From positions 2,790,001 through 2,854,000 of the forward strand of contig NZ_JAUSYS010000001.1 in NCBI RefSeq assembly GCF_030817015.1: a stretch of 64,000 bases of DNA, given 5' to 3'. Positions 1 to 64,000 of this stretch are shown piece by piece (position 1 is the stretch's first letter; the number at the start of each line of letters is the position of its first letter). This DNA comes from Arthrobacter sp. V1I7 (GTDB taxonomy: Bacteria; Actinomycetota; Actinomycetes; Actinomycetales; Micrococcaceae). The notes beneath the pieces were generated by a model. That model saw nothing but the letters and a program-made list of their open reading frames with translations. It ran no database searches and was not told the DNA's origin. The position numbers were made by a program, and so were the translations under genes.

Positions 1-1
1 C

Positions 2-1633
2 GTGGTCCGTCCCGGCGAGAAAATCGCCACCGACGGCGTTGTGGTCAGCGGCCGCAGCGCGGTCGATGAGTCGATGCTCACCGGTGAATCCGTGCCGGTA
101 GAAGTGGGCGAGGGAGATCCCGTCACCGGGGCAACCGTCAATTCCGGCGGCCGGCTCGTGGTTCGTGCCACCCGGATCGGAACTGACACCCAACTGGCGC
201 AGATGGCCAAGCTGGTAGAGAACGCCCAGTCGGGCAAGGCCGAAGCCCAGCGGCTGGCCGACCGGATTTCCGGAGTGTTCGTGCCGATCGTCATCGCCAT
301 CGCGGTGGCAACCATGGCTGCCTGGCTCGGTGCCGGATTCCCTGTAACGGCAGCGTTCACTGCCGCTGTGGCGGTGCTCATCATCGCCTGCCCCTGCGCC
401 CTCGGCCTGGCCACGCCCACGGCGCTGTTGGTCGGAACCGGGCGCGGAGCTCAGCTGGGCATCCTCATCAAGGGCCCTGAAGTGCTGGAATCCACGCGCA
501 AGGTCGACACCATTGTGCTGGATAAGACCGGCACCGTCACCACGGGCAAGATGACGCTGCAGGACGTGCACACCGCACCCGGCACGAGCACGGAGGAACT
601 GCTCCGCATCGCCGGCGCCGTTGAGGATGCTTCCGAGCATCCCATCGCCCAGGCCATCGCCAAAGGTGCCACCGAGCGGGTCGGGGCGCTGCCGGCCCCG
701 GAGTCCTTCGCCAACCTCGAAGGCCGCGGCGTGCAGGGCGTAGTCGATGGGCACCTGGTGGTCGTGGGCCGCGAGTCGATGCTCGAGGACTGGTCACTGT
801 CCATGCCGGCGGACCTGGCTAAGGCCAAATCCCAGGCGGAGGCCGCCGGGCAGACCGCCGTGGTCGTGGCGTGGGACGGTGAAGTCCGGGGTGTGCTCAC
901 GGTTGCCGACGCCATCAAGGACACCAGCGCCCAAGCCATCCAACAGTTCCGGGCCCTGGGGCTGACGCCGGTGCTGCTCACGGGCGACAACCGGGTAGTG
1001 GCCGAGCAGGTCGCCGCTGAAGTGGGCATCGGGCAGGTGATCGCCGAGGTCCTTCCCCAGGACAAGGTCCGTGTAATCACGGATCTGCAAGCACAGGGCA
1101 AGGTCGTGGCCATGGTGGGCGACGGCGTCAACGACGCCGCAGCCCTGGCACAGGCCGACCTTGGTCTGGCTATGGGCACCGGAACCGACGTAGCGATCGA
1201 GGCCGCCGATCTTACCCTGGTCCGAGGGGACCTCCGCGGCGCCGCCGACGCTATCAGGCTGGCACGGAAGACACTGGGCACGATCAAGACCAACCTGTTC
1301 TGGGCCTTTGCCTACAACGTGGCCGCCATCCCGCTGGCCGCCCTGGGCCTGCTCAACCCGATGCTCGCCGGAGCGGCGATGGCCTTCTCCAGCGTCTTCG
1401 TCGTCGGCAACAGCCTCCGCCTTAGCTCCTTCACCAGCACGGCGGTAACCCCGTCACCGGCCGCAAGCGCTCAAGCGCGCGGCAGCCGATCGACGCCTAA
1501 ACCCAACAACCACGAACGAAAAGGACATCTTACAAATGGAAAAGAGCACCGGAAGCTGCTGCGGCGGCCACGCCACCACGGACACCCGCAGCCAGGACCT
1601 GAACCTGACCGCCCGCCCCGAGCAGAGCGCTGA
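2..1633 (+). CDS. copA: Cu(+)-exporting P1B-type ATPase, 5' end outside the window
   Basis: Membrane pump that uses ATP to export monovalent copper. Visible order (numbered from base 2): actuator TGES at 27-30, membrane CPC metal site at 130-132, phosphorylation loop DKTGT from D174, an SEHP motif in the nucleotide-binding domain, and [10 protein letters not shown] in the hinge. The last two helices carry YN and MAFSS, the P1B-1 signature for Cu(+) rather than Zn or Cd. The N-terminal metal-binding domain and first helices lie outside the window. The frame runs about 98 nt into the following YHS gene and ends in a basic, low-complexity tail that looks non-native; a TAA in another frame at 1498-1500 would end the protein just before that gene. 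A small indel or sequence error near the C-terminus is possible. Family is certain, the exact 3' end is not. Confidence 0.93.
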
Positions 1634-1799
1634 TGCAATAGCCCAGTGCCCGGTCATGGCCGGCACTCCCGTGGTCAAGTCCGATGCCGAGGCCAAGGGC
1701 CTCTACCGTGACTATGAGGGCCAGCGGTACTGGTTCTGCTGCGCCGGCTGCGGACCCGCCTTCGACGCCGACCCCGCCAAATACGCCTACGTCCGGTAA
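1536..1799 (+). CDS. YHS-domain heavy-metal-associated protein
   Basis: An 87-residue soluble protein. The N-terminus has a CCGGH motif; the rest is a YHS-type domain with a CPVM start, a central [13 protein letters not shown] segment and a C-terminal DPAKY. YHS domains bind metals and are often fused to or encoded beside copper or mercury ATPases. Its place directly after the copper ATPase suggests metal binding or delivery to the pump, which is inference. AAAGGACAT 5-13 nt upstream acts as a plausible ribosome site for the ATG at 1536. The start lies inside the annotated 3' end of the pump frame. Confidence 0.85.
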
Positions 1800-1880
1800 C
1801 CGGCCGGCACAGGAGTGATCTGGGGTGCGGTGGCCACTGGTCACCGCACGCCTTGCCCTGCCCGGAACAAGGAGCCCGTC

Positions 1881-2045
1881 ATGGACGCTATCGCCTCCAA
1901 GGAGAACTCCACCACCGGGTACCCTGCCGGGACGGCCTCCACCGATCGGCACACGGACCACGGCCACATCAGCAACAAGGCCTGCGCCTCCGGCGCCGGT
2001 GCTACCGCACAGGCGCCAAACGGCACATCCGATGAACAGCAATAA
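1881..2045 (+). CDS. Small hypothetical His-containing protein
   Basis: A 54-residue ORF not recognised from any family. It is polar with three histidines clustered as HTDHGH near residue 26 and one cysteine, and has no membrane segment. The start at 1881 is favoured by AAGGAG 7 nt upstream; a longer version from 1815 lacks such a site. It follows the YHS gene by about 80 nt on the same strand and may belong to the same copper-response transcript. The His cluster could bind metal, but nothing more can be claimed and it may not be a real gene. Confidence 0.4.
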   Translation: MDAIASKENSTTGYPAGTASTDRHTDHGHISNKACASGAGATAQAPNGTSDEQQ

Positions 2046-2435
2046 CCTGGCGCGGGGCGTAATCGGAAAACATCGATACCGGCTGAACCCGCCGCTGACC
2101 GGGCATCTCACCCCGGTGCGGGCCGCGGGGGTGAGTGCGATCGCTCCCGCCCCGGGCTTCTGCCGTCCAAAGGTTAATACAAGGCACTCCGGTAAGACTG
2201 GGAGCGTTCCTCACCTTGGCAGTGAAGGTGCCCTTCTGGCCAGGTTAGGGAACCGCCGGGTCCGGGAACGAATTCTATTCGCCCCGAACCCGGCCACCAC
2301 GAGGAGCTCCCTCCCGATGCTGGTACTCCACTCGGTGTGGTGATCGTGTGCGGGCAGCCCGGGCCTATGCTCGGAAGCAGGGCCGACGTCACGCCGGTTG
2401 AATCTCAACCAGCGGTTCCTGCGTTGAATCGAGAG
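2046..2435. other. Intergenic stretch without a recognisable gene
   Basis: About 390 nt between the copper genes and a set of gene remnants. Open frames exist on both strands but none has a convincing ribosome site or a recognisable domain. No insertion-sequence end or tRNA was identified. Confidence 0.6.
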
Positions 2436-2597
2436 TTTGCACTGTGACGGCCTTGGCCAGACTTAACGCGAGTACGTAGGTCAGCGCGAACGTGTATAGG
2501 CGGAGGTCGAAGACCTCCCCGGCGAGCAGCGACAGCACGGTCCGTTCCTGTCCACCGTTCCGCCGACGAGGCCGTTGACGGCTACCAGGAGCATGAC
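2436..2597 (-). pseudogene. MFS transporter N-terminal remnant, frameshifted
   Basis: Read on the minus strand from an ATG at 2594, the translation MLLVAVNGLVGGTV is followed, after a shift of one base near 2553, by GQERTVLSLLAGEVF and then a helix ending in SLAKAVT. Together these match the first helix and first loop of major facilitator transporters. Homology stops near 2440, where the frame runs into unrelated sequence and a stop. The gene is therefore both frameshifted and truncated. The family call rests on remembered motifs. Confidence 0.6.
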
Positions 2598-2638
2598 TGG
2601 GCCAGGTTCTGCCGCAGACCCAGCGTGACGCCGTCTTT

Positions 2639-2848
2639 TTAGGGGACTGAAAATAGGCGTGTGAGCCGCTGGGCAGATTTCTGGACCATGTGAGCGAGAG
2701 CCTCGACATCGAGTTCGGGCAGTCGGAGCCTTGATACGGTCGCGGTGATGGAGCCAGCAATGGCGCCGTCGACGAAGTAGGGGGCACTGACGCCAAAGGC
2801 GTTGGTGCGTTCGGTGAGGGGTTCCAGTGCGAGCTTGTCGAGTTCGCT
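2639..2848 (-). pseudogene. IclR-family regulator, C-terminal fragment
   Basis: About 70 codons on the minus strand ending at a TAG at 2639-2641. The translation runs from ELDKLALEPLTER through NAFGVSAPYFVDG and GSITATVSRLRLP to QRLTRLFSVP. This resembles the end of the IclR effector-binding domain, where the ligand pocket closes before the C-terminal helix. The upstream part, with the helix-turn-helix, is missing: at about 2850 the sequence abruptly becomes a universal-stress-protein fragment on the opposite strand. Confidence 0.6.
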
Positions 2849-2856
2849 CGGCGGGC

Positions 2857-3069
2857 GCCGGCGCCGCGCTGCTGGTGGTTGGGCGGCGCGGCCACGGAGG
2901 CTTCCTGGGCATGCATCTTGGGTCCGTAAGCTCAGCCTGCGTTTCACACGCTGACTGCCCGGTGCTCGTGGTGCATTCGGACGGTGAGGTGCACGCTGAG
3001 GCCAGCCACCGCACACACCGTTTCTGGAAGGGCTCCAAGACCAAGGGCCAGGACCCGTCCAAGCCATAG
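2857..3069 (+). pseudogene. Universal stress protein (UspA), C-terminal fragment
   Basis: The plus-strand translation contains ALLVVGRRGHGGF, then LGSVSSACVSHADCPVLVVH. This is the nucleotide-binding end of UspA domains, with the G-2X-G-9X-G-S/T pattern. Only the last third of one Usp domain is present; the N-terminal beta strand with its conserved Asp is absent. A short tail of about 23 residues follows and ends at 3069. No ribosome site precedes it. It reads best as a gene fragment left by a recombination that also cut the IclR remnant next to it. Confidence 0.65.
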
Positions 3070-3158
3070 ATCCCGGGCCGTCGTTCCTCTAACGGAAACG
3101 CACCCGCAATTCCTTGCCGGTGGCGGTCACCCATGGACGTCGGGCCGGCGCCCGTCGA

Positions 3159-3512
3159 TTACTCCGAGTCGGGCTTCTGTTGCCGATCTCGGATATTCTT
3201 CGCGATCTCGTCAATCTTCTCCTTTACGATCTTCCCGGCTTCCGACAGGCTCTTTTCCGCGCTGGTCAGCGGATCCGGCTGCAAGTAGACGTCCTGACCG
3301 ATGGGCAGATCATACTCATCCTTCAGGTGGGTGCCTCCAGCGACCCCGAGGAGAGCTAAATAGACCCGCCCCTCGGTCTTGGCAATGCCAGCGATAGTGC
3401 CGTAAACAACGGTGAATTCATTGGACTGAAAGCTGATCGTCTGGCCCACATGACGCCGATCAAGCTCACCAGCCGGTACGGCCTTCTCAGACTGACTTCC
3501 GATGTAGTTCAT
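3159..3512 (-). CDS. Hypothetical protein
   Basis: A 117-residue protein of unknown function. It starts at ATG 3510-3512 with GGAG six nt upstream. The first 75 residues look like a compact beta-rich fold (pattern GQTISFQ, FTVVYGTIAG, VYLALLG). The last 40 residues are predicted helical and charged, ending in a basic stretch. No signal peptide or membrane helix is visible. It is the first minus-strand gene after the remnant region and is followed, about 100 nt away, by the upstream end of no obvious operon partner. It could be accessory. Confidence 0.7.
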   Translation of the reverse strand: MNYIGSQSEKAVPAGELDRRHVGQTISFQSNEFTVVYGTIAGIAKTEGRVYLALLGVAGGTHLKDEYDLPIGQDVYLQPDPLTSAEKSLSEAGKIVKEKIDEIAKNIRDRQQKPDSE

Positions 3513-3620
3513 TGACTGCTCCTAATCGTCGAGGACACGCGTATCGCAGCAGTCTACAAGCCGCAGGATCATCGGCCATAAGGAACGGCCAGGCCTGTCC
3601 CTTGCCGTCAAGCTCGCGGG

Positions 3621-4136
3621 TCAGAAGGCCCGGTACATGGTCCGCTGCGGGCCGGCCTCGCCGCCGAGATACTGGCCCCGGTCCTCGAAACCGGCCTTGC
3701 GGTAGGCGGCCTGGCCGGCCGGATTGACTTCATTGACGGAAAGTACGACGCCGGCCTGGTCCCCGCCGAGCGCAGCCGTCAGTTTGGCGGCGGCCCGGAC
3801 GGCAGCATCGGCGGCGCGGGTTCCGAAGCCCTTGCCCTGGTGCCGCCGGTCAATCAGGAAGCCGCGGAGCAGCCAGACGGACTCATCGTCCGGCCACCCG
3901 GCGAGGGTAGCGGCACCGGCCTGCAGCGTCAGCACGCCCACTGCCGCTCCGTTGGAGTCAACCGCAAAGGGGTAGCGGGATTCCTCTTCGAGCGCCACCA
4001 GCGTCATCCGCAGCGGATCCCCGACGAACCGGCGCTGGTCCTCCCCCACCTCCAGCTCCGCGATCTCCCCCAGCTTGACGGCGCGGGCGTCGTCGTCGAG
4101 GTTCTTCAGCGGGAGCAGCCACACGTTTTCAGCCAT
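3621..4136 (-). CDS. GNAT-family N-acetyltransferase
   Basis: A 171-residue cytosolic acetyl-CoA-dependent acyltransferase. The acetyl-CoA pyrophosphate loop (motif A) is RRHQGKGFGT near residues 97-106. It is preceded by the beta4 strand (WLLRGFLID) and followed by the VVLSVNEVNPAGQAAYRKAGF segment typical of motif B and the C-terminal strand. The length is normal for the family. The substrate cannot be told from sequence; small amines such as spermidine are common for relatives with this NxxGQxaYxKaGF ending. It is divergent in context, with a VOC gene 45 nt upstream on the same strand. Confidence 0.88.
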   Translation of the reverse strand: MAENVWLLPLKNLDDDARAVKLGEIAELEVGEDQRRFVGDPLRMTLVALEEESRYPFAVDSNGAAVGVLTLQAGAATLAGWPDDESVWLLRGFLIDRRHQGKGFGTRAADAAVRAAAKLTAALGGDQAGVVLSVNEVNPAGQAAYRKAGFEDRGQYLGGEAGPQRTMYRAF

Positions 4137-4181
4137 GACAGAAGCGTACCCAGTCTGCCGTCGCGGGACCGGGCCGGTGGA

Positions 4182-4598
4182 CTACAGCGCGGCGTCCTTC
4201 GGCGGTCCGGCCGGGTCCATCCAGAAGACCTCCCAGAGATGACCATCGGGGTCCTGGAAACTGTGGGTATACATGAACCCGTAGTCCTGGGCTTCCTCGG
4301 AGGGCGTGCCGCCCGACGTCAGGGCCGTCCGCACCATCTCGTCGACGGCTTCGCGGCTTTCCACGGAGAACGCCATAATGGCCTCCGCTGTGCTGCTGGC
4401 GTCGGCGACCGGCTTGGACGTGAACGTCTGGAAGTACCCCTCCACCAGCAGCATCACAAAGGCGTCGTCGTTGACGATCATGCAGGTGGCATTCTCATCG
4501 GTGAAGTCAGGGTTGAAGGAAAACCCGAGCGCGGTGAAAAACTCGACCGTCTTGTCGAGGTTCTGGACAGGAAGATTCAGGAACATTTGCTTGGCCAT
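4182..4598 (-). CDS. VOC-superfamily (glyoxalase-like) protein
   Basis: A 138-residue protein with the paired beta-alpha-beta-beta-beta modules of the vicinal oxygen chelate fold. Module 1 starts MFLNLPVQNLDKTVEFFTALGF; module 2 ends FQDPDGHLWEVFWMD, whose H and E are candidate metal ligands. I chose the internal ATG at 4598 because upstream sequence is arginine- and alanine-rich and lacks domain features. Relatives are annotated as glyoxalase, bleomycin-resistance or lactoylglutathione-lyase-like proteins, but the substrate is usually unknown. Confidence 0.88.
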   Translation of the reverse strand: MAKQMFLNLPVQNLDKTVEFFTALGFSFNPDFTDENATCMIVNDDAFVMLLVEGYFQTFTSKPVADASSTAEAIMAFSVESREAVDEMVRTALTSGGTPSEEAQDYGFMYTHSFQDPDGHLWEVFWMDPAGPPKDAAL

Positions 4599-4678
4599 GG
4601 GGCCAAAGTAGCACCGAGGCGGTGGCGTGTCAGCCCTTGCGGCCCGCCGGCAGGTCCCTGCTACTCGGGGGGGCGCCG

Positions 4679-7600
4679 TCACTGACCGTAAAAAACCCGT
4701 TCGAACACACTCCGGGCGCGCCGGCCGAGCCGCAGGTAGTCCTCTTCGAGCGCAGCAGCGTTTCCCTGTCCGTAGCCGCACCACCGCGCCACCGCCTCCA
4801 GGTCGCGGCGCGAGGACGGCAGCAGATCCGAGGCCCGGCCGGTCCAGATCACGTTGGCCGACCGGATCCGGCTCGCCAGCCGCCAGGACCGGAGCAGGAC
4901 TTCGACGTCCGCTTCCGCCAGCAGGCCCAGGCGGGCCGCCGCCTCCAGCGCTTCCGCCGTGGAGGTGGTCCGCAGTTCCGGATGCTTGCCCGCGTGCTGC
5001 AGCTGGATCAGCTGGGCCAGCCATTCGACGTCGCTCAGGCCGCCGCGGCCGAGCTTCAGGTGGCGTGCCGGATCCGCTCCGCGGGGCAGGCGTTCGGCCT
5101 CGACCCGGGCCTTGACGCGCCGGACCTCCCGCACATCATGCCCGGACAGCTCCTGCGGGTAACGGATCGGATCGATGAGGGCCGTGAAATCGCGGGCCAG
5201 CTCGTCGTCGCCTGCCATCGGGCGGGCACGCAACAGCGCCTGGGCTTCCCAGATGAGCGACCACCGCCGGTAGTACTCGGCGTAGGACTCCAGGGAGCGC
5301 ACCATGGGGCCGCTCTTGCCCTCGGGCCGCAGGTCGGCGTCGACCATCAGCACGCGCTCGGCCAGGATGGCGGGTTTCAGCGGCTGGGTCAGGAGGTTGG
5401 AGAGCCGGCCGACAATCCGGGCGGCCTGGTTCTGGGCCTCCTCTTCGGGTACCCCGGGCAGGCCCCGGTGGACGTACACCACGTCGGCGTCCGAACCGTA
5501 GCCGATCTCCCGCCCGCCTTGCCGGCCCATGGCGACAACAAGCACGTGCGTCTTGAGCGGCTCCCCGCCCGTGACCATGGTTTCCGCCACACGCAGGGCA
5601 CCCAGCACGGCAGCGCGGTCGGTGTCGGCGAGGGCGGCGCCGACCTGGTCCTGGTCCAGCAGTCCGGCGCTGTCGGCGATGGCAATCCGCAGGATCTCCC
5701 GGCGGCGGATGAGCCGGATCAGGCGCATCGCGCTTTCCGGCTCCGCGTGCCGGGACATCTTCGAAGCGATCTCCTGCCACTGCGCCTCGAAGCTCAGGGG
5801 CACGAGTTCCTTGTCTGAGCCGAGCCAGGCCACCGATTCCGGCGACACCTCGAGGAGGTCGGCAATCAGCCGGGAGTTGGCGAGGACGTGGCAGAGCCGC
5901 TCGGCGGCCGCGGTCGAATCCCGGAGCAGGCCCAGGTACCAGTGCGTCGTGCCGAGCGCTTCGCTGACGCGGCGGAAGGCGAGCAGGCCGCCGTCGGGAT
6001 CAACGCCCTCGGCGAGCCAGCCCAGCAGGATCGGCAGCAGTTGCCGCTGGAGTGCGGCGCGGCGGCTGACGCCGGCCGTGAGGGCTTCGATGTGCCGCAT
6101 GGCGCCCTGCGGGTCGAGATAACCGAGCGCGGCGAGCCGCCCCTGGGCGGCTTCCGGGGTCAGCCGGGCTTCCTCGCTGCTGAGCGTCGCGGCCGTATTC
6201 AGCAGCGGGCGGTAGAAGATGCGTTCGTGCAGCTCCCGGACCGAGCGCTTGGTCTTGCGCCAGGAGGCCATCAGGGCATCGGGCTTGGGCCGCTCGCTGG
6301 AGAAGGGGCCCAGCACGGCTTTCGCCAGGGCGCGCAGCGCGGCCTCGTGGACCGGCATCAGGTGGGTGCGGCGCAGCTGGAAGAGCTGGATCCGGTGCTC
6401 GAGCAGCCGAAGGTAACGGTAGGCCCGGTCGAACTCGGCGGCGTCCGAACGGCCGATGTACCCGCCGGCGGACAGCGCGGCGATGGCGGAGGTGGTGTCC
6501 CGGCGGCGCAGCGATTCGTCGGATTTTCCGTGCACCAGCTGCAGCAGCTGGACGGTGAACTCGACGTCGCGCAGTCCGCCGCGGCCCAGCTTGATCTGGC
6601 GCTGCTCCTCCTCGGCGGGAATGTGCTCGGTGACCCGGCGGCGCATGGAGCGGACCGATTCCACGAATCCTTCGCGGCCGGCCGAGGACCAGATCAGCGG
6701 CGCGACGGCGGCCTCGTACCGGGCCCCGAGCGCGGTGTCCCCGGCAATGGTCCGCGCCTTCAGCAGGGCTTGGAACTCCCAGCTCTCGGCCCATCGGGCG
6801 TAGTAGCTCTCATGCGAGGCCAGGGTCCTGACCAGCGGCCCGGACTTCCCCTCCGGCCGCAGGTTGGCATCGACCTCCCAGAGCCCCGGCTCACGGCCCG
6901 TCGACATGATCGCCCGCGAGATGCCGGCGGCGAGGGTGGTACCGATGGTGTTGGCACGCGAATCCTCCAGCTCGCCGGATTCGATCACGTAGATGACATC
7001 GACGTCGGAAATGTAGTTCAGCTCGCGGGCGCCGCACTTGCCCATGCCGATCACGGCCAGCCCGACGTCGGCCACTTCGGCGGCGCTGAAATGGTCGGCG
7101 GCCTCGGCCCGGGACACGGCGAGGGCGGCCTCGATTGCGGCGCCGGCGAGGTCGGCCAGCTCGGCTCCCGCGGCGGGGAGGAAGTCCAGCGGGTCGGCGG
7201 CGCAGAGGTCCTTCACCGCGAGCTCGACCAGGCCGCGCCGGTAGGCCGTGCGCAGGGCTTCGTAACCCTCCTGCCCGGACAGTCCGGCGACCGGCCGGGC
7301 GGATTTCGGATCGGCGCGCACGGACTGCAGCAGACGGGCGCGGAGCACCGCGGCGTCCGCTGCCAGGGGCTCCGGGCTGGCCGTCACCTCGAAGGCGTCA
7401 AGGTGCTCGGGGTGGCGGATCAGGAACTCGCCCAGCGCCTCGGAGGCGCCCAGCACGCGGTACAGCGGTTCACTGGTCTCCAGCTCCGCCGCCGCCAGCT
7501 TCCGGAGGGCCGGGTGCTTCTCGATCAGCCGGACCAGCGACTGCAGGGCGGTATCCGGGTTCGCGGCGAGCTGCAGCCCGGCAAACAGGACGTCCTGGTC

Positions 7601-7690
7601 GAGCCCCGCCAGCTCCGGGGCGGCCAGGAACCGTTCGCCTTTCTCCAGATCACTGAAGCCGGCGGCGATGAGGCGTCGTGCCAGGCTCAC
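4679..7690 (-). CDS. glnE: Bifunctional glutamine synthetase adenylyltransferase/adenylyl-removing enzyme
   Basis: Controls glutamine synthetase by adding AMP to, or removing it from, a tyrosine of the enzyme. The 1003-residue protein has the two nucleotidyltransferase domains expected: GKCGARELNYISDVDVIYV near residues 220-235, with the deadenylylation-type DxD, and GRQGGREIGYGSDADVVYVH near 720-735, the adenylylation domain. Regulatory helical segments lie between and after them. It lies 9 nt downstream of the type I glutamine synthetase gene on the same strand and is probably cotranscribed. The same glnA2-glnE pair is known in Mycobacterium. Confidence 0.97.
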   Translation of the reverse strand: MSLARRLIAAGFSDLEKGERFLAAPELAGLDQDVLFAGLQLAANPDTALQSLVRLIEKHPALRKLAAAELETSEPLYRVLGASEALGEFLIRHPEHLDAFEVTASPEPLAADAAVLRARLLQSVRADPKSARPVAGLSGQEGYEALRTAYRRGLVELAVKDLCAADPLDFLPAAGAELADLAGAAIEAALAVSRAEAADHFSAAEVADVGLAVIGMGKCGARELNYISDVDVIYVIESGELEDSRANTIGTTLAAGISRAIMSTGREPGLWEVDANLRPEGKSGPLVRTLASHESYYARWAESWEFQALLKARTIAGDTALGARYEAAVAPLIWSSAGREGFVESVRSMRRRVTEHIPAEEEQRQIKLGRGGLRDVEFTVQLLQLVHGKSDESLRRRDTTSAIAALSAGGYIGRSDAAEFDRAYRYLRLLEHRIQLFQLRRTHLMPVHEAALRALAKAVLGPFSSERPKPDALMASWRKTKRSVRELHERIFYRPLLNTAATLSSEEARLTPEAAQGRLAALGYLDPQGAMRHIEALTAGVSRRAALQRQLLPILLGWLAEGVDPDGGLLAFRRVSEALGTTHWYLGLLRDSTAAAERLCHVLANSRLIADLLEVSPESVAWLGSDKELVPLSFEAQWQEIASKMSRHAEPESAMRLIRLIRRREILRIAIADSAGLLDQDQVGAALADTDRAAVLGALRVAETMVTGGEPLKTHVLVVAMGRQGGREIGYGSDADVVYVHRGLPGVPEEEAQNQAARIVGRLSNLLTQPLKPAILAERVLMVDADLRPEGKSGPMVRSLESYAEYYRRWSLIWEAQALLRARPMAGDDELARDFTALIDPIRYPQELSGHDVREVRRVKARVEAERLPRGADPARHLKLGRGGLSDVEWLAQLIQLQHAGKHPELRTTSTAEALEAAARLGLLAEADVEVLLRSWRLASRIRSANVIWTGRASDLLPSSRRDLEAVARWCGYGQGNAAALEEDYLRLGRRARSVFERVFYGQ

Positions 7691-7699
7691 CGGGGTCGC

Positions 7700-9040
7700 C
7701 TAAAGGATGCCGAGGTTGCGCTGCAGTTCGTAGGGCGTCACCTGCAGACGGTAGTCCTGCCATTCGGCCCGCTTGTTGCGCAGGAAGTGCTCGAACACCT
7801 GCTCGCCGAGGATCTGCGGCATCAGTTCGGATTCCTCCATGGACCGGATGGCGTCGTGCAGGCTGGCCGGAAGCGGGTCGTGGCCCATGGCCCGGCGCTC
7901 GGCCGAGCTCAGCGACCAGATGTCGTCCTCGGCCGCGGCGGGCAGCTGGTAGCCCTCCTCGATGCCCTTGAGCCCGGCGCCGAGCAGCACGGCGTAGGCG
8001 AGGTACGGGTTGGCCGCGGAGTCGATACCGCGGTACTCGATCCGCGCCGACTGGCCCTTGCCCGGCTTGTACAGCGGCACCCGGACCAGGGCGGAGCGGT
8101 TGTTGTGGCCCCAGCTCAGGTAGCTCGGAGCCTCTCCCCCGCCCCACAGGCGCTTGTAGGAGTTCACGAACTGGTTGGTCACCGCGGTGAACTCGGGGGC
8201 GTGCTTAAGGATGCCGGCGATGAACTGCCGGGCGGTCTCGGAGAGCTGGAACTCGGCCCCGGCCTCGTAGAAAGCGTTCGTGTCGCCCTCGAAGAGCGAG
8301 AAATGGGTGTGCATGCCGGAGCCCGGGTGGGCCGTGAACGGTTTCGGCATGAAGGTGGCGTAGGTCCCCTGCTGCAGCGCGACTTCCTTGATCACGGTCC
8401 GGAACGTCATGATGTTGTCCGCCGTCTGCAGGGCATCCGCGTAGCGCAGGTCGATCTCGTTCTGCCCGGGCCCGGCCTCGTGGTGGCTGAACTCCACCGA
8501 GATGCCGACCGATTCGAGCATGGTCACGGCGGTGCGGCGGAAGTCCTGGGCCACGCCGCCCGGGACGTGGTCGAAGTAACCGCCCTCGTCGACCGGTACC
8601 GGCGCACCGTCGGGCCCCGGCTGCTGGGACTTCAGCAGGTAGAACTCGATCTCGGGGTGCGTGTAGCAGGTGAACCCCATATCCGCGGCCTTGGCCAGGT
8701 TGCGCTTGAGCACGTTGCGCGGATCCGCCGCGGAGGGTTCGCCGTCCGGCGTCAGGATGTCGCAGAACATCCTGGACGTTGCCTCCGTCTCGCCGCGCCA
8801 GGGCAGGATCTGGAAGGTGGCCGGGTCCGGCTGGGCCAGCATGTCGGATTCGAAGACGCGGGCCAGTCCTTCGATCGAGGAGCCGTCAAAGCCGAGGCCT
8901 TCCTCGAACGCGCCTTCCACTTCCGCCGGCGCCAGCGCCACCGACTTCAGCGATCCCACGACGTCGGTGAACCACAGACGCACGAACCGCACGTCGCGCT
9001 CTTCGATCGTCCGCAGGACAAACTCTTGCTGGCGGTCCAT
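7700..9040 (-). CDS. glnA2: Type I glutamine synthetase, GlnA2-like
   Basis: Makes glutamine or a related gamma-glutamyl amide from glutamate, ammonia or an amine, and ATP. I start it at the ATG at 9040, giving 446 residues, the length I recall for mycobacterial GlnA2. Motifs include FDGSSIEGL near residue 50, HHEAGPGQNEIDLRY in the metal-binding region, KPFTAHPGSGMHTH at the ATP/glutamate site and RIEYRGIDSAANPYLA. The position of the adenylylated tyrosine in GlnA1 enzymes (NLY) is a tryptophan here (DIWSL, W375), so this enzyme is probably not adenylylated despite its neighbour. In some actinobacteria GlnA2-type enzymes act in polyamine or cell-wall-linked pathways; the real substrate here is open. 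Confidence 0.95.
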   Translation of the reverse strand: MDRQQEFVLRTIEERDVRFVRLWFTDVVGSLKSVALAPAEVEGAFEEGLGFDGSSIEGLARVFESDMLAQPDPATFQILPWRGETEATSRMFCDILTPDGEPSAADPRNVLKRNLAKAADMGFTCYTHPEIEFYLLKSQQPGPDGAPVPVDEGGYFDHVPGGVAQDFRRTAVTMLESVGISVEFSHHEAGPGQNEIDLRYADALQTADNIMTFRTVIKEVALQQGTYATFMPKPFTAHPGSGMHTHFSLFEGDTNAFYEAGAEFQLSETARQFIAGILKHAPEFTAVTNQFVNSYKRLWGGGEAPSYLSWGHNNRSALVRVPLYKPGKGQSARIEYRGIDSAANPYLAYAVLLGAGLKGIEEGYQLPAAAEDDIWSLSSAERRAMGHDPLPASLHDAIRSMEESELMPQILGEQVFEHFLRNKRAEWQDYRLQVTPYELQRNLGIL

Positions 9041-9303
9041 TGTGGCCTCTTTCCGGTCATTCGTCCGTGCCCCAGGCCCTTCGTGCATGGGTCCCGCAGC
9101 TGCTCTCCGTTCACTTTACTAATCATTGGCACCGATTGCTGGCGCGGCCGCCGCGCGTAACACAGCGTTAACATAGGGGCCCCGGACCGGGCGCCCTGCC
9201 TCCTGCCCGCGGCCGCACCGCCGCCGCCGGTGTGACGCGATTCACCGGATCCGGGCATGGACCCCGGTAGCTAGCACGCGCGGTATCGCACTACGCTCGT
9301 GCC

Positions 9304-10233
9304 ATGGCCACAAGCATCAGCCCCGATCCCAGCACGCCCGCCGAAGTTGCGGCCCCCTACGGCAACGGACCGGCGGCCGGCTCGCCCGCGACGGCTGGCC
9401 GCGGGGGCACGTCGCCGTCGGACGCCGGGCGGAAAGCGGTGGCCAGGATCCGCACCCACCACCTCCACCAGGCCAAGCTCAACGGCGAACGCTTCGCCAT
9501 GCTGACCGCCTACGACCAGTACACGGCGGAAATTTTCGACCAGGCCGGCATTGAAGTCCTCCTGGTCGGCGACTCGGCCTCCAACAACGTCTTCGGCAAC
9601 GAGACCAGCCTCCCGGTCACCGTGGATGAGCTGATCCCGCTGTGCCGGGCCGTGACGCGCTCGGCCCGGCGCGCTCTTGTCGTGGCGGACCTGCCGTTCG
9701 GCAGTTACGAGGTGTCCGCCCAGCAGGCGGTGGCGACCGGCGTGCGCTTCCTCAAGGAGGGACTCGCCCACGCGGTCAAGATTGAAGGCGGCAAGTTCTA
9801 CGCCGAGACCGTCCGGGCCATGGTCCAGGCCGGGATTCCCGTCATGGCGCACATCGGCTTCACCCCGCAGAGCGAACACGCCCTCGGCGGCTACCGCGTC
9901 CAGGGCCGCGCCGACGACGCTCAGCGGCTGATCGACGACGCCGTCGCGCTGGCCGACGCGGGCGCGTTCAGCGTACTGATGGAAATGGTTCCGGCCGAGA
10001 CGGCCGCCGCGATTGACGCCGCGGTGGCGGTCCCCACCATCGGAATCGGCGCGGGCAACGCGACCACCGGCCAGGTGCTGGTGTGGCAGGACATGGCGGG
10101 CCTGCGCGGCGGCAGGATGGCCAAGTTCGTCAAGCAGTATGCGGACCTGCGGACCTCGCTGGGCGACGCCGCCAGGGCCTACGCTGAAGACGTCCGCTCC
10201 GGGCAGTTCCCCGGCCCCGAACACTCGTTCTAG
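9304..10233 (+). CDS. panB: 3-methyl-2-oxobutanoate hydroxymethyltransferase
   Basis: First committed step of pantothenate synthesis: transfers a hydroxymethyl group from methylene-tetrahydrofolate to 2-oxoisovalerate to give ketopantoate. The 309-residue protein has the TIM-barrel signatures [21 protein letters not shown] (metal Asp), [25 protein letters not shown] and [17 protein letters not shown] 40-residue low-complexity N-terminal extension precedes the conserved core at [11 protein letters not shown]. It is transcribed divergently from glnA2 across about 260 nt. No panC is nearby. Confidence 0.97.
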
Positions 10234-10312
10234 GGTTCCCGGCCCGGCGCCGCCCGGCCCAGCGCCGGCAGCGGTCCCTGCCGCTCCGGGCCACGGCCCC
10301 TGCTGCCCCGAC

Positions 10313-10477
10313 CTAGTCGTCGTCGTCTTTTTCCCAGGCCTCGTTGCGCGCCCTGACCTTTTCCAGGGCGTGCTCGGCTTCTTCCCGCGTCTTGTAGGGG
10401 CCGATCAGCTGGCTCCAGTCGGACAGGGCGTCCTCTTCAACCTCGTGCGTGTTGACGTTGTACCAGTACTCGGGCAT
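10313..10477 (-). CDS. Small SPOR-like protein
   Basis: A 54-residue ORF too short for most gene finders, starting at ATG 10475-10477 with GGAG just upstream and ending in DDDD before TAG. It begins [15 protein letters not shown] and contains [25 protein letters not shown], the core of a SPOR repeat (aromatic strand, G-P-Y, helix). SPOR domains bind denuded glycan strands, but this one has no signal peptide or membrane helix, so a cell-wall role is doubtful. It faces panB and sits divergently from map. The single-domain architecture next to map is common in Arthrobacter-type genomes as far as I recall. Confidence 0.75.
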
Positions 10478-10510
10478 CGCTGCTCCTCTTGTTCCGCCGT
10501 ACTTTCCGGA

Positions 10511-10546
10511 GTTGTTTTCCGGCGTTGTTTTCCGCAGTTGTTTTCC
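10511..10546 (+). repeat. Three short direct repeats, 13-nt period
   Basis: GTTGTTTTCC occurs at 10511, 10524 and 10537, separated by 3 nt each time. It lies between the SPOR-like gene and map, just upstream of the likely map promoter. It may be replication slippage or a binding site. Confidence 0.7.
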
Positions 10547-10578
10547 GGCCGTGTTTAACGGCCGGAGGCCGCTCCTTA

Positions 10579-10591
10579 TATGATCAATCTA
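10579..10591 (+). promoter_or_regulatory. Probable leaderless promoter of map
   Basis: A TATGAT hexamer at 10579-10584 lies 6 nt before the A of the map ATG at 10591. This is the usual distance from -10 to transcript start, and no ribosome site precedes the ATG. Together these suggest a leaderless transcript. No good -35 was seen. Confidence 0.55.
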
Positions 10592-11469
10592 TGCCTTCAC
10601 TTGCCTCGACTGCACCCATCGGCACCCTGGTCCCGGGAACAGTCAGCCCACAGCTTTCCGTACCGGCGTCCATCCCCCGGCCCGAATACGTGGGAAAGCC
10701 GGCACCGGCCAAGTTCACCGGGTCAGAGGTCAAGACGGCGGAGACCATCGAGAAGATCCGGATCGCGTCACGGATCGCGGCCCAGGCGATCGTGGAGGTC
10801 GGAAAGCACATCCAGCCCGGTGTCAGCACGGACCAGCTGGACCGGGTGGGCCACGAGTTCCTGCTGGACCACAAGGCCTACCCGTCCACGCTCGGCTACC
10901 GCGGCTTCCCCAAATCGCTGTGCTCCTCGCTGAATGAGGTGATCTGCCACGGCATCCCGGACAGCACCGTCGTCCAGGACGGCGACATCCTCAACATTGA
11001 CATCACCGCCTTCATCGGCGGCGTGCACGGCGACACCAACTACACCTTCCTGGCCGGCAACGTCGACGAGGAATCCCGTCTGCTCGTCGAGCGCACCCAG
11101 GAATCGCTGAACCGCGCCATCCGTGCGGTGGCGCCCGGCCGCGAAATCAACGTGATCGGCCGGACCATCGAGTCCTACGCCCGGCGCTTCGGCTACGGAG
11201 TGGTCCGCGACTTCACCGGGCACGGCGTCGGCGAGGCCTTCCACACGGGCCTGATCATTCCGCACTACGACGCCGCCCCCGCCTACAACACCGTGATGGA
11301 GGCAGGTATGGTCTTTACGATTGAACCCATGCTCACCCTCGGCACCGTCGACTGGGATATGTGGGCCGACGATTGGACGGTGGTGACCCGGGACCGCATG
11401 CGCACCGCCCAGTTCGAACACACGCTGCTGGTGACCGAGTCCGGCGCCGAGGTCCTCACCCTCCCCTGA
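10591..11469 (+). CDS. map: Methionine aminopeptidase, type I
   Basis: Removes the initiator methionine from nascent proteins; cytosolic, two-metal enzyme. I use the ATG at 10591 (292 residues); an upstream extension is arginine- and phenylalanine-rich and not conserved-looking. Metal ligands are visible in order: [19 protein letters not shown] (two Asp), [11 protein letters not shown] (His), IEPML (Glu) and the final FEHTLLV (Glu). The first 45 residues are a proline-rich extension, as in other actinobacterial type I enzymes that carry an N-terminal segment. It is probably translated from a leaderless mRNA. Confidence 0.96.
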
Positions 11470-11571
11470 GCCCTTCCCCCTGAGTCCTGCCCCATCCCAG
11501 CGGACCCCGGTCTTCCGCCGGCCCTGGGCCGCACCTTTCCTAGCCCGCCCCCTGCCACGAACGGAATCACA

Positions 11572-12375
11572 TTGCCCAAGAAGGACGAGAAGTCGAAGAA
11601 GAACTCCCTGCTGATCGGCATTGACATCGGCGGCACCGGGATCAAGGGCGGGATCGTCGATCTGAAGAAGGGCAAGCTGGTGGGCGACCGGCTCCGCGTG
11701 CCCACCCCGCAGCCATCCACTCCTGAAGCTGTTGCCGAAGTCGTGGCGCAGGTCGTCACCGAGCTGTCCAAGCGTTCCGACGCCCCGGACGCGGACGCCC
11801 CGGTCGGCGTGACCTTCCCGGGCATCATCCAGCACGGTGTCGTCCACTCGACGGCGAACGTTGACCACGCCTGGCTGGGCCTCGACATCGATGCCCTGCT
11901 CACGGCCCGGCTGGGCCGCCCCGTCCAGGTCATCAACGACGCCGACGCGGCCGGCCTGGCCGAGGCGCGCTACGGCGCCGGCGAAGGCGTGGCAGGCACC
12001 GTGCTGGTCATCACCCTCGGCACCGGGATCGGTTCGGCCTTCATCTTCGACGGCAAGCTCGTTCCCAACGCCGAGCTGGGCCACCTGGAAATTGACGGAT
12101 TCGACGCCGAGAGCAAAGCCTCGGCCGTGGCCCGTGAGCGTGACGGACTGAGCTGGGAAGAGTACGCCGTGCTGCTGCAGCGGTACTTCTCCCATGTCGA
12201 GTTCCTCTTCTCCCCCGAACTGTTCATCGTCGGCGGCGGCATCTCCAAGCGCGCGGACGAGTACCTGCCGCGGATGAAGCTCCGCACGCCGATTGTCCCG
12301 GCGGAGCTGAAGAACGACGCCGGCATCGTCGGTGCCGCCATCGAGGTCGCGCTGACGCACAAACTGGCCAAATAG
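11572..12375 (+). CDS. ppgK: Polyphosphate glucokinase
   Basis: Phosphorylates glucose (and possibly mannose) using inorganic polyphosphate or ATP. The 267-residue ROK-type protein starts at TTG 11572. It shows the phosphate loop GIDIGGTGIKGGIVD near residue 16, the sugar site INDADAAGLAEARYG and the loop TLGTGIGSAF, followed by ELGH. It lacks the CxCGxxGCxE zinc motif of ATP-dependent ROK glucokinases, which the second glucokinase in this window has. Actinobacteria, including an Arthrobacter glucomannokinase, are the known home of this enzyme. A strong hairpin terminator follows. Confidence 0.95.
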   Translation: MPKKDEKSKKNSLLIGIDIGGTGIKGGIVDLKKGKLVGDRLRVPTPQPSTPEAVAEVVAQVVTELSKRSDAPDADAPVGVTFPGIIQHGVVHSTANVDHAWLGLDIDALLTARLGRPVQVINDADAAGLAEARYGAGEGVAGTVLVITLGTGIGSAFIFDGKLVPNAELGHLEIDGFDAESKASAVARERDGLSWEEYAVLLQRYFSHVEFLFSPELFIVGGGISKRADEYLPRMKLRTPIVPAELKNDAGIVGAAIEVALTHKLAK

Positions 12376-12379
12376 CACC

Positions 12380-12421
12380 AAGGCTGCCCCGGCGTCGGCG
12401 ACCCGACGCCGGGGCAGCCTT
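12380..12421 (+). terminator. Hairpin terminator after ppgK
   Basis: Perfect 19-bp stem (12380-12398 with 12403-12421) and a 4-nt loop, 4 nt after the ppgK stop codon. It starts with AA and ends with TT; there is no long T tract. Confidence 0.85.
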
Positions 12422-12519
12422 GTTCGACGCCGCCGGGGCGCTGGGTCCACTGGTGGCCGTCGTCAACAATGCGGCGCCGTGCTGCCGGGGTCCGGCGGCA
12501 GATAGCGTCTTGGTTGGTG

Positions 12520-12559
12520 CCGGTGGTGGCCGCGGCTTCCCCTCCGCTGCCACCACCGG
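12520..12559 (-). terminator. Possible terminator of nrdR
   Basis: An 11-bp inverted repeat (12520-12530 with 12549-12559) with an 18-nt loop lies about 30 nt beyond the minus-strand nrdR stop codon. The long loop makes it weaker than the ppgK hairpin. Confidence 0.45.
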
Positions 12560-12590
12560 AGTCTTTTGGTCCGGCTCCCGGGAACGGGGG

Positions 12591-13082
12591 CTAGAGCGGA
12601 CTCTTCTCGGAGCTCTTGCCCTCCAGGCCCTTCGAGCCGGCCTCGTGGCGGAGCAGCGAGATGGCGGCTTCAAAGTCCTCGAGGGATTCGAAGGCCTGGT
12701 ACACACTGGCAAAGCGCAGGTAGGCCACCTCGTCCAGCTTCTGCAGCGGGTTGAGGATGGCGAGACCGACCTCGTGGGCCTCGATCTCCGCCGCGCCGGA
12801 GGCACGGATGGCCTCTTCGACCTCCTGGGCAAGCATGGCGAGGTCATCTTCGGTCACGGGACGGCCCTGGCAGGCTTTCCGGACTCCATTGATGACTTTG
12901 CTGCGGCTGAACGGCTCGCCGACACCGGAGCGCTTGATCACGGTCAGGCTGGTGGTCTCCACGGTCGTGAACCGCCGGCCGCATTCGGGACACTGCCGGC
13001 GGCGCCGGATGGCTGATCCGTCGTCCGCGATCCGGCTGTCCACCACGCGGGAATCAGGGTTACGGCAGAACGGGCAATACAC
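12591..13082 (-). CDS. nrdR: Transcriptional repressor NrdR
   Basis: Nucleotide-sensing repressor of ribonucleotide reductase genes. The 163-residue protein starts at GTG 13082, giving the standard MYCPFC N-terminus. It has a zinc ribbon (CPFC at 3-6 and CPEC near 31-34), then an ATP-cone from about residue 49 ([20 protein letters not shown]) that binds ATP or dATP. About 15 residues of charged tail follow. Two NrdR boxes lie upstream at 13196-13243, so the gene probably represses itself. No nrd gene is in the window. Confidence 0.96.
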
Positions 13083-13189
13083 GTGTTTCCCTCCCCTGTC
13101 GCACGCAAGCCTGGACTGAACGCTGGACTCGCTGGATTCACTGGCCTTGCTGCTGCCGGAACGGTCGCCGGCAGCTAGCTCTCACCATC

Positions 13190-13219
13190 AGTTTACGACT
13201 AGATGTAGCTGAATAACAA
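13190..13219 (-). promoter_or_regulatory. Candidate nrdR promoter
   Basis: On the minus strand, TTGTTA (13214-13219) and TAAACT (13190-13195) are separated by 18 nt and precede nrdR by about 110 nt. NrdR box 1 fills the spacer. Inferred from consensus only. Confidence 0.5.
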
Positions 13220-13243
13220 GCCTGTAATTACTATATGTAGTGG
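13196..13243. promoter_or_regulatory. Tandem NrdR boxes
   Basis: Two sites, CGACTAGATGTAGCTG (13196-13211) and TTACTATATGTAGTGG (13228-13243), resemble the known NrdR palindrome ACACWATATATWGTGT. Their cores are exactly 32 bp apart, about three helical turns, as in known NrdR-controlled promoters. Site 2 is the better match. Confidence 0.75.
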
Positions 13244-14632
13244 TCAGGCGCCGTTTCCGAACCTTGCCGTGACGGCCTCGCCATGCGCTGGCAAATCTTC
13301 CGCCCCGGAGAGGCTCACGATGTGGGCGCTGACCTGTTCCAGTGCCGCACGGCTGTAATTGACGACCTGGATGGCGCGCAGGAAAGTCGTGACGTTCAGT
13401 CCGGAGGAGAAGGCGGCCGTGCCGCTGGTGGGCAGCACATGGTTGGACCCCGCACAGTAGTCCCCCAGGCTGACCGGGCTGTAATCGCCGACGAAGATGG
13501 CCCCGGCATTCCGGATCCGTGCGGCCACGCGGGCGGCGTCCGCGGTCATGATTTCCAGGTGCTCCGCGGCGTAGGCGTCACAGACGGCGATCCCCTGCTC
13601 CAGGTCGTCCACCAGGACAACACCGGACTGCGGGCCGGAGAGGGCCTCACGGACCCGCACGCTGTGCTTGGTCCCGGCTGCCCGGCGTTCCAGCTCCTCG
13701 CGGACGGCTGCCGCGAGCTCCGCGGAATCCGTGATGAGTACGGAGGCAGCCTGGGGGTCGTGCTCGGCCTGGCTGATCAGGTCAGCGGCGACGAGGTCCG
13801 GCCGGGCGGTGGCATCGGCCAGGATCGCGATTTCGGTGGTGCCGGCTTCGGAATCGATCCCCACGACGCCCTTCACGAGGCGTTTGGCCGTGGCGACGAA
13901 GATGTTGCCCGGACCCGTGACCACATCCACGGGGTCCAGTCCGGCATCGGGCCCGGACTCAGTCCCGGAGGCCGGGACGCCGTAGGCGAAAGCGGCAATG
14001 GCCTGGGCACCGCCAATCGCGTAGACCTCCTCGATGCCGAGCAGGCAGGCGGCCGCGAGGATGGTGGGGTGCGGCAGACCGCCGAAGTCCTTTTGCGGCG
14101 GTGACGCCAGGGCAATGGATTCGACGCCGGCTGCCAGGGCCGGGACAACGTTCATGACCACCGAGGACGGATACACCGCAAGGCCGCCGGGGACGTAGAG
14201 ACCCACCCTGCCCACCGGGACCCAGTTCTGGCTGACGACGGCACCGTCGCCCAGTTCGACGTCGGTGTCCGCCGGGCGCTGGGCGTCGGCGAAACGGCGC
14301 GCCCGCCGGATGGACTCTTCCAGTGCTGCCCGCACGGCGGGATCGAGGCCGGCAAGCGCTGCCTGCAGGGCCTCTGCCGGGACCCGCGGATGCTCCTGCT
14401 CGACGCCGTCGAACCTCAGCGCCAGCTCACGGAGGGCTTCGAGGCCGCGGCTGCGGACCGCCGCGATGATGCTGAAGACCTTTTCTTCCGCGTCGGCCAT
14501 GGTGCCGGTCTGCGCCCGCGGCACGGCGGCGCGGAGGCCGGCCAGGGACAGCCGCTGGCCACGCAGGTCGACCGTGCGGAAAGTCAGGTCGGCGGCGGCC
14601 GGGGGCACAGGGCTCTCAGGTGTAAGGGTCAC
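13244..14632 (-). CDS. hisD: Histidinol dehydrogenase
   Basis: Last two steps of histidine synthesis: oxidises histidinol to histidine with two NAD+. The 462-residue protein shows the family blocks [58 protein letters not shown] and, at the end, [14 protein letters not shown] His and an Asp of these blocks bind zinc. It stands alone: the next gene downstream is nrdR, not hisC as in many actinobacterial his operons. A 22-residue insertion near 205 ([13 protein letters not shown]) looks like a species-specific loop. Confidence 0.96.
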
Positions 14633-14672
14633 CCGTCCATTTTACGTGCCGGTCCGCGGTCTCCGGACGCTG

Positions 14673-15242
14673 TTACGCCAAAGGATCCCCGGAGGCCGGC
14701 TTCTTCGGGGCCACGGAGAACCTGCCAAGGAAGATGGACAGCGCGACGGCGGCCGGCCAGATCACCAGGACGGCGTAGGAGCGCAGCGAAAACGCAATGC
14801 TGGCGTTGCTCGAGGTGTCCTCCGGCGCGCCCCACCAGAGGCCGCACAGCACGCCGGTTCCCCAGGCAAGGAGCGCTCCGAACGCCCCGGCGGCAACCGC
14901 CAGGACGACGTCCTTGGACGACGGCTCCTGATGCTTGGTGCCGGCCGCCAGTGCCCCGGCGATGCAGCCGGCAAGCAGGAACAGCCCGGCCAGCATCAGG
15001 TCCCGCGGGAGCCGCGCGTCCGGATTGCTGCCGTTGCGAAGCGCCGGGTCGCCCGAAAGGATGTTCAGCCCCGAGGGCGCCAGCACCCACCAGAGCAGTC
15101 CCACCGGCACTCCGGCAGCGGCGATGGCTGCTGCCCTGCGCAGGCCCGTGCTGCTGGCCCCACGGCCTTGGACCTGGCGCCCGCGACGGTGTTCGCCGTG
15201 GCCCGGGCGCTGGACCGGGACGTGTACTGCAGGCTCTGTCAT
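14673..15242 (-). CDS. Hypothetical integral membrane protein
   Basis: A 189-residue protein of unknown function. I start it at ATG 15242 (MTEPAVHV); longer versions add a non-conserved-looking segment. After a basic N-terminal tail it has four hydrophobic helices: around residues 32-52, 82-102, 115-137 and 155-175. A loop of about 30 residues after helix 1 contains charged residues and is probably outside. Actinobacterial proteins of this size and topology are annotated as DUF2567-like; that link is uncertain. It is followed about 40 nt on by hisD. Confidence 0.75.
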   Translation of the reverse strand: MTEPAVHVPVQRPGHGEHRRGRQVQGRGASSTGLRRAAAIAAAGVPVGLLWWVLAPSGLNILSGDPALRNGSNPDARLPRDLMLAGLFLLAGCIAGALAAGTKHQEPSSKDVVLAVAAGAFGALLAWGTGVLCGLWWGAPEDTSSNASIAFSLRSYAVLVIWPAAVALSIFLGRFSVAPKKPASGDPLA

Positions 15243-15407
15243 GCAACAAACCTTAACAAGCTTTTGGGCCGGCCGGCCGCATGGCAGCGTGCGTTCCCGG
15301 ATGACGGTCCATGACGGCGGCAGGTAAACAAGTACCGCGGCCTGTCCGGGAGCAATACGCTGGCAGGGTAGAAACATTCCGCACGGGCAGCAGGGAGTTG
15401 GATCGCA

Positions 15408-15908
15408 GTGGCCTCAGACGACGGAGCCTTCGAAGGAACGTTCAAGGAAATGTTCCGCCGGCATGCGGCAGGTGTGGCGATCATCACCGCCAACTACAAT
15501 GGCGTGCCGTTCGGTTTCACCGCGACCTCGGTGGCCTCGCTTTCGGCCAAGCCCCCTCGGTTCACCTTCAACATGGCGCGCACCTCCAGTTCCTGGCCGG
15601 CGGTGGCCAATACCACCTACATCGGGGTGCACATGCTCGGGCTGGAGAACCAGGAGCTGGCCGACCGTTTCGCCAGGACCCGCGACCGCTTCGAAGGCGA
15701 CCACTGGGAGATGGGACCCCACGAGGTTCCTGTCCTGAAGGACGTCGCGGGCTGGCTGATCGGCAAGGTCCAGATGCGGCTCTCCTTCGAGAACAACGCG
15801 GTGGTGGTTGTCGAGGTGGTGGAAGGCGAGGTCGGCGACGACGGCGCTCCCCTGCTCTACCACTCCGGCGCCTACAGCCAGCCGGTCCCGCTGGACTACG
15901 AGATCTGA
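15408..15908 (+). CDS. Flavin reductase-like, FMN-binding protein
   Basis: A 166-residue protein of the flavin reductase (HpaC-like) family with split-barrel fold. Recognisable parts are FRRHAAGVAIITA near residues 15-27, GFTATSVASLSAKPP (FMN contact) and FNMARTSSSW. Relatives supply reduced FMN to monooxygenases or act as NAD(P)H:FMN oxidoreductases. It starts at GTG 15408; an in-frame alternative is not obvious. No monooxygenase gene is nearby, so the partner is unknown. Converges on dnaE, with only 33 nt between them. Confidence 0.88.
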   Translation: MASDDGAFEGTFKEMFRRHAAGVAIITANYNGVPFGFTATSVASLSAKPPRFTFNMARTSSSWPAVANTTYIGVHMLGLENQELADRFARTRDRFEGDHWEMGPHEVPVLKDVAGWLIGKVQMRLSFENNAVVVVEVVEGEVGDDGAPLLYHSGAYSQPVPLDYEI

Positions 15909-15941
15909 ACCCCGGGCAAGGCGGCCGCTACCGGCCCGGCG

Positions 15942-18900
15942 CTAGCCATCCAGGCAGGTCGAGCCGAGGAGCACCTTGAGGTCGCCGAACAGCGACGGAC
16001 TCGGGTTGACCCGCAGGTGCACGGGCAGTCCCATGACTTCCACCCGGGAGTCGCCCTGGAGGTGCAGGCGGACCTCCGACTTGCCGCGGTGAGTCCTGAG
16101 CACATCGCCGAGTTCGGTCACCACGGCTTCGGTGGCCTTGTGCGTCTGCATGGTGATCACCAGGGGCCCGTTCAGGCCCTCGCTGAGGTCCGGGACGGAG
16201 AGTTCCATGCAGTTCAACGCCACGGCGCCGTCGTCGCGGCGCTGCAGCCGGCCCTTGACCACCACGATCAGGTCTTCGGCCAGCACCGAGGCGATGGGCC
16301 CATAGACCTGGCCGAAGAACATGACCTCGACGGAACCGCCGAGGTCCTCGATCTCCGCGCGGGCATAGGCGTTGCCGCTGGCTTTGGCGATCCGGCGGCT
16401 CAGGGAGGTGATCATGCCCGCGATGGTGACGATGGCGCCGTCGTGCGGGCCGTCCTCGGCGATCAGCGAGGTGATGGACTGGTCGGCGTGCTGGCTCAGG
16501 AGCCCTTCGAGCCCTTGCAGCGGGTGGTCCGAGACGTAGAGGCCGAGCATGTCCCGTTCGAACGAGAGCTTGTCCTTCTTCTCCCATTCGGGAAGGTCGG
16601 GGATCTCGATGCTCAGGGACGCCTCGGATTCGGCTTCGTCGAAACCGGCGAAGAGGTCGAACTGCCCGATCGCCTCGTTGCGCTTGAGCGTGATCACGGA
16701 GTCGATCGCTTCTTCATGGACCATGGCCAGGGCGCGCCGGTGATGGTTCAGCGAGTCGAAGGCACCGGCCTTGATCAGGGATTCAATCGTGCGCTTGTTG
16801 CACACCACGGCGGGGACCTTCATGAGGTAGTCCTTGAAGGACGTGTACGCGCCTTCTTTCTCGCGCGCCGCGACCATGGCCTCGACGACGTTGACCCCGA
16901 CGTTGCGGATGGCGCCCATGCCGAAGCGGATGTCGGTGCCGACCGGGGTGAAGTTGAGCGCTGACTCGTTGACGTCCGGCGGCAGCACCGTGATGCCCAT
17001 GCGACGGCATTCGTTGAGGTAGATCGCCGACTTGTCCTTGTCGTCGCCGACGCTGGTCAGCAGGGCGGCCATGTACTCCGGCGCGTAGTGCGCCTTCAGG
17101 TAGGCGGTCCAGTAGGAGATCACGCCGTAGGCGGCCGAGTGCGCCTTGTTGAAGGCGTAGTCGGAGAACGGGAGCAGGATGTCCCAGAGGGTTTTGACGG
17201 CGGCCATGGAGTAGCCGTTGTCCTGCATGCCCTGGGAGAAGCCGGCGAACTGCTTGTCCAGCTCGGATTTCTTCTTCTTGCCCATGGCGCGGCGCAGGAT
17301 GTCGGCCTGGCCGAGGGTATAGCCGGCGAGCTTCTGCGCCACGGCCATGACCTGTTCCTGGTACACGATCAGGCCGTAGGTCCCGCCGAGGATTTCGGCG
17401 AGCGGTTCCTCCAGCTCCGGATGGATCGGGATGACGTCCTGGATCTTGTTCTTGCGCAGGGCGTAGTCGGTGTGCGCGTTGGCGCCCATGGGGCCCGGCC
17501 GGTAGAGGGCCAGCACGGCGGAGATGTCTTCGAAGTTGTCAGGCTTCATGAGCTTGAGCAGGGCGCGCATGGGACCGCCGTCGAGCTGGAACACGCCAAG
17601 GGTGTCGCCCCGGGCCAGCAGCTCGTAGGACGGGGCGTCGTCGAGGGCCAGGGATTCGAGGTCCAGGTCCACGCCGCGGTTCATCTTGATGTTTTCGAGG
17701 GCGTCGGAAATGATCGTGAGGTTTCGCAGCCCGAGGAAGTCCATCTTGATCAGGCCGAGGCCCTCACATGTGGGGTAGTCGAACTGCGTGATGACCTGGC
17801 CGTCCTGGATGCGGCGCATGATGGGGATGACGTCGATGATGGGGTCCGAAGACATGATGACGCCGGCCGCGTGGACACCCCACTGCCGTTTCAGGCCCTC
17901 GATGCCCAGGGCGGTCTCGAAGACCTTGGCGGCTTCGGGGTCGGTGGCGACGAGCTGCCGGAAGTCCCCGGCCTCGCCGTAGCGCTTGGAGTCCTTGTTC
18001 TGGATGTCCGCGAGCGGGATGTCCTTGGCCATCACGGCCGGCGGGAGGGCCTTGGTGAGCTGTTCGCCCATGCTGAACGGGTACCCCAGCACGCGCGAGG
18101 AGTCCTTGAGCGCCTGCTTGGTCTTGATGGTGCCGTATGTGACGATCATCGCGACGCGTTCGTCACCGTATTTGCGCGTCACGTAGTCGATCACTTCGGA
18201 GCGGCGGCGGTCATCGAAGTCGACGTCGAAGTCAGGCATGGAGACGCGGTCCGGGTTCAGGAACCGTTCGAAGATGAGGCCGTGCGCCAGGGGATCAAGG
18301 TCGGTAATGCGCATGGCGTACGCCACCATGGAGCCTGCACCCGAGCCGCGGCCGGGACCTACCCGGATGCCGTTCTTCTTGGCCCAGTTGATGAAGTCGG
18401 CCACCACGAGGAAGTAGCCCGGGAATCCCATGGAGGTGATGACGCCGAGTTCGTAGTCCGCCTGGGTCCGTACCTTGTCCGGCACCCCGGCCGGATAGCG
18501 GTAGGCCAGTCCCGTGGCCACTTCCTTGACCAGCCAGGAAGTCTCGTCCTCACCCGGCGGGCAGGGGAAGCGGGGCATGTAGTTGGCGCCGGTGTTGAAC
18601 GAGACCTCGCAGCGCTCGGCGATCAGCAGCGTGTTGTCGCACGCCTCGGGATGGTCGCGGAACAGTTCCCGCATTTCCTGCGGCGACTTCAGGTAGTAGC
18701 CGCTGCCGGAGAAGGCGAACCGGGACCCGCCGTTGTCGTAGCTGGGTTCCAGCAGGGTCGAGCCGGACTGGATGGCCAGCAGGGCCTCGTGCGCCTTGGC
18801 GTCGTGCTCGTGCGTGTAATGCAGGTCATTGGTGGCCACCAGCGGCAGGTTCAGGTCCTTCGCGAGGCGCAGCAGGTCGCCGGTGACGCGCCGCTCGATG

Positions 18901-19499
18901 TCCAGGCCGTGGTCCATGAGTTCGCAGAAGTAGTTGTCGGCCCCGAAGATGTCGCGGAACTCGGCGGCCGCCTCCAGTGCCTCCCGGTACTGGCCGAGCC
19001 GGAGCCGGGTCTGGACCTCGCCCGAGGGGCAGCCGGTCGTGGCGATCAGGCCCTCGGAATACGTGTTCAGCAGTTCGCGGTCCAGCCGCGGCCATTTGCC
19101 GAACACGGCGTCCAGCGAGGCGATGGACGAAGCCCGGAAGAGGTTCCGCATGCCCTTGTTGTTGTAGCTAAGCAGGGTCATGTGCGTGTAGGAGCCACCG
19201 CCGGAAATGTCGTCCTTGCGCTGGTTTTCCTCGCCCCAGCGGACCCGGCTCTTGTCGGTGCGCGCGGTTCCCGGCGTCACATACGCCTCGACGCCGATAA
19301 TCGGCTTGATGCCCTTGTCGGTGGCCCGCTTCCAGAAGTCGAAGGCCCCGAAGAGGTAGCCGTGGTCCGTCGTGGCCAGTGCGGGCATGCCCAGCCGCTC
19401 GGTTTCATCGAACAGCTCGCCGAGCCGGGCGGCGCCGTCCAGCATGGAGTACTCGGTGTGGTTATGGAGATGGACAAACGAGTCGTTGCTGGAAGTCAC
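15942..19499 (-). CDS. dnaE: DNA polymerase III alpha subunit
   Basis: Replicative polymerase catalytic subunit. The 1185-residue protein begins at GTG 19499 with the PHP domain (HLHNHTEYSMLDG). The polymerase active site has GPGRGSGAGSMVAYAM and the metal-binding MPDFDVDFDD near residues 420-428. The tail includes helix-hairpin-helix and OB-fold (VTIAGMITSLSRRIAK near 1020) domains. The size and order match DnaE1 of actinobacteria rather than DnaE2 or PolC. It is last in a run with lspA and rluD. Confidence 0.97.
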   Translation of the reverse strand: MTSSNDSFVHLHNHTEYSMLDGAARLGELFDETERLGMPALATTDHGYLFGAFDFWKRATDKGIKPIIGVEAYVTPGTARTDKSRVRWGEENQRKDDISGGGSYTHMTLLSYNNKGMRNLFRASSIASLDAVFGKWPRLDRELLNTYSEGLIATTGCPSGEVQTRLRLGQYREALEAAAEFRDIFGADNYFCELMDHGLDIERRVTGDLLRLAKDLNLPLVATNDLHYTHEHDAKAHEALLAIQSGSTLLEPSYDNGGSRFAFSGSGYYLKSPQEMRELFRDHPEACDNTLLIAERCEVSFNTGANYMPRFPCPPGEDETSWLVKEVATGLAYRYPAGVPDKVRTQADYELGVITSMGFPGYFLVVADFINWAKKNGIRVGPGRGSGAGSMVAYAMRITDLDPLAHGLIFERFLNPDRVSMPDFDVDFDDRRRSEVIDYVTRKYGDERVAMIVTYGTIKTKQALKDSSRVLGYPFSMGEQLTKALPPAVMAKDIPLADIQNKDSKRYGEAGDFRQLVATDPEAAKVFETALGIEGLKRQWGVHAAGVIMSSDPIIDVIPIMRRIQDGQVITQFDYPTCEGLGLIKMDFLGLRNLTIISDALENIKMNRGVDLDLESLALDDAPSYELLARGDTLGVFQLDGGPMRALLKLMKPDNFEDISAVLALYRPGPMGANAHTDYALRKNKIQDVIPIHPELEEPLAEILGGTYGLIVYQEQVMAVAQKLAGYTLGQADILRRAMGKKKKSELDKQFAGFSQGMQDNGYSMAAVKTLWDILLPFSDYAFNKAHSAAYGVISYWTAYLKAHYAPEYMAALLTSVGDDKDKSAIYLNECRRMGITVLPPDVNESALNFTPVGTDIRFGMGAIRNVGVNVVEAMVAAREKEGAYTSFKDYLMKVPAVVCNKRTIESLIKAGAFDSLNHHRRALAMVHEEAIDSVITLKRNEAIGQFDLFAGFDEAESEASLSIEIPDLPEWEKKDKLSFERDMLGLYVSDHPLQGLEGLLSQHADQSITSLIAEDGPHDGAIVTIAGMITSLSRRIAKASGNAYARAEIEDLGGSVEVMFFGQVYGPIASVLAEDLIVVVKGRLQRRDDGAVALNCMELSVPDLSEGLNGPLVITMQTHKATEAVVTELGDVLRTHRGKSEVRLHLQGDSRVEVMGLPVHLRVNPSPSLFGDLKVLLGSTCLDG

Positions 19500-19599
19500 C
19501 GGACTATTCTAGTGCCGGCATCGATCCGGCTTTGCCAGGCACGCGCGGCGGACAAAACCGGCACCCCGGCAAGCGCCGGCCAAAACACCCGGGACACGC

Positions 19600-19664
19600 G
19601 GGTCAGGGGCGGATCAAACACCGGCTAAATGCCGGGTCAGGGACGGATCAAACGCCGGGTCAGG
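19600..19664. repeat. Imperfect 25-nt direct repeat, 34-nt period
   Basis: GGGTCAGGGGCGGATCAAAC (19600) and GGGTCAGGGACGGATCAAAC (19634) repeat over 25 nt with two differences; a third partial copy starts at 19657. It lies in the 160-nt gap between rluD and dnaE. Confidence 0.8.
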
Positions 19665-20616
19665 CCTGTCCGGATTCGAGGACTTCGAGGGCATAGCTCA
19701 GGTCCTGGGGGTACTCGCTGGTGACTGTGACCCGCTCCCCCGTCCGTGGGTGGTCGAAGGACAGCTGGCGGGCGTGCAGCCACTGCCGTGTCAGTCCCAG
19801 GGTCGCGGCGAGCCGCGGATCGGCACCGTAGGTCAGGTCACCGGCGCAGGGGTGACGGAGGGCGGCAAAGTGCACCCGGATCTGGTGGGTACGCCCCGTT
19901 TCCAGGTGCACCTCCACGAGCGAGGCCTTGCCGAAAGCTTCGAGGACTTCGTAGTGGGTGATGGAGTCGCGGCCGTCCTCGATCACGGCGAACCGCCAGT
20001 CGTGGCCCGGGTGCCGGCCGATCGGCGCATCGATGGTGCCCGCCAGCGGGTCCGGGAGGCCCTGGACGACGGCGTGGTACACCTTGTCCACAGTACGTTC
20101 CTTGAACGCGCGCTTCAAAGCGGTGTAGGCGTTTTCGGTCTTGGCGACGACCATGACGCCGGAGGTTCCGACGTCGAGCCGGTGCACGATGCCGGCCCGC
20201 TCCGGCGACCCGGAGGTCGAGATCCGGTAGCCCGCGCCGGCGAGTCCGCCGACGACGGTCGGGCCCACCCACCCCGGCGAGGGGTGTGCTGCCACGCCCA
20301 CCGGTTTGTCGAGAACGACGAACTCGTCATCGTCCAGCAGGATTTTCAGGCCTTCCACTACTTCCTCCACGACTTCCAGGGGGTCCCGCCGTTCCGGGAC
20401 GACGACGTCGAGGACGGCGCCGGGGCTGAGCTTGAGGGACTTGCCGACGGGCTTGCCGTTGCAGCTCACGTTGCCTTCGGCAATGAGCGTGGCGGCCTGC
20501 GAACGGGAAATATCCATCAGCTTCGCCAGCCCGGCGTCCACCCGGCTGCCGGCAAGGTCGTCCGGCACCACAAAGTGCCGGGGCGCCGCGGAGTCGATCA
20601 CCATGTCATCAGTCAT
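19660..20616 (-). CDS. rluD: RluD-family pseudouridine synthase
   Basis: Isomerises uridines in 23S rRNA to pseudouridine. The 318-residue protein has an N-terminal S4 RNA-binding domain ([22 protein letters not shown] near 24-45) and the RluA-type catalytic domain. The active-site motif is [16 protein letters not shown], with catalytic Asp near residue 147; [16 protein letters not shown] follows. Its start overlaps the end of lspA by 8 nt, so the two are translationally coupled; the lspA-rluD order is common in bacteria. Confidence 0.94.
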
Positions 20617-21178
20617 TCTGCTGTACCGGTTCCTTCTGGTGGTGCGAGCCGTCGAGGGAAATGCCCCTCAGGGTGAGCAGGCAGATGATCACAACGGAGG
20701 ATACGACGGCCGAATCGGCAATGTTGAAGATCGCGAAGTTGGGCAGCTGGATGAAGTCCACCACATGGCCCATGGCGAAGGAGGGCTCCCGGAACAGCCG
20801 GTCGGTGAGGTTTCCCAGGGCGCCGCCCAGCAGCAGGCCCAGCGCCAGCGCCCACCAGACCGAGCCCAGCTTCCGCAGCTGGAGCAGGATCGCCACCGAG
20901 ACGGCGGCCATGATGATGGTGAAGACCCAGGTGATGTTTTCTCCGATGGAGAAGGCTGCCCCGGAATTGCGGATGTAGTACCAGTGCAGCAACGGGGGCA
21001 GCACCGGGATCCGCTCGCCCTCGACCATGGTGCTGGTCACCCACAGCTTGGTCAGCTGGTCGAACACGTAGGCGAACACCGCAAGTCCGGAGAAAACCGA
21101 GAGCAGCAGGGCACGGCGGGGCCCGGCGTGCGCAACCGGCGCAGGCGAGGTGGCGTCAGGGGTTGGGGCGTCAGTCAT
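20609..21178 (-). CDS. lspA: Lipoprotein signal peptidase (signal peptidase II)
   Basis: Cleaves signal peptides of lipid-modified prolipoproteins in the membrane. The 189-residue protein starts at ATG 21178. It has four membrane helices and the two catalytic aspartate motifs: LGNLTDRLF (first Asp) and FNIADSAV (second Asp). IRNSGAAFS precedes the third helix. Its substrates in this window could include the lipoprotein at 43805. The stop codon overlaps the rluD start. Confidence 0.96.
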
Positions 21179-21318
21179 AGGGCTTTCGTTCGGGAGCCAG
21201 TGCTGGGACTGGGGGCCTACTGCCGGGGCGGTCAGGCCACGGACTGTGGCGGTTAATGCCAAAAGCCGGCGGCCGAGGAGTCCTCAGCCACCGACTTTCA
21301 GAATACTTGGCTTTTTGC

Positions 21319-22008
21319 CTAGGTGTTGGCTTCGACCTCAGGGGCCGCCACCGAACCACGGGCATCCAGATCGCGCAACTGGCCTTCGATGTATGCCTTC
21401 AGGCGTGAGCGGTAATCGCGCTCGAAGCCGCGGAGCTGCTCGACCTTGCGTTCCAGCACGGAGCGCTGCTGCTCGAGGGCACCCAGGATCTTGCGGGACT
21501 TTTCCTGGGCATCGTTGACAAGGCCGCTGGCCTCAATCTGGGCCTCGGCGATGATTTTGTCGCGCTGCTGCTCGCCGTCTGCGATGTGCTTGTCGTGCAT
21601 CTGCTGCGCCATTGCGAGCAGGCCGGCCGCGGACTCCGACGCCGGGGTAGCGGCGGCCGCGGGTGCCGGGGCGGCTGCCGGGGCAGGAGCACGCTCGGCC
21701 TCTTTCTTCTTGGCAGCTTCGGCAGCCTTGGCCTCGGCTTCTGCCTTGGCGCGGTCTTCTTTTTCCTTGTCGGCCTTGACGGGAGCCGGCACCTTTTCGA
21801 CCACGGGAGCCGCGGCGGTGGAGCTGGCAGGCGTGCCAGCGCTGAGCTCGGCGAGCTTCCTGCGCAGCTCGTCGTTCTCCTGGTTCAGGCGTCGCAGTTC
21901 GACGACGATCTCGTCCAGGAAGTCATCTACTTCGTCCTGGTCGTAGCCTTCGCGGAACTTGGTCGGCTGAAAGCGCTTGTTGACAACGTCTTCTGGCGTC
22001 AAAGCCAT
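21319..22008 (-). CDS. divIVA: DivIVA/Wag31 polar growth protein
   Basis: Coiled-coil scaffold that marks cell poles and directs polar peptidoglycan synthesis. The 229-residue protein has the conserved membrane-binding head (MALTPEDVVNKRF, then FREGYDQDEVDDFLDEI) followed by two coiled coils (about 30-55 and 125-215). Between them is an Ala/Pro/Lys-rich linker. In mycobacteria the homologue Wag31 is phosphorylated by Ser/Thr kinases, and the kinase gene at 47631 belongs to that family. Its position after yggT and sepF is standard. Confidence 0.95.
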   Translation of the reverse strand: MALTPEDVVNKRFQPTKFREGYDQDEVDDFLDEIVVELRRLNQENDELRRKLAELSAGTPASSTAAAPVVEKVPAPVKADKEKEDRAKAEAEAKAAEAAKKKEAERAPAPAAAPAPAAAATPASESAAGLLAMAQQMHDKHIADGEQQRDKIIAEAQIEASGLVNDAQEKSRKILGALEQQRSVLERKVEQLRGFERDYRSRLKAYIEGQLRDLDARGSVAAPEVEANT

Positions 22009-22156
22009 CTGGTCACCTCGTTGGTCTAGTTAGTCAGTAGGCCTTTCGGCCGTCAAACTACGGTACCTAAATATGGTCTGGTTACTCTAATTCAACACCG
22101 CAGTGTCAAACCGGAGTTTTCTATCAGTTTGGCGGCGGAAGGGGTCCGCTGCCCCG

Positions 22157-22465
22157 CTAGGCTGCGATCGGCTGGGCGTAGACGAGGCCCCTGGCGAAGG
22201 CCATGGCCACCGACACGGCAATGAACAGCAACAGGAAGCCGAGGTCCAGGGAGATCCCGCCCAGCCGCAACGGCGGGATCAGGCGCCGGAGCAGTTTGAG
22301 CGGCCTGTCCGTGATGGAATACACGGCGTGCGCGGCCACAAGCGCCACTCCGCGCGGCCGCCAGCTCCGCGCGAACATCTGGACCCAGTCAAAGACAAGC
22401 CTGACAATCAGGGCCACGAAGAAGAACAGCAGTGCGAGATAGACAAGTCCGAAAACGATTCCCAT
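22157..22465 (-). CDS. YggT-family membrane protein
   Basis: A 102-residue protein with two membrane helices (about 5-27 and 72-97). The connecting segment SITDRPLKLLRRLIPPLRLGGISLDLGF is the YggT signature. Function is not firmly known; family members sit between sepF and divIVA in Gram-positive division clusters and have been linked to envelope integrity. It starts at ATG 22465. Confidence 0.92.
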   Translation of the reverse strand: MGIVFGLVYLALLFFFVALIVRLVFDWVQMFARSWRPRGVALVAAHAVYSITDRPLKLLRRLIPPLRLGGISLDLGFLLLFIAVSVAMAFARGLVYAQPIAA

Positions 22466-22601
22466 GAGTTAGCTCATATCTCCATGTTCATTCCGGATAC
22501 CGCAGTGTCCTTGGGATGGTTACGCCTCTATTTCAACACGGATACTTCAGCACGGATGCCAGACAGGTGTCCCTGCCTGGCATCCGGAGAGAAATCCTGT
22601 A

Positions 22602-23132
22602 TTAGCTCTGGTTGAAGAAGCTGGCCTGGGTCTCGCTGATCTTCTTGTCATCGCCGATGACTTCAACGTACGACGGCGACAGCAGGAATACCTTGTTCGT
22701 GACGCGTTCGATGCTGCCCCGCAAGCCGAAAACCAGTCCTGCGGAGAAGTCGACGAGCCGCTTGGCGTCCGCTTCTCCCATGTCTGTGACGTTCATGATG
22801 ACGGGGATGCCGTCACGGAAGCTTTCACCGATGAGCTTGGCATCGTTGTAGGAGCGCGGGTGGATCGTGGTGATCTGCCGGAGTGCGGTGGGTTCTTCGC
22901 GGCTCAAGGCCGCTCGCTTGATGGGTGTCACAGGTGCGCGATATTCCTCTTCAGCGGCGTGGGGCTCCTCCCGGGGGACCTCGCGGACAGGCGCCGGCGC
23001 ACGGCGCTCCTCGCGGTCGTGCTCCATGGAATCGTCCTCGTCCTTGTGCGGTTTCGGGTGCTCAGACTCGTAGTGTTCCTCGCCATCGGCGAGCCCAAGA
23101 TAGATCATTGTCTTGCGCAGAGCGCCAGCCAT
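22602..23132 (-). CDS. sepF: Cell division protein SepF
   Basis: Membrane anchor for FtsZ in bacteria lacking FtsA. The 176-residue protein begins [14 protein letters not shown], an amphipathic membrane-targeting helix. A charged linker of about 55 residues follows, then the SepF core from about residue 82 ([29 protein letters not shown] and [27 protein letters not shown]). The FtsZ in this window ends in the peptide [10 protein letters not shown] that SepF is known to bind, and no ftsA is present. Confidence 0.96.
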
Positions 23133-23221
23133 GGTCGACTCCTAATCGTGTCCGTAAGCGGGCCGCTCAAAATGACCTGACAGCCTTGGAATTCCCGCCA
23201 TTACCTTCCAATACGTTGAAC

Positions 23222-23950
23222 CTACCGCAACGCCGGACGCGGACCGAGAATATCGGAGCCAATCCGAAGGTGTGTCGCACCGAACCGGATCGCCGCTTCG
23301 AGGTCCTGGCTCATGCCGGCGGAAACGCCGGTGGCGTCCGGGTACGTGGCCGTCAGCCGGGCCGAGATTCCTGCGAGCTGCTCGAACGCGCGGACCGGGT
23401 CCTTGCCGAGCGGGGCCACCGCCATGATGCCTGCCAGCCGAAGTCCCTCGGAGCCTGCCAGCCGCTCCGCCAGCTCGGGGACGTCCGCGGGGAGCGACCC
23501 GCCCCGGTGCCCGTCGGCGTCGTCGTCGAGGCTGACCTGGATGTAGCAGTCCAGCGGCCCGCGCCCGGTGCGCCCGTGTTCGGCGGCCATGGCCTTCGCC
23601 AGGGCTTCGGCGAGCTGGGGCCGGTCCACGGAGTGCACGGCGTGCGCGTACTTCACGACGGACTTGGCCTTGTTGCTCTGAAGCTGTCCGATGAAGTGCC
23701 AGCGGAGGTCAAGGTCGCCGAGTCCGGCCGCCTTGTCCGCGGCTTCCTGGTCCCGGCTTTCTCCCACGTTGGTGATGCCCAGCGAGGCAAGCCGCCGGAC
23801 GTCCTCGGCGGGGTGGAACTTGGTGACCACTATCAGCTGCGGCGGCGCGTCCTGCCTCCCGGCGGCAGCGACGGCGCGGTCGATCCGTTGCCGGACGGCG
23901 GCGAGGCGCTCCCGGAGCTGCGCCAACCGGGTATCGTGCTGCTCAGCCAT
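23222..23950 (-). CDS. yggS: YggS-family pyridoxal phosphate homeostasis protein
   Basis: Single-domain TIM-barrel PLP-binding protein that buffers pyridoxal phosphate. I start it at ATG 23950, giving 242 residues, rather than at upstream ATGs that read through the neighbouring gene. The Schiff-base lysine is in LIVVTKFHPAEDV near residue 41; further blocks are NVGESRDQEA, WHFIGQLQSNK, MSQDLEAAIRFGATHLRIGSDILG. It overlaps pgeF by 8 nt and precedes sepF, the usual ylmD-ylmE-sepF order. Confidence 0.94.
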   Translation of the reverse strand: MAEQHDTRLAQLRERLAAVRQRIDRAVAAAGRQDAPPQLIVVTKFHPAEDVRRLASLGITNVGESRDQEAADKAAGLGDLDLRWHFIGQLQSNKAKSVVKYAHAVHSVDRPQLAEALAKAMAAEHGRTGRGPLDCYIQVSLDDDADGHRGGSLPADVPELAERLAGSEGLRLAGIMAVAPLGKDPVRAFEQLAGISARLTATYPDATGVSAGMSQDLEAAIRFGATHLRIGSDILGPRPALR

Positions 23951-24701
23951 CGATGTCCGCCCCCGTCCCGGCCCCGGGACCAGTCCAGACCAGGCCGGCG
24001 AACCGTCCGGTGTGGCGGTCGCGGCGGTAGGAGAACAGTTCGTCGTCTTCAAGCGTGCAGCCGCCGGAGTATTCGACGGCCACGCCGGCGGATTCCAGCT
24101 GGTGGCGGACGCCGGCCGGCAGGTCCAGCCCGGGCGTCCCCCGGGAGGTATCGCACCAGGTTCCGGGGACGATCATCCCGACCTCAGCCCGCATTCCGGC
24201 CGGCACTTCATAGCACCGGCCGCAGACGGACGGCCCGATCCATGCGCTGATTTCCCCGGCTCGGAGCTCCCGCATCCGGGCCACCGCGGCGGGGACCACG
24301 CCGGCGGCGACGCCGGGCCGTCCCGCGTGCACCACGCCGAGCACCGGCCCTCCCCCGGTTTCACTGCCCACCAGGACCACGGGGACGCAGTCCGCGACCA
24401 TCACGGCAAGGGCAGCGCCGCGGGATACCATGGCGTCCGCGGTCGGGGCCGGGACGGCTGGACCGGCGGCGATCGTGGCGACTTCGCTGCCGTGGACCTG
24501 GTTCATGTACTGGAAGCCGCGGCCGCCCAGGCCCGCGGACCGTTCAAGTTCGCGGCGGCGGCCCCGGACGTCCGCCGGATCGTCGCCGACGTGGAGCGCC
24601 AGGTTGCCGGCAGCGGCGTTGGTGAAACCCACCCAGACGCCCGGCCGGACTTCCGCCCGCCACGAAAACACTCGAAACCCCCGAACCACCGCCAACAACA
24701 C
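23943..24701 (-). CDS. pgeF: PgeF/YfiH-type peptidoglycan-editing factor
   Basis: A 252-residue member of the YfiH (former laccase-domain) family. In Escherichia coli PgeF removes wrongly placed L-Ser-containing muropeptides; purine nucleoside activity is reported for other members. Metal-binding residues occur in NQVHGSEV (His near 66), ADCVPVVLV (Cys near 105) and VVHAGRPGVAAGVV (His near 123). It lies between ftsZ and yggS, with an 8-nt overlap to the latter. Confidence 0.9.
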   Translation of the reverse strand: MLLAVVRGFRVFSWRAEVRPGVWVGFTNAAAGNLALHVGDDPADVRGRRRELERSAGLGGRGFQYMNQVHGSEVATIAAGPAVPAPTADAMVSRGAALAVMVADCVPVVLVGSETGGGPVLGVVHAGRPGVAAGVVPAAVARMRELRAGEISAWIGPSVCGRCYEVPAGMRAEVGMIVPGTWCDTSRGTPGLDLPAGVRHQLESAGVAVEYSGGCTLEDDELFSYRRDRHTGRFAGLVWTGPGAGTGADIDG

Positions 24702-24783
24702 TGCCTACCTTTTAGACCGAGCTTCGATCCTACGAGAAAGCACCATGGCACTGCCAACCGGCAGTGCCATCGTGCGTCGGGAT

Positions 24784-26004
24784 CTACTTCAGGAAGTCGG
24801 GGACATCCAGGTCATCGGAGTGGCGGCCGGACAGGTCCGGTTCCACAACCGACGGCAGGTCGACGTCGAAACCCGAGTCCGCCGGTACGGCGGACGCGCG
24901 CTGCTGGCCCCAGCCGCCGAGGCCGGAAGCTCCGACCGTTGCGTGCAGCGGCTGGACGTGCGCCGAGGCGGGTGCCTGCGCGGGAGCCGGGGCGGGGGCC
25001 GCCGGGCGCTGCGGCGCGGTCTGCGGCAGCGACTGGTCCATGGACGGCGAGGTGGCCTTGACGTCGTCGAACCCGGCGGCGATGACCGTGACGCGGGCTT
25101 CGTCGCCGAGGGCGTCGTCGATGACGGCACCGAAGATGATGTTGGCTTCCGGGTGGGCAACCTCCTGGACCAGGCGGGCTGCTTCGTTGATCTCGAACAG
25201 GCCGAGGTCCGAGCCGCCCTGGATGGACAGCAGGACGCCGTGGGCGCCGTCGATGGAGGCCTCGAGCAGCGGCGAGGCGATGGCGAGCTCCGCGGCCTTC
25301 ACGGCACGGTCTTCGCCGCGTGCCGAGCCGATGCCCATGAGCGCCGAACCGGCGCCCTGCATGACCGACTTGACGTCGGCGAAGTCGAGGTTGATCAGGC
25401 CCGGGGTGGTGATCAGGTCGGTGATGCCCTGGACACCGGACAGCAGGACCTGGTCGGCGGAACGGAACGCGTCCAGGACGGACACGTTGCGGTCGCTGAT
25501 GGAGAGCAGACGGTCATTGGGGATGACGATCAGGGTGTCGACTTCGTCGCGGAGCGCGTCGATGCCGGCCTCCGCGGAGCCGGCGCGGCGGCGGCCCTCG
25601 AAGGTGAAGGGCCGGGTGACGACGCCGATGGTCAGCGCGCCGAGCGAGCGGGCGATGCGGGCCACGACGGGTGCGCCGCCGGTTCCGGTGCCGCCGCCCT
25701 CGCCGGCGGTCACGAAGACCATGTCTGCGCCGCGGATGACCTCTTCGATCTCGTCGGCGTGGTCCTCGGCAGCCTGCTTGCCGACCTCAGGGTTCGCCCC
25801 GGCTCCCAGCCCGCGGGTCAGCTCGCGACCGACGTCGAGCTTGACGTCCGCGTCGCTCATCAGCAATGCCTGGGCATCGGTGTTGATGGCGATGAATTCG
25901 ACGCCGCGGAGACCGACTTCGATCATGCGGTTGACTGCGTTCACGCCACCGCCGCCGATGCCGACGACCTTGATGACGGCCAGGTAATTCTGCGGAGCTG
26001 CCAC
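24784..26004 (-). CDS. ftsZ: Cell division GTPase FtsZ
   Basis: Tubulin-like GTPase that forms the division ring. The 406-residue protein shows the GTP-binding signature [10 protein letters not shown] at 103-112, the N-terminal [15 protein letters not shown] and the T7 loop [12 protein letters not shown] linker of about 75 residues rich in Ala and Pro follows, and the C-terminal peptide [10 protein letters not shown] (397-406) is the docking site for SepF. About 210 nt separate it from ftsQ, so it may have its own promoter; an inverted repeat lies in that gap. Confidence 0.98.
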
Positions 26005-26071
26005 GTTACGTGTCCCTTGTTCGTGTTCTATTGCGAAAACTGATTGGAGTCGGACTTGAAGCTTTGAACAT

Positions 26072-26092
26072 TAACCTTCGGGTTGAAGGTTA
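26072..26092. promoter_or_regulatory. Inverted repeat upstream of ftsZ
   Basis: TAACCTTC (26072-26079) and GAAGGTTA (26085-26092) form an 8-bp inverted repeat with a 5-nt spacer, about 70 nt before the ftsZ start. It could be an operator or an attenuating hairpin. TTGACA on the minus strand lies nearby at 26099-26104, but no well-spaced -10 was found. Confidence 0.4.
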
Positions 26093-26213
26093 TAGTTATG
26101 TCAAGTAACTCATGTCTGGAACGGTATTTCCTATGTAGGGGACATTCAATAACCGGCGCCGCGTGTCGCGCGAATACCGGCCAAATACCCCAAAAATGTC
26201 GTGCGCACGGAAA

Positions 26214-27093
26214 CTAGCGGGTGACCGGGTGCCGGGGCACGCTGACATCGTAGATCCGCACGGGGTTTTTCGGGTCGGCGGGAACCTTGAGCAGGGCGGC
26301 CAGGACCCGTGCCTTGAGTTCCTTCTCCCCCGCGTTCCCCCAGATGATCGTCTGCCCGTCCACAAGTTTGAGTTCGACGGCGTCCGCGGACTTCGCCGAC
26401 GCGTCGGAGAGCCTGGCGAGCACGTCCGCCGGAAGAGCGCCCAGCACCCCGGTAATGGCGTGGAACAGCTCCGCAGCCAGAACGCCCTCCCCGGCGTCAA
26501 TGACGGGCAGCGCCACCGGGGCGTCCCCGGTGGTGGCACTGAGCGCGATCCCCTCGACATCCACCAGCTGCAAGCCGTCACGCTGCTTGAGCTTGGCCAC
26601 CGGGACGCGCTCGGTGATACGGACCGCCAGCGTGGCGGGCGGGCGCGCCTGGATGGTCACGGCCTTGATCTGGACGAGCGGCTGGAGCAGGGCCGTGACG
26701 TCCTCGTCGCCGATCTGCGGCAGGGGCTTCCCCTGCAGCGGTGCCAGGGCGGCCTGCACCTGCTCCGCGCTCAGCAGCTTCGTGCCCTCCACGGTGACGG
26801 TCCGCAACGCCAGCAGCGGAGTGTAGACGGCCGCCAGGACGATCGCCGCGACGAGCGCCGCGATGACCCCGATGGTGCTCAGGACGATCCTTTTCCGTCG
26901 CTTGGCCTTGGGCTCCGGGAAGGACAGGATATTGTCCTGCTGCGTTTCCGCAGCGCCGGGTGCAACGGAGGGCGTGCCCGGCCCGGGTTCGGCCCTGGAC
27001 GCCGAGATGACGTCCGTCGGTGTCCCGTCCGGACGGTCCGGGAGGTCCGGACGTGAGCGGCGGGCCCCGGTCTTGTACGTGGGGCGGCGGGTG

Positions 27094-27101
<8 letters not shown>
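26214..27101 (-). CDS. ftsQ: Cell division protein FtsQ
   Basis: Bitopic division protein linking FtsL/FtsB and the septal synthase. The 295-residue protein has a 70-residue charged, disordered cytoplasmic tail, a membrane helix at about 72-93, a POTRA domain from about 97 (LRTVTVEGTKLLSAEQV) and a beta domain. The tail is longer than in E. coli, as is usual in actinobacteria. It overlaps the end of murC by 8 nt. Confidence 0.93.
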
Positions 27102-28584
<1,483 letters not shown>

Positions 28585-28588
28585 GGCG

Positions 28589-29731
28589 TTACCGCTTCCT
28601 GCTGTGCTGTTTCGAAGATACTGCCCTCGACGACACTGCCGCTTCAAGGACGAGATCGGCCATCCGCCGGTCTGCGTCGCGGATGCCGAGCTGCCCGGCG
28701 CTATGTGCCATCTTGGAAAGCCGACCGCGGTCCAGGAGCAGCGGGATGATGTTCCGGCGGACCCACTCCGGGGTGAACGCGTTGTCCGCCACCATCAGGG
28801 CGCCGCCGGCGTCCACCAGGCCGGCAGCGTTGAGGGCCTGCTCGCCGTTGCCGACGGGGAGGGGCACGAACACCGCGGGCACGCCGACGGCGGCCACCTC
28901 ACAGACAGTCGCCGCCCCGGCGCGGGCCAGCAGCAGATCGGCCGCAGCGTACACCGATTCCATCCCGTCCACGTATTCCACCTGCCGGTACCCGGGGGCC
29001 GCGAGCGGTTCGCCGTCGGCATCAAGGACTGACTTGTCCCGCCCGGTGAGGTGCAGGGTCTGGATCCCGGCTTCGGCGAGGGCACCGACGGAGGCCGCGA
29101 TGGTCCGGTTGATGCTTTGCGCGCCCGAGGATCCGCCGGTGACGATGAGCGTGGGCTGTCGGGGATCAAGGCCAAGCGCCGTCCGGGCAGCCGCCCCGGC
29201 GGCCGGACGGTCGAGGCCGGAGACCTCCCGGCGCATGGGCATGCCGATGTGCACGGCTCCCGGGAGCCTGGTGCCGGCGAACGCCACGGCCACTTTTGCA
29301 CCCAGCCGGGCCCCCACGCGGTTCGCGAGTCCCGGCCGGGTGTTCGCTTCGTGGAGAACGATCGGGATCTTCCGTCGTCGGGCGGCGAGGTACATGGGCG
29401 TGCATACATACCCGCCGACGCCGACGAGGACGTCTGCGCCGGCCTCATCGAGGATGACACCGGCCTGCTTCACCGCGCCCGCGAGCCGACCGGGAAACCG
29501 GAGCAGGTCCAGTGAGGGTTTGCGCGGAAAGGGCACCCGGCTGATGGTGGCGAGGTCCAGCCCCGCGGCCGGGACCAGCCGGGCCTCCATCCCGTTGGGG
29601 GTGCCGACGGCAAGGAGCCGCGCATCGGGCCGGGCTTCCCGGATCGCATGTGCGATGGCGAGGAGCGGGCTGATGTGCCCGGCTGTTCCACCGCCGGCGA
29701 GGACGATGGACAAGGGCGACTCGGTACTCAT
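28589..29731 (-). CDS. murG: UDP-GlcNAc:undecaprenyl-PP-MurNAc-pentapeptide transferase
   Basis: Makes lipid II from lipid I on the inner face of the membrane (GT28 family). The 380-residue protein has the glycine-rich N-terminal loop [41 protein letters not shown] and the C-terminal donor site [11 protein letters not shown] and [23 protein letters not shown]. The length is typical. It lies 6 nt after ftsW and 4 nt before murC. Confidence 0.96.
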
Positions 29732-29737
29732 GAAGGC

Positions 29738-31306
29738 TTATTTCCGCTTTCGTGCTGGGTTCTTGGGTGCCGGGTTCCGGGCGGGGTTCCTGGCTGCAGG
29801 ATTGGTCGGTGCCGCGTTCTTCGGTGCCGCGTTCTTCGGCGCCCCGTTGCTCGGTGCCGCGTTCTTCGGCGCCCCGTGCTGCGGGGCGGGACTGGATGGT
29901 GCGGTGTCCGCGTTCCGGGCGGCGGCCCGGGCGGCGGCACTTTTTCGAAGGGATCCGGCGAGGCCGGCCGGGCCGAACCGGAACATGCCCTTGGGCTGCA
30001 TCCCGGGCGCCATCTGGGCCCGGGCCAGAGACAAGACTACGCCGATGGCGCACAACGACATCAGGAGGGCTGAGCCGCCATAGGAAATGAACGGCAACGG
30101 GATGCCCACCACGGGAGCCAGGCCGGTGACGACCGCCATGTTGACGGTGGCCTGGCCGAGCAGCCAGACCATGATGGTCCCCGCAAGAACCCGGTGGAAC
30201 ATGTCCTTCTGCGCCACGACGACGCGGTAAATGGCGGTGCCCAGGATGCCGAACAGGACCAGGACCACAAGGGTGCCGATCAGGCCGAGCTCCTCGCCGA
30301 TGATGGCGAAGATGAAGTCATTGTGGGCCTCGGGAATCCAGCTGTACTTCTGCCGGCTCTGCCCCAGCCCCACCCCGAACCAGCCGCCGGAGGCAAGCCC
30401 GTAGAGGCCGTTGGTCGACTGGTAGTTCAGGTCCGAGCCGTCGGCGCAGGTCTGGCCGGTCCAGGACAGGATGCGGCAGACGCGGTTGGGGTTCGTGATG
30501 GCCAGGACTGCTATGAAGGCGCCGCCCAGGATCGCGCCGATGCCGAAGACGTAGAGCCGGACCCCCGCGAAGAAGAGCGCCGCGGCGGTGATGATCATGA
30601 CGATCATGGCCGTGCCGAGGTCGTTGCCGGCCAGGATCAGGCCGATCACGAGTGCCGCGACCGGTGCCACCGGGATCAGGGCGTGTTTCGACTGGCTGAG
30701 GAGCTTGGTTTTGGCACCGAGCACCGTCGCCATCCACAGGGCGAGGGCCAGCTTGGCTGCCTCGGAGGGCTGGAAGGTGAACGGCCCGACGTCGATCCAG
30801 TTCTTGTTGCCAAGGGCGCTGCGCCCCATCAGGAGCACCAGCACGAGCAGGATCAGCGCGAGGAAAATGGCAAGCCACGCGAAACGTTTGAGCCACACGA
30901 CGTTGACGCGGGAGAGCAGGAACATGCAGAAGACGCCGATGGCGGCGAACACGCCCTGCTTGAGGGCGGCTGAGTAGGGCGACTCCCCCGCGGCGATGGC
31001 CTCGACACTGGAAGCGGAAAGCACCATCAGAATGCCGATCGCGGTCAGCGCCAGCGTGGTTCCGAGGATCAGGTAGTACGTCGAGCCGTTGCGGGACTTC
31101 CCGGTGCCTTCCAGTGCGGACCAGAAGCCCCGGGACCAGCCGCGGACCCTGCCGAGGGGCGAGAGCCGCCTGGCGGGGACCGGCGCGGCTTTCCGGCCCG
31201 GTGCGCCGGGCGCCTTCCCTGATGGTGCCTGACCGGATGGTGCCTTCACGGCGCCGGTTCTTGGCGCGCCGGGCTTGGCCGGGGTGCGTGTGGGCGTGCT
31301 GACCAT
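29738..31306 (-). CDS. ftsW: Septal peptidoglycan polymerase FtsW
   Basis: SEDS-family glycosyltransferase that polymerises lipid II at the septum with FtsI. The 522-residue protein has about ten membrane helices starting near residue 77, and the SEDS motifs GPFTFQPSEAAKLALALW, NDLGTAMI, NDFIFAIIGEELG and PFISYGGSALL. An unusual C-terminal tail of about 90 residues follows, with repeated Asn-Ala-Ala-Pro and Pro-Ala-Arg blocks and a basic end. It starts at ATG 31306, 2 nt after murD. Confidence 0.95.
   Translation of the reverse strand: MVSTPTRTPAKPGAPRTGAVKAPSGQAPSGKAPGAPGRKAAPVPARRLSPLGRVRGWSRGFWSALEGTGKSRNGSTYYLILGTTLALTAIGILMVLSASSVEAIAAGESPYSAALKQGVFAAIGVFCMFLLSRVNVVWLKRFAWLAIFLALILLVLVLLMGRSALGNKNWIDVGPFTFQPSEAAKLALALWMATVLGAKTKLLSQSKHALIPVAPVAALVIGLILAGNDLGTAMIVMIITAAALFFAGVRLYVFGIGAILGGAFIAVLAITNPNRVCRILSWTGQTCADGSDLNYQSTNGLYGLASGGWFGVGLGQSRQKYSWIPEAHNDFIFAIIGEELGLIGTLVVLVLFGILGTAIYRVVVAQKDMFHRVLAGTIMVWLLGQATVNMAVVTGLAPVVGIPLPFISYGGSALLMSLCAIGVVLSLARAQMAPGMQPKGMFRFGPAGLAGSLRKSAAARAAARNADTAPSSPAPQHGAPKNAAPSNGAPKNAAPKNAAPTNPAARNPARNPAPKNPARKRK
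29755..29890. repeat. Tandem repeats in the 3' end of ftsW
   Basis: GGTGCCGCGTTCTTC recurs several times with variants (clearest at 29810-29870). It encodes Ala-Pro-Lys-Asn-type tail repeats of FtsW and stays in frame, so its copy number may vary between strains. Confidence 0.75.
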
Positions 31307-31308
31307 TG

Positions 31309-32895
31309 TTACTCCTCGCTGGTCTGAGCCTGCCCTTCCACGAGCTCGCGGACAGCTTCGATGAAGGCGTCGCCACGGTGAGCGTAGGAAGAGAACTGAT
31401 CCATGGATGCAGCCGCCGGGGCCAGCAGCACAATGTCCCCCGAGGCGGCCAGCTGCGCCGCCGAGGCGACGGCCAGGGCCATCACAGCCTCACCGGAAAT
31501 CGGCGATGGGCCTGCGTCGGCATGGGCCGGTCCGGCAGTCTGCACGTCTTCAGTGTCGCCCTTCGCCGGCGCGATCACGGGGACATCGGGTGCGTGTCGC
31601 TGCAGCGCGGACAGAAGGTCGCCGGCGTCGGTACCGATCAGCACCACTGCCTTGAGCCGCTTGGCCTGCTCCCGGACCAGCGCGTCGTAGTTGACGCCCT
31701 TGGAAAGTCCGCCGGCGATCCAGACGACGTTGTCGAACGTGGACAGCGAGGCGGCCGCGGCATGGGGATTGGTGGCCTTGGAGTCGTTGATCCAGAGCAC
31801 GCCGTCGTGGCGGGCAACGACCTGGATGCGGTGGTCGCCCGGGAGGTGGTTCAGCAGGCCCTGGCGGACCGCGGAGGGCTCCACCCCGTAGGCGCGGACC
31901 AGGGCGGCGGCAGCGAGGGCGTTGGCCACCATGTGCCGCGGTGCCACCGGGCCCAGGTCGGCGACGGGGGCCAGCTCGACGGCGCTGTCCTTGCGTTCGG
32001 CGATGAAGGCGCGGTCCACCAGGAGGCCTTCGACGACGCCGACCATGCTGATGGCGGGGGTGAGGGTGGTGAAGCCCACGGCGCGGCACCCCTCCACGAC
32101 GTCGGCTTCCTCCACCATGCGTTCGGTTTCGATCTGCTCCGCGTTGTAGATGCACGCTTTTTGGGTGTTCTCGTAGACCTTCGCCTTGTCGGCCAGGTAG
32201 GAGGTGTAGGACCCGTGCCAGTCGATATGGTCTTCGGCGACATTGAGGCACACACTGGCGACCGGCGACACGGAGTGGCTCCAGTGAAGCTGGAAGCTCG
32301 AGAGTTCGACGGCGAGGACGTCGTATTCCACCGGGTCCCGGAGGGCGTCCAGGATCGGCGTGCCGACGTTGCCGACGGCGATTGCCTGGAGCCCGGCGGC
32401 CTGCAGCATGGACTCTGTCAGGCCGACCGTCGTCGTTTTGCCGTTGGTGCCCGTGATGGTCAGCCAGTCCGCGGTCTTGCGGCCCGCGCGTTCGCGGACC
32501 CGCCAGGCGAGTTCGACGTCGCCCCAGACGGGGATGTGCGCCCTGGCGGCGGCAGCCAGCAACGACTGGTCCGGCCGCCAGCCCGGTGAGGTGACGATCA
32601 GGTCCGGTTTCGCGCCGTCGACCTTGGGCACCGTGAGTACGGCCTCCTCGCCCAGCAGCACGTCCACGGCGCCGACGATCCGAAGCGTGTCCGCCTGCGC
32701 GTGCGCTTTCGGGCTGGTCGCGGCGTCCACCACCACCACCCGGGCGCCAAGCTCGATCAGGGTGTCTGCGGCGGCGAAGCCGGAGACGCCGATGCCGGTC
32801 ACGACCACCCGCAGGCCGGTCCAGTCGGAATCCCAGCTGACCAGGTCCTGCAGCCGGGCTGACGTGGTGAGCGCTGCGGGGATGGGGCCGGTCAC
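31309..32895 (-). CDS. murD: UDP-N-acetylmuramoylalanine-D-glutamate ligase
   Basis: Adds D-glutamate to UDP-MurNAc-L-Ala. I prefer the GTG at 32895, which overlaps the mraY stop as GTGA and gives 528 residues; an in-frame ATG at 32910 is possible. Landmarks are [22 protein letters not shown] (nucleotide fold), [12 protein letters not shown] (ATP loop), [14 protein letters not shown] and [16 protein letters not shown] stretch of about 20 residues near 445 ([17 protein letters not shown]) looks inserted relative to the core. Confidence 0.95.
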
Positions 32896-34001
32896 AGGAG
32901 CACCACCCATTCGGCGTAGAAGATTCCGAGCCCGGCGGCGACAAACAGCCCGCAGAGGATCCAGAAGCGGACAACGACGGTGACTTCCGCCCAGCCCTTG
33001 AGTTCGAAGTGGTGCTGGAGCGGGGCCATTTTGAAGAACCGCTTTCCCTTGGTGATCTTGAAGTAGCCGACCTGGATGATGACGGACAGGGTGATCAGGA
33101 CGAACAGGCCACCGATGAAGGCCAGCAGCAGTTCGGTCCGGGAGAGGATCGCGAAGCCTGCGACGGCGCCGCCGATGGCCAGTGATCCGGTGTCGCCCAT
33201 GAAGATTCTTGCCGGTGAGGTGTTCCACCAGAGGAAGCCGACCAAGGCGGCGCTGAGGATGGCCGCGAGCAGCGCGAGATCCAGCGGATCGCGCACGGAG
33301 TAGCAGCCGCCGCCGGCCTGCCGCGGGGAGCCGCAGGCCTGGTTGCTCTGCCAGATGCCTATCAGGGTGTAGGCGCCGAACACCATCACGGAGGCGCCGG
33401 CGGCGAGCCCGTCGAGGCCGTCGGTGAGGTTCACGCCGTTGGTTGCGGCGGTGACGATCAGGTTCGACCACAGCACGAAGAGGATGGCGCCGAGCACGGT
33501 TCCACCGAAGGCGAGGTTCAGCCACGGGATGTCGCGGACCAGGGAGATCTGAGTGGACGCGGGGGTCAGCCCGTCCTCGTCGGGGAACTGCAGCACCAGG
33601 ACGGCGAACGCGACCCCGACAGCGCCCTGCAGGATCAGTTTGGCCTTGACGTCCAGGCCGAGGCTGCGCTGCTTGGAAATCTTGATGAAGTCGTCGAGGA
33701 ATCCGACGAACCCCATTCCGACCATGAGGAACAGCAGGAGCAGGGCCGAGGCGGAGGGTCCCGGTGAGGCCGGGTTGATCATCCACATGATCAGGTGGGT
33801 CAGCCCGTAGCTGGCGAGGACGGCCAGGACCACGATGGTGCCGCCCATGGTGGGCGTTCCGCGCTTGGTGTGGTGCGTGGTGGGACCGTCATCGCGGATG
33901 AATTGCCCGTAGCTCTTGTGGACCAGGAGCCGGATGAACAGCGGGGTGCCCACGAGGGCAAAGAGCAGCGCCAGGCCGGAGCCCATCAGCAGTGCAATCA
34001 C
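32892..34001 (-). CDS. mraY: Phospho-MurNAc-pentapeptide transferase
   Basis: Integral membrane enzyme that transfers phospho-MurNAc-pentapeptide to undecaprenyl phosphate, making lipid I. The 369-residue protein has about ten helices. Conserved sites are [13 protein letters not shown], the [12 protein letters not shown] motif with catalytic Asp residues, [12 protein letters not shown] and [13 protein letters not shown]. It overlaps murF and murD by 4 nt each. Confidence 0.97.
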
Positions 34002-35569
34002 AGCAGCGCACTCCCTTCAGTGGCGGTTCCGGCCGGTTTTCCAGCCGCGGATTCCGCGGCATTGGCAGCAGCGCCGGCGGCGGGGGCGCCGGGGGCTTGT
34101 GGAGGCAATGCTATCCGATCGCCCAGATGGCGCAGCCCGATGCTGTTCGAGGACTTGAACAGCACCAGGTCCCCCGGCTGGAGTTCAGCCTGCAGGAGCT
34201 CATAGGCCTCGTCGGCGGTCTCGGTGAAGACGCATTCCTCGCCCCAGGATCCTTCGTTGACCGCGGAAACGTAGAGCGAACGCGCTTCCCTGCCCACGAC
34301 GACCAGCCGGGAGATGTTGAGCCGGACCACCTGGGTGCCGACGGCTATGTGCTCGCGGATGGAGTCAGGGCCCAGTTCGAGCATGGCGCCGAGCACCGCC
34401 CAGGTCCGACGGCCCCGGCCGAGGTCAGCCAGGGTCCGCAGGGCCGCCCGCATGGAGTCCGGGTTCGCGTTGTAGGCATCGTTGATGATGGTGACGCCGT
34501 CGGCCCGTTCGGTGCGCTCCATCCGCCACCGGCTAGCAGCGGTCTGCGCGCTCAGCGAGGCAGCGATCGTTGCCGGGGCGATGCCCGCGGCGTGGGCAGC
34601 CGCGGCCGCAGCCAGCAGGTTGCCGACGTGGTGGGCCCCGATCAGCCGTGAGCCGACGTGGCGGCTGGCGGTGTCCCCCGGCAGGAAGAGCTCGAATTCG
34701 GGGTTTCCCGAGGCGTTCAGTTCAACGCCTTCCGCGCGGACACGCTCTGCACCGACTCTGTCGGAACGGTCGCTGCGGGCGGCCTGGGCGGAGTAGCCGA
34801 GCACGGCGGCGCCGGTGCGGTCAGCCATGGCGGCGACGCGGGCATCGTCCAGGTTGAGGACGGCGGTGCCGGCGGCCGGGAGGGCTTCGACGAGTTCGCC
34901 CTTGGCGACGGCGATGTTCTCCACTCCGCCGAATTCGCCGGAGTGCGCTGTGCCGACCCCAAGGACCACTCCGATGTCGGGGCGGACCATGTCCGCGAGG
35001 TAGCGGATGTGGCCGACACCGGTGGCGCCCATTTCGATGACGAGGTAGCGGGTGTCAAAGCCCGCTTTGAAGACGGTCAGCGGGACGCCGACCTCGCCGT
35101 TGTAGGAGCCAAGCGGGGCGACCGTCCTGGCTCCGGCGCCGTTGTCGCCGCCGGCGGCGGCGAGGATGCCGGCCAGCAGGTCCTTGGTGGTGGTCTTGCC
35201 CGCGGATCCGGTGATGCCGATGACGGTCAGCGGTGCGCCTTCGGCGTTCCGGCGGGCCCGGATCCGGCGGACTGTCTCGGCAGCCAGGGCCCCCATGGCC
35301 AGGACGGAGTCCTCAACGACGACGGCGGGGTAGTTCCGCCCGTCGGCGTCGGCGACCTCATGCTCCACGAGGGCCAGCACCGCGCCCCGTTCGAAGGCGG
35401 CGCCCACGAAGTCGTGGCCGTCGGCCGCCTCCCCCGGTTTTGCCACGTAGAGGGAACCCGCTGCGGCTTCACGGGAGTCGGTCACCACGGAACCGGGGGT
35501 GATGTCCGGTTCCGCGGCCAGCCGGCCGTTGGTCAGGTCGGCGATTTCCGCCGCGGTAAGTGCAATCAT
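33998..35569 (-). CDS. murF: UDP-MurNAc-tripeptide:D-Ala-D-Ala ligase
   Basis: Adds D-Ala-D-Ala to complete the UDP-MurNAc pentapeptide. The 523-residue protein has the Mur ATP loop [19 protein letters not shown] near 120, [10 protein letters not shown] and [11 protein letters not shown]. The extra C-terminal Ala-rich tail is longer than in E. coli MurF. It lies 6 nt downstream of murE and overlaps mraY by 4 nt. Confidence 0.96.
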
Positions 35570-35575
35570 CTCGGT

Positions 35576-37228
35576 TTAGGACTCTATCCGCTGGTCTTGG
35601 AGAACGGTGAATCCCCGTGCTGTCAAGGCGGAGCGGAGCTCCACCCTGTCGTCGAGGGCGAGGTTGACGCCCTTGACTTCCTGCCATACTTCGTGGCCCC
35701 GCCCTGCGACCAGGATCGTGTCCTCCGCCCGGGCGAGCTCAACGGCCCTCCGGATGGCGGCGTCGCGCGGGAAGACCTCGACAACCGTGCATCCCAGGCC
35801 CTCGCGGTCCTTGGCCTCGAGGGCTCCGGCCAGAACGTGGGCGCGGATGGCCCCGGCATCCTCGTCGTGCGGGTCGTCGTCGCTGACAATCACGGTGTCC
35901 GCGAGCCGGGCGGCGATGGCTCCCATCGCCGGGCGCTTGCTCTGGTCGCGCTGACCGGTGGCGCCGAAGACGATGATCACCTTGGAGCCCGGTTCAGGCG
36001 AGCGGACAGCTTCGAGGGCCCGGGCCAGGGCGTCGGGGTTGTGGGCGAAGTCGACCACCGCGGCGGGAGCTGCGGAGATGAGCTGCATGCGACCCGGGAC
36101 GGCGACGGTGAAGGGATCCCGGGCGTCGAGGGCGGCCTGCACCGTGGCGGCGTCGTGCCCGCCGGCGAGCACCATGGCAGTGGCGAGTGCGGCGTTGGCA
36201 ACATTGAAGCCGCCCGGAAGGCCGGTGTGCACGCGCAGGGCCGGACCGTTCCGGTGCTGCAGGGTGAAGTCGGTCCCGAGTCCCCGCGGGGACTGGCCGG
36301 TGACCGTCCAATCCGCTGCCGGTGCTCCGTCCCCGCGTGCCGCCGGCGCCGTGGCGAGGGTTGTGACCGGAATGCCGGCCGACGCCGCGAGCCGCCTGCC
36401 CCACTCGTCGTCGACGGTGATCACCGCGGCGCGGGCGCGCTCGGCCGTGAAGAGCCGGGCCTTGGTCTGGAAGTACTCCTCCATGCTGCCGTGCAGGTCC
36501 AGGTGGTCCTGGGTCAGGTTGCTGAAGCCGACGACGTCGAACACGACGCCGTCCACGCGGTGGAAGGAGACGGCGTGCGAGGAGACCTCCATCGAGGCGG
36601 CATCGAGGCCGCGTTCGCGCATGAGGGCCAGCAGGGCATGGACGTCGGTGGATTCCGGCGTCGTGAGCAGGCTCGGGATCGGCTCCCCGCCCGCGAGGAT
36701 CTCGATGGTCCCGATCAGGCCGGTCTTCTGGCCGAGGGCTCCCAGCAGGGCGTTGATGAAATAGGTGGTGGTCGTCTTGCCATTGGTACCGGTGACGCCG
36801 TAGAGGGCAGGCGAGGCCGCGTCCTCCGGCTGGCCCCGGTAGATCAGGGCGGACAGCCGGCCGACCAGGCTGCGGGGTTCCGCCGCCAGCAGTACCGGGA
36901 CGGAGACGTTGGAGAGCGCCAGCAGCCGCGCCCCGGCGTCGTCCGTGAGCACCGCCGCGGCCCCGGCCGCTACGGCTTCGGAGACGAAGTCCGCTCCGTG
37001 CCGGGTGGCGCCCGGCAGGGCGACGTACAGATCACCCGGCTGGATGCTCCGGGAGTTCAGGGAAATTCCGGTGACCTGTACCGAGCCGGATGCCCCGGGA
37101 ACCACGACGCCGATTGTCTCCCCGACGGATGCCAGCGGCACTGCGGCGACCCCGGCGGGCCGGAATGCCGCGGTGGAGGCCTGACCGGACGGCGCGGCGG
37201 AATTCTCGGGGGCGTTGAGCTCTGACAA
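35576..37228 (-). CDS. murE: UDP-MurNAc-tripeptide synthetase
   Basis: Adds the third stem residue to UDP-MurNAc-L-Ala-D-Glu. The 550-residue protein has [19 protein letters not shown], the carbamylated-lysine region and the C-terminal GRGHE. The amino-acid-specificity loop, DNPR in meso-diaminopimelate enzymes, reads DDPHDE near residue 450, which argues for L-lysine. That fits the Lys-type peptidoglycan of Arthrobacter relatives, but it is inference from one motif. About 120 nt separate it from ftsI, with no terminator. Confidence 0.94.
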   Translation of the reverse strand: MSELNAPENSAAPSGQASTAAFRPAGVAAVPLASVGETIGVVVPGASGSVQVTGISLNSRSIQPGDLYVALPGATRHGADFVSEAVAAGAAAVLTDDAGARLLALSNVSVPVLLAAEPRSLVGRLSALIYRGQPEDAASPALYGVTGTNGKTTTTYFINALLGALGQKTGLIGTIEILAGGEPIPSLLTTPESTDVHALLALMRERGLDAASMEVSSHAVSFHRVDGVVFDVVGFSNLTQDHLDLHGSMEEYFQTKARLFTAERARAAVITVDDEWGRRLAASAGIPVTTLATAPAARGDGAPAADWTVTGQSPRGLGTDFTLQHRNGPALRVHTGLPGGFNVANAALATAMVLAGGHDAATVQAALDARDPFTVAVPGRMQLISAAPAAVVDFAHNPDALARALEAVRSPEPGSKVIIVFGATGQRDQSKRPAMGAIAARLADTVIVSDDDPHDEDAGAIRAHVLAGALEAKDREGLGCTVVEVFPRDAAIRRAVELARAEDTILVAGRGHEVWQEVKGVNLALDDRVELRSALTARGFTVLQDQRIES

Positions 37229-37346
37229 GGGAATCTCCGTTTGTGGTGCGAGTGGATCTGGCGCTGCGCACGGAGGATTCTCCGGCCCGCAGGCTTGCTG
37301 GATGGTTCGGGCTAGCTGCTGGTTCGGAACGCGGGCGGTGCCGGTA

Positions 37347-39143
37347 CTACTTGGCGTACTGCGGCAACCGGACGGGCTCCCCGGTGGACGGCTGGACGTT
37401 GTAGATCCGGAGCACCTGGCTCATGACCGAACGGAACACCGGTCCGTTGGTGATGCCGTAGATGCTGCCCTTGGGCCGCTGCAGGACCACCTCAACAATA
37501 AACCGCGGATCGTCCATCGGCGCCATCCCGACCATGGAGGCGGTGTAGCCGCAGAAGCCCGACTTGCCGTCGTCGCAGGGCGATTCCGAGGTGCCCGTCT
37601 TGGCGCCCACCCGGTAGCCGTCGATCCCCGCATCCTTGATCTGGCCCTCCGTCACGGCACTCTCGAGGATGTCGCGGACCTGCTTGGCGGTGTCCCGGGA
37701 AACGATCTGACGAGGCAGCCGGGCGGGCACCTTCTCCTCGGTACCGTCGGGGTTGATGTAGCTGTCGATCAGGCGGGGCTGGAGCATGACGCCGTCGTTG
37801 GCGATGCTCTGGTAGGCGCGCACGGTCTGCAGCGTGGATTGGGAGACGCCCTGGCCGAACAGCACCGTGTACTCCTGCCGGCCGTCCCATTCCTCGGCCG
37901 GTGTCAGGATGCCGGTGGCTTCAGCCGGAAGGCCGATCTGCGGGGCTTCCCCGATGCCGAACTTCTGCAGCCAGTCGTGGCGCTGCTCCCTGCTGAGCCG
38001 CTGCCCGGCCATGACCGTACCGGTGTTCATCGACCAGCCCAGGATGCCGGCCAGGGTCCGCTCCTCGGTGCCGTGCGCGAAGGCGTCGTTGAAGGTCTGA
38101 CCGTCCACGGTATACGACGTCGGGATGGTGAATGTCTCCAGCGGGCTGGATTTGCCTTCCTCGATCAGTGCGGCAGCGGTGATCATCTTCTCCACCGACC
38201 CGGGTTCGTAGGCGGCGGTCACGGCGCGGACACCACGGTCCTCCGCTGCGGTCATGCCCGGGTCGTTGGGGTCCGGGGAGTCGGTGTCCGCCATGGCGAT
38301 GATGTCGCCGGTCTTGACGTCGGAGACGATGATGACGCCCCACTCCGCTCCGAGCTTGTCCCGCTGGCTCTGGATGGCCTGCTGGGCGAAGTACTGGAGG
38401 TCCGAGTTCAGGGTGAGTCTGATGTCCTTGCCGTTCACGGCGGGGGTCAGCTGGTCCACCCCCACCGGGATGCGCAGCCCGTCCGCGCCGATCTCGAAGA
38501 GCCGCTTTCCGGGCGTCCCCTTGAGGATTTCGTCCTGGGTCTGTTCGAGGCCGGACTGGCCGGTGGTGCCGTCCATCAGGAAGCCGATGATGCCGCCGGC
38601 AACGGCCCCGTTCGGGTAGACACGCTTGCTGGTGCCTTCGCTCACGAGCCCGGGGATCTGCAGTTTGGAGACCCGGTCCTCGACGTCGGGCAACAGGTCC
38701 TTGGCCACGATGTAGTACCGCTTGGTGCCGGTGAGGGCGTCCCGGACGTCGCTCCGGTCCATGCCCAGCAGCCCGGCGAGCTCGGTGATGCCCTGGTCCC
38801 GGGAGACCTTCACGATCTCGTCCTTGCCCTCGTCGAGCCTTGGGAACGACTCGGTCTTGGTGTTGACGGTCTGGTCCACCACGATGTTGTAGCGGATCAC
38901 GCTGCTGGCCAGCACGGTGCCGGCGGAGTCCAGGATGCTGCCGCGCTCAGCCGGGAGTTCTATCGGCGTGAGGCGGTTGTTCAGTGCCGCCTCGGCCATG
39001 CCACCGACATCGAGTCCCTGGACGAGGAACAGCTTGCCGCCGACGACGAGCAGGAGCGTGAGCATGAGGCCGAGGCCGAGGCGCAGCCTCCGTGTGGCGC
39101 TCGGCACTTTAGCCTTGCGTGCCGTGCGGGTTTTCTGCGCCAC
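37347..39143 (-). CDS. ftsI: Septal transpeptidase FtsI (class B PBP)
   Basis: Cross-links septal peptidoglycan together with FtsW. The 598-residue protein has an N-terminal membrane anchor at about 21-41, a dimerisation domain and the transpeptidase. Active-site motifs are SVEK (S316, K319), SMN (371-373) and KTG (515-517). In most homologues the first is STFK and the second SSN, so the two inner positions here are unusual although the catalytic residues are kept. It follows the FtsL-like gene by about 40 nt. Confidence 0.95.
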   Translation of the reverse strand: MAQKTRTARKAKVPSATRRLRLGLGLMLTLLLVVGGKLFLVQGLDVGGMAEAALNNRLTPIELPAERGSILDSAGTVLASSVIRYNIVVDQTVNTKTESFPRLDEGKDEIVKVSRDQGITELAGLLGMDRSDVRDALTGTKRYYIVAKDLLPDVEDRVSKLQIPGLVSEGTSKRVYPNGAVAGGIIGFLMDGTTGQSGLEQTQDEILKGTPGKRLFEIGADGLRIPVGVDQLTPAVNGKDIRLTLNSDLQYFAQQAIQSQRDKLGAEWGVIIVSDVKTGDIIAMADTDSPDPNDPGMTAAEDRGVRAVTAAYEPGSVEKMITAAALIEEGKSSPLETFTIPTSYTVDGQTFNDAFAHGTEERTLAGILGWSMNTGTVMAGQRLSREQRHDWLQKFGIGEAPQIGLPAEATGILTPAEEWDGRQEYTVLFGQGVSQSTLQTVRAYQSIANDGVMLQPRLIDSYINPDGTEEKVPARLPRQIVSRDTAKQVRDILESAVTEGQIKDAGIDGYRVGAKTGTSESPCDDGKSGFCGYTASMVGMAPMDDPRFIVEVVLQRPKGSIYGITNGPVFRSVMSQVLRIYNVQPSTGEPVRLPQYAK

Positions 39144-39184
39144 GATGTTTCCTTGCTGCTTGCCTGGCTGGTGTTCGACCTGGG

Positions 39185-39850
39185 TTACTGTCCCGGAACC
39201 TTCTGAGCGGGGGGCGGGACGGACCCGCCGTGGAGTTCGACGGCCGGTTCGGGTGCGGCCGCCGGCGCGGCCGGTTCCGCCGCTGCGGCGGGGGCAGCAG
39301 CGGCCACCGGGACGTCGGCGGTGGGCTTGCGGTTCACGAGCGGCTCAATGCTGGTGGCGGGCGGGACGACGGTGAGCTGACCTGCGACGGCGGGCGCGGC
39401 GATGACGGCGCCCCGCGCGTCGCCCTTCACCGCGGCCTTCGCCTTGCCGGTGACGCTGAGGGTGGACAAATCGATCTGGCCCTTGCCCGTGGAAGCGACC
39501 ATGCCGAGCTCGGTCGCTTTGGCGGCCAGGTTCTGGGGGGCGTCGAAGTTCTGCACCTGCTGGGTGAGGTCCTGGTTCTGCTTCGTCAGGGTCAGCTGGT
39601 CGCTCCGGAGCTGGACCAGCTGGTACTGAGCGCTGGATACCGAGATGTTGAGGACCAGCACCGCCATCAACGCCACGGCGAGGATGCCGAAGCACAGCAC
39701 CACAAACGGGGCGCGGCGCTTGCGCGGGGCGGAACGGACCAGCGAAAGCGGCGTGCGGGACTTGCGGGCCGGGCCCGGGTTCAGCCCGGGCAGGGCGCGG
39801 GCGGTAGCGCCAGTGGACACGGGGTATCGGTTCAGGGCAGCGGTGCTCAT
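39185..39850 (-). CDS. ftsL: FtsL-like division protein
   Basis: A 221-residue bitopic protein: basic cytoplasmic N-terminus of about 48 residues, membrane helix near 49-70, then a short coiled coil (residues about 72-105, [22 protein letters not shown]) and a disordered Ala/Pro-rich tail. The shape and position between rsmH and ftsI match FtsL, which joins FtsB and FtsQ. Sequence identity in this family is low, so the call rests on topology and synteny. It overlaps rsmH by 4 nt. Confidence 0.8.
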
Positions 39851-40842
39851 GCGTCTCTCCTGGCTCTGATGCGTTCCACGGCGCGGAGCCTGGCGGAAGC
39901 TGCGCGCGGGTTTTCGGCGATTTCGGCGGCGGTGGGCACCTCGGTGCCCTTCGTGAGGGTCTTCAGTTCGGCCTTGTGTTCCTCGAGCTCCACCGGGAAT
40001 CCGAGCGGGGCCGAGGATCTGGAGCCGGCCTGGAAGAAGCCCTTGACGATCTTGTCCTCCAGCGAGTGGTAGGACATCACGACGACGCGGCCACCGACGG
40101 CGATGGCTTTGATGGCCGCGGGGATCGCACGCTCCAGCACATCGAGCTCTTCGTTTACCTCGATCCGGAGCGCCTGGAACGTGCGCTTGGCAGGGTGCCC
40201 CCCGGACTTCGCGGCACCCGCCGGGACAACCGCGCGAATCTGCTCGACGAGCTCACCGGTGGTGGTGAAGTGCTTCTCGGCCCGGGCGCTGACGATGCGG
40301 TTGGCGATCCGGCCGGCGAACTTCTCTTCCCCCCACTTCCGGATGATCCGGACGAGGTCCTCTTCGCTGTAGTTGTTGACGACGTCGGCGGCGGTCTGGC
40401 CCCGGCTGGTGTCCATCCGCATGTCGAGCGGGGCGTCAAAGGAGTATGCGAAGCCGCGTTCCCGCTCGTCGAGCTGGAGCGAGGAAACACCCAGGTCCAT
40501 CAGGACGCCATGGACCTGGCTGAAGCCAAGGTCCTCGACGACCCCCGGGATTTCGTCGTAGACGGCGTGGACCAGGTCGATCCGGCCGGCGAAGGGCTTG
40601 AGCCGCTCCCCCGCCAGAGCAAGGGCCTCCTCGTCGCGGTCGATGCCGATCAGGTGCAGGTCCGGAAAGCGCTGGAGCATGGCTTCGGAGTGCCCGCCCA
40701 TGCCGAGGGTGGCATCGATGACCACCGGGGTTTCGTCTCGGCCCCGGGCGGCCTCGAAACCGGGTGCCAACAAATTAATGCACCGGTCCTTGAGGACCGG
40801 TACATGCCGTTCGGACGTGGGCTTGTGCTGTGGGTCAGTCAT
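39847..40842 (-). CDS. rsmH: 16S rRNA (cytosine-N4) methyltransferase
   Basis: Methylates N4 of C1402 in 16S rRNA with S-adenosylmethionine. The 331-residue protein has [13 protein letters not shown] at the start, the SAM loop [45 protein letters not shown] motif ([14 protein letters not shown] here) and [16 protein letters not shown]. Also called mraW. About 190 nt separate it from mraZ. Confidence 0.97.
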
Positions 40843-41031
40843 GCCTGCGTCCTTTCATTTTCCGGGTGTTCGGGTGTTCGCTGCGCTGCCGCGCGGTCCG
40901 TTTCTTAATCCAGATCCCCATCCGCGCCTACCCTGCGCCCGCCTGGCTCCGGGGAAGTGAGCCAGGTGAACACCGGATGGGCGGCTGGAGATCTCGGTCA
41001 AGAAGCGTGCCGTGCTGGTAATCGCCGGGGT

Positions 41032-41460
41032 CTAGAGGATCCCGGGTATTGCGTCGTCGGTCTCCGAGAAGGCTGTTTCCTTGTCGGCCAGGTACTCATT
41101 CCAGGCGTGGGCGTCCCAGATCTCCGCCCGGGTTCCGGCGCCGATAACGGCCAGTTCCCTGCCGAGTCCTGCGTATTCCCGGAGCGCCTGCGGAATTGTC
41201 ACGCGCCCCTGCTTGTCAGGTACCTCGTCAGAGGCTCCAGAGAGAAAAACCCGGATGTAGTCACGCGCCTGCTTGTTGGAGATTGGCGCCTCCCGCATCT
41301 GCTCGTGAACCCGGCCGAATTCCGCCTCACTGAAGACGTAGATGCAACGCTCCTGGCCCCTTGTGAGAACCAGCCCGCCGGCCAGTTCCTCGCGGAACTT
41401 TGCGGGAAGGATGATTCGGCCCTTTTCGTCCAGACGCGGCGAATGCGTGCCGAGAAACAC
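41032..41460 (-). CDS. mraZ: Transcriptional regulator MraZ
   Basis: AbrB-fold repressor of the division and cell-wall operon. I start it at GTG 41460, giving 142 residues and the usual [24 protein letters not shown]-terminus; an ATG at 41493 would add residues not seen in the family. A second AbrB-like half follows ([23 protein letters not shown]), with the conserved DxxGR in each half. Three operator repeats lie upstream at 41527-41553. Confidence 0.95.
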
Positions 41461-41526
41461 GGCCCACCGCCCGTCTGTTCGTAGGAAGCCCAACGTCCCC
41501 TTGTGCTGCCACTACCCTCTTACGTC

Positions 41527-41553
41527 CTCCACATTACTCCACATCCCTCCACA
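41527..41553 (-). promoter_or_regulatory. MraZ-binding repeats
   Basis: Three direct repeats of TGTGGAG on the minus strand (CTCCACA at 41527, 41537 and 41547), with a 10-bp period and 3-nt spacers. The G-rich repeats on one face of the helix match what is known of MraZ operators. They overlap the predicted promoter. Confidence 0.8.
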
Positions 41554-41558
41554 GTCAA
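41531..41558 (-). promoter_or_regulatory. Predicted mraZ promoter
   Basis: On the minus strand, TTGACT (41553-41558) and TAATGT (41531-41536) are 16 nt apart, with the MraZ repeats between and across them. The transcript would begin near 41524, about 65 nt before the mraZ start. Confidence 0.6.
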
Positions 41559-41757
41559 CGACACACTGCAGATATTTGGGTCTTTTCGGGGCACTGGCGC
41601 CCTGCCGTTCCCAGTAAGGGCAAGGAATGACGGCCGGTGGTGCGAAGTGGAGGAATTTCGGGCTCCGGCGCCCCGGGTTCCCGCTTTCGTCCGGAGGCGG
41701 GGCCGGCCGCAGGGTCCTGGACCTCCATGGACGTCCAAAAATGCCCCGCTTAACGTC

Positions 41758-41783
41758 AAAAGACCCGCCGAAGCGGGTCTTTT
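41758..41783. terminator. Bidirectional hairpin terminator
   Basis: An 11-bp stem (AAAAGACCCGC at 41758-41768 with its complement at 41773-41783) and a CGAA loop, with A and T runs at the ends. It lies after the minus-strand DUF3040 gene and before the mraZ promoter. Confidence 0.85.
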
Positions 41784-41840
41784 AGTACCTCCGGGCTGCC
41801 TGTGGTGGGGAATGGAGGAGCGCCCGACGTCGGAGGGCCC

Positions 41841-42215
41841 CTAGGACTCCCCCCGGTGCCGTTCGTCCCAGCGTTCCTCCAGGTTGCTCATGAATGAGCT
41901 TCTGGACTTTCCGGGCTTCCCCGCGCCTCCACCGGACTTGGCCTTGCCGGGAGCGGAGCTGCGCATGGTCGCAAAGTAGACGCCCGCTCCCATCACGACA
42001 AATCCCAGTACCCCGACCAGTATGTTCTGGACGGTCACGCCGACCAGCAGGAGCAGCACGCCCGCGAGCGCGGCCAGCACCCCAATCACCAGATGGCGGG
42101 TGGACCATGAGCGTCCCGGGTCCGAGCCCATCGAACTGGCGAACTTGGGATCGTCCTCATGTAGCTGCTTCTCAAGTTGCTCAAGCAACTTCTGTTCGTG
42201 CTCCGAGAGCGGCAT
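41841..42215 (-). CDS. DUF3040 small membrane protein
   Basis: A 124-residue actinobacterial protein. It starts at ATG 42215 with a strong AAGGAGG 5 nt upstream. The first 45 residues, MPLSEHEQKLLEQLEKQL, are the DUF3040 signature, a soluble helix. Two membrane helices follow at about 47-65 and 68-85, then a basic tail rich in Gly, Lys and Ser. Function is unknown. The gene is found near the dcw cluster in several actinobacteria, and a role in the envelope is possible. Confidence 0.92.
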   Translation of the reverse strand: MPLSEHEQKLLEQLEKQLHEDDPKFASSMGSDPGRSWSTRHLVIGVLAALAGVLLLLVGVTVQNILVGVLGFVVMGAGVYFATMRSSAPGKAKSGGGAGKPGKSRSSFMSNLEERWDERHRGES

Positions 42216-42387
42216 CACGACCTCCTTAAAGTCGGCCAACGTCCAGACTTGACGTGGCCAGTGTCCCTGAACCCATAACGACCGGGATTCCTGAGTGGTT
42301 CCCGTTCGCCGTCGTTGGTCGAATCGGGGTGCCCACATGGGGTTTGCCTCGGTCCCTGTTGGGTGTTCTGCTGGTCACGCATCAGCC

Positions 42388-42401
42388 CGAACGCTCGTTC
42401 C
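42388..42401. promoter_or_regulatory. SOS-box-like palindrome
   Basis: CGAAC-gctc-GTTCC keeps the GAAC-N4-GTTC core of the actinobacterial LexA site (CGAAC-N4-GTTCG), with one outer mismatch. It lies between dinB and the DUF3040 gene, next to an A+T-rich patch (TTGTATATATAAGG at 42416-42429) that could be a promoter. LexA binding is untested. Confidence 0.35.
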
Positions 42402-42503
42402 AGTCGTTCCAAACTTTGTATATATAAGGATAGTTTGTCGCGGGCAGTTCTGAAAGACGCTGGGCCAGTTGGCACGCCGAAACGACCACCCGACGGCGGG
42501 CTG

Positions 42504-43730
42504 TCAGCCGGCGCCGCTGCCCGGATCAAGAAGTCGGGCCGGCAGCACCGACTTTGTCCCAAATTTTCGCGTTACGGCGTCCAAGGCCTGCTCGGCGGCG
42601 CGCCAGTTGTCATCCCGGCGGTCCAGGCTCAATTGCAGTGGGGCCTGAGCCGCTTCCTCCAGCTGCTCGGCCCGGATGCCCACGAGCCGGACCGTCATCG
42701 GCCGGTCCCCGACGGATTCCAGGAGCTGCACGGCCACAGCATAGAGCAGCTGGGCGCTGTCGATCGGTGTGCTGACCGTCCGGCTGCGGGTAATTGTGGA
42801 GAAATCCGCATACCGAAGCTTGAGTGCAACGGTTCGGGCGTGCATGCCGGCGCTGCGGAGCCGCTCGGCGGTGCGGTGCGAGAGGCGCAGCAGTTCCCGG
42901 TGCAGCAGCGCATCGTCGGCCGTGTCCACCGCGAAAGTCTCTTCCGCCCCGATGCTTTTCTCCAGCCGCACCGGGGTTACCGGGCGGGGGTCGATCCCCC
43001 AGGAGAGGCGGTACACGTGTTCGCCGGAGGCGCCAAGCACCTTCCGAAGCGACGGCAGCGGCGAGGCTGCGACGTCGGCCACAGTGCGGATTCCCAGCCG
43101 GGACAGAACCTCGACGGTCTTGGCGCCGACGCCCCAGAGCGCACTCACCGGCAGGCTGTGGAGATAAGGCAATGTCTCCTCAGGCCCGATCAGCAGTAAA
43201 CCGTCCGGCTTGCACCGGGTGGAGGCAATCTTGGCCACGAACTTGCTGGCCGCGATCCCCACGGACGCCGTGATGCCCAATTCCCGTTGGACCCGGGCCC
43301 TGATGAGCTCGCCGATCTCCCGGGGCGGACCCAGCCTGCGGATTGCGCCGCCGACGTCGAGGAAGGCCTCATCCACGCTCAGCGGTTCGACCAGATCGGT
43401 GATCGAGCCGAAGATGGCCATGATCTGTCCGGACACCTCGTAGTACAGCTTGTGGCGCGGCTCGATGATGACGGCCGACGGGCACATGCGGGCCGCGACC
43501 ACCATCGGCATCGCCGAACGCACCCCGAAGGCGCGGGCCTCGTAGGAGGCGGAAAGCACGACGGACCGCTCCGCGGGGTAACCGACGATCACGGGCTTAC
43601 CCTTGAGGTTTGGCCGGCCGCGCAGCTCCACCGAGACGAAGAATGCATCCATGTCCACGTGCAGGATACTGCTGCGCCGGAGTTCGCGAAGCCTCGCTTC
43701 AAGCTGCTGTTTATCTCTGTCCGGCCCCAC
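42504..43730 (-). CDS. dinB: DNA polymerase IV (Y family)
   Basis: Error-prone translesion polymerase. The 408-residue protein has the two catalytic blocks, ILHVDMDAFFVSVE near 22-35 and SVDEAFLDVGG near 118-128, then LWGVGAKTVEVLSRLGI (helix-hairpin-helix) and the little-finger domain (TVALKLRYADFSTITRSRT). No clear beta-clamp motif was recognised at the C-terminus. It is transcribed divergently from the lipoprotein gene. Confidence 0.95.
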   Translation of the reverse strand: MGPDRDKQQLEARLRELRRSSILHVDMDAFFVSVELRGRPNLKGKPVIVGYPAERSVVLSASYEARAFGVRSAMPMVVAARMCPSAVIIEPRHKLYYEVSGQIMAIFGSITDLVEPLSVDEAFLDVGGAIRRLGPPREIGELIRARVQRELGITASVGIAASKFVAKIASTRCKPDGLLLIGPEETLPYLHSLPVSALWGVGAKTVEVLSRLGIRTVADVAASPLPSLRKVLGASGEHVYRLSWGIDPRPVTPVRLEKSIGAEETFAVDTADDALLHRELLRLSHRTAERLRSAGMHARTVALKLRYADFSTITRSRTVSTPIDSAQLLYAVAVQLLESVGDRPMTVRLVGIRAEQLEEAAQAPLQLSLDRRDDNWRAAEQALDAVTRKFGTKSVLPARLLDPGSGAG

Positions 43731-43804
43731 GGCATCAATCCTATGTCCCGGGACTGACTAAACTGGAGGCTGAATCCGGCGTCAACACCAGGAGGAAAGT
43801 CCCT

Positions 43805-44335
43805 GTGAAGGTTTTTGGAGAGCGCAAACGTGCTGCGGTTGCCGTTTTTGCTGCGGGCACCCTAATGGCCCTGGCCGCCTGCACGCCCGCCGCGGGGACC
43901 GCTTCCTCGACCACCCTGTCAGGACCGGCCGCAGCCTCGACCGCGCCCGCTACCACCACCGCCCCTCCCAAACCTTCCGCTGAGCCCGGCACCTCGGCCA
44001 CGGTAGGAGCCCTGGTCCCGGCATTTCCGCAGCAGCTCCTGCCGCTGATGCCCGGCGCAAAGGTGGTCTCCAGCAGTTTCGACAAGACGACCGCGCCGGC
44101 CACGGTGGCACTGGTCGGCAGCAGCACGGCCCCGGCTGCCGACGTCCTGGCCTTTTACACGGCTCAACTGGAGGCCCAGGGCTTCAAGGCCGTCCCGGGC
44201 GAGACGGTGGGCTCGGTCCCGTCGAAGGATTTCCTGCGCGGTGACAACGAGACCGTCAACATTTCCGTGGTGGAGACCGCTGGCATCTCGACCTTCACGA
44301 TCGGCGCGAACGTCGCTGCCGAGTCGGTCAAGTGA
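43805..44335 (+). CDS. Predicted lipoprotein
   Basis: A 176-residue exported protein of unknown function. The start at GTG 43805 is set by AGGAGG 9 nt upstream and gives a clean lipoprotein signal: basic start, hydrophobic core and lipobox LAAC with Cys26. A Thr/Ala/Pro-rich spacer follows to about residue 65, then a compact domain (LLPLMPGAKVVSSSF, DVLAFYTAQLEAQGF, VNISVVE). It overlaps the polyprenyl synthase start as GTGA, so the two are coupled. Confidence 0.85.
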   Translation: MKVFGERKRAAVAVFAAGTLMALAACTPAAGTASSTTLSGPAAASTAPATTTAPPKPSAEPGTSATVGALVPAFPQQLLPLMPGAKVVSSSFDKTTAPATVALVGSSTAPAADVLAFYTAQLEAQGFKAVPGETVGSVPSKDFLRGDNETVNISVVETAGISTFTIGANVAAESVK

Positions 44336-45426
44336 CTCTCGCGGAGCAGCTGCGCCTTGAACAGACTGGCTACGTAGCCGCCGTCGCGGGCAAGCTCACC
44401 GATTTCCTGTCCACCCGCCACGCCGTCATGTCCTCCATTTCACAGGACATCGACCCACTGATGGGCTCCATTTCCAACCTGGTCACCGGGGGCAAGAGGC
44501 TGCGGGCACTCATGTGCTACTGGGGCTGGCGCGGGGCAGGCGGGGAGGCCGGTGCCGGCGAAGTGGTCACAGCCGGGTCTGCCCTGGAGCTGTTCCAGGC
44601 CGCCGCCCTCATTCACGACGACATCATTGACCGCTCGGACACGCGCCGCGGCGGGCCCAGTGTACACCGGCGCTTCAGTGACCTCCACGAGACCCAGGGC
44701 TGGGCGCTCGACCGGGAACGGTTCGGCCATGCCGCGGCCATCCTGACCGGAGACCTGTGCCTGTCCTTCAGCGAGGAGTCCTTCACGGAAATCGGGGACC
44801 GGGCCGCTTCGGGCAGCCGGGCACGGCTGATCTTCAACCTGATGCGCGCCGAGGTCATGGCCGGGCAGTACCTGGACATCCTGGAAGAGGTTGCCGGACC
44901 GCGGCGCGACCGGGCAGGCGCCGTCAGCCGGGCCCAGTCGATCATCCGCTTCAAGTCCGCCAAATACTCCACCGAGCACCCTCTGGCCCTGGGCGGGGCG
45001 CTGGCCGGCGCGTCGGACGAACTACTTCGAGGCTATTCGGCCTTTGCCCTCCCGCTGGGCGAGGCCTTCCAGCTTCGGGACGACGTGCTGGGGGTATTCG
45101 GCGACCCGGTGACGACCGGCAAGCCTGCCGGGGACGATCTGCGCGAAGGGAAGCGGACTGTCCTCGTGGCGTTCGCTCTGGACCAGGCCACGCCGGCCGA
45201 ATCGGCGTTCATCGATGCACGGCTGGGAAACCCCGGGCTGGATGAGGCGGACATCGACGAGATCCGCCGCATCATCGTTGACTGCGGCGCGCTGCACGCC
45301 ACCGAAGTCTTGATTGAGGAGTTCGGACGCGCAGCCTTCGCGGCCCTCGAGCTGTTGCCGCTGGAGGAGCTGCCCAAGACCGCGCTTCGGAAGCTGGCCG
45401 AGGCCACGGTGAGCCGAACCGCCTGA
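44332..45426 (+). CDS. Polyprenyl diphosphate synthase (IdsA-like)
   Basis: Condenses isopentenyl diphosphate with allylic diphosphates to make medium-chain prenyl chains for quinones, carotenoids or polyprenyl phosphates. The 364-residue protein has the first Asp-rich motif DDIID (about 97-101) followed by RRGGPSVHRRF, and a second motif LRDDVLGVFGDP near 249, with KTAL-type chain-length residues unreadable by eye. It starts at GTG 44332. Synteny with M. tuberculosis idsA2, near Rv2175c and pknL, fits. Confidence 0.93.
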   Translation: MTLAEQLRLEQTGYVAAVAGKLTDFLSTRHAVMSSISQDIDPLMGSISNLVTGGKRLRALMCYWGWRGAGGEAGAGEVVTAGSALELFQAAALIHDDIIDRSDTRRGGPSVHRRFSDLHETQGWALDRERFGHAAAILTGDLCLSFSEESFTEIGDRAASGSRARLIFNLMRAEVMAGQYLDILEEVAGPRRDRAGAVSRAQSIIRFKSAKYSTEHPLALGGALAGASDELLRGYSAFALPLGEAFQLRDDVLGVFGDPVTTGKPAGDDLREGKRTVLVAFALDQATPAESAFIDARLGNPGLDEADIDEIRRIIVDCGALHATEVLIEEFGRAAFAALELLPLEELPKTALRKLAEATVSRTA

Positions 45427-45452
45427 CAGGCCTCCAGGGGACCGGCCTGCCT

Positions 45453-45482
45453 CCCGGTGCGTCCGCGGACGGACTCACCGGG
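45453..45482. terminator. Hairpin between convergent genes
   Basis: CCCGGTG (45453-45459) and CACCGGG (45476-45482) with inner GTCC/GGAC pairing form an interrupted hairpin between the polyprenyl synthase and the Rv2175c-like gene. It lacks a clear T tract. Confidence 0.45.
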
Positions 45483-45493
45483 GAAAACCCGTG

Positions 45494-45847
45494 CTACCAG
45501 GCGAGGGACTGTGCCCGGCGGCGGATCTCCGTCTTGCGCCCTTCGCGGAGGGCGTCGATCGGGCGCCCACGGAGCGAATCGTCCGGGGTAAAGAGCCAGG
45601 CGATGAGTTCCTCGTCGGAGTAACCCGCGTCGGACAGCACCACGACCGTGCCTTTAAGGCTCTCGACCGGGTGGCCGTCCTGGATGAATGCCGCGGGCAC
45701 CGAACGAATCCGCCGGTCGCCGACCCGCAGTGCCGCCAGTGCACGTTCATCGAGGAGCGCATGGACCTTCGTAATGGAAACATTCAGAAGCTGGGCAACA
45801 TCGGGCAGGGGCAGCCATTCGCCCACAAGGCTTTCTACAGTACTCAC
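45494..45847 (-). CDS. Rv2175c-like DNA-binding protein
   Basis: A 117-residue protein with a winged or MerR-like helix-turn-helix (LPDVAQLLNVSITKVHALLDERALAALRVG) and a C-terminal domain (TVVVLSDAGYSDEELIAWLFTPDDSLRGRPIDAL) found in actinobacterial Rv2175c. In M. tuberculosis, Rv2175c is phosphorylated in an N-terminal tail by its neighbour PknL, which changes DNA binding. Here the tail is only about 10 residues (one Thr at position 3), so that control may be absent or reduced. The kinase gene lies 1.8 kb away on the other strand. Confidence 0.88.
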   Translation of the reverse strand: MSTVESLVGEWLPLPDVAQLLNVSITKVHALLDERALAALRVGDRRIRSVPAAFIQDGHPVESLKGTVVVLSDAGYSDEELIAWLFTPDDSLRGRPIDALREGRKTEIRRRAQSLAW

Positions 45848-46060
45848 GGATCAAGACTGCCATGGCGGACGCTTCTGCGCCTAGTCGTGGCCGGGCTCTT
45901 ACCGGCGCTTAATGCCCCGCCCGGCCTTGGACTGCCACCGCGAACACGACCCTATTAATCAGCGCATTCTGCCCGACACACCCGGAGTGTTTGTTTGCAT
46001 AATGTCCGGGCGTTCTTGTGCTAACTACCAAATCATGAGACATTCACATAGACCACATTT
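45848..46060. other. Intergenic region upstream of the LysM-transglycosylase gene
   Basis: A divergent gap. It contains a CCCGGA/TCCGGG inverted repeat (45981-45986 and 46005-46010) around a CATAAT that could be a -10 (45999-46004). No small gene was found. The last part of the gap holds the five 9-mer repeats listed separately. Confidence 0.5.
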
Positions 46061-46105
46061 GTAACAGCATTAACAAAGGTCACACTGGTAACGCCAGTAA
46101 CACCG
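46061..46105 (+). promoter_or_regulatory. Five tandem MtrA-box-like 9-mers
   Basis: Head-to-tail units with no gaps: GTAACAGCA (46061), TTAACAAAG (46070), GTCACACTG (46079), GTAACGCCA (46088) and GTAACACCG (46097). All fit [G/T]T[A/C]AC[A/G]NNN and recall the GTCACAGCG-type repeats reported for MtrA. The array ends 41 nt before the start codon of the cell-wall hydrolase gene. Confidence 0.65.
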
Positions 46106-46146
46106 GCCTAACCCGCAGCGTTCGCCGCTGAGAAGAGGATCTTTCC

Positions 46147-47508
46147 ATGACGACGTTCCGTTCGCCGAAGCCCCCAGCGCGGCCCAGCCTGCCGTTGATT
46201 GCGGCGACGACGGCCGCCCTTCCCGCGGTAGTCCTTTCCTCCTTGGCGGTTGCCCAACCGGCGTCAGCCGAGTCCCGCAGCCGCTCCATCCCGGCCACCC
46301 TGGCGGCCGCCATGCGTGCGCAGGCACAGGGGGTGACTCCGCTGGTGTCCGCCATGATTCCGGCCGCCTCGGTCTCGGCGGCCATCCCCACATCCCTGCG
46401 TCCGACCCAGGCCACGGCCCCGGCCGAGTACACCATCGAGCGCGGGGACACGATCAGCGGAATCGCCGGTAAGTTCGGCCTGGACACATACGCCGTACTG
46501 GCGCTGAACAACCTGCAGGCCAACACGATCATTTACCCGGGGCAGAAGATCCAGCTCGGCGGGAATGCACCGGCACCGGCTCCCGCGGCACAGCCGAGCG
46601 CACCGGAGTCCACCGGAACTTCCTACACGGTCGAGCCGGGCGACACCCTGGGTGCGATCGCAGCACGCCACGGCGTCCAGCTCGCGGAGGTCCTGGGCTG
46701 GAACGGGCTGAACTTGGGCTCCATCATCTATCCCGGCCAGAAGATCACGATCGGCGCCGGCACGACGGCTCCGTCGCCGTCCGCTCCGGCAGCCCCGGCT
46801 CCGGCGGCAACCCCCGCCGCCCCCGCCTCCGGCTCGTACACCATCAAGGCCGGCGACACCCTCTCGGGAATTGCGGCCCGGAATGGCGTCAAGCTCACGG
46901 ACATCCTCTCCGCCAACCGGCTGACCATGAGCACCATCATCTACCCCGGCCAGAAGCTGGTGCTTGCGGGCGGGTCATCGATCGCACCGGCGTCCAGCCA
47001 GACTCCGGCCACCGTGACCCCGTTGGTGCCCAGCACCTTCCTTGGGTTCACCTACCCGGCAGCCGTGGTCAGCTCGGCCAACCAGAACAAGGCCTTGCTC
47101 AACGCCGCCCCGGTCCCGAGCCGCGAGCAGATGAAATCCATCGTGGCCGATACGGCCCGCCGGATGGGCGTGGACGCCTCCCTGGCGCTGGCCTTCGCCC
47201 TTCAGGAATCCGGTTTCGACCAGCGCGCGGTCTCCCCCGCCAACGCGATCGGAACCATGCAAGTGATCCCGTCCTCGGGCGAGTGGGCGTCTGATCTCGT
47301 GGGCCGCCAGCTGAACCTGCTGGACCCCTATGACAACGCCGTCGCCGGTGTCGCCATCATCCGCCAGCTGGTCCGCACCAGCAGCGACCTGGACAACGCG
47401 ATTGCAGGCTACTACCAGGGCCAGTACTCGGTCAGCACGTACGGCATGTACGAAGACACCAAACAGTATGTGGCCGCCATCAAGGCCCACCAGAAGAACG
47501 TCGGCTAG
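46147..47508 (+). CDS. Secreted LysM/lytic transglycosylase
   Basis: Cell-wall hydrolase that cleaves glycan strands. The 453-residue protein has a signal peptide to about residue 42 (AVAQPASAES), then three LysM domains at about 94-137, 159-203 and 230-277 (each with GDT near the start and IIYPGQK at the end) separated by Ala/Pro/Ser linkers. The C-terminal SLT domain lies at about 330-440, with the catalytic Glu in FALQESGFD and the GTMQVIPSSGEWAS block. The start is fixed by AAGAGGA 8 nt upstream. Probably MtrA-controlled, judging by the upstream repeats. A terminator follows. Confidence 0.93.
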   Translation: MTTFRSPKPPARPSLPLIAATTAALPAVVLSSLAVAQPASAESRSRSIPATLAAAMRAQAQGVTPLVSAMIPAASVSAAIPTSLRPTQATAPAEYTIERGDTISGIAGKFGLDTYAVLALNNLQANTIIYPGQKIQLGGNAPAPAPAAQPSAPESTGTSYTVEPGDTLGAIAARHGVQLAEVLGWNGLNLGSIIYPGQKITIGAGTTAPSPSAPAAPAPAATPAAPASGSYTIKAGDTLSGIAARNGVKLTDILSANRLTMSTIIYPGQKLVLAGGSSIAPASSQTPATVTPLVPSTFLGFTYPAAVVSSANQNKALLNAAPVPSREQMKSIVADTARRMGVDASLALAFALQESGFDQRAVSPANAIGTMQVIPSSGEWASDLVGRQLNLLDPYDNAVAGVAIIRQLVRTSSDLDNAIAGYYQGQYSVSTYGMYEDTKQYVAAIKAHQKNVG

Positions 47509-47571
47509 GTCCCGGGGGACAGAGCCACCGGCCTGAACGCGTTCCGCCAGGCTCCCCCGAAGGATAACGAT

Positions 47572-47604
47572 ACGGGTCCGGATCTGATGTTGATCCGGGC
47601 CCGT
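47572..47604 (+). terminator. Hairpin terminator after the transglycosylase gene
   Basis: A 13-bp stem (47572-47584 with 47592-47604, one G-T pair) and a 7-nt loop, ending GTTTCC. It lies about 64 nt after the stop and 27 nt before the kinase gene. Confidence 0.75.
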
Positions 47605-47630
47605 TTCCGTGCAACGTTTAGGATCATAAG

Positions 47631-49796
47631 GTGCAGGAATACACGTCGGACCCTCTCGTTGGCACTTTGGTGGATGGCCGGTACCTGATTCAGTCCAGGC
47701 TGGCCAGCGGAGGCATGTCCACGGTCTACCTGGCTACGGACGGCCGGCTCGAGCGCGACGTGGCCCTCAAGGTGCTGCACCCGCATCTGGCCGGAGACCC
47801 CCAGTTCCTGGACCGCCTCGGACGCGAGGCCAAGGCGGCGGCCCGGCTGTCCCATCCGCACGTCGTCGGTGTCCTCGACCAGGGCGAAGACGGCCGGATC
47901 GCGTACCTCGTCATGGAGTACATCAAGGGCCACACCCTCCGTGACGTTCTCAAGCAAAGAGGTGCGCTCCCGCCGCGTCTCGCCCTGGCCCTGGTCGCCC
48001 CCGTGGTGGAAGGGCTCGGAGCCGCCCACGCGGCCGGCCTCATCCACCGGGACATCAAACCCGAAAACGTGCTCATTGCCGACGATGGCCGGATCAAGGT
48101 CGGTGACTTCGGACTTGCCCGGGCGATCTCCACCTCGACCAGCACCGGAGCCCTGATCGGAACGGTGGCCTACCTCTCCCCCGAACTGGTTCTCGGCAAA
48201 CAGGCCGACGCCCGCAGCGACATCTACTCTGTCGGCATCATGCTGTACGAGATGATCACCGGCCGGCAGCCGTTCGACGGCGACGTACCCATCCAGGTGG
48301 CATACCAGCACGTCAACTCGACCGTGGGTGCCCCCTCGGCGTTGGTCCCGGGCCTGGCCGAAGAAATCGATGAACTGGTGCAGTGGTGCACGGCTAACGA
48401 TCCGGACAAACGGCCTGTGGACGGAAACACGCTGCTGTCCGAACTCCGGCACATCAGGACCAACCTGAGCGACGCCGAACTCGATATCCAGCCTCCGGCG
48501 GCGCACGCATCTGTTCCCCCCGTGCCTCCCCCGACGGGTCCGCCAACCCTCGGACGCCCCGCCGGGCGCCCCGACGGGAAGGCCGCCCCGGACGGCCCCG
48601 CGGACGAAGGGGACCCGCACTCCCGGACCGAGGTGATCGGCGGGATCCAACGGCCCACCGAAATCATCTCCCGCGGCAGTAACCCCACCACGGTGATGTC
48701 CGCGGCTCCCCGGCGCCCGGCCTACGGCCCGCTCTCCGCCCCGGACGAGGCTCCGGACCCCTACGGCGAGGGCTCGTACGACGACGACGGCCGGGGCACA
48801 GTGGCGGGGCCCGCCAGCAAGCGCACGCAGCGCAAGCTGGACCGCGATGAGGAGAAGGCCCGCCAGCGCGCTGCGGCCACCCCGGTCCGGTCCCTGCGTG
48901 CAGGCAATCCCCGCCGCCGGGGTCTGCTGTGGATCCTGCTGCTGGTCATTGCCGCGCTGCTCGCCGCCGGCGCCGGCTGGTTCTTCGGCATGGGTCCCGG
49001 CTCCCCCGGGACAATTCCGCAACTGGCCAACAAGACGGTGGCGGAGGCGCAGCAGCTGCTGCGGACCGCCGGCTTTCAGTCCACCATTGAGGACGTCTAC
49101 GACGACAATGTCCCGCCGGGGCTTGTCGTCGGGTCGGAACCCGACGCCGGACAGGTCATCCGGAAGTTCCACACGGTGTCACTGGCCGTCTCCAAGGGTC
49201 CCGAGCTGTTCCCGCTGCCGGAGCTGACCGGAAAGACCCTGGACGAGGCCAAGACGACACTTAACGGCGCCGGGATGGCCCTGGGACAGATCACCGAAAC
49301 GTTCGACGAATCGGCAGCCGCCGGCACCGTCCTGTCCCAGGCCCCGCGCAGCGGCAATCCGGTGAAGCACGGCACTCCCGTGGCGCTGACCGTCTCCAAG
49401 GGCCCGCAGCCCATCCCGGTTCCGGATGTCCGCGGCCAGGAGCAGGACGACGCGGTGAAGGCCTTGGAGGCCGCCGGACTCAAGGCCGTGATCGCCCCGG
49501 GGACGGTCAACGACCGCCGGGTCCCCAAGGGCGCCGTGCTGGCCCAGGACCCCGCCTCCGGGAACCTCACCAAAGGCGGCGCCGTGACCTTGACCATTTC
49601 CGAGGGACCGCGGTTCGTCGAAGTCCCCAGCTTCATCGGCAAGCAGGCCAAGGAAGCCGAGCAAGCCCTGAGGCAGCTGGGCTTCGAGGTCCGCATTAAC
49701 AACATCCTCGGCGGCTTCTTCGGCACCGTCCGGGACCAGGACCCGGTGGAAAAGACGGTGCCGGAGGGCTCCGTCGTCACGCTGACCGTGGTCTAG
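47631..49796 (+). CDS. pknL: PASTA-domain serine/threonine protein kinase (PknL-like)
   Basis: Membrane kinase that senses peptidoglycan or lipid II. The 721-residue protein has an N-terminal Hanks kinase domain (about 18-275) with the glycine loop LASGGMSTVYLA, Lys47, HRDIKPEN (H139, D141) and DFG (159-161). A linker of about 150 residues follows, a membrane helix near 433-455, then four PASTA domains to the end. In M. tuberculosis PknL has no PASTA domains, while the Corynebacterium one does. It starts at GTG 47631. Its position next to the Rv2175c-like and aroG genes supports the PknL name. Confidence 0.93.
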   Translation: MQEYTSDPLVGTLVDGRYLIQSRLASGGMSTVYLATDGRLERDVALKVLHPHLAGDPQFLDRLGREAKAAARLSHPHVVGVLDQGEDGRIAYLVMEYIKGHTLRDVLKQRGALPPRLALALVAPVVEGLGAAHAAGLIHRDIKPENVLIADDGRIKVGDFGLARAISTSTSTGALIGTVAYLSPELVLGKQADARSDIYSVGIMLYEMITGRQPFDGDVPIQVAYQHVNSTVGAPSALVPGLAEEIDELVQWCTANDPDKRPVDGNTLLSELRHIRTNLSDAELDIQPPAAHASVPPVPPPTGPPTLGRPAGRPDGKAAPDGPADEGDPHSRTEVIGGIQRPTEIISRGSNPTTVMSAAPRRPAYGPLSAPDEAPDPYGEGSYDDDGRGTVAGPASKRTQRKLDRDEEKARQRAAATPVRSLRAGNPRRRGLLWILLLVIAALLAAGAGWFFGMGPGSPGTIPQLANKTVAEAQQLLRTAGFQSTIEDVYDDNVPPGLVVGSEPDAGQVIRKFHTVSLAVSKGPELFPLPELTGKTLDEAKTTLNGAGMALGQITETFDESAAAGTVLSQAPRSGNPVKHGTPVALTVSKGPQPIPVPDVRGQEQDDAVKALEAAGLKAVIAPGTVNDRRVPKGAVLAQDPASGNLTKGGAVTLTISEGPRFVEVPSFIGKQAKEAEQALRQLGFEVRINNILGGFFGTVRDQDPVEKTVPEGSVVTLTVV

Positions 49797-49812
49797 CAGC
49801 CCGGAAAGCCAA

Positions 49813-49849
49813 ACAGCTCCGCCCGGCTGGATCAGCCGGGCGGAGCTGT
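49813..49849. terminator. Bidirectional terminator between pknL and aroG
   Basis: A perfect 17-bp stem (49813-49829 with 49833-49849) and a 3-nt loop between two convergent genes. Confidence 0.85.
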
Positions 49850-49870
49850 CAGGTACTTCCGGTCACCAGC

Positions 49871-51262
49871 TCAGCGCTTCGACAGGGCTCCCGCCACCAG
49901 GAAGGCCATCTCGAGGGACTGCATGTGGTTCAGGCGCGGGTCGCAGACGGATTCGTAGCGGTCCAGGAACGCTTCCTGGTCGATCGGGTCGGCGCCGCCG
50001 AGGCACTCGGCCACGTCGTCGCCGGTCATTTCCACGTGCAGTCCGCCCGGGACGGTGCCGAGGGCGTGGTGGACCTCGAAGAAGCCGCGCACCTCGTCGA
50101 TGACGTCGTCGAAGTTGCGGGTCTTGTAGCCGTTGGGCGAGGTGACGGTGTTGCCGTGCATCGGGTCGGTGACCCACAGGACCTGGGCGCCGGAGGCGGT
50201 GACACGCTCCACCACACGCGGCAGCTTCTCGCGGATATTGGCCGCTCCCATCCGGGTGATGAAGGTCAGGCGGCCGGGCTCGCGGTCCGGATCCAGTTTG
50301 TCGATCAGCCGCAGGGCGTCGTCGCCGCTCGTGGACGGGCCGAGCTTCACACCGATCGGGTTGCGCACCCGGGAGAGGAAGTCGACGTGCGCGTTATCCA
50401 GCTCGCGGGTCCGCTCGCCGATCCACAGGAAATGCGCGGAGGTGTCGTAGGGGAAACCGGTCCGCGAATCGATCCGGGTGAGGGCGCGCTCGTAATCCAG
50501 CAGCAACGCCTCGTGGCTGGCGTAGAACTCCACGCGCTTCAGCGCTTCGAAATCCGCCCCGCAGGAGGCCATGAACTGGATGGCACGGTCAATGTCCCGC
50601 GCCAGCGACTCGTAGCGGGCGTGCGCCGGGTTCTCCGTGAAGCCCTTGTTCCACTGGTGCACCAGGCGCAGGTCAGCGAAACCGCCCTGGGTGAAGGCCC
50701 GGATCAGGTTCAGCGTGGAGGCGGAGGTGTGGTACGCCTTGAGCATCCGGCTGGCATCGTGTGCCCGGGACCCGGGGGTGAAGTCGTAGCCGTTGACGAT
50801 GTCGCCGCGGTAGGCCGGCAGCGTCACGCCGTCGCGGGTCTCGTCGTTGGAGGAGCGCGGCTTGGCGAACTGGCCTGCCATGCGTCCCATCTTGATGACC
50901 GGCATGGCCGCACCGTACGTCAGGACCACCGCCATCTGGAGGATGGTGCGGACCCGGGCGCTGATCTTATCCGCCGTGGCGGCCTCGAACGTTTCCGCGC
51001 AGTCACCGCCCTGGAGCAGGAATGCCTTGCCCTGCGCCGCAGCCGCGAGCCGCTCCCGCAGGATGTCCACTTCGCCCGCGAAGACAAGCGGCGGCAGGAC
51101 GGAGAGCTCCTTGACCGAGGCTTCAAAGACTGCCTGGTCCGACCAGCTCGGCTGCTGGGAGGCCGGCAGGTCCCGCCAGTGATCCAGGCCGGGATAGTTG
51201 GCTGCACCGCTCCGGGCAGTGCTGGTCAGGGAAAAGGCCGAAGGCGCAGATAGCTCAGTCAC
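49871..51262 (-). CDS. aroG: Class II DAHP synthase
   Basis: First step of the shikimate pathway: joins phosphoenolpyruvate and erythrose 4-phosphate. The 463-residue length and motifs are those of the class II (plant and actinobacterial) enzyme: LLQGGDCAETF, GRMAGQFAKPRS, NYPAYRGD-type block (LPAYRGDIVNGYDF), TSAHFLWIGERTRELDNAHVDF, GVKLGPS, ITRMGA and VTDPMHGNT. It starts at GTG 51262. In M. tuberculosis the homologue (Rv2178c) is also near pknL. Confidence 0.96.
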   Translation of the reverse strand: MTELSAPSAFSLTSTARSGAANYPGLDHWRDLPASQQPSWSDQAVFEASVKELSVLPPLVFAGEVDILRERLAAAAQGKAFLLQGGDCAETFEAATADKISARVRTILQMAVVLTYGAAMPVIKMGRMAGQFAKPRSSNDETRDGVTLPAYRGDIVNGYDFTPGSRAHDASRMLKAYHTSASTLNLIRAFTQGGFADLRLVHQWNKGFTENPAHARYESLARDIDRAIQFMASCGADFEALKRVEFYASHEALLLDYERALTRIDSRTGFPYDTSAHFLWIGERTRELDNAHVDFLSRVRNPIGVKLGPSTSGDDALRLIDKLDPDREPGRLTFITRMGAANIREKLPRVVERVTASGAQVLWVTDPMHGNTVTSPNGYKTRNFDDVIDEVRGFFEVHHALGTVPGGLHVEMTGDDVAECLGGADPIDQEAFLDRYESVCDPRLNHMQSLEMAFLVAGALSKR

Positions 51263-51325
51263 CCTCTAAGGATAGTTGCTTCGCGGGTTCCCCGGAGCCG
51301 TCCGTCATTGACCGTCCCGGGCCCG

Positions 51326-52066
51326 TCACACACTTCCCGGTGTTGCCCCGTCGCCCGCGGCTCCGTCCGCAGACTTCCCGGTTGCTTTTCCGGCGAGCCG
51401 GAGCTTGACGGCGGCGGCGTACTCGTCGACGTATTCCTGGCCGGAGAGGCGCATCAGCGCATACATGATCTCGTCCGTGACGGAACGCTGGATCAGCCGG
51501 TCATCCTCCATGCCGTAGTAACGGCTGAAGTCGAGCGGCTCCCCGAAGATCAACCCGATGCGCCGGATATTGGGCACCCGCTTGCCGATCGGCTGGACCT
51601 TGTCCGTTCCGATCATGGCCACCGGGATAACCGGAACCCGTGCCTGCAGTGCCAGCCGTGCCACGCCTACCTTGCCGCGGTACAGCCGCGCGTCCGGGCT
51701 GCGCGTGCCCTCGGGATAGATCCCAAGGAGCGAGCCGTTCTTCAGCACGTCCATGCCCGCGTCCAGCGACTGGGCCGAGGCCGCTCCCCCGGACCGGTCC
51801 ATCGGCAGTTGGTTGGTCAGCCGGAAGAAGGCGGCGGTCAGTTTGCCCTTGATTCCCGTGCCCGTGAAGTATTCGGATTTTGCCAGGAACACCACGGGGC
51901 GGGGCACCATGAGGGGCATGAAAATGGAATCCGAGAAGGAGAGGTGGTTCGAGGCCAGGATGGCCGCGCCCTCGGCGGGAACATTGTCCAGGCCCTTGAC
52001 CCAGGGCCGGAACAGCGTCTTCAGCACCGGCCCGAGAACGAACGTCTTCATGAACCAATAAAACAC
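51326..52066 (-). CDS. plsC: 1-acylglycerol-3-phosphate acyltransferase family protein
   Basis: Membrane-associated acyltransferase of phospholipid synthesis, probably lysophosphatidate to phosphatidate. The 246-residue protein has the catalytic HX4D motif in NHLSFSD (H41, D46), the acceptor-binding YPEGTRSPD and VPVIPVAMIG. An N-terminal hydrophobic segment (about 1-20) anchors it. Exact acyl acceptor is not visible. Confidence 0.92.
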   Translation of the reverse strand: MFYWFMKTFVLGPVLKTLFRPWVKGLDNVPAEGAAILASNHLSFSDSIFMPLMVPRPVVFLAKSEYFTGTGIKGKLTAAFFRLTNQLPMDRSGGAASAQSLDAGMDVLKNGSLLGIYPEGTRSPDARLYRGKVGVARLALQARVPVIPVAMIGTDKVQPIGKRVPNIRRIGLIFGEPLDFSRYYGMEDDRLIQRSVTDEIMYALMRLSGQEYVDEYAAAVKLRLAGKATGKSADGAAGDGATPGSV

Positions 52067-52175
52067 GGGCGTACCTCTCCGGAAGGCGTCCGGCCGGTCC
52101 TTCGTCGGGCCGGCCGGGACTTCAATGACAGCCTACTCTAGTGAGTTTTGCGCCGAACAGTGACACGATGGGCAC

Positions 52176-52994
52176 ATGACCGGAAGCAGCACTCCCCTGG
52201 CGCCCGCAGCGTTCAGTTACCCCGGCCACGGCGCCAACGCGGGCATCGGGGTGGCGATCTGCCACGGCTTCACCGGCAGCCCGCTCAGTGTCCTTCCCTG
52301 GGCCCGGCACCTGGCTGACCAGGGCTTCGCCGTGTCGGTCCCGCTGCTGCCCGGCCACGGCACCGACTGGCGCGACCTCGCCCGCCACCGCTGGCAGGAC
52401 TGGTACACGGCCTTCGAGGTCGCGTACCAGGAACTAGCCGCGGGAACCCGGGACTGTTTCGTTGCCGGGCTCTCCATGGGCGGGACGATCGCGCTGCACA
52501 CCGCGGCCCGGCATCAGGTCGCCGGAGTCGCCGTCGTTAACCCCGGGCTGAGCTTCTACGACCGCAGGGTGCGGTACATCGGGCTGCTGAAGTACCTCCA
52601 GCGGACCACGGTCCCGCTCCAGGAACAGAACCCGACGGCGGCATTCACCGAGGACGGCGACTACTCGCTGACCCCGCTGGCGGCCGTCCACCAGCTGAGC
52701 CGGCTGTTCAGGGCCACCGCAAGGGAGCTCCCCCGCGTCGAGGCCCCGGCCCTTGTCTTCAAGTCGGACACCGACGCCGTGGTCCCGCCGTCGTCCCTGA
52801 AGCTGCTGCGGCGCCGTCTCGGCTCCCGCGACGTGGAGGTCGTCCCGCTGCGGAACAGCGGCCACGTGGCCACGCTCGACGTCGAAGCGCCGCTGATCTT
52901 TGAACAATCCACCCGTTTCTTCCTGCAGCACGCAGCCGCAGCGTCCGCGTCGGCTTCGCAGCCGTCGGCCACAACAGCACCGGAGAGCCCATGA
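52176..52994 (+). CDS. Alpha/beta hydrolase (esterase/lipase), copy 1
   Basis: A 272-residue carboxylesterase or monoacylglycerol-lipase-like enzyme. Catalytic triad candidates are Ser100 in GLSMGG, Asp in FKSDTDAVVP and His in SGHVATLD. HGFTGSP near residue 30 forms the oxyanion region, and VPLLPGHGT resembles Est30-type esterases. The next gene is a close paralogue that overlaps it by 4 nt. The substrate is unknown. Confidence 0.9.
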   Translation: MTGSSTPLAPAAFSYPGHGANAGIGVAICHGFTGSPLSVLPWARHLADQGFAVSVPLLPGHGTDWRDLARHRWQDWYTAFEVAYQELAAGTRDCFVAGLSMGGTIALHTAARHQVAGVAVVNPGLSFYDRRVRYIGLLKYLQRTTVPLQEQNPTAAFTEDGDYSLTPLAAVHQLSRLFRATARELPRVEAPALVFKSDTDAVVPPSSLKLLRRRLGSRDVEVVPLRNSGHVATLDVEAPLIFEQSTRFFLQHAAAASASASQPSATTAPESP

Positions 52995-53794
52995 GCACGA
53001 GCCCCGACCACACGCCGTTCAGCGCCCCGTTCACCGGCACCGGCCCCCGGACCGGGGTCGTGCTGTCCCACGGCTTCACCGGCAGCCCGCACGGCGTCCG
53101 GGACTGGGCACGGTCCCTGGCCGACGCCGGTTACGCCGTACGGATGCCGTTGCTGCCCGGCCACGGCACGAGCTGGCAGGAGCTGGCCAGGACGCGCTGG
53201 CAGGACTGGCACGGCGGCCTGGACGCTGCATACCTGGAACTGGCGGACGAGTGCGAGCACATCGTCGCAGCCGGCTTGTCCATGGGCGGTGCACTCGCGC
53301 TCCGGATCGCTGCCACCCGTCCTGTGGCCGGCGTCGTGGTGGTGAATCCCGGTCTCGTGATCGACGACCCCCGCGCCCCGCTGGCCGGCATCCTCAAGCT
53401 CGTGCTCAAGAGCACCCCGGCCATCGCCAACGACATCCTCAAGGCAGGGATCACTGAGGGCGCCTATCCCCGGACCCCGGTGGCCGCCGCGCATGAGCTC
53501 AACAAGATGTTCAAGGACACGGTGCGGCTGCTGCCGCGGATCACAGCCCCGGTCCGGGTCTACCGCTCCGCCGTGGACCATGTGGTCTCCGATTCGAGCA
53601 TGCTGGCGCTGCGCCGCGGGCTGACCCACGCCCCGTTGGAGGTCATCCGGCTCGAAAACAGCTACCACGTGGCGACCATGGACAACGATGCGCCTGAGAT
53701 CTTCCGCGGCTCGGCGGAGTTTATCCGCACGGTGATTGCCGCCGGCACGCCGGGCACGGCCCACGCTAGCCAGAAGGACACGGCAGATGACTAG
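52991..53794 (+). CDS. Alpha/beta hydrolase (esterase/lipase), copy 2
   Basis: A 267-residue paralogue of the previous gene, with nearly the same motifs: SHGFTGSPHGV, PLLPGHGTSWQELARTRWQDW, GLSMGG (Ser97), YRSAVDHVVSDSS and NSYHVATMD. The two probably arose by tandem duplication and have since diverged in the lid and C-terminal regions. It starts at ATG 52991, overlapping the previous stop. Confidence 0.9.
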   Translation: MSTSPDHTPFSAPFTGTGPRTGVVLSHGFTGSPHGVRDWARSLADAGYAVRMPLLPGHGTSWQELARTRWQDWHGGLDAAYLELADECEHIVAAGLSMGGALALRIAATRPVAGVVVVNPGLVIDDPRAPLAGILKLVLKSTPAIANDILKAGITEGAYPRTPVAAAHELNKMFKDTVRLLPRITAPVRVYRSAVDHVVSDSSMLALRRGLTHAPLEVIRLENSYHVATMDNDAPEIFRGSAEFIRTVIAAGTPGTAHASQKDTADD

Positions 53795-54386
53795 ACCGGA
53801 CCCCAACTCTCCTGACCCCGATTCATCGGATTCCCGCGCCAACCAGGACGACGCCGTCTGGCTGGACCTTGTGGCCAGGCTTGAGGGCAGCCCAGGCCCG
53901 GAAGACCCGAAGAACAACCCGACCAGCGGCCCTGCCGGGGAATCCGCTCCGGCCAGGCCGTTCAGCGACTTCGACCCCTTGGGACTCGCCGGTGGCCCGC
54001 CCATCGAACTTTCCGCCAAGGAACGGCTTGCCCGGACGCCGGAGGCAACAGGCGCGCCGGGTGCCGTGGACTCCTCCGGCCGGGATGCTGCCATGGACGG
54101 TCCGGAGGCTCTGGCCGGGCCCCGTGACTACGAGGCCGACGACGACGATGGAGCCTTTGTGCCGGAGGAGCCGCCCAGCCTTGCCGGCGCGGACCCGATG
54201 ACGGTGCTGGCCTGGCTGGGCGCCGTCGGCGGCCCGATCGCCCTCCTGATGTCCGCCATGTTCTGGCGCTCCGCCCCGCTGATGGCCGTCCTGGCCATCG
54301 TCGCGGCCTTTACAGCGTCGGTGGTCTTCCTGATCATGAAGCTTCCGGGCGAGAAGGACGAGCACGACGACGGCGCCCGCGTCTAG
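53787..54386 (+). CDS. Hypothetical acidic membrane protein
   Basis: A 199-residue protein not recognised beyond its shape: a long acidic, disordered N-terminal part (PDPNSPDPDSSDS; AKERLARTPE near residue 75; DYEADDDDGAF near 110) followed by two membrane helices at about 137-158 and 162-182 and a charged tail. It starts at ATG 53787, overlapping the end of the hydrolase gene by 8 nt, so the three are probably one operon. Confidence 0.8.
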   Translation: MTRPDPNSPDPDSSDSRANQDDAVWLDLVARLEGSPGPEDPKNNPTSGPAGESAPARPFSDFDPLGLAGGPPIELSAKERLARTPEATGAPGAVDSSGRDAAMDGPEALAGPRDYEADDDDGAFVPEEPPSLAGADPMTVLAWLGAVGGPIALLMSAMFWRSAPLMAVLAIVAAFTASVVFLIMKLPGEKDEHDDGARV

Positions 54387-54399
54387 GACGGTTACTCCC

Positions 54400-54415
54400 C
54401 TGGGATTGTTCCCAG
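54400..54415 (+). terminator. Short hairpin next to the IS110 insertion point
   Basis: CTGGGA (54400-54405) and TCCCAG (54410-54415) with a TTGT loop. The insertion core follows at once. Before insertion it would have lain between two convergent genes. Confidence 0.5.
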
Positions 54416-54429
54416 CTGATATGAGTTGA

Positions 54430-54537
54430 GTTGTTCCTTCACAAACACCTCCGGAGATGCCAGAAGGGAAGTATCAGATTCCTTTGAGGATCTGGCGCTG
54501 GGCCGTGGGATCCTCCTGTCACTTTCCGGAGGTGGAG
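54430..54537 (+). ncRNA. Candidate IS110 bridge RNA
   Basis: The IS110 left end folds into an outer 10-bp stem (54446-54455 with 54525-54534) enclosing two hairpins: 54464-54470 with 54479-54485 (loop GTATCAGA), and 54486-54492 with 54509-54515 (16-nt loop). Loop 1 contains TATCAG, complementary to CTGATA at the element's left boundary (54416-54421), and GCCAG (54459-54463) matches the right boundary. The outer stem also pairs with the transposase ribosome site. Family knowledge (IS110 bridge RNAs) supports the reading; boundaries and function are inferred. Confidence 0.5.
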
Positions 54538-55764
54538 ATGATGTCTCTTGATGTTGCTGTGGTGCGGGCGCCAACGGTTGTTGTTGTTGCTGTCGATGTG
54601 GGAAAGTCGACGGTCGCGTTGTCGGTCACGGGCGCAGATCGCCGGCGTTTGCTGGGTCAAGTGGATTTTAAGATGACAGCGCCGGGGCTTGAGGCAGTTC
54701 TGGCACGTGTCCGCCGCGTGCTGCCCGTTGCCGGGGCCCTGGTCAAGGTGGGGATAGAGGCTGCAGGCCACTACCATCGTCCTTTGCTGGCACCGTCTGC
54801 ATGGCCTGCCGGGTGGGAGGTACTGGAGCTGAATCCGGCACACGTCGCCGAGCAACGGCGTGTCCAGGGCAGGCGCAGAATCAAGACCGATGCGATCGAT
54901 CTTGAGGCGATCACCGAGCTGGTACTCGCCGGCCGCGGGGTTCCGGTGCGGTCCCGGGAGCTGGTCATCGGTGAACTGGCTGCCTGGTCCGCGCATCGGA
55001 GGCGACGGGTCCAGACCCGGACTGCCACGAAGAACCAACTGCTGGGCCAGCTGGACCGCTGTTTCCCAGGGCTTGGCCTGGTTCTGCCCGATGTGTTGGG
55101 CACCAAGGTCGGCAGGTTCGTCGCGGAACACTTTGCCGATCCGCACAGGCTGGCGGCCCTGGGCGCCGGCCGGTTCATCCGTTTCGCGGCCGTCCGGGGA
55201 CTGCAGGTGCGACGGCCGGTGGCGGAAGGGCTGGTCACGGCCGCACGGGATGCGTTGCCAATGCCTGACGCTGCCGTCGCCAGGGAGGTTTTGGCCGCGG
55301 ATCTGGTGTTGTTGTCGGACCTGGACGCCCAGGTAACGGCGGCCGAGGCGGCGATGGCCGCGTTGCTGCCCCGTAGTCCTTTTGCCACGCTGATCACGGT
55401 CCCCGGTTGGGGAACGGTCCGGGCCGGGAATTACGGTGCCGCCGTGGGCGACCCGCACCGCTGGCCCGGACCGTCTCAGGTCTATCGGGCCTCAGGGCTG
55501 TCTCCGATGCAGTACGAGTCCGCCGGCAGGCGCCGGGACGGTTCCATCAGCCGCGAAGGCAGCGTGACCCTGCGCCGGGCGCTGATCGACCTGGGCATTG
55601 GCCTATGGCTCTGCGACGGGCCCAGCCGCGCCCACGCGGCCGCGTTGAAGGAGCGTGGGAAGAACGGTGGCGTCGTCGCCTGTGCGATGGCGCACCGTGC
55701 CAACCGGATCGCCTACGCCTTGGTGCGTGACCAGACAGCCTACGACCCCGCGCACTGGGCCTGA
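54538..55764 (+). CDS. IS110-family transposase
   Basis: Recombinase of the RuvC-like DEDD type with a C-terminal serine domain. I start it at ATG 54538, where GGAGGTGGAG lies just upstream; a longer frame from 54457 would include the structured left end. It is 408 residues: VAVDVGKST near 17-25 (first Asp), a Glu in IEAAGHYH, RRRIKTDAIDLEAI (Asp pair), then the transposase_20 domain with VPGWGTVRAGN, SGLSPMQYESAGRRR and SREGSVTLRRAL (candidate catalytic serine). It is intact. Codon use resembles its neighbours. Confidence 0.93.
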   Translation: MMSLDVAVVRAPTVVVVAVDVGKSTVALSVTGADRRRLLGQVDFKMTAPGLEAVLARVRRVLPVAGALVKVGIEAAGHYHRPLLAPSAWPAGWEVLELNPAHVAEQRRVQGRRRIKTDAIDLEAITELVLAGRGVPVRSRELVIGELAAWSAHRRRRVQTRTATKNQLLGQLDRCFPGLGLVLPDVLGTKVGRFVAEHFADPHRLAALGAGRFIRFAAVRGLQVRRPVAEGLVTAARDALPMPDAAVAREVLAADLVLLSDLDAQVTAAEAAMAALLPRSPFATLITVPGWGTVRAGNYGAAVGDPHRWPGPSQVYRASGLSPMQYESAGRRRDGSISREGSVTLRRALIDLGIGLWLCDGPSRAHAAALKERGKNGGVVACAMAHRANRIAYALVRDQTAYDPAHWA

Positions 55765-56259
55765 GCAAACCCCCAGGCTTTCCCGGATAGCTGCCGGCCG
55801 CACCGCGGCGTACGGAGCGGTCAACGTGGAGCGCCCGCAGCGCAGCGAGGACGAACGACGTTGACAGCGACAAGCCGCGGCGCACGATCATGGCGGCCCG
55901 GAAAGCCAGCGCCCGGTCCGGATCGATCAAGGAGGTGCCCGGAAGCCCTTCACAACCCGGCTCAGCGGTGAGACGCTGGAACCGACGAAGGGCCGGATCA
56001 GACGCCGTTTCCGCTATGGCGGACGCTTCACGCGTTACGCCGAGGCTAGCTTGGCGCCCGGCCCTTCGCCCATGGCAGCAGCCCGAACGACGCCAGATGA
56101 CCCTGTACACACAGAGGCCGCATAAGTCAGCGTGGGCGCTGCCCCATCCCTCGACGTCGGGCCCCAGCCGCAAACCGCAAGCCACAGCACAAAAGCCGCC
56201 GCCGCGTCACCGAGGAGGCACTGCCGCATGCCCGACGATGCTATTGACAAGACCTATAG
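55765..56259. other. Long non-coding right end of the IS110 element
   Basis: About 495 nt with no convincing gene on either strand; a minus-strand frame of about 200 codons here shows no domain. TTGACA motifs occur near 55861 and at 56244-56249. The second is the predicted -35 of the circle-junction promoter. Confidence 0.5.
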
Positions 56260-56263
56260 CCAG

Positions 56264-57367
56264 CTAGCCGTGCATGCGGCTGCTGACCCGGGACAGGTCC
56301 GCGGCCCCGATCAGGCCGGCGTTCGGACCGAGTGCAGCGAGTTCGATCCGCGCCGCCGGACGGAACCCTCGTCCGGTCAGGTTCCTGGCGAAGGCCTTCC
56401 GGGCCGGTGCCACGAGCAGTTCGCCGGCGTCGCAGAGTCCGCCGCCAATGACGAATGTTCCCGGATCCAGCGCGGCGGCCAGGTTGGCCAGGCCCAGCCC
56501 GAGCCACTCGCCGACGTCTTCAAGGAGCTCGCGCGAGGTGGGATCCCCGGCCTCGGCCAGATCCGTGACGATCACCCCCGTGATGCTGTCCACCCGGCCG
56601 TCCACGACCTTAAGCAGCTCCTGGGCCACCGGCGAGTTGGCGGCCGCCAGCTCGCGTGCCTCCCGGCCGAGCGCATTGCCGGAGGCGTACTGTTCCCAGC
56701 AGCCGCGGTTGCCGCATTCGCACCGGTGGCCGCCCGGCAGAATGACCTGGTGGCCGAATTCCCCCGCCACGCCGAAGCGGCCGCGCTCCAGCCGACCGTC
56801 CATCACCATCGCGCCCCCGATGCCGGTGCCGAGCGTGATGCAGACCAGCCGGTTCTCTCCCCGCCCGGCCCCGAAGCGCCACTCGGCCCAGCCGGCTGCA
56901 TCGGCGTCGTTGGTCAGCAGCACGGGGCGGCGCAGCAGCCGCTGCAGATTGTCCCGCAACGGCTCATTGCGCCAGGCCAGGTGCGGGCTGAACAGCACCG
57001 TCCCGCCGTCGAGGTCCATCCAGCCAGCGGCGCCGATCCCGACCGAGCGGATCCGGTGCCCCCGGCCCAGTTCCTCGACGAGTTCCACGATGACCTGTTC
57101 CACTGCCCGGGGGTCATTGCCCGGGGTGGAGCGCTTGGCCTGGCTCAGGATCCGGCCCTCGGCGTCCACGACCCCCGCGGCCACCTTGGTGCCGCCGATG
57201 TCCACGCCGATGGCGAGACCCTTCCGCCCCAGCCTCAGGTGCTCACGCAGCCCCTGCCCCGCGGCCGTTCCACCGGTCCCGCCGCCCGCACGGTCAAGGG
57301 TCCGTCGCCGCCAGGCGGCAGGCCTGCGGTAGGGGGCGGGGTGCGGGCCGGGCATCGGTGTGTGCAT
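56264..57367 (-). CDS. glk: ROK-family ATP-dependent glucokinase
   Basis: Phosphorylates glucose with ATP. The 367-residue form starts at ATG 57367; the first 45 residues are a proline/arginine-rich extension. It has GVDIGGTKVAAGVVD (phosphate loop), NDADAAGWAEWRFG (sugar site), TLGTGIGGAM and the zinc motif CECGNRGCWEQ. The IS110 element ends at its stop codon without disrupting it. With ppgK this window holds two unrelated-donor glucose kinases. Confidence 0.94.
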   Translation of the reverse strand: MHTPMPGPHPAPYRRPAAWRRRTLDRAGGGTGGTAAGQGLREHLRLGRKGLAIGVDIGGTKVAAGVVDAEGRILSQAKRSTPGNDPRAVEQVIVELVEELGRGHRIRSVGIGAAGWMDLDGGTVLFSPHLAWRNEPLRDNLQRLLRRPVLLTNDADAAGWAEWRFGAGRGENRLVCITLGTGIGGAMVMDGRLERGRFGVAGEFGHQVILPGGHRCECGNRGCWEQYASGNALGREARELAAANSPVAQELLKVVDGRVDSITGVIVTDLAEAGDPTSRELLEDVGEWLGLGLANLAAALDPGTFVIGGGLCDAGELLVAPARKAFARNLTGRGFRPAARIELAALGPNAGLIGAADLSRVSSRMHG

Positions 57368-57542
57368 GGTTCCACATTCTATTCGCCGGACGGCCGGTGT
57401 CCGGGGATCGCCGGGCTTGGCGCCGGAACGGGCCTTAGCCATAAAGTTACCCACGAGTAGTGGCGCGGAACACATTCGGCGCAGCCACATACTAGGCTTA
57501 GCAGTACCCCGCTGCGGGTCTATGGATATCTAAGGAGCTATC

Positions 57543-59363
57543 GTGCGAGAAATCAGTGTCCCGCCCCTGGTGGACGTCCCCCCGGAATGGAACGTCACGG
57601 ACCTGGTGCTGCGCCAGGCCGCCAAGGCGTCAAATCCCGCCCTGTTCTCGCGCCTTGATGCTGCGGGCCAGTGGCAGGACGTCCGGGCCACTGATTTCCT
57701 GGCCGACGCCTCCCTGCTCGCGAAGGGCCTGATGGCCAGCGGCGTTGCCGCCGGCGACAGGGTCGGCATCATGTCCCGCACCCGGTACGAATGGGCCCTC
57801 ATCGACTTCGCCATCTGGTTTGCCGGCGCCGTGTCCGTTCCCATCTATGAGACCTCCTCCCCGTCCCAGGTCGCCTGGAACCTGGGCGACTCGGGCGCCG
57901 TTGCCGCCTTCGGCGAATCCGCCCATCACGAGGACATCATCCGCCAGGCTGCGACATCCGAAGGCCTGACCGCGCTGGCGCACGTCTGGCAACTCGAGGG
58001 CACGGGCCTGGATGAGGTCCGCGCGGCAGGCACGGAGATCAGCGACGAGGAGCTGGAGTCCCGGCGCAGCACGGCAGGCCTGACAGACATCGCCACGATC
58101 ATCTACACCTCCGGGACCACGGGCCGCCCCAAGGGCTGCGAACTGACGCACGGCAACTTCGTGGAGCTCTCCGAAAACGTGCTGGCCACCTCGCTCGGCG
58201 CCGTCGTGAACGAAAATGCCAGGACCATCATGTTCCTGCCGCTGGCGCACGTCTTCGCGCGCTTCATCTCCGTGCTGGCGGTGGCAGCCGGCGTCACCGT
58301 CGCGCACACCCCCGACATCAAGCACCTGCTGCCGGACCTGCAGAGCTACCAGCCCACCTTCATCCTCGCGGTACCGCGGGTCTTCGAGAAGGTCTACAAC
58401 TCCGCCCTGACCAAGGCCGAAGACGGCGGCAAGGGCGCCATTTTCCACCGTGCCGCGGACACCGCCATCGCGTACTCGCGGGCCCGGCAGACCGGGAAAG
58501 TGGGCCTCGGGCTCAAGCTCCAGCACGCGGTGTTCGACAAGCTCGTCTACAGCAAGCTCCGCGCCGCGATGGGCGGACAGGTGGCGCACGCCGTTTCCGG
58601 CGGCGGCCCGCTGGGCGAACGCCTCGGGCACTTCTTCCAGGGCATCGGCATGCAGATCCTGGAAGGGTACGGCCTGACCGAGACGACGGCCCCGGTCACC
58701 GTGAACACCCCGGAGCTGATCAGGATCGGCACCGTCGGCGCCCCGATTCCCGGCAACGCCGTCCGCATTGCCGACGACGGCGAAATCCTCGTCAAGGGCG
58801 TGTGCGTCATGCACGGCTACTACCAGCGCGAGGACCTCTCCGGGGACGCCTTCGAGGACGGCTGGCTGCGCACCGGCGACATCGGACAGCTCGACGAGCA
58901 GGGGTTCCTGACCATTACGGGGCGCAAGAAGGAAATCATCGTCACGGCCAGCGGCAAGAACGTCGTTCCTGCCCTGCTCGAGGACCAGATCCGCGCCGAC
59001 GCGCTCGTCTCGCAGGTGCTCGTGGTCGGTGACAACCGCCCGTTCATCGGCGCCCTCGTCACGCTCGACGAGGAGGCCCTGCCCGGCTGGCTGCACCGCC
59101 ACGGCCTGCCGGCGTCGACGACCCTCGCCGAGGCGACCGACAACGCGGTCATCAAGGCCGCGGTGCAGGAGCTCATCAATTCCGCCAACCAGTCGGTGTC
59201 GCAGGCCGAGGCCATCAAGTCGTTCCGGATTGTGCCGGCCGACTTCACCGAGTCGTCCGGACACCTGACCCCGTCCATGAAGGTCAAGCGGGCCCAGGTC
59301 TTGAAGGACTTCGAGGACGTGATCGAGGAGATGTACAGCTCCCCGCGTCCCGCCCACGCATAG
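57543..59363 (+). CDS. Long-chain fatty-acid-CoA ligase (FadD15-like)
   Basis: Activates long-chain fatty acids to acyl-CoA through an acyl-AMP. The 606-residue protein has the AMP-binding signature IYTSGTTGRPKG near residue 186, YGLTETTAPVT (ATP and substrate), WLRTGDIGQLDEQGFLTITGRKKE (hinge) and a final lysine region (LTPSMKVKR). AAGGAG lies 6 nt before the GTG start. In M. tuberculosis the syntenic gene is fadD15, which makes the name plausible. A terminator follows. Confidence 0.94.
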   Translation: MREISVPPLVDVPPEWNVTDLVLRQAAKASNPALFSRLDAAGQWQDVRATDFLADASLLAKGLMASGVAAGDRVGIMSRTRYEWALIDFAIWFAGAVSVPIYETSSPSQVAWNLGDSGAVAAFGESAHHEDIIRQAATSEGLTALAHVWQLEGTGLDEVRAAGTEISDEELESRRSTAGLTDIATIIYTSGTTGRPKGCELTHGNFVELSENVLATSLGAVVNENARTIMFLPLAHVFARFISVLAVAAGVTVAHTPDIKHLLPDLQSYQPTFILAVPRVFEKVYNSALTKAEDGGKGAIFHRAADTAIAYSRARQTGKVGLGLKLQHAVFDKLVYSKLRAAMGGQVAHAVSGGGPLGERLGHFFQGIGMQILEGYGLTETTAPVTVNTPELIRIGTVGAPIPGNAVRIADDGEILVKGVCVMHGYYQREDLSGDAFEDGWLRTGDIGQLDEQGFLTITGRKKEIIVTASGKNVVPALLEDQIRADALVSQVLVVGDNRPFIGALVTLDEEALPGWLHRHGLPASTTLAEATDNAVIKAAVQELINSANQSVSQAEAIKSFRIVPADFTESSGHLTPSMKVKRAQVLKDFEDVIEEMYSSPRPAHA

Positions 59364-59378
59364 CAGGCGCATGATCAC

Positions 59379-59420
59379 AAAGAAGGGTCCTTCCGGCTTC
59401 CGCCGGAAGGACCCTTCTTT
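59379..59420. terminator. Bidirectional terminator between the acyl-CoA ligase and pyc
   Basis: A perfect 19-bp stem (59379-59397 with 59402-59420) with a 4-nt loop, AAA at one end and TTT at the other. It serves both convergent genes. Confidence 0.9.
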
Positions 59421-59441
59421 GTTGCCGCCGATCCGGAAGCG

Positions 59442-62400
59442 TTACTCGACGACCAGGAGCAGGTCCCCGCCCTGGACCTGTTCCACGGCGCTGATCGCAA
59501 GCCGCGACACGGTGCCGGCCACCGGCGTCGTGATTGAGGCTTCCATCTTCATGGCCTCGATCGTGGCTACGGTATCGCCTGCCTTGACCGTGTCCCCGGT
59601 CTTGACGGTCAGGGTGACGGCACCCGCGAACGGGGCGGCCACCTGGCCCGGCTGGGCGGTGTCGGCGCGTTCGGCCGCCTTGACGTTGCTGACCACGGAA
59701 CGGTCGCGGACCATCACCGGCCGGGACTGGCCGTTGAGGGTGCACATCACGGTGCGCATGCCCTTCTCGTCCGGTTCGGAAACGGCTTCGAGCGAGGCGA
59801 TCAGGCGGACGCCCTTCTCCAGCTCGATTTCGTGCTCCGCGCCGCGCTGCAGCCCGAAGAGGTAGTCGCGGGTGTCCAGCACCGAGAGGTTGCCGTACGT
59901 TTCCACGCTCTTCAGGTAGTCCTTGGTCGGTCCGGCGAAGAGCAGCCGGTTGAGGGTGTGCTGCCGCGTCCTGGAATCGGAGTTGAGGGCGGCGCTGTCC
60001 TCGGCACTGAGCTCGACGTCGCGGACCTTGACGGTGCGGCCCTGCAGGGCTTTGGTGCGGAAGGGTTCCGGCCAGCCTCCGGGCGGGTCGCCCAGTTCAC
60101 CGGAGAGGAACCCGATCACGGAGTCCGGGATGTCGTACTTCTGCGGGTTCTCGTTGAAGTCCGCGGGGTCGGCATTGAGGCCGACGAGGTGCAGGGCGAG
60201 GTCGCCCACCACCTTGGAGGACGGCGTCACCTTCACGAGCCGGCCAAGGATCCGGTCCGCTGCGGTATACATGTCCTCGATGGCTTCGAACTGCTCTCCG
60301 AGGCCGAGCGCCATTGCCTGCTGGCGCAGGTTGGAGAGCTGGCCGCCGGGGATCTCGTGCTGGTAGACGCGTCCGGTGGGGCCCGGCAGGCCGGACTCGA
60401 AGGGTGCATACACCCGCCGCACGGCTTCCCAGTAGGGTTCCAGCGCGCACACGTTCGCGAGGCTGAGTCCGGTGTCGCGCGGGGTGTGGGCCAGCGCGGC
60501 CACGAGCGCCGAGGCCGAGGGCTGGCTGGTGGTGCCGGCCAGCGACGCCGATGCCACGTCCACCGCGTCCACGCCGGCGTCAACGGCAGCCAGCAGCGTG
60601 GCCAGCTGGCCGCCTGCGGTGTCGTGGGTGTGCAGGTGGACGGGAAGGTCGAACCGTTCGCGCAGCGCACCGACAAGGCGCGCGGCGGACGCCGGGCGCA
60701 GCAGCCCGGCCATGTCCTTGATGGCCAGGATGTGCGCGCCGGCGTCGACGATCTTCTGGGCCAGCTCGAGATAGTAGTCCAGGGTGTAGAGCTTTTCCTC
60801 CGGATCCAGCATGTCCGCGGTGTAGCACAGGGCGACCTCCGCGACGGCGGTGCCCGTATCGCGGACGGCCCGGATGGCCGGGGCCATCTGGTTGACGTCA
60901 TTGAGGGCGTCGAAAATGCGGAAGATGTCGATGCCGGTGGCCGCCGCCTCGTTGACGAACGCGACCGTGACCTCTTCCGGGTACGGCGTGTAGCCCACGG
61001 TGTTGCGTCCGCGCAGGAGCATCTGCAGGCAGACGTTCGGCAGCGCCTTGCGCAGCGCGGCCAGGCGGTCCCAGGGGTCTTCGCCCAGGAATCGGAGGGC
61101 GACGTCGTAAGTGGCGCCGCCCCAGGCCTCGACGGAGAGCAGTTCCGGGAGCAGTTTCGAGACGGCCGGGCCGGCCGCCACCAGGTCCCGGGTCCGGACC
61201 CGGGTGGCGAGCAGGGACTGGTGCGCGTCCCGGAAGGTGGTGTCCGTGACGGCCACGGCATCCTGGGCACGCAGGGCCTGGGCGAAGGCTTCCGGTCCCA
61301 GTTCCTGGAGCCGCTGGCGGGACCCTGACGGGGCCGCGGAGTCGTCCGTGACGGGGAGCTTGTCGGCGGGGTCACTGTGGACCGTGAGTTCGCCGTTGGG
61401 CTTGTTGACGGTGACCTCGGCGAGCCAGGTCAGCAGCTTGGTACCGCGGTCCGCGGAAACACGGGCCTTCAGCAGCTGGGGGCGTTCGTCAATGAACGAG
61501 GTGGCCACGTTGCCGGCCACAAAGTCGGCATCGTCCAGCACGGCCTGCAGGAAGGAGATGTTGGTGGACACCCCGCGGATGCGGAACTCCGCCAAGGCGC
61601 GGCGGGCCCGGGCCACGGCGGCCGGGTAGTCGCGGCCGCGGCAGGTGAGCTTGACCAGCATCGAGTCGAAGTGCGGGCTGATCTCGGCACCCGAGTAGAC
61701 GGTGCCGCCGTCGAGCCGGACACCGGCGCCACCGGCGGAACGGTAACCGGTGATCTTGCCGACGTCGGGCCGGAAACCGTTGGCGGGGTCCTCGGTGGTG
61801 ATGCGGCACTGCAGGGCTGCGCCCTTGAGCTGGACGGTCTCCTGCGAGAGGCCCAGGTCCGCGAGGGTCTCGCCGGCGGCGATCCGCAGCTGGGCCTGGA
61901 CGAGGTCGACGTCGGTCACTTCCTCGGTGACGGTGTGCTCGACCTGGATGCGCGGGTTCATTTCGATGAACACGTGCTGGCCGGCGCGCTCCCCGACGGT
62001 GTCGACCAGGAACTCCACGGTTCCGGCGTTGACGTAGTTCAGCGCCTTGGCGAACTTCACGGCGTCGCGGTAGAGCGCCTGCCGGATGCCTTCGTCCAGG
62101 TTCGGTGCCGGGGCGATCTCGATGACCTTCTGGTGGCGGCGCTGGATGGAACAGTCACGCTCGAAGAGGTGCATGACGTTGCCCTCGGCATCGGCCAGGA
62201 TCTGGACTTCGATGTGGCGGGGGCGCAGCACGGCCTGTTCGAGGAACATCGTGGGGTCACCGAAGGCGGCGTCCGCTTCCCGCATCGCGGCCTGCAGGGC
62301 TTCGGGCAGTGCCTCCCGGGTGTCCACGCGCCGCATCCCGCGGCCTCCGCCGCCGGCAACGGCCTTGGCGAAGATCGGGAAGCCGATTTCGTCGGCGGCG

Positions 62401-62837
62401 GTGATGAGTTCGTCGAGGTCCTTGGACGGCTGGCTGGACTTGAGGACGGGGACGCCGGCCTTGCGGGCTGCCTCAAGGGCGGCAACCTTGTTGCCGGCCA
62501 GTTCCAGCACCTCAGCGGGCGGACCCACGAAGGTGATGCCGGCTTCGGCGGCGGCCCGTGCCAGGCGCGGGTTCTCGGAGAGGAAACCATAGCCGGGGTA
62601 GATGGCATCCGCTCCGGCTTCCTTGGCCACACGTACGACCTCGTCGACGTCGAGGTAGGCCCGGACCGGATGGCCCTCTTCGCCGATCAGATATGCCTCG
62701 TCGGCTTTCTGGCGGTGGATCGAATTACGGTCCTCGTTGGGGAACACGGCTACAGTCTTGGCGCCGAGCTCGTAGCCGGCGCGGAAGGCACGGATCGCGA
62801 TTTCGCCGCGGTTGGCCACCAGAATCTTGGAAAACAT
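59442..62837 (-). CDS. pyc: Pyruvate carboxylase
   Basis: Anaplerotic biotin enzyme: carboxylates pyruvate to oxaloacetate with ATP and bicarbonate. The 1131-residue chain carries all domains: biotin carboxylase (GGGGRGMRRV near 165, EMNPRIQVEHTVTEE), carboxyltransferase from about 530 (DTTFRDAHQSL, HTHDTAG) and a C-terminal biotin carrier (EAMKMEAS near 1096, biotinyl-Lys). AGGAGAAGT precedes the ATG at 62837. No biotin ligase is nearby. Confidence 0.97.
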   Translation of the reverse strand: MFSKILVANRGEIAIRAFRAGYELGAKTVAVFPNEDRNSIHRQKADEAYLIGEEGHPVRAYLDVDEVVRVAKEAGADAIYPGYGFLSENPRLARAAAEAGITFVGPPAEVLELAGNKVAALEAARKAGVPVLKSSQPSKDLDELITAADEIGFPIFAKAVAGGGGRGMRRVDTREALPEALQAAMREADAAFGDPTMFLEQAVLRPRHIEVQILADAEGNVMHLFERDCSIQRRHQKVIEIAPAPNLDEGIRQALYRDAVKFAKALNYVNAGTVEFLVDTVGERAGQHVFIEMNPRIQVEHTVTEEVTDVDLVQAQLRIAAGETLADLGLSQETVQLKGAALQCRITTEDPANGFRPDVGKITGYRSAGGAGVRLDGGTVYSGAEISPHFDSMLVKLTCRGRDYPAAVARARRALAEFRIRGVSTNISFLQAVLDDADFVAGNVATSFIDERPQLLKARVSADRGTKLLTWLAEVTVNKPNGELTVHSDPADKLPVTDDSAAPSGSRQRLQELGPEAFAQALRAQDAVAVTDTTFRDAHQSLLATRVRTRDLVAAGPAVSKLLPELLSVEAWGGATYDVALRFLGEDPWDRLAALRKALPNVCLQMLLRGRNTVGYTPYPEEVTVAFVNEAAATGIDIFRIFDALNDVNQMAPAIRAVRDTGTAVAEVALCYTADMLDPEEKLYTLDYYLELAQKIVDAGAHILAIKDMAGLLRPASAARLVGALRERFDLPVHLHTHDTAGGQLATLLAAVDAGVDAVDVASASLAGTTSQPSASALVAALAHTPRDTGLSLANVCALEPYWEAVRRVYAPFESGLPGPTGRVYQHEIPGGQLSNLRQQAMALGLGEQFEAIEDMYTAADRILGRLVKVTPSSKVVGDLALHLVGLNADPADFNENPQKYDIPDSVIGFLSGELGDPPGGWPEPFRTKALQGRTVKVRDVELSAEDSAALNSDSRTRQHTLNRLLFAGPTKDYLKSVETYGNLSVLDTRDYLFGLQRGAEHEIELEKGVRLIASLEAVSEPDEKGMRTVMCTLNGQSRPVMVRDRSVVSNVKAAERADTAQPGQVAAPFAGAVTLTVKTGDTVKAGDTVATIEAMKMEASITTPVAGTVSRLAISAVEQVQGGDLLLVVE

Positions 62838-63144
62838 ACTTCTCCTGCATCATCGCGGGCGTATCGGTAAGTGCTCACAGTGTCTAAGACCGGCCTAGGC
62901 AAACACAAATCATTGTGGCCACCGTCACAGCATTATGCGTCACGTATGCCCCGGCGCGCACGGCAGCCGGCTGGGCGGGCAAAGCTTCCCGAGGATCTGC
63001 CGCCCCTCCACCCGATGAAACCGGAATCGACGGACCGTCAACATATGATGAAGGAGTGGGTGGCGCATGCTCGCCCCGGCTCCTTGGAACGCAGGAGCCG
63101 GCAGGACCCGTCCCGGCAACCGGCGTTAGGTATTGGTTTTTCTC
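62838..63144. other. Divergent intergenic region, pyc to parA-like
   Basis: About 305 nt. It holds a 9-bp hairpin (CCGGCTCCT at 63076-63084 with 63093-63101) about 45 nt before the ParA-like start. No promoter or small gene was identified with confidence. Confidence 0.5.
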
Positions 63145-63981
63145 GTGCAAGTAGTCAGCATCAGCAGCCTCAAAGGCGGTGTCGGCAAGACATCGGTGAC
63201 CACCGGATTGGCGTCCGCAGCGATGGCCGCCGGCATCCCTACCCTCGTCGTCGACCTTGACCCGCACGCGGATGCGAGCACGGCCCTCGGAGTCCGGCCG
63301 GCGGAGCAGCTGGATATCGGCCGGATGCTCAAGGCACCCCGCCGCGCACGCCTGGCCGAGAACGTTGTTCCCAGCGGCTGGGTGGAACGGGCCGGAAGTA
63401 ACGGCTCCTCCCCCGCCGGCTCTGCTGCGTCCGTCCTTGATGTGGCTGTCGGGTCCGCCTACACCGGCATCTACGACCGGCCGGATCTTGGCCGCCGCGA
63501 CCTGCGCCGGCTCGCCGCGGTGCTGGCCGGAGCCAACGGCTACGAGCTGGTTCTCGTCGACTGCCCGCCGTCCCTCAACGGGCTCACCAGGATGGCATGG
63601 TCCGCGAGCGACAAGGTGACCCTGGTGGCAGAACCGGGGCTTTTCTCCGTTGCCGGCACAGAGCGCACGATGCGGGCGATCCAGCTGTTCCGGAAGGAAT
63701 TCGCCCCGAACCTGTCCCCCGCGGGCATTGTTGCCAACCGGGTGCGCAGCGGTTCCGCCGAGCACGCCTTCAGGCTGTCCGAGATGCAGTCCATGTTCGG
63801 TGACCTGCTTCTCGCCCCGCACATTCCGGAACAGGCCAACTGGCAGCAGATCCAGGGTGCGGCCCACTCCATTCACCACTGGCCCGGCGACTCGGCCAAG
63901 AACACTGCCGCGCTCTTCGACGCACTGCTGGCGAACCTGCTGAAGACCACCGGCAGCGTCCGCAACCGCAGCCAGCGCTAG
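63145..63981 (+). CDS. ParA-like P-loop ATPase
   Basis: A 278-residue member of the ParA/Soj partition or positioning family. It begins QVVSISSLKGGVGKTS, the deviant Walker A with two lysines, then VVDLDPHADASTALG (Walker A' Asp) and LVLVDCPPS (Walker B). The start is uncertain between GTG 63145 and an in-frame TTG at 63133. No parB-type gene precedes it, and it is far from dnaA in the window, so it is more likely an orphan ParA-like protein that positions another cargo. Confidence 0.88.
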   Translation: MQVVSISSLKGGVGKTSVTTGLASAAMAAGIPTLVVDLDPHADASTALGVRPAEQLDIGRMLKAPRRARLAENVVPSGWVERAGSNGSSPAGSAASVLDVAVGSAYTGIYDRPDLGRRDLRRLAAVLAGANGYELVLVDCPPSLNGLTRMAWSASDKVTLVAEPGLFSVAGTERTMRAIQLFRKEFAPNLSPAGIVANRVRSGSAEHAFRLSEMQSMFGDLLLAPHIPEQANWQQIQGAAHSIHHWPGDSAKNTAALFDALLANLLKTTGSVRNRSQR

Positions 63982-64000
63982 GCCAGCGTCCGGCGTCTCC

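Follow-up and report, generated by a model that had tools for sequence, protein, structure and literature searches.

A candidate right-end bridge RNA and a conserved, putative left-end leader RNA in an actinobacterial IS110-family element

The analysed window, a 64-kb stretch of the Arthrobacter sp. V1I7 genome, contains a whole IS110-family element in which a transposase/recombinase gene lies between a structured left end and a structured right end (Table 1). The element boundaries are confirmed by three identical copies in the source genome, whose flanks set the left limit just before CTGATATGAG and the right limit at GCCAG. Each junction carries CT, and every one of the three sites continues with AGCC on the right before the flanks diverge. 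A first-pass annotation of the sequence had correctly recognized the element and its ends (CTGATA at 54416-54421 and GCCAG at 56259-56263). Insertion at a short core without a longer target duplication, a trait of the IS110 family, is seen in all three copies. Genomes of the same genus carry the locus without the element. In two of the five uninterrupted same-genus loci that were aligned (L072 and L073), the join reads CCCTGCTAGCTGTGCAT, giving CCCTG-CT-AGCTGTGCAT compared with CCCAG-CT-AGCCGTGCAT for the joined flanks of the window copy; the other three loci (L070, L071 and L074) have gaps or additional bases at the join.

Table 1. Features of the IS110-family element, in window coordinates.
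Feature	Position	Strand	Basis or remark
Whole IS110-family element, 1,848 bp (CT core counted once)	54416..56263	+	Three identical copies with differing flanks; uninterrupted homologous loci in same-genus genomes
CT core dinucleotide, left junction	54416..54417	+	Flanks of the copies; core agreement across elements
TATGAG, -10-like promoter half	54420..54425	+	Completed if ends join
Putative three-way-junction leader RNA, left end; begins CTTCACAA	54437..54533	+	Conserved
Outer stem of leader, 5' arm CACCTCCGGA	54446..54455	+	Faces Shine-Dalgarno sequence
Outer stem of leader, 3' arm TCCGGAGGTG	54525..54534	+	Includes Shine-Dalgarno GGAGG (54528-54532)
Transposase/recombinase gene, 408 aa	54538..55764	+	DEDD and Transposase_20 domains
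Hairpin motif between transposase gene and bridge RNA	55814..55885	+	Common to other actinobacterial plasmid loci
Right-end bridge RNA, candidate	55946..56139	+	Conserved region; modelled core 55985-56139
Predicted left-target guide TTTCC-G-CT (positions -6 to -2, -1, core)	56008..56015	+	
Predicted right-target guide AGGCTAGC, reverse complement of GCTAGCCT	56043..56050	+	CTAGCC after junction at all three sites
Predicted left-donor guide GCCAG, same as right end before core	56092..56096	+	By inspection; weaker than other guides
Predicted right-donor guide GCATAAGTCAGC, discontiguous complement of element start GCTGATATG	56120..56131	+	
TTGACA, -35-like half of junction promoter	56244..56249	+	
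CT core, right junction	56264..56265	+	Flanks of the copies; core agreement across elements

The encoded protein matches Pfam DEDD_Tnp_IS110 (94.2 bits) and Transposase_20 (43.7 bits), both above the cut-offs, and NCBIfam NF033542 (152.6 bits; cut-off, 140). Among solved structures it matches the recombinases of IS621 (E = 1.9e-17) and ISCro4 (E = 6.1e-14). Residues D20, E74, D118, D121 and S328 are invariant across 17 proteins and align with the IS621 chain, in an alignment whose N-terminal stretch is weak (13.2 bits); we take them to be the DEDD residues and the C-terminal catalytic serine, with roles as in IS621. Both the domains and the DEDD/serine residues of the IS110 family are thus present. 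A protein search at E 1e-100 across 401 genomes of the family around G803 returned G803 itself as the sole match, and 27 pattern matches in viral contigs included no relatives.

Conservation downstream of the transposase gene was an unexpected first clue to a right-end RNA: a degenerate relative in the same genome is 72% identical in the aligned pieces of the gene, compared to 86% over 210 nt on its 3' side. The stretch 3' of the gene is also conserved in other relatives. RNAalifold analysis of 25 sequences yielded 43 pairs forming two stem-loops with internal loops, with 17 pairs changed on both sides, and a covariance model built from those sequences (R1) matched 26 of 29 sources at E 1e-8. 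In an alignment fitted to the model itself, 98.3% of 1,116 cells are paired, compared to 32 to 42% when partners are slid by one to three columns. On four of five covariation measures, none of 500 shuffles equalled the real alignment; on the fifth, further pair types, 34 of 500 did. An element from a Rhodococcus plasmid (transposase 58% identical), which was not in the model and is the most distant in the alignment, scored 69.7 bits; the distant relatives L065, L068 and L045 matched weakly (41.8, 23.5 and 23.3 bits) and were excluded from guide counts. Of 50 sources in a broader set, 14 gave no R1 match at E 0.1, most of them holding a partial transposase gene. The four of these that were read (L023, L040, L042 and L058) contain neither the right-end stem nor the TTGAC...GCCA end: L042 and L058 are fragments of the gene, L023 continues into other and masked DNA, and L040 into unrelated sequence. 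With stricter filters, R1 was found in its own genome only at E 0.001 among 396 genomes of the order, and the single Rfam match in the window at gathering cut-offs was the unrelated mraW.

The first internal loop of the right-end fold contains five variable bases 5' of GCTATGG and three variable bases 5' of CTAGC, and these vary with the DNA into which each element is inserted. For example, L043 has guide CGTGAGCT and flank CGTGAG-CT, L029 has guide TGACCGCT and flank AGACCG-CT, and the guide complement of L030 is GCTAGTCG where its right flank reads CT-AGTCG. Across 25 elements, of which 23 had a left flank and 24 had a right flank, left-target guides agreed with their own flanks at 71.7 of 115 variable positions, compared to 36.5 ± 4.7 when guides were re-dealt among elements, and right-target guides at 42.3 of 72, compared to 25.2 ± 3.05 (about 3.1); in neither case did any of 20,000 shuffles reach the observed value. 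The 25 elements carry 22 different left-target guides. L036 (an ambiguous nested insertion) and L045, L065, L067 and L068 (misfits to the pattern) were excluded before counting, for L044 and L037 the flanks or ends were placed manually using the alignments, and additional copies of the window element and of L024 were retained, each as another site of that element. A blind scan of every variable right-end column against every variable flank position gave 5 of 2,648 tests above z 4. Four of these peaks lie in the guides in collinear register (RT+3, z 5.8; LT-2, 4.8; LT-3, 4.8; LT-4, 4.1), and the one outside them pairs column 8 of the right-end alignment with LT-2 (z 4.06).

Agreement at individual sites is partial. 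At the three sites of the window copy, two to three of the five left positions match strictly and four to five with wobble. Five right flanks read after the test (L114 to L118, two of which belong to the L022 element) agree strictly at +3 in two cases and at +4 in one, and with the core triplet in all five; the three copies of L024 match their right guide at 3, 0 and 1 of three positions. The poor agreement at +3 and +4 in the later flanks, as in the L024 copies, suggests that the right guide tolerates mismatches. For L119, a 64.6-bit match, no guides were obtained by pattern.

The second internal loop carries the predicted donor guides, so that the two-loop RNA holds guides agreeing with both halves of the target and of the donor, the left-donor guide by inspection. 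In IS621, too, the target loop precedes the donor loop and the core is CT. The triplet formed by position -1 and the core is GCT in 19 of the 25 elements, GTT in 4 and ACT in 2, and in every readable cell it is the same in the left-target, right-target and right-donor guides, the right end and the left flank (L021, L035 and L009 each have one unreadable cell, and the right-donor guide of L009 has one further change). Recognition of donor and target by a common rule would demand such agreement, although few of the triplet changes are independent, given that the four GTT elements may be closely related. Taken together, the fold and its guides make it highly likely that the bridge RNA is encoded at the right end, at about 55946-56139, with a target loop followed by a donor loop. 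Joining the ends brings TTGAC and TAT together across an 18-nt spacer in 21 of the 22 elements examined (the exception is L048); this would complete a promoter from which transcription would start just before the left-end RNA. Junction promoters at joined ends are reported in the IS110 family (PMC11187229 and PMC11208160).

The left end folds into exactly the 10-bp outer stem enclosing two hairpins that the first-pass annotation had described, with a z-score of -4.6 in the window copy and no equally stable structure among 200 shuffles. Left ends were gathered from 37 loci of a genome contig scan, plasmid loci L020 and L067 and genome matches L009, L011 and L012, some loci having no left end, and the paired stems are conserved in these relatives. 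When 33 leaders, that of the window among them, were folded to minimum energy, the GGAGG preceding the start codon paired with a 5' CCTCC in all 33, a count that is partly built in because the pattern used to pick the leaders contains both stem arms (L067 was added by hand; L022, a misfit, was not folded). Exactly two inner hairpins are present in 32 of the 33, and these are paired nearly throughout, without large internal loops. Free-energy z-scores of five leaders range from -5.3 to -9.0, and compensatory changes affect 8 of 24 pairs, so covariation is modest. The most fitting reading of the left-end RNA is as a 5' leader on the transposase mRNA, with an outer stem that would lower translation of the recombinase. 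It recalls ISPpu9, in which the transposase mRNA 5' UTR has a fold that likely includes the ribosome-binding site, and a small RNA is encoded downstream in the sense direction (PMC8450116). The likeness lies in the predicted fold and in the placement of the downstream RNA.

The first-pass annotation had instead placed the bridge RNA in the left end, with a donor loop first and a target loop second. Its broader expectation that the element uses a bridge RNA is very probably right, and the stable left-end fold, its short matches to the element ends and the left-end position of the IS621 bridge RNA (PMC11208160) all made this placement plausible. TATCAG (54472-54477) is indeed complementary to CTGATA, but it occurs in only 6 of 33 left ends, although nearly all start CTGATA or TTGATA; loops lacking it differ despite near-identical element ends, and L048 retains it even though that element starts CTGATC. 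GCCAG (54459-54463) does match the right end. GCTGGG (54497-54502) is complementary to CCCAGC, but this is the flank of just one copy; in the remaining two, identical in sequence, the core is preceded by CCCCG and TTCAG. When the left end was shuffled 5,000 times by mononucleotides, 6.7% of the shuffled sequences contained some 6-mer complementary to the element's first 12 nt, 40% some 5-mer of its last 12 nt, 49% some 6-mer match to a flank in either sense and 1.5% TATCAG itself; the short left-end matches to ends and flanks are therefore not clearly more than chance. A blind scan of left-end columns against flank positions gave a best z of 3.07, with none of 2,126 tests above 3.5. Left-end loops thus track neither ends nor targets across relatives, the very outcome that the annotation had named as refuting its reading. 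Since the hairpins are also almost fully paired and the right end holds a full guide set, the left-end fold is very probably not the bridge RNA, and we regard a left-end bridge RNA as exceedingly improbable. The apparent reversal of loop order disappears with it, because in the right-end RNA the target loop precedes the donor loop.

A division of labor, in which target reading falls to the right-end RNA while its left-end counterpart supplies a donor guide or docks on the recombinase as a second RNA, could explain why both RNAs are conserved and why many of each begin with CTTCACAA. The hairpin-1 loops would fit as well, being GTCAAA in the GTT elements L024, L027, L031 and L044 and GTCAG in L043, L046 and L055. 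However, those four GTT elements may share their loop through close kinship, left loops vary widely among elements with the same ends, and L023 and L039 start GTTGATATAG yet have the loop TGTAAGT, not GTCAA. The idea was demoted on finding that the right end carries donor guides too, including a right-donor guide following the core, and we consider it very unlikely. It is also unlikely that the left-end fold works as DNA, through recombinase binding or strand structure. Its palindromic stretches and its position adjoining the element end would suit such a role, but all 33 folded leaders have the Shine-Dalgarno sequence in their 3' arm and some of the pairs are compensatory or G-U, as suits RNA. 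Pairing in trans between leader and right-end RNA was set aside: in 22 elements the duplex energy of own pairs averaged -82.4, compared to -79.9 ± 0.9 for re-paired ones (p = 0.0024), a signal that shared base composition could cause.

The two RNAs do share their first nucleotides. The window contains CTTCACAA at two places, 54437 and 55948, where the two RNAs begin, and the motif is absent from the other strand. Exact copies are present in 17 of the 33 leaders and in 21 of the 25 right-end RNAs, and CTTC in 32 and 25, respectively. A profile of the right-end 5' region scored a mean of 4.2 bits on the 33 leaders, compared to 0.93 ± 0.27 on 60 shuffled sets and 0.73 on reverse complements. Without the first 10 nt the score falls to 0.89 compared to 0.84 ± 0.31, so the likeness rests on the common motif; in the best-scoring leaders it spans 28 nt. 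We speculate that the leader mimics the entrance of the bridge RNA, so that the recombinase or a bridge-RNA handler could bind the transposase mRNA and shut off translation, which could happen when free bridge RNA is scarce or the enzyme is in excess. This is unlikely, but if true, an RNA-guided recombinase would regulate itself via a look-alike of its guide RNA.

We place the probability that the right end encodes a guiding bridge RNA and the left end a leader that buries the Shine-Dalgarno sequence at roughly 80%. By this account, the element would move as an IS110-type circle, and its DEDD recombinase would bind, and be guided by, a bridge RNA encoded 3' of its own gene. During recombination the first internal loop would read the target, TTTCCGCT matching the left flank and AGGCTAGC complementing CTAGCC on the right, and the second would read the joined ends, with GCCAG before the core and GCATAAGTCAGC against GCTGATATG. 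Joining of the ends would also form the promoter from TTGACA on the right and TATGAG on the left, with a start just upstream of the leader, whose outer stem would sequester the Shine-Dalgarno sequence and keep recombinase translation low.

IS110 elements mostly carry their RNA in the left end and IS1111 elements in the right (PMC11208160). The two groups also differ in the order of their target matches, two longer non-coding regions occur in 26 of more than 350 insertion sequences, and some IS110-group elements have a downstream non-coding region (PMC11187229). Like IS621 (PMC11208160), the element described here has two stem-loops with internal loops, a discontiguous right-donor guide, a joined-end promoter, a left guide that matches the bottom strand and a right guide that matches the top strand. 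Unlike IS621, its RNA is predicted in the right end and not the left, its transposase has 408 aa, and its left end holds a leader that buries the Shine-Dalgarno sequence. A guide RNA 3' of the transposase gene is instead found in the IS1111-group seekRNAs of ISEc11, ISKpn4 and ISPa11, and ISEc11 likewise has a promoter from joined ends (PMC11187229). In contrast to the IS1111 order described there, in which the top-strand complement comes before the bottom-strand match, the bottom-strand match comes first here (56008-56015 precedes 56043-56050), as in the IS110 group and its member ISEc21; the transposase also exceeds the 330 to 350 aa reported for IS1111, and the left end is long and structured.

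The element therefore appears, from its sequence, to combine an IS1111-like RNA location with an IS110-like guide order and a structured leader, a combination not found in the titles and abstracts that the literature searches returned (bioRxiv preprints and most subscription journals lay outside the coverage). It would represent a lineage of actinobacterial IS110 elements in which both ends hold structured RNA, a bridge RNA on the right and a leader over the recombinase start on the left. The 25 elements, with 22 left-target guides and three triplets with matching changes, are a ready set for tests of core and target reprogramming, and they also lend themselves to experiments on how such elements keep their recombinase in check. 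A further implication is a caution: a stable fold at an IS110 end with short matches to the ends may not be the bridge RNA. Eight of the 25 elements were inspected by eye for subterminal inverted repeats of the IS1111 type (7 to 17 bp); the candidate repeats are imperfect and have a one-base offset, as with TATAGATCGAGT and TGTAGGTCGAGT in L030, and are poor in the window copy.

CTTCACAA stands at the 5' starts of both RNAs of the IS110-family element, the folded leader upstream of the transposase gene tnp (window position 54437) and the predicted bridge RNA downstream of it (55948), and occurs nowhere else in the 64-kb window on either strand. The element has a degenerate relative in its own genome (L009, C1:1257800-1260400), in which the gene is broken into pieces; despite this fragmentation, the right-end RNA of L009 is well preserved (158 bits).

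A hairpin motif lies between tnp and the bridge RNA and had no match in Rfam at the gathering cut-off. Its outer stem reads GUCAACGU/ACGUUGAC in the window compared to AUCAAGGU/ACCUUGAU in locus L018, with both arms changed, while the interior is constant. Matches to the motif at 78-96% identity were found in 26 actinobacterial plasmid records. The window's IS110 element was present in none of the five contexts read besides locus L021, and an IS110 transposase gene lay <500 nt from the motif in two of these five (L018 and L120).

Coordinates of the hairpin motif and of a further RNA in the window
Feature	Window position	Strand	Details
Hairpin motif	55814-55885	+	GTCAACGT ... ACGTTGAC around GGAGCGCCCGCAGCGCAGCGAGGACGAACG; between tnp and bridge RNA
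mraW leader RNA (RF01746)	40892-41010	minus	53.3 bits

In locus L036, two left ends follow in close succession (2248-2372), an arrangement that looks as though a member of the window element's family had landed inside the left end of a second one. L036 was excluded from the comparison of guides and flanks across 25 related elements. Two distant relatives, L045 and L068 (38-39% identical), each have the same kind of coding stretch directly upstream, as if they shared a common target. By our own reading, this stretch, upstream of tnp, encodes GGEGAKFS followed by a stop, an ending that we take to be typical of IS256-type transposases.
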